Shown: positions 1 through 34,807 of the stretch, piece after piece
Position numbering within the stretch: the first letter of the stretch is position 1
Layout: the number at the start of each line of letters is the position of its first letter
From: an uncultured Candidatus Nitrosopumilus sp.
Lineage (GTDB): Archaea; Thermoproteota; Nitrososphaeria; Nitrososphaerales; Nitrosopumilaceae
Assembly (NCBI GenBank): GCA_905479565.1
Contig: CAJQMY010000064.1
Span: 1-34,807 of the forward strand
DNA: 34,807 nucleotides
Direction of reading: 5' to 3'
Made by a program: the position numbers and the translations under genes
Notes under the pieces: model-generated
Told to the model about the DNA's origin: nothing
What the model saw: only the letters and a program-made list of their open reading frames with translations
Databases searched by the model: none

Positions 1-217
<217 letters not shown>

Positions 218-1096
218 TTATAAGCCTTTGCGTTGTTTTGATAATTTAGAAGCGATCGTCACTGCATCTTTGGTTGCATTTACATCGTGAGTACGAACAA
301 TATCAGCACCGTTCATTACAGATACAACTTCTGCAGAAATCGAACCAAATAATCGATCATTTGGATTTTTTTTTTCCAAAATTTTCCCTATGAATGATTT
401 GTTTGAAACAGAGATCAAAACGGGATAATTATTCTTAATTAAACTTAAATTTTTTAGTATAGATAGATCTCTTTCTAACCAATCTGATTTAATTTTTGTA
501 AAAAACTGCCCCTTTCCAGTTTTTCTAAAAAACCCAATAGCAGGATCTAACACAATTTTTTCAGAAGGAATATGTGATTTTTTTGCTAGCTTTATACTAT
601 CTTGAAGTAATTTTTTCGTTACTGTTACAAGATTACCATTAACAGGTTTTGAACTATGTGCACATAAAATTAAAGATGGCCGGTATTCAAAAATAACATC
701 TTGCATATTTTTATCATGTTTTAATCCAGAAACATCATTAATTATTTCAACCCCATATTCTAAAGCATCTTTTGCAACTTTTGCTCTACATGTATCCACA
801 GATATGGGAAGATTTGTAGAATTTTGAATTATTTTAATTGCATTTTGAATTCTTGTTGATTCTACTTTTTCTGAAACTGATGTAGATAGATACGGTGCAG
901 TAGACATTCCACCAATGTCAATAAAATCTGCACCTTGATCTTCCATCAGTTTGGCGGTATTTTTTATCAAAGTTTTACTAGTATTAACAGACTTTTTGTA
1001 AAAAGATTCAGGACTGACATTAAGAATTCCCATTATTCGCACTGGATTCTTTCCACCTACACCTACGTTTGCAATTTTTGCCACATAGTTTATCAA
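218..1096 (-). CDS. folP: Dihydropteroate synthase-like protein
   Basis: A 292-aa TIM-barrel protein of the pterin-binding family. Visible motifs are GILNVSPESF (residues 23-32, usual GILNVTPDSF), DIGGMST (60-66, usual DIGGEST), SVDTCRAKVA with D101, INDVSGL with N120/D121, DPAIGFF (184-190) and a terminal VRTHDV. Dihydropteroate synthase joins p-aminobenzoate to hydroxymethyl-dihydropterin diphosphate. The divergent neighbour resembles the archaeal enzyme that makes that diphosphate, which supports a pterin role. The usual Glu of DIGGEST is Met here, and H147 in CAHSSKP replaces the normal H-M-R region, so the aryl-amine substrate may differ from p-aminobenzoate. The start is ATG at 1094-1096, only 12 bp from the divergent gene. 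Confidence 0.85.
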   Translation of the reverse strand: MINYVAKIANVGVGGKNPVRIMGILNVSPESFYKKSVNTSKTLIKNTAKLMEDQGADFIDIGGMSTAPYLSTSVSEKVESTRIQNAIKIIQNSTNLPISVDTCRAKVAKDALEYGVEIINDVSGLKHDKNMQDVIFEYRPSLILCAHSSKPVNGNLVTVTKKLLQDSIKLAKKSHIPSEKIVLDPAIGFFRKTGKGQFFTKIKSDWLERDLSILKNLSLIKNNYPVLISVSNKSFIGKILEKKNPNDRLFGSISAEVVSVMNGADIVRTHDVNATKDAVTIASKLSKQRKGL

Positions 1097-1108
1097 ATCT
1101 AATACAAT

Positions 1109-1855
1109 TTGAGTGATATGATGATTTTAGGTTGGAAAAAGAAATACTATGAGATTTTAAAAGAATTGAATTATAGTGAAAAAAAAGATAAAGAATCAGC
1201 CATTATTTTAAATTCAATTTTAAAAAAAACTAATATTAACAAAAAAATTATTAGTTTAATCAAAGGAAAAACAGTTTTTGTAATTGGTTCTGGACCATCT
1301 TTAGCATCAGCCATTCCAAAGTTAAAAAATTACAAAAAAATAATCAAAATTGCTGCAGACAGTTCAATAAAACCATTAGTAGCAAATGGAATCATACCAG
1401 ACATCATTGTGACAGATTTAGATGGCGATATGAAAACACTTGAAAAAATTGGAAAAACTAATTCTATTTTTGTTGTACATGCGCATGGAGATAATATAGA
1501 AAAATTAGATATTGTAAAAAAATTTAAAAATTGTATTGGAACAACACAATCTACACCTTTTGATAAAATAAAAAATTATGGAGGCTTTACAGATGGAGAT
1601 AGAGGAGTCTTTTTAGCAAATCATTTTCAGGCTAAAAAAATTATTTTGTTAGGAATGGATTTTGGAGATCAGATTGGAAAATATTCAGAAACTAAAAAAT
1701 CAGATTGGAAAATAAAAATGATAAAATTAAAAAAAGGCGAATCTCTTTTAAAATGGCTATCCTCCTTTGCAAAGGCAGAATTATTTACCACCTCAAAGTC
1801 AATTGAAGGATTTAAAAAAATATCATACAAAGAACTGGATATTATAATTACCTAG
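1109..1855 (+). CDS. mptE: 6-hydroxymethylpterin diphosphokinase, MptE-like (DUF115)
   Basis: A 248-aa protein with the DUF115/MptE signature: FVIGSGPSL near residue 57, then AADSSIKPLV, GIIPDIIVTDLDGD, HAHGDN, GTTQSTP, GGFTDGDRG and LLGMDFGD. In methanogens the family transfers pyrophosphate from ATP to 6-hydroxymethyl-7,8-dihydropterin, replacing bacterial FolK. Divergent placement next to the folP-like gene fits consecutive steps of pterin synthesis. The longest frame starts at TTG 1109; ATG at 1118 is an equally good start. Thiamin pyrophosphokinase shares this fold, but the TDLDGD context favours the pterin enzyme. Confidence 0.82.
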   Translation: MSDMMILGWKKKYYEILKELNYSEKKDKESAIILNSILKKTNINKKIISLIKGKTVFVIGSGPSLASAIPKLKNYKKIIKIAADSSIKPLVANGIIPDIIVTDLDGDMKTLEKIGKTNSIFVVHAHGDNIEKLDIVKKFKNCIGTTQSTPFDKIKNYGGFTDGDRGVFLANHFQAKKIILLGMDFGDQIGKYSETKKSDWKIKMIKLKKGESLLKWLSSFAKAELFTTSKSIEGFKKISYKELDIIIT

Positions 1856-1890
1856 AATGCATTTAATACCCATTCCTCATTAACCAAATT

Positions 1891-2460
1891 ATGAAATTCT
1901 CAGAGGAGCAAGTAAAAAAAATTGTTGCTTTGAAAGAAAGTTTGAATGAACAAATTGACAAACATCAGGAAGGGATAGAGATGTTGGAAAAAAATATTAC
2001 AGTTTTAGACTTGTTCTTAAAAGACTCAAGTTTTACTAAGGCATCTCAATTAGAAATAAAAAAAAATACAGAAGCAAAACAGGAGATCATAGAAAAACCA
2101 ATAGAGAATTCAATCCCAATTAAAAGAGTAAATGATGGTAAGATTATTGCTAATGCTTTTGTCACATCAGATCAGGTCTCCATAGTTTTAGATAATGAAA
2201 TCATAATTGATGCAGACACTCCGCCTTTCAAATCATTCTTTTTAGATAGAATAATTGGTGAAATGAAAAAGAAAGATATTGTTGAAGCAGAGAATGGAAA
2301 AATCCAAAAAGAATCAGTTATCAATTACATTGTTAATAAAAACGGGGCAAACATTAGAGAAATCATAATTAAAAATTACAGACAAAAAGAAAGAGTTAAC
2401 GAGTTGATTAACACAGCAGGATGGTCATTGACTAGAATGCTTGAAAACATAAACAAGTGA
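1891..2460 (+). CDS. Conserved hypothetical protein, N-terminal coiled coil
   Basis: A 189-aa protein of unrecognised family. Residues 1-50 are charged and heptad-like, predicting a coiled coil. A Glu/Lys-rich linker around 60-80 follows, then a compact alpha/beta region with ITVL-type strands and a final helical segment (residues ~125-189). No signal peptide or membrane segment is visible. It ends 4 nt before guaA, so the two are probably co-transcribed. I see no catalytic motif and assign no function. Confidence 0.75.
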   Translation: MKFSEEQVKKIVALKESLNEQIDKHQEGIEMLEKNITVLDLFLKDSSFTKASQLEIKKNTEAKQEIIEKPIENSIPIKRVNDGKIIANAFVTSDQVSIVLDNEIIIDADTPPFKSFFLDRIIGEMKKKDIVEAENGKIQKESVINYIVNKNGANIREIIIKNYRQKERVNELINTAGWSLTRMLENINK

Positions 2461-2464
2461 TAAT

Positions 2465-3988
2465 ATGGACAAAATTGTAGTTTTAGATTTTGGTTCTCAG
2501 TATAGTCATTTAATTTGTAGAAGGATTAGAGAATTTTCAGTTTATGCAGAACTTGTTCCATATGACATTAGTTATGAAGAATTGCAAAAACTAAATCCTA
2601 CAGGAATAATTTTTTCTGGTGGCCCATCAAGTGTTTATAGTTCAGATGCTCCAATTCCAGAAAATAAAATTTTTGATATGAATATACCACTTCTTGGAAT
2701 TTGTTATGGACATCAATTAATTGTTAACAAATTTGGAGGAAAAGTGAAAAGAGCAAACAAAGAATACGGTTCATCATTACTAACGATTGATAGTGATAAA
2801 GATCTTTTAAATGAAATTGGGAAATCAATGAAAGCGTGGATGAGTCATGGTGATGAAGCAGAACAAATTCCTGAAGGGTTTAAAATAATAGGACATACAG
2901 AAAATGTAAAAGCAGCTGCAATTGCATTTGAAGAAAAGTCAATTTACGGTATTCAATTTCATCCAGAAGTAGTACATACAGAACAAGGTACAGGAATTTT
3001 AAAGAATTTTGTTTTGAAAGTTTGTGGTGCCAAACAAGATTGGACCATGGAGGGTTTTATTGATACAGCAGTTGAGAGAATTGCAAAGATAGAAGGAAAC
3101 GTGCTTTGTGGAGTGAGTGGGGGTATAGATTCTACTGTTGTAGCATTATTAATTCACAAAGCAATAGGTGATAGACTAAAGTGTGTTTTTGTAAATAATG
3201 GATTGTTACGATTAAATGAAGAAAAAGAGATTAAAGACATGTTTAAAGATAATTTCAAAGTAGACTTTACTTCAATTAATGCTGCTGAACAATTTTTAGG
3301 AAAACTCAATGGCGTCGAAGATCCTGAAAAGAAAAGAATGATCGTTGGAGAAGAGTTCATCCATGTTTTTACTGATTTTGCTAAGAATGGTGGCCCTTTC
3401 AAATGGTTAGCTCAGGGTACGCTATATCCAGATGTAATTGAAAGTGGAGTATCAAAAGGACCAGCAGCAGTAATCAAATCTCATCATAATGTAGGAGGAC
3501 TACCTGATTGGCTTAATTTAGAAATTTTAGAACCATTAAGAGAATTATATAAAGACGAGGTAAGGAAAATTGCAAAAATTCTTGAAGTTCCAGAAAAACT
3601 TTTCATGAGACATCCATTTCCAGGTCCAGGATTATCAGTTAGAATAATTGGAGAAGTAACTCCAACAAAACTTGAAATTTGTAAAATTGCAAGCAAAATT
3701 GTAGAAGAAGAGCTAATGAATTCAGGTTTGTATGAAAAAGTATGGCAAGCATACGCTGCAGTAGGTGACGATAGAGCAGTTGGAGTTGTTGGAGATGAGC
3801 GTAGATATGGAAACATAGTAATGATTAGAGTTGTGGATTCAGTTGACGCAATGACTGCAGATTGGACAAGATTACCACATGAATTATTAGAAAAAATGAG
3901 CAACAGAATCACAAATGAGATAGAGGATGTTACCTGGGTCACTTATACCATCTCAAGTAAACCACCTGCAACCATTGAACCTCAATAG
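2465..3988 (+). CDS. guaA: GMP synthetase (glutamine-hydrolysing)
   Basis: A 507-aa two-domain enzyme converting XMP to GMP with glutamine and ATP. The N-terminal class I amidotransferase (1-190) has SGGPSSVY, the nucleophile C80 in LGICYGHQ, and the H166/E168 pair in FHPE. The ATP-pyrophosphatase has the P-loop GVSGGIDST (residues 216-224), followed by the dimerisation domain with HPFPGPG and a terminal TYTISSKPPATIE. The length is normal for the fused bacterial-type enzyme; many euryarchaea split it into two genes. It ends in TAG, whose G is shared with the GTG start of the next gene. Confidence 0.98.
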   Translation: MDKIVVLDFGSQYSHLICRRIREFSVYAELVPYDISYEELQKLNPTGIIFSGGPSSVYSSDAPIPENKIFDMNIPLLGICYGHQLIVNKFGGKVKRANKEYGSSLLTIDSDKDLLNEIGKSMKAWMSHGDEAEQIPEGFKIIGHTENVKAAAIAFEEKSIYGIQFHPEVVHTEQGTGILKNFVLKVCGAKQDWTMEGFIDTAVERIAKIEGNVLCGVSGGIDSTVVALLIHKAIGDRLKCVFVNNGLLRLNEEKEIKDMFKDNFKVDFTSINAAEQFLGKLNGVEDPEKKRMIVGEEFIHVFTDFAKNGGPFKWLAQGTLYPDVIESGVSKGPAAVIKSHHNVGGLPDWLNLEILEPLRELYKDEVRKIAKILEVPEKLFMRHPFPGPGLSVRIIGEVTPTKLEICKIASKIVEEELMNSGLYEKVWQAYAAVGDDRAVGVVGDERRYGNIVMIRVVDSVDAMTADWTRLPHELLEKMSNRITNEIEDVTWVTYTISSKPPATIEPQ

Positions 3989-4353
3989 TGATCATAATGG
4001 AATATGGAAAAATCTGTGATGAAATTTTAGAATGTGATAAAGATATTCGATATGTTGGAATATATGATTACGGTGAGCTTTATGACAAAATGAAGTCAGG
4101 ATTAAAAAGTCATTTATCAAGAGAGGAAACTGAAATGTCATTATCTCAAGCAGTGTATCGTTGGTCAACGCGTAAGAAAACTACAGATAAAATTGGAAAA
4201 CCAATTTACGCTTTAGCTAAATATGAAAAAATTTATCGAGTGACAATCCCAATTAGTGGTGCAGGGTTAATTTTGATCAGTATTGAATTAAATACAGATG
4301 TAAACATGATTGTAGAAAAAATTATAACAATTAAAAATAAGTATTCTTCATAA
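3988..4353 (+). CDS. Conserved thaumarchaeal protein (DUF6659-like)
   Basis: A 121-aa protein with the look of a thaumarchaeal family I associate with DUF6659; that name is from memory. Recognisable stretches are YGKICDEILECDKDIRYVGI, YDKMKSGLKSHLSREETEMS and QAVYRWSTRKK, followed by a beta-rich half ending in PISGAGLILIS. It looks like a small sensor or ligand-binding fold, but no function is known. GTG at 3988 overlaps the guaA stop by one base; ATG at 3997 is the alternative start. It probably belongs to the guaA transcript. Confidence 0.75.
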   Translation: MIIMEYGKICDEILECDKDIRYVGIYDYGELYDKMKSGLKSHLSREETEMSLSQAVYRWSTRKKTTDKIGKPIYALAKYEKIYRVTIPISGAGLILISIELNTDVNMIVEKIITIKNKYSS

Positions 4354-4356
4354 TTT

Positions 4357-4626
4357 ATGATTAGTATGGACTTTCATGTTTTTGACTCATATGTAAAAGC
4401 AAAAGATGGGCATACAATGCATTTCGATGTCATTACAGATACAAATAATTTAGAAAAAGCAATTTCCTATGCGAAAGAATGGCTAAAATTGGTTGGCGAG
4501 GAATCATCAACAGTTACAACAAATGAATGTAAATTTTGTCATACTCAATCAGTACCAGAAGATATGGAGATTGAAATAATGACTATGGGATATTCTATTT
4601 CAAAAATGGAAGGATGCCCGAGTTAA
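4357..4626 (+). CDS. DUF2024 family protein
   Basis: An 89-aa protein matching the DUF2024 pattern: an N-terminal FHVFDSYVKAKDG, HFDVI, a helix with YAKEWL, the Cys/His motif ECKFCHTQ and a final GYSISKMEGCP. The ECxFCH element and terminal GC suggest metal or redox chemistry, but the family has no established function. It starts 3 nt after the preceding stop, completing a guaA-led operon. Translation could begin at ATG 4357 or ATG 4366; the second gives the more usual family N-terminus. Confidence 0.8.
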   Translation: MISMDFHVFDSYVKAKDGHTMHFDVITDTNNLEKAISYAKEWLKLVGEESSTVTTNECKFCHTQSVPEDMEIEIMTMGYSISKMEGCPS

Positions 4627-4693
4627 TCCACATCATAGTTTTTTTGAAATTAAATATCTTATAGTAAATAATAGATTATTTTCCAAAATTGGT

Positions 4694-4826
4694 TCATCTG
4701 CATCGATGCAAAGATTTCATGAATTCACGCAAGGATTCTAGATTGTTCTAAAGTTTGAGCTTCTAAATATTCAATTTTAAATTCCTCAATATTTTAAATA
4801 ACAATTACAGTCTTGTTAGATTGAAT
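4694..4826 (-). pseudogene. Decayed small ORF downstream of the sugar kinase
   Basis: Read on the minus strand, one frame gives NKTVIVI, a TAA, then NIEEFKIEYLEAQTLEQSR. The adjacent frame continues SLREFMKSLHRCR before TGA at 4694-4696. The two pieces look like one short helical protein broken by a stop and a one-base shift. No start codon is clear. This is read from amino-acid texture only; the rest of 4627-4837 shows nothing else. Confidence 0.3.
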
Positions 4827-4837
4827 TATAGAAAATG

Positions 4838-4954
4838 TTAAAAATATTCATGTTGAGTATATTCGAAAAATCCATGATCATCAACAACATTTGTCTCATC
4901 ATGAGATTTAAGATAATGTGATATCCGACTTCCAAATAGACAATTTTTTGACAA
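4838..4954 (-). CDS. Possible 38-aa small protein
   Basis: A TTG-initiated frame encodes 38 residues with protein-like composition, including CLFGSRISHYLKSHDE and VVDDHGFFEY. It begins 21 nt after the restored stop codon of the kinase gene, on the same strand. An overlapping longer minus frame (4816-5016) is hydrophobic, Met-rich noise. It could instead be the surviving tail of a decayed gene. No family is recognised. Confidence 0.4.
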   Translation of the reverse strand: MSKNCLFGSRISHYLKSHDETNVVDDHGFFEYTQHEYF

Positions 4955-4975
4955 ACAGAATCCAATTTGGAAATA

Positions 4976-5841
4976 TTAATCAAGCATACATGCTCCAAAA
5001 ACACCTGCTGAATCACCTAATTTATTTTTCAAAATAGGTGTTCAATTAGGTCAGAAAATACTTGATTGTAAATAGATTCTTTTCCTTCAGTATATAAAAA
5101 ATCAATGTTTGATAAACCACCACCTAAAACTATTGCATCAGGATCTAAAATATCAATTACATTTGCAAGATCATACCCAAAATTTTCTAAAAATTCATTT
5201 TTCCATTTTTGCCAATTTTCATTATCTATACTAGTAAGAATTTCAGGAAGATGTTGAGATTTTCCTGTTAGTTTAGTCCAATGGCTTTCCAATGAAGGAC
5301 CACTAATGTATGTCTCGACACACCCAGTTTTTCCACAATAACACAAATTTCCATTTCGATGTAATGTGTGATGACCCCACTCACCTCCAATGTTTGTTCT
5401 TCCCGAATAGAGTTTTTTGTTAATCACTATTCCACCACCAATACCAGTCCCCAGTATAACACCAAAAACTAAATCAAAATCCATAGCAGCACCCAATGTT
5501 GCTTCAGATAACGCAAAACAATTGGCATCATTTTCCATGAAAATTTTTTTTTCAGTTTTACTTTCTAAATCTTCTTTTAATGATTTCCCTATCAAACATT
5601 GTGTATTGCTATTTTTAATTAACCCAGTTTGTTTAGAAATTGCTCCAGGGGTACAAATTCCCAATGAATAATTAGAAATATTTTCAGATATTTCTTCGAT
5701 TAAAGACGAAATAGAGTTTAGAATTTTTTGATAATCATTTTGAGGTGTAAAAATTCTTTTTCTTTTGATTACATTGAAATTTTCATCTAGCAGAACCGCT
5801 TCGATTTTAGTACCGCCTAAATCAACACCAAGTTTGTACAT
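4976..5841 (-). CDS. ROK-family sugar kinase, C-terminus frameshifted
   Basis: ROK kinases phosphorylate glucose, N-acetylglucosamine or similar sugars with ATP. Visible are the phosphate-binding LGVDLGGTKIE (4-14), catalytic D105 in ENDANCFA, GTGIGGGIV (131-139), EWGH (154-157) and the zinc loop CYCGKTGC (C167, C169, C174). The open frame stops at 5029-5031 after 270 residues. In the neighbouring frame the expected end, TPILKNKLGDSAGVFGACML, continues to a TAA at 4976-4978. One missing A in the run near 5042 explains this: ATTGAAACACC would restore Glu-Thr-Pro. The kinase therefore lost its last ~22 residues, or the base is an assembly error. Substrate cannot be fixed from sequence. Confidence 0.85.
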
Positions 5842-5884
5842 GAATTATTTACAAAAATTAAAATGCTTAAGATTAACTAAAACT

Positions 5885-7492
5885 TCATCCCATTCCGCCA
5901 GGGGCACCAGATATTGCAATGACATCATCAATTCTAAGTACCATACATGCAGCTTCAGTGGCAGATTTGATTATTTGTTCTTTAACTACTATTGGCTCGA
6001 TAACATTGATCGCCATCATATCTGCGATCTTCATATTTTTAGCATCGATTCCAGTCCATTTTTGACCTTGATTTTGTTTTGCTCTAAGGTTAGCCATAGT
6101 GTCAATTGGATCCATTCCGGCATTTTCGGCTATGGTGAGTGGAATTGTTTCTAGAGCCTCTGCATATTTTTTGATTGCAAGTTGCTCTCTTCCATCAAAA
6201 TTATCAGCCCAATCTTTTAGTAATGAGGCTGCAAATGCTTCAGGCGCACCGCCACCAGCTACAATTGCTGGTTTTTCAATAACATCTTTTACGACCATTA
6301 AAGAATCATGAATTGAGCGGTCAACTTCATCAATTACTCTTTGAGTTCCACCACGAATTAACATTGTAACTGATTGCGGATGTTTGCATCCTTCTATGAA
6401 GACCCATTTATCAGATTCAACTTTCTTTTGATGTGCTAAATTTGCAGCACCAAGATCACTTTCTGAAAGATCATCAAGATTACTAATTACACGTCCTCCT
6501 GTTGCTTTAGAAAGTTTAATCATGTCACTTTCTTTAACACGACGAACAGCCATAATGCCATATTTTGCAAGATAGTGTTGCGAAATATCATCAATTCCTT
6601 TTTGACAAATTAAAACATTAGCTCCCACATCATGTAATTTATCAACCATGCCTTTTAACATCCTATTTTCTTCTTCTAAGAACATCTGCATTTGAGTTGG
6701 ATCAGTGATTTTGATTTCTGCACTTAATTCAGTTTTTTCAATTTCTAATGCTGAATTAAGTAATGCAATTTTTGCATTTTCAATTTTTGTAGGCATTCCA
6801 CTATGAACAATTTCTTTATCCAAAACAATTCCTTTGACAATTTGTGTATCATCAATTGAACCACCAGATTTCTTTTCTACTTTGATATTTTCAAGATCAA
6901 CAGAAAAAGTATCACCTTTCTTTGTTGCAATGCTAAGAATAGCATCAACAATAATTTTAGAAAGTAGTGAACTATCTTCAGAAATTAGTTTTGATTGCAT
7001 GCTGGTTGTGGCTATTTTTAACAGAGATGCTTTATCATCAGGTTGAATTTTTTTTGCCAAATTAGAGTAAATTTCAAGAGTTTTATCAGATGCTGCTTGA
7101 TATCCATCAATAATAGTTGAAGAATGAACATCTTTGTTTAAAAGATCTTCTGCTCTAGCCAATAATGCTCCTCCAAAAATCACAGAAGAAGTTGTACCAT
7201 CACCTACTTCATTATCAACAGTTTTAGAAATTTCGACCATCATTTTGGCTGCAGGATGCTGAACATCAATTTCTTTTAAAATTGTAGCACCATCATTTGT
7301 AATTGTAACATCACCTAAGGAATCAACTAGCATTTTATCAAGACCTCTGGGTCCAAGACTACTTCGAACTAACTGTGCAACCAATTTTGCTGCTGCAATG
7401 TTATTTTGTTGAGCATCTTTGCCTTTTTGCTGTAACGCACTCTCCTTGAGAACTAATACAGGTCCATTTGGTCCTTGTTGAATTGATGCCAT
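5885..7492 (-). CDS. thsA: Thermosome subunit (group II chaperonin)
   Basis: A 535-aa chaperonin of the TCP-1/thermosome family, which forms the double-ring ATP-driven folding chamber of the archaeal cytoplasm. Family signatures are [15 protein letters not shown] and [14 protein letters not shown] (nucleotide site), GDGTTS (the catalytic-Asp region), GGGAPE in the C-terminal equatorial domain, and the Gly/Met tail GGMG. The length is typical. ATG at 7490-7492 is the clear start. Thaumarchaea usually carry more than one thermosome gene, so the letter in the symbol is a guess. Confidence 0.96.
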
Positions 7493-7536
7493 TTAGATTC
7501 AGCTTCAATCCACTTAATCCCCCTTTTTAACATTAC

Positions 7537-9300
7537 TTAGTAGATCGGTGAAATATAACTACGTTTTTTTACATCGACAATTCCACCACAAAGAATTCTA
7601 ACAGAAGGTAGAGCCAAGAACGGTAAGAATAACGGAATCAAATGAGGTCTAGAAAATTTAGAACCTGAATCTACAATAGCATTATTAATTTTTTCAAAAT
7701 TAGATGAAACTTTTTCAAAAGAATCTGTAGAGATGATACCGCCAAACTGTAAAGGTAGTGAAGCAATGATTTTCCCAGATTTTACTACAACAAGTCCACC
7801 TTGATTCTTGATAAGATGATTTGACGCAATTGCCATGTCAGAATCATTTGAACCAATTACGATCATGTCATTTTCATGAAAACTCCATGTTGAGGCAAAA
7901 GCACCAATCTCTGCACCAAAATTTTCAAGAAATCCTATAGAATGCTTACCAGTTCCATGAATTCTGTCAAAGGCTGCAACTTTCCAAATATCAGAATCTA
8001 ATGAAGCAGAAACATGATCGTCTTTAGTATGAAGTTCAGCAGAACCTAACTTTGTAATAATTTCAGTTTGCATATAGATAGTGTTTGCAATTACATCTTT
8101 CTTTTTTGATTTTATGACAAAGTCATTTTGAGAGAAATTCTTTAATTTTACAGTTTTTTTAATCCATGGCGATATCATTTGTTTCTTAATCGGAGTAACC
8201 ATTTGTCCATTTGATACAACTAGTTTACCTCCTACAAAGACTTTGTTTGGTTTGAATGATTTTAAATCATCAAAAACTAGAATATCTGCTAATTTGCCAG
8301 GTGCTATCCCTCCTAGATCTTTTCCCATATTATAATAATCAAAATTGTTCTTTGACGCCATAGTAACTGCATCTATTGGTTTTAAACCAAGATTGATTGA
8401 TTCCCTAATGCAGTGATCTATATGACCAAATTCAGAAATATCTAGAGGATCAAGACCATCAGAACAAAACATTAATCGATTAAGATATGTCCCATGAGAT
8501 AAAACACGTGGAATTATTTCCTTCAAATCACGTCTAATTGAACCCTCTCTGATCATTATCCACATTCCAAGACGTAGTCTTTCTAAAACTTGATCAAAAT
8601 TGATTGGTTCATGACAAGATAGAATTCCAGATGAGACATATGCATTGAGTTTTTTCTCACTTGCTCCAGCTGTATGTCCGTTAATTATGCAATCACATTC
8701 CAACATTGATGAAAGTGATTTCATTGTTTTTGGATCACGTGATGTAACTTTAGTCCAAGAAAAAACTTCTCCCAATCCAAGTACATGTGGATGTTTGATT
8801 GCAGTTTTTTCTTGTGATAATGATAATGATTTACTGCTGCTAAATTTTGCATCTACTGGAAGGCCTCCAGGAACTACTTGAAAAATTCTGATTGGAAGAT
8901 TCTGACCGAGTTTTAAAAATTCTTGAAATCCCCTATATCCCCCCACACTTACAATATCAATTGGATCAGAAAACAGCGATGTTACACCACAAAGTAAAGC
9001 CTTTTTTGCAAATTCAGATGGTAAAACAAACTGATCAATATGTAAATGAGGATCTGCAAAACCAGGGCTAACATATTTTCCCTTTACATCAATTACGACA
9101 GTTTTTGGACCAACTGTATGTATAGCATCTGGACCAACATATGCAATTCTATCTTTAATAATTGCAATCTGAATCTGTGGAATAATTTCTCGTGTATAGA
9201 CTGACATTAAATTACAATTTTTTAAAATCAAATCAGACTTCTTATCACCCATTGCTACAGAGTTAAGAGACAAGATCGAATTTGCTAGGCTCGAATTCAC
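7537..9300 (-). CDS. ade: Adenine deaminase
   Basis: A 587-aa metal-dependent amidohydrolase that converts adenine to hypoxanthine and ammonia (purine salvage). Motifs in order: PGFADPHLHID (metal HxH), GLGEVFSW, GHTAGASEKKLNAYVSSG, SCHE, REGSIRRDL, FCSDGLDP (metal Asp) and PGKLADILV. The C-terminal third holds the adenine-deaminase extension, with GSNDSDMAIA and GGLVVV. The length matches the Ade/AdeC family. It is upstream of the thermosome gene on the same strand (44-nt gap), probably with separate promoters. In an ammonia oxidiser the released ammonia is minor; salvage is the likely role. Confidence 0.93.
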   Translation of the reverse strand: MNSSLANSILSLNSVAMGDKKSDLILKNCNLMSVYTREIIPQIQIAIIKDRIAYVGPDAIHTVGPKTVVIDVKGKYVSPGFADPHLHIDQFVLPSEFAKKALLCGVTSLFSDPIDIVSVGGYRGFQEFLKLGQNLPIRIFQVVPGGLPVDAKFSSSKSLSLSQEKTAIKHPHVLGLGEVFSWTKVTSRDPKTMKSLSSMLECDCIINGHTAGASEKKLNAYVSSGILSCHEPINFDQVLERLRLGMWIMIREGSIRRDLKEIIPRVLSHGTYLNRLMFCSDGLDPLDISEFGHIDHCIRESINLGLKPIDAVTMASKNNFDYYNMGKDLGGIAPGKLADILVFDDLKSFKPNKVFVGGKLVVSNGQMVTPIKKQMISPWIKKTVKLKNFSQNDFVIKSKKKDVIANTIYMQTEIITKLGSAELHTKDDHVSASLDSDIWKVAAFDRIHGTGKHSIGFLENFGAEIGAFASTWSFHENDMIVIGSNDSDMAIASNHLIKNQGGLVVVKSGKIIASLPLQFGGIISTDSFEKVSSNFEKINNAIVDSGSKFSRPHLIPLFLPFLALPSVRILCGGIVDVKKRSYISPIY

Positions 9301-9370
9301 TTCTTTTAATTAGAATTTGCGCCTATTATAGATTCAATGCTTAAATTACGGTTGAAGAGGTTTTTTTGAT

Positions 9371-9652
9371 ATGAACATACCTAAGGTGATCAGAAAGTAT
9401 TGTGCAAAATGTAATACACATACTGAACAGAAGATCTCCATTTACAAGGCTGGAAAAAGACGTGGTTCTGCTGCTGGTGAACGCCGACATGCAGAACGTA
9501 AACAGGGATATGGTGGACAAAAATTTCCAAAATTAGCAAAACCAGCCAAAGTTACAAAGAAAGTCACTCCTATTATGACATGTACTGTATGTAAAAAGAA
9601 ATACAATAAAAAAGGCGTTAGAATTAAGAAATTTGAGTTGATAGCAGCATGA
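9371..9652 (+). CDS. rpl44e: 50S ribosomal protein L44e
   Basis: A 93-aa zinc-binding protein of the large ribosomal subunit. It has two Cys pairs, C11/C14 (CAKC) and C71/C74 (CTVC), and the highly basic centre KAGKRRGSAAGERRHAERKQ that is diagnostic for eL42/L44e. A Shine-Dalgarno-like GAGGT lies about 10 nt before the ATG, less common in this window than leaderless starts. Its end overlaps the next gene by 4 nt (ATGA), so L44e and S27e are translationally coupled. Confidence 0.97.
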   Translation: MNIPKVIRKYCAKCNTHTEQKISIYKAGKRRGSAAGERRHAERKQGYGGQKFPKLAKPAKVTKKVTPIMTCTVCKKKYNKKGVRIKKFELIAA

Positions 9653-9846
9653 AGAAAGATCACATTGAAATTCCAAAACCGTCTAGTAAATTTCAAAAAG
9701 TCAATTGCAATGAGTGTGGTGAACTACAAATAGTTTATTCACATGCATCGACACAAATTTCATGTAATTCCTGTGGAAATACTCTTTCAGAACCAACAGG
9801 ATCTAAAGCCCAAATCAATGGTAAAATCTCAGGTAGTGCCGAATAA
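9649..9846 (+). CDS. rps27e: 30S ribosomal protein S27e
   Basis: A 65-aa zinc-ribbon ribosomal protein with Cys pairs C20/C23 (CNEC) and C39/C42 (CNSC) and the family's IPKPSSKFQKVNC and QIVYSHAST segments. It starts inside the L44e stop (ATGA). Its last 18 nt overlap, tail to tail, the end of the cobY-like gene, so the two transcripts are antisense at their 3' ends. Confidence 0.97.
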   Translation: MKKDHIEIPKPSSKFQKVNCNECGELQIVYSHASTQISCNSCGNTLSEPTGSKAQINGKISGSAE

Positions 9847-10413
9847 ATCATAATCCTGTTTAGAGTTTAAATTAAAAGCAATTCTCTCATCATCAATTAT
9901 GATGTAATTCTCATCCATATTTTCTAGAGAAGAAATTTTTTCCGAATTTACCAAAGAAATTCCAGTGTAATGACATGTTTGACTATTAAAATTAACAGAG
10001 AAATCAGATTTTAGACCAAGAGTAGTTAAGAATTTATTAGTCACAAGAATACTAGTCCAGGTTTTTTTAGGATCAAATTGATTGATAATTTTTTTGATTA
10101 TTTCTTCATCAATTAAAGGTAAATCACCAGACGTAACTAAAACATGATCATTGATGATTCTCAATGTTGAATTTAGATCTTCTACATAACCAATTCCAGA
10201 TGTATCAAGAGTTTCGATATCATTTTCTTCCAATAGTTTTTTTGTCTTTGGAGAATTACAACTAGTAGTGGCTATAATTTTTGAAAAAGAGTTTGAATTT
10301 TTTAATGAATCTATTACATGGAGAATTACAGGTTTTTTAAATTTGAGTAAGAGCTTTTCATCATCTAAATTCATTCTAGTACCTTTGCCGCCAGCCATTA
10401 CAAGACCAATCAT
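9829..10413 (-). CDS. cobY: GTP:adenosylcobinamide-phosphate guanylyltransferase
   Basis: A 194-aa MobA-like nucleotidyltransferase. The N-terminal MAGGKGTRM is the NTP-binding loop and VTSGDLPLI carries the metal Asp. In archaea CobY replaces bacterial CobU and transfers GMP to adenosylcobinamide phosphate. Position decides the call over molybdopterin or sugar nucleotidyltransferases: it is the last gene of the cobD-cobQ-cbiB-cobS operon and overlaps cobS by 4 nt (ATGA). Confidence 0.88.
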   Translation of the reverse strand: MIGLVMAGGKGTRMNLDDEKLLLKFKKPVILHVIDSLKNSNSFSKIIATTSCNSPKTKKLLEENDIETLDTSGIGYVEDLNSTLRIINDHVLVTSGDLPLIDEEIIKKIINQFDPKKTWTSILVTNKFLTTLGLKSDFSVNFNSQTCHYTGISLVNSEKISSLENMDENYIIIDDERIAFNLNSKQDYDLFGTT

Positions 10414-11150
10414 ATCGAAACAAACACCATCAAAGAAGCTAATCTAGTAAATTCGTTAGTAGCACCCAATACGTCACCAGTAATGCCACCAAAACTACGA
10501 GTAGACAAAGCTAAGAGAAACATAGTCAAAATAATAGTTACACCAAGCATTATCAAACCTGTTATTTCACCAATTAAAATTACAGGAATTAGCATGATAA
10601 GTAATGCTGCAGTAAGTTTTTTTTTATCTTTCATAAATTCAACAAAAGGGGAATTTGAGCCTAATGAAGCTGATTTACCTAGACTGGCCATCAAAACCAT
10701 TGAAAATTTTGCCAAAATTTCACTAATCAAAATTGCCTTAAACAAATCAAATCCACTTGTAAGAGAAATAGTAATTATCAAACCAATAAGATACAATACA
10801 ATTGTAACAATACCTGCTGAACCTGTGGAAAGATCTTTCATGGCTTTAAGTTTTTTATCTTTTGAACCTTTTACCATCAATCCATCTGCAAAATCAGCCA
10901 AACCATCCGCATGATGTATTCCAGTAATTATTACAATAGATGCAACAACTAACAAACTAACCAACAAAGGTTCTAAGAAAAAAGATAATCCAAAACCTAA
11001 TGAACCAACTAAAAGCCCAATAACAATTCCAACTACAGGAAACATGAACATGTATTTTGCAATATTATCTAACGAAGCATTTGTAGATGGAAATATTGTT
11101 AAAAATGAAAAAACAGATCCAATTTCTTTAAACATGTATCCACCATCCAA
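10410..11150 (-). CDS. cobS: Adenosylcobinamide-GDP ribazoletransferase (cobalamin 5'-phosphate synthase)
   Basis: A 246-aa integral membrane protein with several hydrophobic helices. It carries the CobS signatures HHADGLADFADGLM, DLSTGSAGIV and FGGITGDVLGATNE. It joins adenosylcobinamide-GDP to alpha-ribazole (phosphate), closing the nucleotide loop. The longest frame starts at 11150 and overlaps cbiB by 23 nt. ATG at 11133-11135 (MFKEIGSVFSF) matches the family N-terminus better and reduces the overlap to 8 nt. Confidence 0.94.
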   Translation of the reverse strand: MDGGYMFKEIGSVFSFLTIFPSTNASLDNIAKYMFMFPVVGIVIGLLVGSLGFGLSFFLEPLLVSLLVVASIVIITGIHHADGLADFADGLMVKGSKDKKLKAMKDLSTGSAGIVTIVLYLIGLIITISLTSGFDLFKAILISEILAKFSMVLMASLGKSASLGSNSPFVEFMKDKKKLTAALLIMLIPVILIGEITGLIMLGVTIILTMFLLALSTRSFGGITGDVLGATNEFTRLASLMVFVSI

Positions 11151-12099
11151 GCATAGATAAGATAGAAATTATTGGAATGGAAACAATTCCAAAAAAAAGT
11201 ACAGAAGTAAGTTTCATTATGGATATTGCAGAATGCACATGTTCATATGTTAGAATGGTTTTACCATCACCCAGTTTGTAATGGTTGATTTTTTCAAATT
11301 TTGTTTCTAAAGCTCCAGCTAAAGCGGCCATAGGATATCCAGCATTAGGACTTTCAGTTTTTTTTCCATCTCTAATCATTATTTTGTAAGATTCTTTCCA
11401 ATTGTTTTGTAAAATCGCAGCAGAGATTATCATTATCAACCCTGTAAGTCTAGATGGAATGTAATTTAGAATGCTGTCACAAGTTGCTGCAAACCAACCA
11501 ACATTTTTAAAAATATCAGTCTTGTATCCAATCATTGAATCTGCGGTGTTAATCACTCTATATACGAATGCTCCAGGTAATCCGAGAAGAGCATAATAGA
11601 ATAATGGTCCAGTAATCCCATCAACTGTATTTTCACTTATACTTTCAAGTACTCCTGAAAGTACATGATTTCTGTCTAAATTTTTGGTATTTCGCTTAAC
11701 AATCATAGATAGATGGATTCTTGCCAAATCAAGATTGTCCTGATCTAAGGATTCAAGAACAGATTTTGCATGTTTTTCCATTCCACGAATAGCAATTGTA
11801 GTTTTAAATAGCAATCCACCAACAATTATGGAAATAATCAATGAAACATAGTCAATAGTTATCAAAGTAATTCCAATATTTAATGCAAAAAGTAACACAA
11901 TTACTAAACCGGAAATAATAGCAACTACACAGACACCACCAAATTTTTCTATCATAGGATGTTGATTTTTTGCTAGAGGAGTAAGCTTAGCAATTAAAAT
12001 TCCAATCCAAGCTGTAGGGTGGTATTTATTTTTAGGATCTCCAAACTTAAAATCTAGTAAAATAGCTAATCCAATTACAAAAATAGATTCAATGATCAT
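11128..12099 (-). CDS. cbiB: Adenosylcobinamide-phosphate synthase
   Basis: A 323-aa membrane protein of the CbiB/CobD family, which attaches the aminopropanol (phosphate) arm to adenosylcobyric acid. Signatures include LLDFKFGDPKNKYHPTAWIG at the N-terminus, SENTVDGITGPLFYYALLG, YRVINTADSMIGYK and ESPNAGYPMAALAGALE. Four to five hydrophobic helices are visible. It overlaps the cobQ stop by 4 nt (ATGA), indicating tight operon coupling. The product of the cobD-like aminotransferase homologue upstream is its expected co-substrate. Confidence 0.95.
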   Translation of the reverse strand: MIIESIFVIGLAILLDFKFGDPKNKYHPTAWIGILIAKLTPLAKNQHPMIEKFGGVCVVAIISGLVIVLLFALNIGITLITIDYVSLIISIIVGGLLFKTTIAIRGMEKHAKSVLESLDQDNLDLARIHLSMIVKRNTKNLDRNHVLSGVLESISENTVDGITGPLFYYALLGLPGAFVYRVINTADSMIGYKTDIFKNVGWFAATCDSILNYIPSRLTGLIMIISAAILQNNWKESYKIMIRDGKKTESPNAGYPMAALAGALETKFEKINHYKLGDGKTILTYEHVHSAISIMKLTSVLFFGIVSIPIISILSMLGWWIHV

Positions 12100-12935
12100 T
12101 GTAGCATATTTTCAATCGATTTTATATCAATATGGAATTTGACAGTTTTTGCCAATTTATTTAATTCATCATCAATTTTTGAAATATTTTTCTTAGTCCA
12201 TCGAATGTCTTTAGGAATAGCATTAAGCGAATCCTCTTCAGGTAAGTCTATTGGGATTAATGGGATAGTGCCTACAACAGGTATCTTTGTAATGCCTTTG
12301 AGTTTTTGAAATCCAGGTTTTAGTACGTCTAAGTCTCCTCTAAATTTGTTAAAGATGAAACCTTTTACAAGTTTTTGATATTTTTTCTCAATTAAAGACA
12401 TTGTTCCAACAAAACTTGCAAAAGAACCACCTTTGTCAATATCTGAAACCAGTAATACAGAAGCATTTGCTTTTTGAGCAATTCTCATATTTGCAATGTC
12501 AAATTTTTGTAAATTAATTTCAGCTGGAGAGCCTGCACCTTCTAAAATAACTAAATCAAAATTTTTTTGCAGTGTTTTAAGAGATTTTACTGCAAGATCA
12601 ATTCCTTTATCATTTACAAATTTTTCATAGTATTCTTTTGCGCGTAATTTCTTGTATCGTTTTCCATTTAGATATACAATACTGTTGTAGTTACCTATGG
12701 GTTTTAATAAAATTGGATTTAGATCAGGAGTAATTTTACATCTCGAACCAATAGCCTGAATTGCTTGGGCACGGGATATTTCAAATTCAGGCGTAACATA
12801 TGTGAAATTAGACATATTTTGAGATTTGTAAGGTGCAACACTGTAACCTTTATCAGAAAAAATTCTGCAAAGCGCTGCCACTAACGTTGTTTTTCCAGCT
12901 CCAGAAGAAGTGCCTTGAATCATCAAAGATTTCAT
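12096..12935 (-). CDS. cobQ: Cobyric acid synthase, short form without the amidotransferase domain
   Basis: A 279-aa protein homologous to the synthetase half of CobQ/CbiP. It has the P-loop GTSSGAGKTTL (8-18), APYKSQNMSNFTY, the conserved SRAQAIQA, a metal-binding EGAGSPAEINL, SDIDKGGSFAS, FNKFRGD and LPEEDSL. Full-length CobQ is about 480-500 aa and adds a glutamine amidotransferase domain, which is absent here. The gene ends cleanly inside the cbiB start (ATGA), so no remnant follows. Four carboxyl groups of the corrin must be amidated; without this domain the enzyme would need free ammonia or a separate glutaminase. Confidence 0.88.
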   Translation of the reverse strand: MKSLMIQGTSSGAGKTTLVAALCRIFSDKGYSVAPYKSQNMSNFTYVTPEFEISRAQAIQAIGSRCKITPDLNPILLKPIGNYNSIVYLNGKRYKKLRAKEYYEKFVNDKGIDLAVKSLKTLQKNFDLVILEGAGSPAEINLQKFDIANMRIAQKANASVLLVSDIDKGGSFASFVGTMSLIEKKYQKLVKGFIFNKFRGDLDVLKPGFQKLKGITKIPVVGTIPLIPIDLPEEDSLNAIPKDIRWTKKNISKIDDELNKLAKTVKFHIDIKSIENMLQ

Positions 12936-14014
12936 TTTATTTTCTCCAATGCATTTACAAGTTTTAGATTGTCTTTATGTGATTTAACGGCAATTCTAAC
13001 ATGATGATTATCCAATCCTCTAAAATTTTTACAATCTCTAATCAAAATTTTATGTTTAAGTAATTTTTTTTGTAATTGAGTTGAATTGTTTTTTATTTTT
13101 ATTAAAATGAAATTTGTCGAAGAACTATTACAATCAAATCCATTTAATTTATTAATTTTATTTATTAAAAAAATTAATTCTTTTTTGATTATAGAATTTG
13201 ACTTGTCAAGATGTGACTTATTTTTAAGAGCAATATCTGCTGCATCTTGAGCTAATGAATTCACACTCCATGGAATTTTTATTTTTTGTAAAATATCAAT
13301 TATTTCTTTTGAGCCTGCCGCATATCCAATACGAATTCCAGGTAACGCAAATGATTTTGTCAATGAACGTAGAACAAAAAGATTTTTGTATTTTTTAACA
13401 TATGATATTACTGATTCATTTGATTCTGGAACCATTTCTATAAAACATTCATCTAAAAATACAATTGTAGATAATTTTTTTGCTTTTTTAATTATTTGAA
13501 GTAATTGATTTTTTAATAACAAATTCCCTGTGGGGTTATTTGGATTACAAATGAATACGCATCCATTTTTTGGAATTTTTGAAATAAAAATATCAAGATT
13601 TTCAGATAAATTCATTGTTTTAAAATATGAAATTTGACATTCATTAAGTTTAGATACTGTTTCATATTCTTGAAAAGTTGGAATCGGAATCAACACTTTA
13701 GTTTTTTTAGATAAAAATGCAAAACAAAAATTATAAAGAATTTCAATCGCCCCATTACCAACTATCAAATGTGATTTTTCTAATTTTGTATATTTTTTTA
13801 AGCTTGAAATCACAGCTGATGAACTAGAGTCTGGATAGTGTTTGATATTTTCAATGTTTTTTTTAAGCAGTTTTTTTACAGTTAATGGAATACCTGCAGG
13901 CGATATATTCGAGCTAAAATCAATTATTTGTGAATCAGTACTTTGTGAAAGATTTAGTCCCCCATGAACTACGGGTGTATGATTAATGATCGAGGATTTT
14001 GTTCGTATTTTCAC
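12932..14014 (-). CDS. cobD: Threonine-phosphate decarboxylase-like PLP enzyme (CobD/HisC family)
   Basis: A 360-aa fold-type I PLP enzyme. VVHGGLN and DFSSNISPAGIP at the N-terminus are typical of CobD/CobC, ICNPNNPTGN binds the cofactor, FLDECFIEM carries the PLP Asp, and SLTKSFALPGIRIGYA holds the Schiff-base Lys. CobD makes (R)-1-amino-2-propanol phosphate from threonine phosphate. Histidinol-phosphate aminotransferase is the close alternative, but the gene is first of a cobalamin operon and overlaps cobQ by 4 nt. The start is GTG at 14012-14014. Confidence 0.88.
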   Translation of the reverse strand: MKIRTKSSIINHTPVVHGGLNLSQSTDSQIIDFSSNISPAGIPLTVKKLLKKNIENIKHYPDSSSSAVISSLKKYTKLEKSHLIVGNGAIEILYNFCFAFLSKKTKVLIPIPTFQEYETVSKLNECQISYFKTMNLSENLDIFISKIPKNGCVFICNPNNPTGNLLLKNQLLQIIKKAKKLSTIVFLDECFIEMVPESNESVISYVKKYKNLFVLRSLTKSFALPGIRIGYAAGSKEIIDILQKIKIPWSVNSLAQDAADIALKNKSHLDKSNSIIKKELIFLINKINKLNGFDCNSSSTNFILIKIKNNSTQLQKKLLKHKILIRDCKNFRGLDNHHVRIAVKSHKDNLKLVNALEKIK

Positions 14015-14096
14015 AGTTCAAAATAGAATTAGCCGATTTAGTATGTTTTGGTAATACAGAAAACGATTATTAGTTGAAAGTACCAATACTCAAAAT

Positions 14097-15173
14097 ATGA
14101 GTAAAAAAAGAGTGGCAATCATTGGAGTTACAGGTTCTGTTGGTCAGGAATTTGTTCAATCATTAAATAATCATCCATGGTTTGAAGTTACTCAAATTGC
14201 AGCATCCTCACGTTCAGCAGGAAAAAAATATCTGGATTCTATTAAAGATGCAAACGGAATAGTAGCATGGGATGTAGGTGGAGAAATCCCAGAATATATC
14301 AAAGAAATGACAGTAAAATCAGTTGGTGAGTTAGATGCTTCGCAATTGGATTTAATATTTTCAGCAGTTGAATCAGAAGCAGCTAGAGATATAGAAACTA
14401 AGATGGCTGCAGATTTACCAGTTATCTCTACAAGTTCTGCTTTTAGATATGAAGATGATGTACCAATACTAATTCCTGGAATTAATGATGAACAAACAGA
14501 ATTACTTGAGACTCAAAAAAAGAATAGAAACTGGAAAGGTTGGGTGGCACCACTGCCAAATTGTACTACAACGGGTTTAGCAATTACACTAAAACCATTA
14601 CTTGAAAAATACGGTGCAAAAAAAGTCATGATGACTTCAATGCAAGCAATATCAGGAGGAGGAAAATCAGGAGTATCTGCAATGGGAATTACTGACAACA
14701 TTATTCCATATATTCCAAAAGAAGAAGGCAAGGTAAGATTAGAAACAAGAAAAATTTTGGGCAAGTTAGTAAACGGAAAAATTGAAGACGCAGATATTAG
14801 AATTAGTTGTACTTGCACCAGAGTTCCTGTAATAGATGGGCATACAGAATCAGTTTTTGTAGAGACTACAGAAAAAATAGATCCCGTGAAAGCAAAAGAG
14901 ACCTATGATCAATGTAATAAAGATATTTCAATATCAGGACTACCGTCTGCTCCTGAAAAGTACTATGCATTTCATGAAGATCCAACTAGACCTCAACCAA
15001 GAATGGAAAGAACTGTGGGAGAGGGAATGACTACAACTATTGGAAGAGTTGAAACTGAAGAATTATTTGATAACGGTTTGAAATACATGTTGTTTTCTCA
15101 TAATAAAAAAATGGGTTCAGCAAAAGGAGCAGTTTTGTTGGCAGAGATGTTATACAAAAAAGGTAAGATTTAG
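14097..15173 (+). CDS. asd: Aspartate-semialdehyde dehydrogenase
   Basis: A 358-aa archaeal-type Asd that reduces aspartyl phosphate to aspartate semialdehyde on the way to threonine, methionine and lysine. NADP binding is at AIIGVTGSVGQEF (8-20). The catalytic Cys is C156 in PLPNCTTTGL, and the base is H249 in VIDGHTESV. SAMQ-type SMQAISGGGKSG and the final HNKKMGSAKGAVLLAEML are conserved. Sulfolobales malonyl-CoA reductase is a paralogue of this family; SAFRYEDDVPILIPGIN favours true Asd. A TATA-like GATTATTAGT lies about 26 nt before the ATG. Threonine phosphate, fed by this pathway, is the substrate of the divergent cobD. Confidence 0.92.
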   Translation: MSKKRVAIIGVTGSVGQEFVQSLNNHPWFEVTQIAASSRSAGKKYLDSIKDANGIVAWDVGGEIPEYIKEMTVKSVGELDASQLDLIFSAVESEAARDIETKMAADLPVISTSSAFRYEDDVPILIPGINDEQTELLETQKKNRNWKGWVAPLPNCTTTGLAITLKPLLEKYGAKKVMMTSMQAISGGGKSGVSAMGITDNIIPYIPKEEGKVRLETRKILGKLVNGKIEDADIRISCTCTRVPVIDGHTESVFVETTEKIDPVKAKETYDQCNKDISISGLPSAPEKYYAFHEDPTRPQPRMERTVGEGMTTTIGRVETEELFDNGLKYMLFSHNKKMGSAKGAVLLAEMLYKKGKI

Positions 15174-15202
15174 AAAATTTATTGCAATTTTTACAATAAT
15201 AA

Positions 15203-15211
15203 CTTTATAAG
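15203..15211 (+). promoter_or_regulatory. TATA box of the Lrp/AsnC gene
   Basis: CTTTATAAG is centred at 15207 in an AT-rich spacer. Archaeal transcription starts about 26 nt downstream, here near 15233. This places the start of translation at or just after 15236 and supports the position of the damaged start discussed for the Lrp gene. Confidence 0.6.
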
Positions 15212-15244
15212 ATCCAGAAAACTAGATCGACTCAGGTGTTTTAG

Positions 15245-15712
15245 ACGGCAAAAGTAGATGACTTAGATTTACAAATTTTATCAGAATTATCAAACGATGC
15301 TTCAATTTCTGTTCCTCGTTTATCAAAAAAAATCAATGTAAACTCATCTGTCGTCTATTCAAGAATCAAACGATTAGTTAAGAAAAAACTGATTGAACGT
15401 TTTACAATTATTGTCAATGACGAAGAACTTGGTTACAATGTTAAGGCATTAACTGGAATCAATATGGATACAAAAAAACGAGATCACATAATTGATGAAC
15501 TATTCAAAATAGATGGAGTAAGAGAAGTTGCAGAAGTTACAGGTAGATTTGACATTCTAGTTACAATGTATTCAAAATCATTAGATCAAATACATAAAAT
15601 GGTCTCTGAACGAATTGGTAGAATTGAAGGAATTCAGTCGTCTGAATCATTCATCGAAATGAAATCACGAATGAAAGCAATGCCATATATGCCATCAAAG
15701 GATAGTGACTGA
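15245..15712 (+). CDS. Lrp/AsnC-family transcriptional regulator, start codon unclear
   Basis: About 155 residues with an N-terminal winged HTH (DDLDLQILSELSNDASISVP, then a recognition helix in NVNSSVVYSRIKRL) and a C-terminal RAM ligand-binding domain (VREVAEVTGRFDILVTM, GIQSSESFIEM). The frame is open from ACG at 15245 but has no ATG, GTG or TTG until ATG 15464, which would delete the whole DNA-binding domain. Upstream in frame is GTG TTT TAG (15236-15244). A single extra A in TTAGACGGC would hide a TTG start; ACG initiation is the alternative. It lies just ahead of heme O synthase, separated by 2 nt. Confidence 0.85.
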   Translation, partial: TAKVDDLDLQILSELSNDASISVPRLSKKINVNSSVVYSRIKRLVKKKLIERFTIIVNDEELGYNVKALTGINMDTKKRDHIIDELFKIDGVREVAEVTGRFDILVTMYSKSLDQIHKMVSERIGRIEGIQSSESFIEMKSRMKAMPYMPSKDSD

Positions 15713-15714
15713 TA

Positions 15715-16644
15715 TTGCAAAAACAAAAGTCTGAATCTAGAGTAGCAGTATACTACGAATTAACGAAACCAAAAATTTGGTATTTACTAGTTTTTACAGC
15801 ATTTGGCGCAGCATTAACTGCTTCCAATATTTACGATATAGAAATATCTCCAGCGACATGGTTGTTGATGTTATTCTCAGTTGCTGCTGGTTCAGCAGCT
15901 GCAAATACTTTGACCAACTATCACGATAAAGATATTGATGCCATTATGGAAAGAACTAAAGACAGACCATTACCATCAAAAAGAATCTATCCTGCAGTAA
16001 AGGCAAGGAATTTTGGATTAGCGTTAGCAGGCATCTCCTTGGTTCTAGCATTTGGAATTTCTTTTACAACAACATTAGAACAAGGGGCATGGGCAACTGC
16101 TTTCATTGCATTTGGATTAGTAAACAACATTATAATTTACTCATATGTTTTAAAACGAAATTCTAGGACTAACATAATTTTAGGTGGATTATGTGGAGGC
16201 TCACCACCAATGATTGGATGGGTTGCAGTAAGCATGTCAGATTTATGGACAATGGGTCTTGCTATGGCAGGTTTAGTATTTATCTGGATTCCAATGCATA
16301 TTTGGGCACTCACTTTACATTTCAAAGAAGATTATAACAAAGTCAATGTTCCAATGTTGACTGCAGTACAATCAGAAAAAACTTCTGCAAGAGCTATTGC
16401 AATTTCAACTGTTGTAATGGTATTGTTTTCAATTGCTCCATTTTTCATTACAACTCAAAGCGGAGACGAAATGGTCGGAGCAGTGTATCTATGGACTGCA
16501 ATTGCCTCAGGTGTATTAATGGTTGGATTATCAGCATGGGTCATAATTAAACCAATGGAAAAAGCAGCCTGGACATTGTTTAAATTCTCCAGTCCTTACT
16601 TGGCAGTATTATTTATTGCACTAATGGTCGATTCGGCATTATAA
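15715..16644 (+). CDS. ctaB: Protoheme IX farnesyltransferase (heme O synthase)
   Basis: A 309-aa UbiA-family membrane prenyltransferase that adds farnesyl to heme B to give heme O for a haem-copper terminal oxidase. It has the first Asp-rich motif DKDIDAIMERTKDRPLP, the second in FKEDYNKVNVPMLTAV, and the linking GGLCGGSPPMIGW typical of CtaB. Eight to nine hydrophobic helices are visible. TTG at 15715 starts 2 nt after the Lrp stop, so the two genes share a transcript. Its 3' end overlaps the minus-strand gene at 16639 by 6 nt. Confidence 0.95.
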   Translation: MQKQKSESRVAVYYELTKPKIWYLLVFTAFGAALTASNIYDIEISPATWLLMLFSVAAGSAAANTLTNYHDKDIDAIMERTKDRPLPSKRIYPAVKARNFGLALAGISLVLAFGISFTTTLEQGAWATAFIAFGLVNNIIIYSYVLKRNSRTNIILGGLCGGSPPMIGWVAVSMSDLWTMGLAMAGLVFIWIPMHIWALTLHFKEDYNKVNVPMLTAVQSEKTSARAIAISTVVMVLFSIAPFFITTQSGDEMVGAVYLWTAIASGVLMVGLSAWVIIKPMEKAAWTLFKFSSPYLAVLFIALMVDSAL

Positions 16645-16872
16645 AATACCTACCTTATCATCTAAGTTGTTCAATTCTTTAGTAATTTCAGAATGATTTT
16701 CTATCAAAATTTTAAGTTCATTTTTTAATTCTTCAGAATTCCATTTAGACGAAATTAAAGATGTCAATTTTGCAACAATTTTCCACTGAATGTTATTTTG
16801 ATCATCAATTAATTTTAAAAATCGTGCTCCCTTTTCTTCATCATTCATACTTTTTTGACATTTTACAATCAT
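16639..16872 (-). CDS. Small hypothetical helical protein
   Basis: A 77-aa, charged, mostly helical protein with no recognised family. The longest frame starts at ATG 16872; ATG 16848 (MNDEEKGARFLKLIDDQ) is a plausible alternative. It has no signal peptide or membrane segment. It is tail to tail with ctaB with 6 nt overlap and divergent from the 51-aa ORF at 16941. Confidence 0.6.
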   Translation of the reverse strand: MIVKCQKSMNDEEKGARFLKLIDDQNNIQWKIVAKLTSLISSKWNSEELKNELKILIENHSEITKELNNLDDKVGIL

Positions 16873-16940
16873 AAAAAGTTAGCATTAGTGATTATATCAT
16901 TTCAAAGTTTTATTAAGAAATAATAGGTATTTTTTTTCAA

Positions 16941-17096
16941 ATGCAATGTAGCATATCAGAATGCAAAGAAAAAGCTATGGAAACTGTAAAAATTAGTTTC
17001 AGGGAAACAAGAAATCTATGCAAAGTACATTACAAATTATTTGAAAACAAGGACAAAAAGTATAATCCAAAATTTTCAAAAGCGTCAGATTTTTAA
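16941..17096 (+). CDS. 51-aa putative zinc-binding protein
   Basis: ATG 16941 opens a 51-residue frame ending in TAA 17094-17096. It places C3, C8, C27 and H30 (CSISEC and CKVH) in a spacing suited to a small zinc site, followed by a basic tail. A TATA-like TTTTATTAAG sits about 30 nt upstream. Thaumarchaea carry many such small Cys/His proteins, but this one is not assigned to a family. Confidence 0.6.
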   Translation: MQCSISECKEKAMETVKISFRETRNLCKVHYKLFENKDKKYNPKFSKASDF

Positions 17097-17162
17097 TATT
17101 AAGATACTTTCACAGAATGGAATTGTTGAAAGATTTAACATCTACTATTTTCAAAGTACAAC

Positions 17163-17633
17163 ATGGCAGCCAAAAAAAAGAATAAGCCTAAGAAAACAGT
17201 AAAAAAAACGGTTTCTAAACCTAAAAAACAAATTTCAAATTCATCAAAAAAACTAGAATTTGAAAAATCTTGGAAAAACTACAATTATGCTTTGAATAGT
17301 TGGAAAGATTCTCTTGCACAGTGGCAAAATGCTACAAATGAAACTTTAATTACATATCATGATGTTTGCCAAAAAGCATTAGAATCAGATGCAGGATTGT
17401 TAAAAAAAGTTAGTTCAAGTTGGGAAAATACTTGGGATGAAATTGGACCTGAATACATCAAACAGCAAACAAAGATGATGGAAAATATATTTAAAGAAAC
17501 CAATATTGAATCAATTAAAAAATTCAATGGGCAATGGGAAAAATTTCTAAAATCATCTGGAGATGATTCAATTATAGCATACCAAGAGGCTATTAAAAAA
17601 TTTAATCAGGCGTGGCAATCAGGACAAATGTAA
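17163..17633 (+). CDS. Phasin-like / PhaE-like protein
   Basis: A 156-aa protein with a Lys-rich disordered N-terminus (residues 1-30) and a helical Trp-rich body (FEKSWKNYNYALNSWKDSLA, WQNATNET, SSSWENTWDEIG). The pattern resembles phasins and the PhaE subunit of class III polyhydroxyalkanoate synthase, which coat or nucleate PHA granules. A paralogue with clearer repeats lies at 27686-28099. No PHA synthase catalytic gene is in the window, so the link is by resemblance only. Confidence 0.6.
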   Translation: MAAKKKNKPKKTVKKTVSKPKKQISNSSKKLEFEKSWKNYNYALNSWKDSLAQWQNATNETLITYHDVCQKALESDAGLLKKVSSSWENTWDEIGPEYIKQQTKMMENIFKETNIESIKKFNGQWEKFLKSSGDDSIIAYQEAIKKFNQAWQSGQM

Positions 17634-17805
17634 CTATTTTTTAAAAAAAATTTACAAAACAAGTTTTTATTTTTTCATTTTAATTATTCTAAAAACTTCA
17701 TACCCATATACTGAGCAAATTCATCTAATTACAGGTCTACCATTTTTCATGATGGTTTCTAGATTTTTGATAATTTTTTATTTTATTCTTAACACAATAG
17801 GCTTC

Positions 17806-17949
17806 TTAAGAAGAAGATTCATGGTTTTTAATATTATCTGAATTATGAAGTTTATTTTCTATATCATCAAGTTTCTTGTTTTGTTTTCGTAATGTTTGAA
17901 TAATTTCATGTTCAGCATCTATGGTTTCTAATTTTTTAATTTTTTTTTT
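17806..17949 (-). other. Out-of-frame continuation of the DUF3892-like gene
   Basis: Directly after the A10 run (17940-17949), another frame stays open for about 45 codons to TAA 17806-17808. It encodes a coiled-coil-like tail including KLETIDAEHEIIQTLRKQ and KKLDDIENKLHNSDN. With nine instead of ten A the upstream protein would read straight into it. This is either a real frameshift mutation, an assembly error in a homopolymer, or slippage on the A-run. The remainder of 17634-17805 is AT-rich and shows no gene. Confidence 0.6.
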
Positions 17950-18430
17950 CTAATTTCTCAACTTGTGATAATTGTTCAGGAGTAGCTTCTTCTTCCTCCG
18001 GTTCAGTCATTGGTTCAGGTTGTAATTCTAATTCCTGAGAAAGTTCTTCTGCGGATTCCTTTGGTAATGAGCCTCTAGCACTAGAAGGTGGTTCAGGTTG
18101 TAATTCCAATTCCCGAATTGTTTCTACAAATGAAGATTCGGGTAAATCACCCAGATAATCCAATTTCACTTTATTTTTATCTATTCTAATGTAAGGACTA
18201 CCTCCAATTGAAAAAGTTCGAAGTTTGTTACCGTATTTCCAAGAATTTATCCCACTGTAAATTGTAATGTATGTAAATCCATTTTTTATGTCAGAAGCTA
18301 TGGTTAAACGATCTATAAATGTACCTTTAGTAATGCCACTATCAGCATCTTGATGTCGCATAGCTATTGAAATCAAATGTTCAGAATCATAGCTTACTTC
18401 TGAAATTAAGTAATCAGTCCATTTCTTCAT
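17936..18430 (-). CDS. DUF3892-like protein with acidic tail, probably frameshifted
   Basis: A 164-aa protein. Residues ~1-100 (MKKWTDYLISEVSY, FTYITIYSGI, SPYIRIDKNKVKLDYLGDLP) resemble DUF3892, a small beta-rich domain of unknown role. Residues 108-164 are acidic and Pro/Glu-rich, with the octapeptide ELELQPEP occurring twice. The frame ends at TAA within a poly-A tract on the minus strand, and the adjacent frame continues as a coiled coil (see 17806-17949). The intended product is probably about 206 aa. Confidence 0.65.
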   Translation of the reverse strand: MKKWTDYLISEVSYDSEHLISIAMRHQDADSGITKGTFIDRLTIASDIKNGFTYITIYSGINSWKYGNKLRTFSIGGSPYIRIDKNKVKLDYLGDLPESSFVETIRELELQPEPPSSARGSLPKESAEELSQELELQPEPMTEPEEEEATPEQLSQVEKLEKKN

Positions 18431-18459
18431 TACAAAAAATAATGATTAGTTTCTATTAA

Positions 18460-18603
18460 TTATATTATATGTTTAAATAACAAAGAAAGCACATCTTTAG
18501 AATTAATTTCTAAGGCAGATTCTATGGTTTTTCTAGCTTATTCAAATTGTTCAAATTCATCTGACTGTAATGACGTAGTTCCATTTGAAACCTTGACCGC
18601 ATG
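18460..18603 (-). pseudogene. Possible decayed TPR-like gene tail
   Basis: One minus-strand frame reads KVSNGTTSLQSDEFEQFE, a TAA, then ARKTIESALEINSKDVLSLL before TAA 18460-18462. The second half resembles the end of a TPR-type repeat (ALEINSKD). A single stop separates the halves and no start codon is evident. Low confidence; it may be chance. Confidence 0.25.
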
Positions 18604-18644
18604 TCAACAGTAATGTAAATAATATCAAAGGACAAACTAGATCT

Positions 18645-18680
18645 TATCTCAAGGCGGTTATCTTTGAGATATATTATAGC
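18645..18680 (+). promoter_or_regulatory. Perfect 8-bp inverted repeat beside the TATA box of the SRPBCC gene
   Basis: TATCTCAA (18645-18652) and TTGAGATA (18664-18671) are perfect inverted repeats with an 11-nt spacer. The right arm runs into the TATA-like GATATATTATAG (18668-18679). The geometry suits a dimeric repressor that blocks TBP/TFB. A start about 25 nt from the TATA centre points to TTG 18698 as the translation start. Confidence 0.5.
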
Positions 18681-18688
18681 ATAAGATT

Positions 18689-19144
18689 TTGATACTGTTG
18701 AAAACCTTTCATCACTTTTTTGTTGTAGATGTTAACATTGACAAAGTATGGGATTTCTATACTGATTTACACCATTTAGAAATAATTACTCCTAAAAGAT
18801 TGGATTTGAAGATAATTGAATCAAGCAGTAATAAAATAACGCAGGGACAAACTGCCTACTTTTCAAGCAAGTTGCTGACCAGAATGACTTGGAAAACCAA
18901 AATTACTGCCTGCAAACCATACACATATGTTGATGAAATGAGCAATTCATTGTTCAAATGCTGGAAGCATACTCATGTTTTTCATAAGATAAACGAAAAT
19001 CAGACCAAGATAACAGATGAGATAAAATTTGAACTTCAGTATGGATTTATTGGAAAAATGTTTGAATGGTATGCCCTGGATAAACTCAAAAAAATCTTTT
19101 CGCATAGACAACAAGCAACGATTGAAGCCTTGAGTAATACTTGA
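18689..19144 (+). CDS. SRPBCC (START-like / polyketide cyclase) family protein
   Basis: A 151-aa helix-grip protein. The N-terminal HFFVVDVNIDKVWDFYTDLH followed by ITPKRLDLKI is the SRPBCC opening, and the end FEWYALDKLKKIFSHRQQAT is the long C-terminal helix that closes the hydrophobic pocket. Related small proteins bind lipids or other hydrophobic ligands; some are called cell-division inhibitors in databases without proof. The frame starts at TTG 18689 but TTG 18698 fits the promoter better. Confidence 0.75.
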   Translation: MILLKTFHHFFVVDVNIDKVWDFYTDLHHLEIITPKRLDLKIIESSSNKITQGQTAYFSSKLLTRMTWKTKITACKPYTYVDEMSNSLFKCWKHTHVFHKINENQTKITDEIKFELQYGFIGKMFEWYALDKLKKIFSHRQQATIEALSNT

Positions 19145-19213
19145 ACCAATTCATAAAAATGTAAAATCTTGAGTTGAATCTAGCATTATAACTCTGAAAC
19201 AATTACAACTCTT

Positions 19214-19720
19214 ATGACAAAAGTTCTAGTGTACATCGCATCAAGCTTGGATGGACACATAGTGAGAGAAAACGGTAAAATTGATTGGCTGCCCGAAACT
19301 GCTGAATCTGGATATGATGTATTTTACAACTCAATAGATACTGTGATTATGGGTAAAACCACATACAACCAAGTACTAATTTTTGGAGAATATCCTTACA
19401 AAGATAAAAAATCATTTGTTTTTACTAGTTCTACTCAAAATAAAGATGAAAATACTGAATTTGTGTCTGATGTAGAAAAATTTGTAAAAGATGATTTTCC
19501 AGGTGCAGGAGAAAACATTTGATTGGTTGGAGGAGCACAAATTATTGCATCTTTTCTTAATCAAGGGGCAGTAGATGAGATAATCATATCTATTATTCCG
19601 ATACTTTTGGGCAAAGAAATTTCTCTCTTCAAAAACATAGAAAATGAGACAAAACTTGAGCTTGTTAAAACTAAAAAATTTGATCAGTTAGTTGATTTAC
19701 ATTACAAAGTCTTGAAATAA
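19214..19720 (+). pseudogene. RibD C-terminal / DHFR-like reductase with in-frame TGA
   Basis: The first part (ATG 19214) has SLDGHIVRENGKIDWLP and DTVIMGKTTYNQ, characteristic of YyaP/YwjB-type RibD-C reductases. The frame meets TGA at 19520-19522 and then continues, same frame, with LVGGAQIIASFLNQGAVDEI and IPILLGKEISLF. Relatives read I-W-L-V-G-G here, so TGA replaces TGG for Trp. The complete product would be 168 aa. A TATA-like CATTATAAC lies 26 nt upstream of the ATG. The lesion separates the substrate half from the NADPH-binding GG loop, so the gene is inactive unless the TGA is read through or is a sequencing error. Confidence 0.85.
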
Positions 19721-19755
19721 AATCAAAACAGGTTCGGCATCTATGGATTTGTCTC

Positions 19756-20142
19756 TCATTCTTGCTGCATGATTTGGGTTAAATTTCCACACGTATCATC
19801 AAATACGGCTACAATAATTGTATTCATCTTTGTTGGCTCCATCGTAAACCTTACACCCATTCCCTTTAATTTTTCAAATTCTGTTTGAATATTTTCAACA
19901 CCAAATGATGTGGCAGGAATGCCTTGTTCATAAACCCCTTTTTGATATGTTTTTGCAACTGGGTTATTATTTGGTTCAAGTAAAATTTGTGTTCCATCAG
20001 AATCCTCAGGTGATACAACAGTTAACCACTTGAATTTGCCTACAGGTACATCATATTTTTTTATAAAACCAAGCTTTTCAGTGTAGAATGACAATGCTTT
20101 GTCTTGATCTTCTACAAATATGCTATTGATAATAACTTTCAT
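19756..20142 (-). CDS. VOC (glyoxalase/bleomycin-resistance) family protein
   Basis: A 128-aa vicinal-oxygen-chelate protein with two beta-alpha-beta-beta-beta modules: IFVEDQDKALSFYTEKLGF opens the first, and TSFGVENIQTEFEKLKGMGV the second, with FDDTCGNLTQIMQ at the end (usual DPxGN). It is close to the single-domain proteins labelled glyoxalase I-like. The first-strand position that often carries a metal His is Ile/Phe here, so metal binding is uncertain. Substrate unknown. Confidence 0.85.
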   Translation of the reverse strand: MKVIINSIFVEDQDKALSFYTEKLGFIKKYDVPVGKFKWLTVVSPEDSDGTQILLEPNNNPVAKTYQKGVYEQGIPATSFGVENIQTEFEKLKGMGVRFTMEPTKMNTIIVAVFDDTCGNLTQIMQQE

Positions 20143-20551
20143 GATTTACTAGGATTTTTTTATTAATATTTTTACTGTTTGTTCATAGGGGATTTTATGC
20201 TATTTTGGAACTGAATTAGAACCTCACAGACCCAAACCCGGTCGGATCCGTTCCAATAACATGAATTTTTTGGATACACGTGAAAATTACTGTTCACAAA
20301 TTCAAAGTCAGATAAAGGAGTGAATAAATTATCTTTATTATTGTATTTTTGTTTGTTATTTTATTATCGACTAAAAGTTACTAATTTGTCAAACTGATTA
20401 ATAATAATTTTTGTAATATTTTACAAGGAATTACTTTTTACAGATATCTTTTCAAAATATGTGTCCTATGTCATCTTTTAGACAGGAAAATCATGACATC
20501 ATTATACATTACAAATTTTTTAATCCAATTATTGCATTTAATCTAACGATG
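20143..20551. other. Gene-poor spacer with a small structured GC island
   Basis: No convincing gene. Within it, TTGGAAC (20205-20211) and GTTCCAA (20250-20256) form a perfect 7-bp stem around a GC-rich 38-nt loop that contains GACC-CAAACCC-GGTC and the palindrome CGGATCCG. The rest is AT-rich. The 52-nt element is too short for a tRNA and has no T-loop. Confidence 0.4.
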
Positions 20552-20593
20552 TTACATTTCAAAAGAAGGATCCCATGTTAATTTATTGAACAT
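20552..20593 (-). CDS. Possible 13-aa ORF ending DPSFEM
   Basis: ATG 20591-20593 to TAA 20552-20554 reads MFNKLTWDPSFEM. By itself this would be dismissed, but the DPSFE end recurs at 24721 and 25173. It overlaps the last codons of the 71-aa gene upstream. The DNA around the stop also resembles the copy at 25173. It may be the end of a decayed small gene rather than a translated peptide. Confidence 0.3.
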   Translation of the reverse strand: MFNKLTWDPSFEM

Positions 20594-20798
20594 GTGCAGT
20601 CTCTCCAATCAATTCTCTATAGTATTTTAAAATATACTTGTATTGTTGTTCAAAGTTTTTAGAGTCTTTTGCTAATAGTTGTATTTCCTCTACCAGTCTT
20701 TCCATGATTGCAGTTTGTGACATTGAATTTTGGATGTTTGACTTTGATTCTGCAAATCCTCCCTTGTGTGGTTTGGCTGGTTCTAAGAACTGTATCAT
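20583..20798 (-). CDS. Small unknown protein, third ORF of micro-cluster
   Basis: A 71-aa protein with a disordered, Lys/Ser-rich start (FLEPAKPHKGGFAESKS) and a long helix (MERLVEEIQLLAKDSKNFEQ, YKYILKYYRELIG). Its ATG overlaps the preceding stop (ATGA), which favours translational coupling. An overlapping minus frame at 20659-20877 is basic and unstructured and is the less likely coding frame. No family is recognised. Confidence 0.5.
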   Translation of the reverse strand: MIQFLEPAKPHKGGFAESKSNIQNSMSQTAIMERLVEEIQLLAKDSKNFEQQYKYILKYYRELIGETAHVQ

Positions 20799-20974
20799 GC
20801 AAATCCCTCGCTTTGTAGACTTTTGGCAAGTAACGAATTACTTTTGTTCCTTGTGATGTTTCTTTTGAATTGAGCAAATTTGCTCATTAGTCTATAGTAC
20901 TCTAAAACAATTTCATCTCTGATGGATGATTTTTGTTCAACGCTTTTTGTTAATTCTAGAATCCGTATTGACAA
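20795..20974 (-). CDS. Small unknown protein, second ORF of micro-cluster
   Basis: A 59-aa frame beginning at TTG 20972-20974, immediately after the TAA of the 56-aa ORF and in the same frame. The sequence is helical and basic (IRILELTKSVEQKSSIRDEI, EYYRLMSKFAQFKRN). It ends in ATGA overlapping the 71-aa ORF. Because only one stop codon separates it from the 56-aa ORF, the two may be a single gene with a nonsense codon. Confidence 0.45.
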   Translation of the reverse strand: MSIRILELTKSVEQKSSIRDEIVLEYYRLMSKFAQFKRNITRNKSNSLLAKSLQSEGFA

Positions 20975-21145
20975 TTAAATCTCATCCTCCGTAAACAAAA
21001 CCCAAGACAATCCCATTAGATCACTTGCAGTTAGTTGTGGTGTGCTGATTTGATTCAAAGATTTTGGCACTTCTTCTACAGGTACCTTTGATGCCTGGAT
21101 TGTTGATGGAGAGTGTTCCCATGTGTTTATGAATTGTTGTTTCAT
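20975..21145 (-). CDS. Small unknown protein, first ORF of micro-cluster
   Basis: A 56-aa protein starting MKQQFINTWEHS and ending ASDLMGLSWVLFTEDEI. The start is supported by the promoter element at 21167-21202, exactly 21 nt upstream, the same spacing as for the cupredoxin gene, whose product also begins MKQ. No family is recognised; it has no signal peptide. Confidence 0.55.
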   Translation of the reverse strand: MKQQFINTWEHSPSTIQASKVPVEEVPKSLNQISTPQLTASDLMGLSWVLFTEDEI

Positions 21146-21166
21146 GCAGTAATTACGTTTGAGTTA

Positions 21167-21202
21167 TATATAATAAGAGATACCTCATTGCGGGGTACCT
21201 AA
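21167..21202 (-). promoter_or_regulatory. Shared 36-bp promoter element, copy 1
   Basis: On the minus strand the element reads TTAGGTACC-CCGCAATGA-GGTATC followed by a TATTATATA TATA box. It is 34/36 identical to copy 2 at 24541-24576. GGTACC and GGTATC are both direct and near-inverted repeats, spaced 9 nt apart, and abut the TATA box. The TATA centre is 26 nt before the ATG at 21145, giving a leaderless transcript. The palindromic TATATATAA could also serve the divergent gene at 21204. Confidence 0.75.
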
Positions 21203-21203
21203 G

Positions 21204-22055
21204 TTGAACCAAGAAACAACATATGGAAATCTGCAAGCATACAAGATGTACATCAGACCTACTGCAAACAAGACGTATGGAAATGCATTTTTAAAAAACA
21301 AAGACATGACAATACATCAACAGACTGTCAGAAACATGTTGGGAATTATGATGAAAAATAAACCCATGACAATTTGGGATATGGCTAAAGTGAAATTTGC
21401 AAATGACACTTCAAAGTTGCGTTACAGAGAAAAAAAATATCGGAGATTGCTTGTGGGTAGGGAAGACAGAGGAAAGCATTCGGCAGGAATATTGGAATTA
21501 GGTTTAGTCATCAAAGATGGAACGAGTCACAAAAAGGTGATTGCAGACAAGTACAGGTTATCATTGCATGGAATACTTTACTGTATCAACGCATTACAAC
21601 TAACTGAAAAAGAATTTGAGACAATAGTGGAAAAATATCACAAAGTTTTACCCAAGGTATTTGGCAAATGGGATTATCTCAAATCAAAGATAGGAAAAGA
21701 TGTTTACACAATAAAATTACTTTCAAAAGGACTGATAGCTGACAATCCCCAAATAATTACAAACTCAAAAACTCCTTTCTATGAGTTAATGTCGTATCTG
21801 ACAATAAAATACCATAGAAATTATGAAAGCATTTCCGAAGAGGAACTGGCAAACCAGATTTCTATTTGGTTTTACATCAATTTGTTGTATCAGCCATATT
21901 CAAAAAAAGAAAAGACCTATGAGGGATTAGAGCGCCTTGATGAAGTCTTTGAAGATGATCCAGAGTTACGAAAGTGGTTTAATGGTTTTTTCAAAGAGGC
22001 AAAAGCATACTATGTTAACAGAAATAGCATGATGAAAGTCAAACTAAAGTTGTAA
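21204..22055 (+). CDS. Unknown protein, possible winged-helix-like N-terminus
   Basis: A 283-aa protein starting at TTG 21204, 27 nt from the shared TATA region. Residues 1-40 are Tyr/Asn-rich. Residues ~40-110 (QTVRNMLGIMMKNKPMTIWD, KLRYREKKYRRLL, LELGLVI) could be an HTH with a basic wing. The C-terminal half is helical with many Tyr and Lys. No catalytic motif, signal or membrane segment is visible. It converges with the response regulator, 5 nt apart. I do not recognise the family. Confidence 0.7.
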   Translation: MNQETTYGNLQAYKMYIRPTANKTYGNAFLKNKDMTIHQQTVRNMLGIMMKNKPMTIWDMAKVKFANDTSKLRYREKKYRRLLVGREDRGKHSAGILELGLVIKDGTSHKKVIADKYRLSLHGILYCINALQLTEKEFETIVEKYHKVLPKVFGKWDYLKSKIGKDVYTIKLLSKGLIADNPQIITNSKTPFYELMSYLTIKYHRNYESISEEELANQISIWFYINLLYQPYSKKEKTYEGLERLDEVFEDDPELRKWFNGFFKEAKAYYVNRNSMMKVKLKL

Positions 22056-22060
22056 TGATA

Positions 22061-22420
22061 TTACAACGAGTCTACTAGTTTGCTGAGTTCTTCTAGTTCA
22101 AATGGTTTTATCAACAGTCCTTTCAATCCCATCTTCTTTGCATATTTGAACTGCTTGTCATCTATTGCATAGGCTGATGTAAAGACCACGTGTGCCTTTG
22201 GATGTTTTTTGATTATGCGCGTAAACGCATCGTATCCGTTAAGAACAGGCATTTTTATGTCCATCAGAGTCAAGGAAGGCTTGACTTCTTCATATTTTGT
22301 GACTGCTTCTTCCCCATTTTTCGCAGTAATCACGTTATAGTCTTCGTATCCTAACATGTATTCTGTTGATTCTAATAATTGAAAATCATCATCCACTAAC
22401 AGAATTGTAGTTTCTGACAT
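22061..22420 (-). CDS. Stand-alone response regulator receiver (REC) protein
   Basis: A 119-aa CheY-like receiver with the acidic pocket D10-D12 (LLVDDD), phospho-acceptor D54 in LMDIKMP, T/S switch S82 and K105 in LIKPFE. No output domain is present, so it must signal through a partner protein or act as a phosphate relay or sink. It is the last gene of the cupredoxin / kinase operon, 32 nt after the kinase. Confidence 0.93.
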   Translation of the reverse strand: MSETTILLVDDDFQLLESTEYMLGYEDYNVITAKNGEEAVTKYEEVKPSLTLMDIKMPVLNGYDAFTRIIKKHPKAHVVFTSAYAIDDKQFKYAKKMGLKGLLIKPFELEELSKLVDSL

Positions 22421-22452
22421 TGATCTTGTGTTACAAAATGCCTTATTGAATT

Positions 22453-24063
22453 TTATTGCAAATTCTTGGATATCTTGATTGAGAAAATGACAGGATTGAG
22501 CGTAACTGAAATGTCTCCTTTGTGTTGATTTATGATATTTTTACAACTTGAAAGTCCCAGTCCAGTTCCTTTCAATCTGGTAGTAAACAAAGGTTCAAAG
22601 AGTTTTGGTAACACATTGTCTGAAATTGCAGGACCTGAATTTTCAATATCTACTGTCACATGTGATTTCTTTTCATTTATTCTGATTCTTACATGTCCTT
22701 GCTTTTCATCTATTGCTTGAATTGCATTTAAGATTACGTTGACAAAAACTATGAGAATTTTTTCTTGGTCATATGAAAACTTGATATCATTTTCTGGCAA
22801 TCCCACATGTACATTTCCTGGAACATCGATTGTTTCTACTGCATCTTTGATAGTCTCCAAAAGAGATGTCTTTCTCAAATGTAGTGGAGTGGTTCTGACA
22901 TAGTTTAGAACCTCTTCTATCTGATGTGAAATTCTCTTGGTAGATATTTTCAGTCTTTTTAGTTCCCTGGAAATCTTTTCATTTTGATTGTTGTTTTCTT
23001 TATCAATAATTATGCTGGAATTTCTAATTGCACCCAAGGGATTTCTTATGTCATGCGCAATGTTTGATGACAAGTGACCAATCATGATTAGTTTATCAAT
23101 CTTGATCTTTTTTCTCTGTTTTAATGAAAAACCAATTATGAAGAATCCTGTAATTAGTAATATCGCTACTGTCTGTACTTGATCAGTAAGTGTCATGTTT
23201 CCAATCATTTCGTGAAGTACTGCAGTAGGTGTAATTACAAACAGATAGTACTCTATTTCATCATTTATTGTAATTGGAGCACCTGTATCAATTCTTTCTC
23301 CAAAATTATTTGTATAAACTGATGTAAAAAACTGGTTTTTCTCTAAAACTTCTTCGTAATGTTTTGCTTCATTTTTTTCCATTCCAATATAATCAATTAC
23401 TTTATTTCCAAAGAGGTTCTCTCCTACCAATACAGGATCTACCAAAATGTCATAATTTTTGTCAATTAGAAACAAGAATTGCTCGTCTTCAGTCTCAATG
23501 TTTCCGTGAATTTTGACCAAGTCTTCTAGATAAAATACTGTTAATGCCATACCGACAAAGCCTTCTGAGTTGGAATAAGGCTGACTAAAAATTACCAATG
23601 CTTTGGAATTTTTAAAAATATGATTTATCTCATTTTTTGTGTCAGAAAAATCAATGTCGTTAAATGACTCTTTGACGTATAAATTAATTGGAATGGACTC
23701 ATCTCCTAGTCCGTAATATGCCTTAAAGTCTTTGTCGATTAGAATTATACTCATCGGAACTATTTTGTTTAATTCGTCAAATACTGCGATAATGTTTTTC
23801 TCTTCGGTGTCTGAAACTATTCCGTCTATAGTAGCTGACGCTAGTAGAAAGTCTACGTTTGATTCAACTAAATTAAAAGTAAACTGAATACTTGATGATA
23901 TCTCTTTTGCCTTGAATTCATTTTCATTTATAGTTGAATCTTTTGCTATTTCAGTAATGTTCTTCTCCTCTTCTTCATGAACGATTATGGTAGTTGCTAT
24001 CATTGGAATGATAATCAATACTGGGACAATTAACCAAAAGTTTTCTTTAAACGAGAACATCAT
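22453..24063 (-). CDS. Membrane histidine kinase with extracytoplasmic Cache-type sensor
   Basis: A 536-aa sensor kinase. TM1 spans residues ~9-28, an extracytoplasmic region of ~260 residues resembles a double Cache domain (FLFLIDKNYDILVDP), and TM2 spans ~296-314. The HisKA H-box is NIAHDIRNPLGAI with H337. The ATPase domain has N-box NVILNAIQA (N446), G1 DIENSG (472-477), F-box LFEPLFTT and G2 KGTGLGLS (498-505). There is no HAMP or PAS domain. Co-transcription with a cupredoxin suggests sensing of a copper- or redox-related or small organic ligand outside the membrane, but the ligand is not deducible. Confidence 0.93.
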   Translation of the reverse strand: MMFSFKENFWLIVPVLIIIPMIATTIIVHEEEEKNITEIAKDSTINENEFKAKEISSSIQFTFNLVESNVDFLLASATIDGIVSDTEEKNIIAVFDELNKIVPMSIILIDKDFKAYYGLGDESIPINLYVKESFNDIDFSDTKNEINHIFKNSKALVIFSQPYSNSEGFVGMALTVFYLEDLVKIHGNIETEDEQFLFLIDKNYDILVDPVLVGENLFGNKVIDYIGMEKNEAKHYEEVLEKNQFFTSVYTNNFGERIDTGAPITINDEIEYYLFVITPTAVLHEMIGNMTLTDQVQTVAILLITGFFIIGFSLKQRKKIKIDKLIMIGHLSSNIAHDIRNPLGAIRNSSIIIDKENNNQNEKISRELKRLKISTKRISHQIEEVLNYVRTTPLHLRKTSLLETIKDAVETIDVPGNVHVGLPENDIKFSYDQEKILIVFVNVILNAIQAIDEKQGHVRIRINEKKSHVTVDIENSGPAISDNVLPKLFEPLFTTRLKGTGLGLSSCKNIINQHKGDISVTLNPVIFSIKISKNLQ

Positions 24064-24081
24064 AACAAGTTAATTTTCTAT

Positions 24082-24519
24082 TCATGAGTTTATCAATATT
24101 ACATCTACCATCCATGGATGAGTGTCACAATAATAGGTATAATATCCGCTTTCTTCAAAAGTCATTGAAAACTCTTCTTCTGGGAGAATCATTCCACTCT
24201 CAAATATCCCGTCTCTTCCATCATCTGAATTTCCACTCAAAATAACATGTGGTGCTGAATCGTTGTTTTTCCATGTTACAGTTGTATGTGTTGGAATGAT
24301 CAATCCTTCCTTGGATAGACATGCAGAATCTCCGCAAGTTTCTTTGCTTTCAATAGTAACTGTGACATGATTGTCCGCCATGGCACTGGAAGTCATGACA
24401 ATTAGGGAAAGAGAAAAAATAATTCCAAGGAACAGATAGGACGTAGAGGTATTTCGACAAGATATCTTTGGTCGGGTAAGACTCTTTTGAAATTTTGATT
24501 CCTTGGAATTTTGTTTCAT
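24082..24519 (-). CDS. Membrane-anchored cupredoxin (plastocyanin-like)
   Basis: A 145-aa protein with a cytoplasmic basic start, one hydrophobic segment (28-46, ending SSAMA) and a blue-copper domain. Type 1 ligands are visible: H91 (APHVILSG), C131, H134 and M137 in YYCDTHPWM. A second Cys pair, C62 and C67 in TCGDSAC, may form a disulfide. Thaumarchaea use many such proteins for extracytoplasmic electron transfer. The unusually long N-terminus is supported by the promoter element exactly 21 nt upstream. It is the first gene of the operon, 18 nt before the kinase. Confidence 0.92.
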   Translation of the reverse strand: MKQNSKESKFQKSLTRPKISCRNTSTSYLFLGIIFSLSLIVMTSSAMADNHVTVTIESKETCGDSACLSKEGLIIPTHTTVTWKNNDSAPHVILSGNSDDGRDGIFESGMILPEEEFSMTFEESGYYTYYCDTHPWMVDVILINS

Positions 24520-24540
24520 GCAAATCTACTGATTTTGTAA

Positions 24541-24576
24541 TATATAATAGGAGATACCTTATTGCGGGGTACCTAA
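24541..24576 (-). promoter_or_regulatory. Shared 36-bp promoter element, copy 2
   Basis: Differs from copy 1 at two of 36 positions, with the same 21-nt gap to the minus-strand ATG (24519). It carries the same GGTACC / GGTATC pair next to a TATA box centred 26 nt before the start. No plus-strand gene follows here, which shows that the element serves the minus-strand genes. Confidence 0.75.
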
Positions 24577-24720
24577 ATAACTATTTCTGCCTAATATTGT
24601 GGTTTTTCGGAACAATTTTGAATAATGTTGAGGTTGGATTGTAGATCTGTTTTTTGTCATTGCCTGTTTTTTTGATATCTAGTTATTTTGGTTGTAATCT
24701 TGTAGATATCTGTGAAAACC

Positions 24721-24816
24721 CTATGTTTCAAAGGAAGGGTCCATGAATGACCTTTTCATGTCATCCTTCATGGTGTAAACTTTTTCCTGTTTGTTCTTGA
24801 ATAACTTGTCAATCAT
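24721..24816 (-). CDS. Possible 31-aa protein ending DPSFET
   Basis: ATG 24814-24816 to TAG 24721-24723 gives 31 residues: MIDKLFKNKQEKVYT, then MKDDMKRSFMDPSFET. It is highly charged. The C-terminal DPSFE matches the ends of frames at 20552 and 25173. An imperfect hairpin (24741-24751 with 24760-24773) lies inside. It follows the C2H2 zinc-finger gene on the same strand by 129 nt. Confidence 0.45.
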   Translation of the reverse strand: MIDKLFKNKQEKVYTMKDDMKRSFMDPSFET

Positions 24817-24881
24817 GACAAATCAAGAAAAGTTTTGTGCAAGACCATAATTCGATACTGTGAAAATCATGCAAAAACAAT

Positions 24882-24968
24882 CATGGATTCCAAGGTCAAG
24901 ATTCAGATGTTGCAGTAGCTTGGGCATTAAGATTACGAAATTTGGTTACAATGAAAAACTATGACTAA
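24882..24968 (+). pseudogene. Possible gene remnant on plus strand
   Basis: A plus-strand frame without a start codon reads GFQGQDSDVAVAWALRLRNL and VTMKNYD before TAA 24966-24968. The composition is protein-like, but there is no support beyond that, and it overlaps the end of the zinc-finger gene on the other strand. Confidence 0.2.
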
Positions 24969-25107
24969 AATCAGCATGATTAAAATCAGATGATGGATTC
25001 CGTTCAATTTTTTGTTTGGGTGGATGAGCCTTTTTTACATGTCTCTCAAGCCTTACGTTGCTAGAAAAAACCATGTCGCAGTTTGAACATGAAATAGAGT
25101 TTGACAT
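24946..25107 (-). CDS. C2H2 zinc-finger small protein
   Basis: ATG 25105-25107 to TAA 24946-24948 encodes 53 residues with a canonical C2H2 finger: C7-X2-C10-X12-H23-X4-H28 (CSNCDMVFSSNVRLERHVKK, then AH). Conserved finger hydrophobics F14 and L20 are present. A basic then Ser/His-rich tail follows. Single-finger proteins of this size are common in thaumarchaea and are presumed nucleic-acid or protein binders. A TATA-like stretch lies in the AT-rich 25120-25140 segment. Confidence 0.7.
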   Translation of the reverse strand: MSNSISCSNCDMVFSSNVRLERHVKKAHPPKQKIERNPSSDFNHADFSHSFSL

Positions 25108-25172
25108 ACGTAATCATTATCATATACAACAACCAAGTATAAAAAAAGCCCCCTGGAAATAATTTAATGATG

Positions 25173-25225
25173 TTAAACTTCAAAGGAAGGGTGCATCACG
25201 ACAAAAAGAACATGCTTGCAGATCC
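25173..25225 (-). pseudogene. Third HPSFE-tail sequence, frameshifted
   Basis: The frame ATG CAC CCT TCC TTT GAA GTT TAA (25173-25196) reads MHPSFEV. One inserted base upstream would join it to ATGTTCTTTTTGTCG and give a 13-residue peptide the same length as the copy at 20552. An imperfect hairpin (AACAT with ATGTT, GCAG with CTGC) spans the upstream 40 nt. It follows the RHH-like gene on the same strand. Confidence 0.3.
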
Positions 25226-25269
25226 CTTTGTCCTGGCTGCATGTTAAGGCGTTCCTGCTTACGTTTATC

Positions 25270-25503
25270 TCAATAATCTTTGCCTTTTTCCTCTAGGATA
25301 CATCCGCCTGATTTGATTCTCACAAATTTTATTCCGGGATAATTATTGTTAACTGCCTTTTCACGATTCAGTGCAGTCTCTAATATCTCCATTACCCATA
25401 CTGTGAATGTCTTCTCTGTATCAACTATGCTGTCAAAAGCACGCCTGAGCTTGGCGTATTTTTTCTCTTCAATGGATAGTGATGTATAACCTGAGCGTCC
25501 CAC
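25270..25503 (-). CDS. Ribbon-helix-helix-like small protein
   Basis: A 77-aa protein. The start GYTSLSIEEKKYAKLRRAFD suggests a short beta-strand followed by helix 1, and FTVWVMEILETALNREKAV a second helix, the layout of Arc/CopG RHH DNA-binding proteins. A C-terminal basic strand (IKFVRIKSGG) follows. The RHH assignment is by pattern only. It lies next to other small putative regulators. Confidence 0.6.
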   Translation of the reverse strand: MGRSGYTSLSIEEKKYAKLRRAFDSIVDTEKTFTVWVMEILETALNREKAVNNNYPGIKFVRIKSGGCILEEKGKDY

Positions 25504-25637
25504 GTTAAGTCAACGGTACTCATTCTAATTAAATATTAAATCATTAATTAAACTATGAGTGTAAGTAGTTTCTACTAATTAAGCAATGATTTTTGAAATA
25601 TCAACTGAAAAAATTAATTTTCAGAATTTGAATAAAG

Positions 25638-25681
25638 GCATAAAAATATCTAAAAATAGGCATAAAAAATAGGGTTATAAT
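25638..25681 (+). promoter_or_regulatory. Two-turn direct repeat and TATA box upstream of gene 25704
   Basis: GGCATAAAAA occurs at 25638-25647 and again at 25660-25669, 22 nt apart (two helical turns, same DNA face). A TATA-like TTATAATC (25675-25682) follows at once, about 25 nt before ATG 25704. The arrangement suits an activator or repressor binding in tandem next to TBP/TFB. Confidence 0.5.
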
Positions 25682-25703
25682 CAACATCATACAATTAAAG
25701 CTA

Positions 25704-26084
25704 ATGGAAATTTCTATTGAACCGTGGAAAAAATTGATCATTCACGAGGTAATTGAATACAAGTTTGAGGATTGGGTAAAACAAATAGCATTTAGTACAC
25801 GATCATCAGGAGGAGGAATACCTACAATGCAATGGACAAATGGAGTTGTTTTTTCTCCAGCGAATTTTCCAACAACCAATTCTACAGTAGATGAACAATT
25901 GAAGGGAACATTGCATTGGTCATCAGTATCATTTGCAATTAAAGATAAATTTGAAAAGCAGATTGTTAAAGAAAATGCCACAATAAATTTAGTAGATGTC
26001 AGTGTAAATGAAATTTTTAAAGAACTGGCTACTAGTTTAAAATCACAATCAAAATATATCAATTCAGAATCCAATACGATCTAA
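25704..26084 (+). CDS. Unknown protein, first of a gene pair
   Basis: A 126-aa soluble protein with a central Gly/Ser/Thr-rich stretch (TRSSGGGIPTMQWTNGVVFS) and a helical C-terminus. I see no recognised family or catalytic motif. Its TAA overlaps the ATG of the next gene by one base, so the two are translationally coupled and probably act together. A well-formed promoter lies upstream. Confidence 0.7.
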   Translation: MEISIEPWKKLIIHEVIEYKFEDWVKQIAFSTRSSGGGIPTMQWTNGVVFSPANFPTTNSTVDEQLKGTLHWSSVSFAIKDKFEKQIVKENATINLVDVSVNEIFKELATSLKSQSKYINSESNTI

Positions 26085-26767
26085 TGAATATTGAAGAAGC
26101 AATAGAAAAATGTGAAATTTCTTTAAAACAAATTAAACAATATGAACCTGATCCATTTTATGTAAATTATTTTTTTGATCAGTATATTAGTTTAAGAGAT
26201 AAAATAATAGCAGGAATTTTTGAAGAAGCTGACAAAAATTTTGAATTATTTTTGACTGAATCAGTTATTGAAGAAAATTTTCAACAAAAAGCAAAATTAA
26301 AAAATGATGAAAATGCAATTAAATTTTCAGAATGGTTTAGAACAAAATACATTGAAGAGCATCAAAATCTATATCCAAATTTAATGAGTGAAATATGTAA
26401 CTTTAGAAAAAAATTTGGAAAATTACCTGACGTAAAAATTATGATTAGAGCATCAGATAGGTACAAAGATGATATTAATCTGGAAATTCATGTTCCTTTG
26501 AAAAATAAAAAATTACGCTCTAAAAACGAATTAAATATTGAAATAAAAAGACAATCTCCAGTTTTTTTAGAAATTATTAATTATAAAAGACATGAAAGAA
26601 ATGAGCCTAAAGTTAAAAATAATCAGATAATTGCATCTACATTTTTAGATGTTAAAAATCACAAAAATGTCGAAATCATCTATGCATCTGAAATTTACAT
26701 TCCAGTAATAAAACGATTAGTTGAAGAATCAAGGATAAAGATTAAGGATTTAATCAAAAAAATATAA
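26084..26767 (+). CDS. Unknown protein, second of a gene pair
   Basis: A 227-aa, charged, mostly helical protein (long N-terminal helices; EWFRTKYIEEH), then a mixed segment with VKIMIRASDRYKDDINLEIH. No membrane segment or known motif is visible. It is coupled to the 126-aa gene by a one-base overlap and converges with the gene at 26772. No function assigned. Confidence 0.7.
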   Translation: MNIEEAIEKCEISLKQIKQYEPDPFYVNYFFDQYISLRDKIIAGIFEEADKNFELFLTESVIEENFQQKAKLKNDENAIKFSEWFRTKYIEEHQNLYPNLMSEICNFRKKFGKLPDVKIMIRASDRYKDDINLEIHVPLKNKKLRSKNELNIEIKRQSPVFLEIINYKRHERNEPKVKNNQIIASTFLDVKNHKNVEIIYASEIYIPVIKRLVEESRIKIKDLIKKI

Positions 26768-26771
26768 GAAT

Positions 26772-27440
26772 TTATTTAGTTAAACCAAAGATTGAGTATT
26801 CTGATTTGATTTTAACTATTGGTAGATATGAATATCCGTGATCAAAATTATCAGAGAATTCTGGATCTTGACCTTGATTTCCTTGATATTTAACAAAATG
26901 CTTAGTAGGTTCTGAATTTAATTCAACGTAATTGAAATTATAGTATATTTCGTCCATTTCAAGAGAAGTAATGTATCCCAGTACCCAAGATTTATTGTAA
27001 GGTAATGCATAAAGTGTAAGATTTTGTTCATCTGGAAATTCTGGATCATATGTTAATCGAGCTAAACTGCCTAAATCCTTTACTTGTATTGGATGAAACT
27101 GATCAGGTATTTTCTTTGATTGCACTAATAAAGATGAAAACTTAGATTCCATATGAATAATTGGAGCATAGTTAGAATTAGTTTTTGTAGATTCAACAAT
27201 ATCGCAAACTTCTTTTCCAGAATTAACTTGATATGAAACATATCTTCCGGATTTTGGTATTGGGGCGTAAAAAATCAACAGTGTATTTGCAAGTGTTAAA
27301 CTACTTGAGATAATTCGAATACCGTCTAATTCTTGAGAATAAACTCGTTTAGGATACTCTTGTAATGCACATACTAATCTTGCTAAATCATCAAAACTAG
27401 ATAATTCTACGTAATATTCACTCTGAGTAACTGACATCAA
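26772..27440 (-). CDS. Conserved hypothetical protein
   Basis: A 222-aa beta-rich soluble protein, with YVELSSFDDLARLVCALQE near the start and LPIVKIKSEYSIFGL at the end. No signal peptide or recognised domain. It is followed on the other strand, tail to tail, by the 227-aa gene with a 4-nt gap. Function unknown. Confidence 0.7.
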   Translation of the reverse strand: MMSVTQSEYYVELSSFDDLARLVCALQEYPKRVYSQELDGIRIISSSLTLANTLLIFYAPIPKSGRYVSYQVNSGKEVCDIVESTKTNSNYAPIIHMESKFSSLLVQSKKIPDQFHPIQVKDLGSLARLTYDPEFPDEQNLTLYALPYNKSWVLGYITSLEMDEIYYNFNYVELNSEPTKHFVKYQGNQGQDPEFSDNFDHGYSYLPIVKIKSEYSIFGLTK

Positions 27441-27463
27441 AAAATTATAAATTAATCATAGTT

Positions 27464-27676
27464 TTATTCTTTCCACATCATGAGAGTTTTTTGTTTGTAA
27501 TTTTTTTCTATCAAAATATTCCATGATAAAATGAAAAAAAATAGCTTGCCAAAAACAATCATGGAAATTAAAGATGGCACATATTCTTCTAAATGAAACA
27601 AATATCCAGTGACGCCTACTGCAGTCATAATTTCTAATTCAGTGCAAGTATAAAAAAAGAGAAATTTTTCTCTCAA
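27464..27676 (-). CDS. Small membrane protein
   Basis: A 70-aa protein with two hydrophobic stretches, residues ~14-28 and ~34-55 (SLISMIVFGKLFFFILSW), and a basic C-terminus (KNYKQK). It lies 9 nt downstream of the phasin-like gene on the same strand, so it may share the transcript. No family recognised. Confidence 0.55.
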   Translation of the reverse strand: MREKFLFFYTCTELEIMTAVGVTGYLFHLEEYVPSLISMIVFGKLFFFILSWNILIEKNYKQKTLMMWKE

Positions 27677-27685
27677 TTCAACAAT

Positions 27686-28099
27686 TTATTGTGATTTTGG
27701 CCACATTGAAGTCCAAGTTTCAGCAAATTTTTTCATCATTTCACCGTATGCATTCATCTGTTCTAAACCAGATGAACTGAGTGTCCTTTGCCAATTTTCA
27801 GCAAATTGTTTGAAAGTGGCAGCATTAGAATCATTGAGAGCTTTTTGCCAATTTTCACCAAATTCTTTAAACGAATTCATTCCTGCTTCATTGAGAGCTT
27901 TTTGCCAATTTTCACCAAACAATTTCATGGTATCAGCACTAGACTCAACAGTCGCTTTGTCCCAAACACTGTTAAATTTAGATTGCATATCATTACTTGC
28001 ATTTTGAATTTGCTCAAAAAGGGATTTCCAATTTTCAAGAGATTTTGTATATTCTTCCCATAATGAATCCCATTCATTATTTTTTGATTGTTCTGACAT
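27686..28099 (-). CDS. Phasin-like protein with 19-residue tandem repeats
   Basis: A 137-aa helical, Trp-rich protein. Residues ~57-130 hold three to four copies of a 19-residue unit built on FGENWQKALN: GENWQKALNEAG, GENWQKALNDSN, AENWQRTLSSSG and a partial AETWTSMW. The N-terminal half (EEYTKSLENWKSLFEQIQNA) resembles the phasin-like protein at 17163. By resemblance it may coat polyhydroxyalkanoate granules or be a PhaE-like accessory subunit. An acyl-CoA thioesterase is the upstream neighbour on the same strand. Confidence 0.65.
   Translation of the reverse strand: MSEQSKNNEWDSLWEEYTKSLENWKSLFEQIQNASNDMQSKFNSVWDKATVESSADTMKLFGENWQKALNEAGMNSFKEFGENWQKALNDSNAATFKQFAENWQRTLSSSGLEQMNAYGEMMKKFAETWTSMWPKSQ
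27831..27919 (-). repeat. 57-bp tandem repeat inside the phasin-like gene
   Basis: A 32-nt stretch at 27831-27862 is repeated without change at 27888-27919, a 57-bp (19-codon) period. More diverged units flank it. Exact identity at synonymous positions points to recent duplication or gene conversion. Confidence 0.8.
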
Positions 28100-28148
28100 T
28101 AACTAAACATAACTTTCGTTATTCTTAAGTAGATCTATGAAGGCGTGA

Positions 28149-28637
28149 TTATTTTTGACGATTCTTTAATCTAGCATCCATTCGGATTTTACCTTCTTCA
28201 AATTTTGTTCTATCATCATCTGTTTTTAGTGATAATTTAGGAGCAGGTGTTGGCCTTCCATTTTTGTCAAGAGCCACAAATGTTACAAAAGCAGTTCCGG
28301 TAACAGTTCGAATTCCAGTTATAATATCTTCAGCTTCAGCTCTAACTTCTATTTCCATTGATGAATTATGAACATAATTTATCCTAGCATTTAATGTAAG
28401 GACATTTCCAACAAAAACAGGTTTTAAAAAATTTACACTGTCCATAGATATAGTAACTGCATTTGATTGACTGTGACGTTGAGCTACAATTCCTGCCACC
28501 ATATCAATATGTTTTAAAATTTCACCTCCAAAAACATTCCCAGCTGGATTTGCATCTGATGGGAACATTCGAACAATAACTTCAGCATGAGATTCTGAGG
28601 GAGATTTTTCTTGTATATTAGAATTTTCTGGTGACAT
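28149..28637 (-). CDS. Acyl-CoA thioesterase (hotdog fold)
   Basis: A 162-aa single hotdog-domain protein of the acyl-CoA hydrolase group. The signature is MFPSDANPAGNVFGGEILKH with IDMVAG, then TISMDSVNFLKPVFVGNVLT, and TVTGTAFVTFVALD. These enzymes hydrolyse acyl-CoA to free acid and CoA, usually as hexamers. Archaeal membranes lack fatty acids, so the substrate may be a short acyl-CoA linked to the carbon-fixation or PHA pool; this is inference from the neighbouring phasin-like gene. Confidence 0.9.
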   Translation of the reverse strand: MSPENSNIQEKSPSESHAEVIVRMFPSDANPAGNVFGGEILKHIDMVAGIVAQRHSQSNAVTISMDSVNFLKPVFVGNVLTLNARINYVHNSSMEIEVRAEAEDIITGIRTVTGTAFVTFVALDKNGRPTPAPKLSLKTDDDRTKFEEGKIRMDARLKNRQK

Positions 28638-28685
28638 TTTTTATCTAATTATTATTCTTAATTTAATTTAATCAGTTAATTCCAG

Positions 28686-30023
28686 TTATTTAAAATATTT
28701 TTGAAGTTTAATTTTATCAATTTTTGGAATTTTAGCTAATTCAAATCCTTCTGGACGCTTAGAAAGAGATCTAGTAGCATCAATGCCCATTTTGGCAGTT
28801 CGTAGTTTTTGTTGATTACTTGACGGATCCAGGCTAGAGCCACGAATATTTTTGATAATGACTAGATCTTTATCAGCTTGAAATCTTGTAGCCATTGCAT
28901 ATTCTACAGATTCAGCATTATTGAGATTAATATCTTCATCAACTACAGTAACTTGTTTTAATGAACGATGTGATTCAAACGTTTTTTTAATAATTTTTTT
29001 AGGATCTGAATCATTTTTCTTTTTAATTTGTACTACAGCATGTAACCAGTTACATCCACCATTGGTCATTGAGACTTGTTTTATTTGAGAAAATGATTTC
29101 TTTAATTCTCCATTTAATTTTGATTCAATCGGCATTCCCATCAACAATCTATGTTCTGAATATCCAGATAAAACATCATGAAAAATAGGAGTGTTTCTAA
29201 AATAGAGATTTTCAAGTTCAAAAACAGGTTGAGATCTTTTATGATCATAGGTCTGAAGCATTTCAACCATCCATTCCGGATGAATTTTATCACGAAGAAT
29301 TTTTCCTTCCATGACAAATTCAGAACCAGAAGGAACGTTTAAGCCTGAAAAAGGAAGTTTCGCTAAAGTTAATTTTCCACCTAAAAGAGAATTTGCAATA
29401 TCGATTTCATCCTTTCCCCAGTCTGCCTGATATGCGCCAGCAATTGAAATTGCCGGATGAACACCTACAGTTATAGCAATTTTGAGATCTTCACCATGTT
29501 CTTTAGCGTCAATGAAACATCTATGGAGATGACGGCCTTCAACCATTCTAATAGAAAAATGAGTTTTATCAATTGGCATCATTCTATGAAATGAAGAATT
29601 TTGTTTTCCAGTTTCAGGATTTTTAGCATATGCTACAGATGAGGTAATAAATGGACCAGATTCTTTTTCAAAATGAGTAACTATAGGCATAGAAAGTAAG
29701 TTTTTTGATTTATTTTCCATGAATTTTCCTGAAGAAATAATTTTGGGCGTTTTATCTTTTTTTATTGCAGAAATCACTTTTTCATGAATATTATTTTCCG
29801 TGCCACCAACAGCAATTGCAAATCGTTTTCTAGTTCCAACTAAATTTGCTATTAATCTAAAATCACTTTCTTTTATTTTTTCAAACAATACAGCATCAGA
29901 TCCATCAACCTTAGCAGTAATTCCAGCAATTTCATATTTTGTTGAAACAGAAGATTTTATGGTTTTGAGTTCATTGATTTTTTTAATTTGAGAAATGTAA
30001 CTTCTTAAATCACTCATTCTCAA
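28686..30023 (-). CDS. UbiD-family (prenylated-FMN) decarboxylase
   Basis: A 445-aa UbiD-family protein. The N-terminal RSYISQIKKI and the body blocks GTRKRFAIAVGG, IRMVEGRHLHRC, GVHPAISIAGAY, LPFSGLNVPSGSEFVMEGKI and HDVLSGYSEHRLL are family features; DVDI-type VVDEDINLNN and ATRFQADKDLVI follow. These enzymes need prenyl-FMN made by UbiX. In archaea a UbiD relative decarboxylates anhydromevalonate phosphate in the modified mevalonate pathway, which is the most likely role here. Its start overlaps the next upstream gene by 14 nt. Confidence 0.88.
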   Translation of the reverse strand: MRMSDLRSYISQIKKINELKTIKSSVSTKYEIAGITAKVDGSDAVLFEKIKESDFRLIANLVGTRKRFAIAVGGTENNIHEKVISAIKKDKTPKIISSGKFMENKSKNLLSMPIVTHFEKESGPFITSSVAYAKNPETGKQNSSFHRMMPIDKTHFSIRMVEGRHLHRCFIDAKEHGEDLKIAITVGVHPAISIAGAYQADWGKDEIDIANSLLGGKLTLAKLPFSGLNVPSGSEFVMEGKILRDKIHPEWMVEMLQTYDHKRSQPVFELENLYFRNTPIFHDVLSGYSEHRLLMGMPIESKLNGELKKSFSQIKQVSMTNGGCNWLHAVVQIKKKNDSDPKKIIKKTFESHRSLKQVTVVDEDINLNNAESVEYAMATRFQADKDLVIIKNIRGSSLDPSSNQQKLRTAKMGIDATRSLSKRPEGFELAKIPKIDKIKLQKYFK

Positions 30024-30351
30024 TCATCTCCATAATATTAGACATTAAGCCTTTTGCCGTATTTGATTCTAAAGGTTTTTGGATAAATACAGAAACTAGA
30101 GCAATTCCCCTCATGCGAGTACTAATTCTTTCAGAAACAAGTTTTAAAAAAAGAGATTCTGATCTAGATGGAATAATCGTAGTTGTAATTGGTGTAGGAC
30201 CAGTTGCTAATGAAACTACCATTGATCCTAATTTGTTTGATCCTTCAGTAACTGAAATGAAATAACCATTTTCAAATTTTTGAATTTGTAAAGAAAAAAT
30301 ACGACTCTCCAAATTTACCATTTTATGGAAAAAAACATTTGAAGAGGTCAA
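30010..30351 (-). CDS. Possible proteasome assembly chaperone 4-like protein
   Basis: A 113-aa alpha/beta protein. The order of LGSMVVSLATG, PITTTIIPSRSESLFLKLVS and GIALVSVFIQKPLESNTAKG before a last helix resembles eukaryotic PSMG4/PAC4, one of a family that also has archaeal Pba relatives. The resemblance is judged by eye. It overlaps the ubiD start by 14 nt, so the two are co-translated. ATG 30349-30351 is the longest start; ATG 30319-30321 (MVNLESRIFSLQ) is also plausible. Confidence 0.5.
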   Translation of the reverse strand: MTSSNVFFHKMVNLESRIFSLQIQKFENGYFISVTEGSNKLGSMVVSLATGPTPITTTIIPSRSESLFLKLVSERISTRMRGIALVSVFIQKPLESNTAKGLMSNIMEMIENE

Positions 30352-30368
30352 TGAGCTACGAACAAATC

Positions 30369-30827
30369 TTATGCTTTTATTGCTATTGTTTCACTTTTCT
30401 GGGAAGCAACAACTTCAGGATTCTTCTTGCAATTCTTCTCATGTTTATCTGGATAAACAAAGAGCTTTTCACAATGTGTACATGGAGTTTTTTCTTTAGT
30501 TTTTGCTTTAACTTTGGATTTTGTTATTTTTGCTTTAGCTGTTTTAGCTTTAGATTTTGCTTTAACAGTTACTTCTACAACATCTGATTCAATTTCAGTA
30601 GATGCTGCAGCTTCCATAGAATCAGCCTCAACTCTAGCTCGTAATTTTGCTTTGTATTTCAAATTACGTGGTTTTGTTCTTAATCTGTACCCACAACATG
30701 GACACCAAAGTCCTTCCCATTTGATGAATATTTCACAAATTTGACATCGACGTTGTCCAGAAGCATATCTTCCAGTGCCAACAGGCTTTTGAGCCTTATA
30801 TCTAACACAAATTCCTTTACAAGTCAT
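30369..30827 (-). CDS. Thaumarchaeal zinc-ribbon protein with Lys/Ala linker and C2HC end
   Basis: A 152-aa basic protein. The N-terminal zinc-ribbon region carries C3, C7, C28, C31, C42, C44 and C45 with GRYASGQRRCQICEIFIKW and CPCCGYRLRTKPRN. A low-complexity Lys/Ala/Glu region (residues ~85-113) resembles histone-tail-like linkers. A C-terminal CX2CX9HX3C finger uses C116, C119, H129 and C133. The layout suggests a nucleic-acid binding protein, but the role is unknown. A TATA box (30855-30862) lies about 31 nt upstream, giving a short leader. Confidence 0.75.
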   Translation of the reverse strand: MTCKGICVRYKAQKPVGTGRYASGQRRCQICEIFIKWEGLWCPCCGYRLRTKPRNLKYKAKLRARVEADSMEAAASTEIESDVVEVTVKAKSKAKTAKAKITKSKVKAKTKEKTPCTHCEKLFVYPDKHEKNCKKNPEVVASQKSETIAIKA

Positions 30828-31199
30828 CTTGGTATTATTATATAAAATTCATAACTATATAAGGGTGGATCGATAAATTTTGTATAAAATTTTGGATTTT
30901 ATTATAAATATTTTATAATTTTAGCCGATCAAAATTATTATTTTCAAATAAAAACACAAAAGTAATAATAAATATGTATAGCTGATTTCAAAACCATATT
31001 TTGAAAAAAAATAGAAATTAATACAGATATTTGGCGAATAATTTTGTTTATTTATAAAAAATTAATAAAAATTTGTAACGTTATCATACTATCAACCTCA
31101 TGAATTTATCGTAAATCCAGAGTTTTTCCATAAATCATGATTTTTTTAAAATTACTAATCAGTAACAGATAATGTAAAAATTGAACGTCAGCGTTACTG
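30828..31199. other. AT-rich spacer without a gene
   Basis: Apart from the TATA box for the zinc-ribbon gene at 30855-30862, I see no open frame, stable hairpin or repeat of note. The segment probably holds further decayed sequence of the pseudogene at 31200-31800, whose C-terminal end would extend here. Confidence 0.5.
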
Positions 31200-31800
31200 C
31201 TAAAAAATATATTTTTCTGAAAACATAACTCGTTTTCCTTGTCAATTAAAATTCTTAAGTTTCACACTTGTTTTTCTTTCATCTAGAAATTCCAATTTAA
31301 ATAATAAACAGTATTTTAGATTAAGCATTTTTATAATTTGTTTTGTAACGTGCGCATTTTTATCTCCAATTTTTAGAGTTTTTCTTTTTGTTCTAAGACT
31401 ACCTAAAATTCCAATAACATGAAAATCAATTATTCAATAGAATCATGGACCAAGATCTCAAGTTCTATGTCATAATAAAATATGGGTAAACTTATTCGCT
31501 GACCAAAATCAACTCCTAAAATCAGATTTTTATCTTCAAAATTAAGATTGGATTTTTACATCATTGCACTTCCAAATACAGCAGAATGAGATTTAAGGAC
31601 ATCATGAAATAAAATTTTCTCACATTTTTTAAGAAATTCCTTTAAAGTCACGAGTATAAAATTTCCAGGAAAACCCTAAATTTTTCTGAAAGTACAAAAT
31701 CAAAAGAAGAATTGTGACTTTTGAAATAAGTAAAAAATCCAGTGGGTTTACCGTTAGTAGCAATTAGAACATACCAATTCTATAATTAACATACAATTGA
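31200..31800 (-). pseudogene. Decayed RNase H-fold (RuvC/YqgF-like) protein gene
   Basis: Consecutive minus-strand fragments in shifting frames spell one protein: NWYVLIATNGKPTGFFTYF, DFVLSEKFRVFLE, VTLKEFLKKCEKILFHDVLK, NLILGVDFGQRISLPIFYYD, DFHVIGILGSLRTKRKTLKI, HVTKQIIKMLNLKYC, LEFLDERKTSVKLKNFN and QGKRVMFSEKYIF. GVDFGQR (normally GxDPGxR) with DERKTS is the RNase H-like nuclease layout. At least four stops (for example in CDS positions near 31565 and 31430) and two frameshifts break it. No start codon remains. This is real decay. Confidence 0.7.
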
Positions 31801-31824
31801 TGAAACGAAATATGGATTTTAGAT

Positions 31825-32184
31825 TTATGCCTTCAAAACTAGTGATACCACATGTTTGACTGCTTCATCAAAACTTGCATCTATTCTAGACTGGATTTCA
31901 GTTAACTTTACATCACCCTCTTGAGCGATTTTCGCAGATTCAGCAGTTGCCTTATCCTTAGAAGCATTAATGATGACTTCAGCTTCTTTAGTAGCCATTT
32001 CACGGGTTTTTTCTAATAAATTGTCAATTTCAGTAATAGCCTTTACAGATAGTTGTTTTTTCATATCTCCAACTTTGCTATTTAGAGAATCTAGATCATC
32101 TTCTAGGGCATTCAATGATTTGATAATTCCTGTGACTTTGGATTCAGCCATACTACTCATTATGTTCTGAATCGGATAATCCAT
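31825..32184 (-). CDS. Coiled-coil protein resembling A-type ATP synthase subunit H
   Basis: A 119-aa protein, almost entirely coiled coil (residues ~13-110), rich in Glu, Lys and Ala (KEAEVIINASKDKATAES). It resembles the peripheral-stalk subunit H/E of archaeal A1Ao ATP synthase. No other ATPase gene is adjacent in the window, so the assignment is by composition and length. Three in-frame ATGs (MDYPIQNIMSSMAESK) leave the start open; the last gives the usual short N-terminus. Confidence 0.55.
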   Translation of the reverse strand: MDYPIQNIMSSMAESKVTGIIKSLNALEDDLDSLNSKVGDMKKQLSVKAITEIDNLLEKTREMATKEAEVIINASKDKATAESAKIAQEGDVKLTEIQSRIDASFDEAVKHVVSLVLKA

Positions 32185-32230
32185 TACTTAAATCATTCAT
32201 TTTTAGGCACAAGAATGTAATATTTTGAGA

Positions 32231-32575
32231 TTATCCAGTTGTTAAAAGCAAGATAGCTCGTGCAAGATCGCCTTCAGCCTCTTCTAAAGCATTTTTTGCC
32301 TTTTCCTCATCAACACCAGCTTGTTGACTTACAAGCTGAATATCTTCTTCTGAGTAAATTGGAACCTCCAATTCTCGTTCCTCATAACTATCAGCAGTTA
32401 CTGTAAAAATTGAATTGTCTTTTGCTTTCATTTCAGTAACAGCAGGCTTTGAAATGATGATTTCTTTTTTATCAGTTTTAATTATAACTTCCTGAACATT
32501 AGATAATTCATTCATATCCAAACCCATCTTATCCATCATTCTTCGCATTTCACGATTTCCTCCTCCTCGCATCAT
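32231..32575 (-). CDS. nac: Nascent polypeptide-associated complex protein (archaeal alpha-NAC)
   Basis: A 114-aa protein with an Arg/Met-rich ribosome-binding start (MMRGGGNREMRRMMDKMG), a NAC beta-domain (VQEVIIKTDKKEIIISKPAV) and a C-terminal UBA domain (EEDIQLVSQQAGVDEEKAKN, ALEEAEGDLARAILLL). It binds nascent chains at the ribosome as a homodimer. The ATG overlaps the stop of the upstream PUA gene by 4 nt. Confidence 0.95.
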   Translation of the reverse strand: MMRGGGNREMRRMMDKMGLDMNELSNVQEVIIKTDKKEIIISKPAVTEMKAKDNSIFTVTADSYEERELEVPIYSEEDIQLVSQQAGVDEEKAKNALEEAEGDLARAILLLTTG

Positions 32576-33045
32576 GATGATAATTTCTCATTACGACTTT
32601 TTAAACTATCTCTGATCTTTACGGCCACACCTCTATCAAAATCGGAAATCATATCAGACGATAAGAGCGCCCTTCCTACCGCAATCACCTTATTTTTGAA
32701 TAATACAGGGGTATCTGTAGATATTTGGACATTTTTTCCACATGATATAACATGTTTACAAAATACCGATCTGCCCTGCTCAACAAAAGGAGCAGCATCA
32801 GAATTTATTTCAATACAATTTTCTTTAAATTTTTTATCTTTCAATAACATTTGAGCAAAATGAATACTAATTGCAAGACTCCCATCAATTCTCAAAGTAC
32901 ATAGAAACTTCCCTTTTTGTGAAACAGTTCGAATTCTGCCGGTTTTTCTAGAAAAAGTCATTTCAATATCTTTTGGTAATAATTTTGATGAACCATTTCC
33001 AAATAATGCATCGAGAGAATGCTGAAGTTTAAGAATGTGATCCAA
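32572..33045 (-). CDS. PUA-domain RNA-binding protein
   Basis: A 157-aa protein. The C-terminal half (FVEQGRSVFCKHVISCGKNV, VIAVGRALLSSDMI) is a PUA domain, the RNA-binding module of archaeal tRNA-guanine transglycosylase and pseudouridine synthases. The N-terminal half (SLDALFGNGSSKLLPKDIEM) resembles the segment preceding PUA in those enzymes, but no catalytic domain is present. A PUA gene joined to NAC is a familiar archaeal arrangement and suggests a translation-related role. Confidence 0.85.
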   Translation of the reverse strand: MDHILKLQHSLDALFGNGSSKLLPKDIEMTFSRKTGRIRTVSQKGKFLCTLRIDGSLAISIHFAQMLLKDKKFKENCIEINSDAAPFVEQGRSVFCKHVISCGKNVQISTDTPVLFKNKVIAVGRALLSSDMISDFDRGVAVKIRDSLKSRNEKLSS

Positions 33046-33107
33046 TACTCATAGTAGAATTTTTTCTAAATATTAGTTCAGTGCTAGTCTATATTAGAAG
33101 GATCAAA

Positions 33108-33115
33108 CTATATAG
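33108..33115 (+). promoter_or_regulatory. TATA box of the AbrB-PhoU gene
   Basis: CTATATAG is centred 26 nt before ATG 33138, the ideal distance for a leaderless archaeal transcript. Confidence 0.6.
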
Positions 33116-33137
33116 AATAAAATTTTCTCTTTAGATT

Positions 33138-34184
33138 ATGGAAGATGGAGGAGAAATTAGAAAAATACAGTTTACTGGTAAATCATCATACATAGTTTCA
33201 TTACCAAAACAATGGATTATAGAATTAGGTCTCAAACAAGGAGACCAAATCAGAATGGTTCGAAAAGACTCATCAACATTAGAGCTATATCCACCAAAAT
33301 TTCAATTCAGAACTGAGAAAAAAGAAGATGCAATGATAGAGATTGAAGGAGAGGAGGAAGCAGACTCCATTGTTAGAAAATTAATTTCATTGTACTTTTT
33401 AGGATACAAAACCATTAACGTAAAACCAAAAAATAGCAGATTAAGCCCTCATCAAAGAAACACAGTGAAAGAAGCTGTAAAACGAATGTTGATGGGTTCT
33501 GAGATAATTGCAGATTCAACAAGTGGAATAACAGTCCAAGTTCTTGTAAATTTGTTAGAATTATCAGTAGACGGTGCTTTCAAACGAATGATTCACCTGG
33601 CAAAATCAATGTCAAGTGATGCAATTTTGGCCGTAAAAGAAAATAATTTAGAATTGGCTCAAGAAGTCATCAATACAGATGATGAAGTAGATAGATTTGG
33701 ATTTTATATTATTCGACAATTAAAGATTGCAATTCAAAATGAGCATATGCTAAAAGAAATGGGTTTCAGAAACGCTAGAAATTGCTTAGGATACAGACTC
33801 GTTGTAAAAAACATAGAGAGAACAGGAGATCATGCTGCATTCATAGCAAAAGATTTGATTGAATTTAAAAAACCTGTAAAAAAAGAAATTTTACAAAAGT
33901 TACAGGAAATGAATGAGTTTTGCTTGTCTGTTTTAGATGATTCATGCCTTGCATTATTCAAAGAAGATTACAATCAAGCTGAAAAAATCATCACAAAAAT
34001 TAAGGAAATTGCAAAATTTGAGAAAAAAGTAAGAGATGTTTCAAAATCATTAAAAGATGATGAGGAAATTTACAGGGTAAGAAGAATGACTGAAAATATT
34101 CGAAGAGTTGCCGAATATGCCAGTGACATAGCTGAAATAGTTTTGAATATGAATATTGAAAAAACCCTAAAAAAATCCGATTAA
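33138..34184 (+). CDS. AbrB-PhoU domain phosphate uptake regulator
   Basis: A 348-aa protein. Residues ~6-50 form a SpoVT/AbrB swapped-hairpin DNA-binding domain (RKIQFTGKSSYIVSLPKQWI, GLKQGDQIRMV). From ~90 on are PhoU-type three-helix bundles with VIKT/DDEVDRFGFYI and NIERTGDHAAFIA carrying the metal-binding acidic motifs, repeated at MTENIRRVAEYASDIAEIV. This archaeal fusion probably couples intracellular phosphate status to transcription of phosphate uptake. No pst transporter is adjacent. Confidence 0.9.
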   Translation: MEDGGEIRKIQFTGKSSYIVSLPKQWIIELGLKQGDQIRMVRKDSSTLELYPPKFQFRTEKKEDAMIEIEGEEEADSIVRKLISLYFLGYKTINVKPKNSRLSPHQRNTVKEAVKRMLMGSEIIADSTSGITVQVLVNLLELSVDGAFKRMIHLAKSMSSDAILAVKENNLELAQEVINTDDEVDRFGFYIIRQLKIAIQNEHMLKEMGFRNARNCLGYRLVVKNIERTGDHAAFIAKDLIEFKKPVKKEILQKLQEMNEFCLSVLDDSCLALFKEDYNQAEKIITKIKEIAKFEKKVRDVSKSLKDDEEIYRVRRMTENIRRVAEYASDIAEIVLNMNIEKTLKKSD

Positions 34185-34240
34185 TTTCTAAAAACATGTC
34201 CAATACAATTATCTTAGATTCAATTAAAAAATGAAATAGA

Positions 34241-34807
34241 ATGAATTCTGCAATTTTAATCACATATAATCAAGAAGACTCAATAAATGAGGCAAAGGGG
34301 CTATGTAACGCCGCAGGATATGAGGTAGTCCACGTTATAACACAGGATTATCTTCAGAAACCAAAGTATGGCATTAGTGGCGGAGTACTGGAGCAATTAC
34401 AAGAAATTGCAGACAAGTTAAGACCAGACATTATAGTATTCGATGAGATCTTAAAACCAAGTCAAAACTACAATCTTGCTACAGAATTACACAGAGAAAT
34501 ATTAGATAGAGAAGCATTGATTCTAGAGATTTTTGAAAGTAGAGCTTCAAGTGCAGAATCAAAGTTGCAGGTCAAATTGGCACAATTAAGATATGAGATG
34601 GTAAGAGCCAAAGAAAAAGTTAGACTTGCAAATATGGGAGAACAGCCAGGATTTATGGGAATAGGTAAATTTGAAGTTGATGTGTATTATAACGACATCA
34701 AACATAGAATGCAAACAGTTAGATCAAAGCTTGAAAAAGCTGGAAAACAAAGAGAGCTTCACAGACAGGGAAGAAAGAGGATGGGATTCAAGAGCATCTC
34801 GCTTGCA
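34241..34807 (+). CDS. hflX: GTPase HflX, N-terminal part (runs off the window)
   Basis: The frame from ATG 34241 is open to the window end (189 codons). [33 protein letters not shown] and [19 protein letters not shown] are the HflX N-terminal domain and linker signatures; the Arg/Gly-rich end is the start of the segment before the G domain. HflX binds the 50S subunit and rescues or splits ribosomes. The GTP-binding motifs lie beyond the window. Confidence 0.93.

Follow-up and report, generated by a model that had tools for sequence, protein, structure and literature searches.

On the evidence of the sequence, the twin 36-bp elements in the window (the whole stretch of 34,807 nucleotides that was analysed) are a real regulatory element, and most likely both of them bind one local regulator, which would join a kinase, a receiver and their neighbour genes in a self-controlled unit. 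We put at roughly two in three the probability that the elements are the operator-promoters of one signalling cassette, in which a dimer of a 283-aa protein would bind the dyad, repress its own gene and control the divergent operon, with the kinase and the receiver signalling to it. At the level of sequence this model is built on the element itself, its conservation and scarcity, the gene order and a start-codon motif; DNA binding, autorepression, the sign of target control and the phosphorelay step are what we infer. The features concerned are collected in table 1.

Table 1. Features of the locus, with positions in the window.
Feature	Position	Strand	Evidence
Element 1: operator and TATA of the tiny-protein operon, overlapping the promoter of the divergent 283-aa gene as well	21167..21202	-	34/36 to element 2; ortholog in 17 relatives
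Operator dyad of element 1, GGTACC-N9-GGTATC, diverged form of the relatives' GGCATACCG-N5-CGGTATC	21179..21199	-	
Palindromic TATA box TTATATATAA, probably bidirectional	21164..21173	.	near-invariant in 17 orthologs; conserved ACTCA flanks the far side
Element 2: operator and TATA of the cupredoxin-kinase-receiver operon	24541..24576	-	
Operator dyad of element 2, GGTACC-N9-GGTATC	24553..24573	-	
283-aa protein, candidate regulator, TTG start assumed	21204..22055	+	37 aligned members; 35/95 same-genus genomes; 64/68 beside receiver and kinase
tiny1, 56 aa, MKQQF...DLMGLSWVLFTEDEI, target gene	20975..21145	-	orthologs 40-55% identical, divergent from the 283-aa gene in relatives
tiny2, 59 aa, TTG start immediately following the tiny1 stop	20795..20974	-	ORF; weak matches near tiny1 paralogs
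tiny3, 71 aa, KGGF motif, resembles RGGFSSS of the relatives' third ORF	20583..20798	-	ORF
Cupredoxin, 145 aa, N-terminal hydrophobic segment	24082..24519	-	PF00127 E 2.6e-5
Membrane histidine kinase, dCache-like sensor, 536 aa	22453..24063	-	HATPase_c 1.9e-18; HisKA 3.6e-10; dCache_1 7e-4, below its cut-off
Stand-alone receiver, 119 aa, 5 nt from the 283-aa gene and convergent with it	22061..22420	-	PF00072 3.6e-22

The first-pass annotation had described two elements that are identical at 34 of 36 positions, have a minus-strand ATG exactly 21 nt away (21145 and 24519) and each hold a GGTACC-(9 nt)-GGTATC pair, and pairwise comparison bore out all of this, as well as the MKQ with which both first gene products start. 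A TATA box is likewise present in each, but the centre that had been placed 26 nt from the ATG is found at ~23.5 nt in the palindromic box of copy 1, so that a fair range is 24-27 nt. When up to three mismatches were allowed, the 36-mer matched twice in the window against 0.00 expected from 100 shuffles of the window, and pattern searches of the 1.42-Mb genome returned just the two element sites for its 23-bp core (≤3 mismatches; control 0). Outside the 36-mer the identity of the two copies falls to 7/30 in the upstream flank and to 10/21 in the spacer to the ATG, and therefore the 36-mer itself is the part that has been kept; beyond it, TTAG and TGCATGAAACAA are common to both copies. In copy 2 the operator and the TATA box are retained, and the symmetry of the TATA box and the ACTCA, which make up the half serving the reverse direction, are lost, as expected where there is no divergent gene. 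A scan of viral contigs with the 36-mer gave no match.

The genes downstream of the elements are those that had been proposed, namely a cupredoxin, a dCache-like histidine kinase and a REC-only receiver on one side and three small ORFs (tiny1, tiny2 and tiny3) without a Pfam match on the other. The host is a low-GC thaumarchaeote (31% GC) of the ammonia-oxidising type, and the named relatives of the cupredoxin belong to Nitrosopumilaceae and Nitrosotalea; the genus of the host is presumably Nitrosopumilus-like. The kinase, with its HisKA and HATPase_c domains, adjoins the REC receiver here as in 64 of 68 related cassettes, which identifies the pair as a two-component system. The receiver holds Response_reg only, with no fused DNA-binding output domain of the OmpR, NarL, LtrR or FilR1 type. 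The kinase was considered as the DNA-binding regulator and rejected, being membrane-bound and without a DNA-binding domain. Thus, of the earlier proposal that both elements are under shared control by a regulator perhaps related to the kinase, the shared operator is upheld by conservation and scarcity, and the kinase gives way, as the likely regulator, to the divergent 283-aa protein. The gene of this protein, which begins 1 nt beyond element 1, had been overlooked.

In same-genus relatives the best matches of tiny1 and of the kinase fall in the same set of genomes, ~1.3-1.5 kb apart, and the fetched loci contain a conserved block made up of the kinase, the receiver, the convergent 283-aa gene and the divergent tiny1 operon. 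Identity to the orthologs is 55-60% for the 283-aa protein of the window and ~40% for its kinase. Between the 283-aa gene and tiny1, GGCATACCG-N5-CGGTATCTCTTGTTATATATAACTCA is present with few changes in 17 of 17 orthologous loci, always at the same place and distance, with near-invariant dyad arms and TATA box and with a dyad centre and a spacer that vary. The GGTAYC hexamers form an inverted repeat, which in most relatives is a perfect TACCG-N5-CGGTA, and a dimeric regulator is therefore expected. The dyad of the relatives, GGCATACCGTAATACGGTATC, is two bases shorter than that of the window; the window species carries a diverged form of their element and carries it twice. In loci L057-L069 the tiny operon runs on downstream of tiny1 into a secreted protein of ~160 aa (FAETSQTTTTKLDDE...), which is absent from the window.

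When 60 same-genus genomes were searched by pattern, the relatives' element (0-1 mismatch) was found once per genome and at the cassette locus only, and matches with three mismatches away from that locus stayed at the control level. A fixed-spacing search for GGTACC-type pairs in the relatives gave scattered matches near the control level. The kinase-receiver operon of the relatives has no copy of the site, which speaks against the favoured model. The motif is thus not spread over many unrelated positions, with two sites in its own genome and one strong match in each relative genome; a conserved dyad at the promoters of linked genes that is rare elsewhere is what a specific operator looks like. 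Conservation in relatives, together with genome-wide scarcity, makes shared control through a dedicated operator well supported, and a mini-regulon of the two elements is supported as well. With no further site in the genome, that regulon would be the cassette itself, i.e. the 283-aa gene, the tiny operon and, in this species, also the cupredoxin, kinase and receiver genes.

Element 1 is situated between two divergent transcription units, and the architecture of this promoter is compact. In the relatives the ATG of the 283-aa gene lies within the right operator arm (CGGT-ATG-CC), ~26 nt from the TATA centre, so that the mRNA should be leaderless; both this gene and tiny1 appear to be leaderless in the relatives. 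The two ATGs of the orthologs are 49 nt apart on opposite strands, with the palindromic TTATATATAA between them, and this one box is probably used in both directions, since the distance matches that of the P. furiosus starts 49 bp apart. In the window the relatives' ATG has been replaced (GGTACCTAAG), and the most probable start of the 283-aa gene is TTG 21204, no other usual start codon being present from the upstream stop at 21174 to the conserved N-terminus. Given an ATG ~26 nt from the TATA box, the left arm is presumably untranscribed, and element 2 lies upstream of its TATA box, so that the element should act as DNA and not as RNA. An RNA hairpin was rejected, as each arm is either at a leaderless start or upstream of one.

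Members of the 283-aa family were detected in 35 of 95 same-genus genomes. Of 201 genomes sampled from the order, 30 have a match, and with the exception of a single weak partial match these belong to the same taxonomic family. A receiver gene lies within 350 nt downstream in 64 of 68 members (convergent in 57), and a kinase is a neighbour in 64 of the 68. The start codon is embedded in the motif [CT]GG[TC]ATG in 56 of 68 family genes, and among the other ORFs of these loci in 9 of 492. The left arm was detected with at most one mismatch in 30 of 50 family genes, versus ~4% of shuffles, a count that is descriptive and not a p-value because related loci are not independent. The spacing classes of the operator (N7, N11 and N6) track the clades of the protein; the N7 clade has the window protein as its sister (100/96), on a long branch and with an operator that has diverged likewise. 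Several members outside these groups retain the half-site at the start codon without a clear left arm, and covariation between the two arms is partial. The divergent partners vary (tiny1, small secreted proteins, a 49-aa ribbon-helix-helix-like protein) and are often 49-63 nt away. In the N6 clade (L154, L155, L161, L163, L164, L247 and L248) the partner resembles ribbon-helix-helix repressors, with a length of 48-50 aa and a distance of 53-63 nt.

No match of the 283-aa protein to any Pfam, NCBIfam or PDB family was found. Membership of HTH_20 (PF12840, arCOG03067) was rejected, as none of the 37 members matched PF12840 even at E 10 and hhalign to the HTH_20 profile returned a probability of 0.2%. 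HTH_60 gave a weak match in one distant homolog and none in any genome searched. In residues 37-131 the conserved residues (TTWEMAK, LGLVVKDG, YRLSLHGI) follow an order that we take to be that of winged helices, a resemblance of pattern only, with no profile match. Single-sequence AlphaFold models of the whole protein and of residues 31-135 were both of low confidence. The alignment of the family found no match in viral contigs.

We strongly infer that the regulator is the adjoining 283-aa protein, and its autoregulation is the simplest reading, since the site is private to the cassette, is present in the 283-aa promoter of nearly all paralogs and changes together with the 283-aa gene. An extracellular cue would be sensed by the dCache-like domain of the kinase (a weak match), leading to phosphorylation of the receiver, which, having no DNA-binding domain of its own, could hand the signal on through direct contact with the 283-aa protein. 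A dimer of the latter would then occupy the inverted repeat. At site 1 it would switch the divergent, leaderless tiny operon from a position beside its BRE/TATA; across that TATA box it would cover both the start codon and the transcription start of the 283-aa gene and so bring about autorepression. The second site, in this genome, may draw the cupredoxin, the kinase and the receiver into the same loop. As for the sign of target control, activation is slightly favoured, considering that the site is upstream of the TATA box and does not overlap it.

Three other explanations of the dyad have to be weighed. It could be bound by a transcription factor encoded elsewhere (e.g. a general or ArsR/MarR-type factor), the 283-aa protein being the signalling partner of the receiver without binding DNA. 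The lack of a detectable DNA-binding domain in the family fits this view, as does the prevalence of protein-protein contact as the mode of action of archaeal receivers (PMC5847659). We nevertheless regard it as unlikely, because the site is private to the cassette and present once per genome, accompanies the 283-aa gene right into its start codon in paralogs 41-55% identical, and belongs to classes that track the 283-aa clades. Abutting the TATA box at fixed spacing to the ATG, the element might instead be no operator but an extended core promoter (a special BRE together with the TATA box) that one of several TFB paralogs recognises; this is improbable, as a 21-bp inverted repeat exceeds a BRE, one or two copies per genome are not typical of a basal-factor site, and one arm, that at the start codon of the 283-aa gene, is on the downstream side of the TATA box. 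Least weight of all is given to a recent functionless duplication, a by-product of recombination: the TTAG and TGCATGAAACAA shared beyond the 36-mer would suit it, but the spacer between TATA and ATG has diverged far more than the 36-mer, and 17 genomes have kept the orthologous element.

The route by which archaeal two-component systems act on transcription is an open question, most receivers being without a DNA-binding domain. Among thaumarchaeal receivers ~75% consist of REC only, mostly without a conserved neighbourhood, and HTH_20 proteins (arCOG03067) are the only neighbours of REC-only receivers that are mentioned (Galperin et al. 2018, PMC5847659). The cassette resembles these stand-alone systems in its membrane histidine kinase and REC-only receiver in a thaumarchaeon, with an output expected by protein-protein contact, and differs from them in that the constant neighbour is a different, unassigned 283-aa family with its own operator. 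With FilI/FilR of Methanosaeta and LtrK/LtrR of Methanococcoides it shares archaeal two-component control of transcription; however, FilR1 and LtrR are single proteins that combine REC with the DNA-binding domain (PMC5847659), whereas here REC and the putative DNA-binding function would reside in separate proteins. If the cassette recurs in the way proposed below, the 283-aa family would be a missing transcriptional output for part of the many thaumarchaeal REC-only receivers. A candidate output protein, a candidate 21-bp operator and a compact promoter design are what this locus provides. No description of the triad of kinase, receiver and 283-aa protein was found in the open-access literature searched.

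In bacterial LysR-type systems the gene of an autoregulated regulator is divergent from its target and shares an operator with it. The same logic would operate here with an unrelated protein family and archaeal basal machinery. The single-TATA bidirectional promoters of P. furiosus, which give two transcripts in vitro with starts 49 bp apart (PMC6640164), have one symmetric TATA box and a spacing equal to that between the two ATGs of the orthologs. The reverse transcript there was taken as noise, whereas here both directions would yield leaderless mRNAs of conserved genes, with the operator on one side. The chances are about even that this is a recurrent cassette of the Nitrosopumilaceae type, made up of a membrane kinase, a stand-alone receiver and, as a separate protein, a member of a new DNA-binding family of 280-290 aa. 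From one TATA box this last protein would drive its own gene as well as a divergent target that varies, and one operator arm would be embedded in its own leaderless start codon.

Some further observations concern the surroundings of these genes. The same genome holds a second kinase-receiver cassette (L153, G000:C45:20000-26983), in which matches to kinase and receiver remain and several stop codons interrupt the 283-aa paralog. Very distant and larger relatives of the 283-aa protein (338-582 aa) are encoded at L231:898-2298 (+), L232:629-1642 (-) and L233:1153-2901 (-), one of them outside the taxonomic family; they have the motifs YxLSxxGI and LPLIFGKW in common, and a wider, unassigned superfamily around the 283-aa protein is likely. 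Upstream of the kinase operon of one relative, L059:9443-10043 is a near-perfect trinucleotide repeat of ~600 bp that reads as poly-Ile or poly-Ser. Cupredoxin genes are located near a few other cassettes (L063, L070, L143 and L145) and may be common in these genomes. In the window, a 53-aa ORF at 24946-25107 (-) shows a C2H2 zinc-finger pattern (CSNCDMVFSSNVRLERHVKKAH), and its homolog in L047 is found alongside a related cupredoxin.
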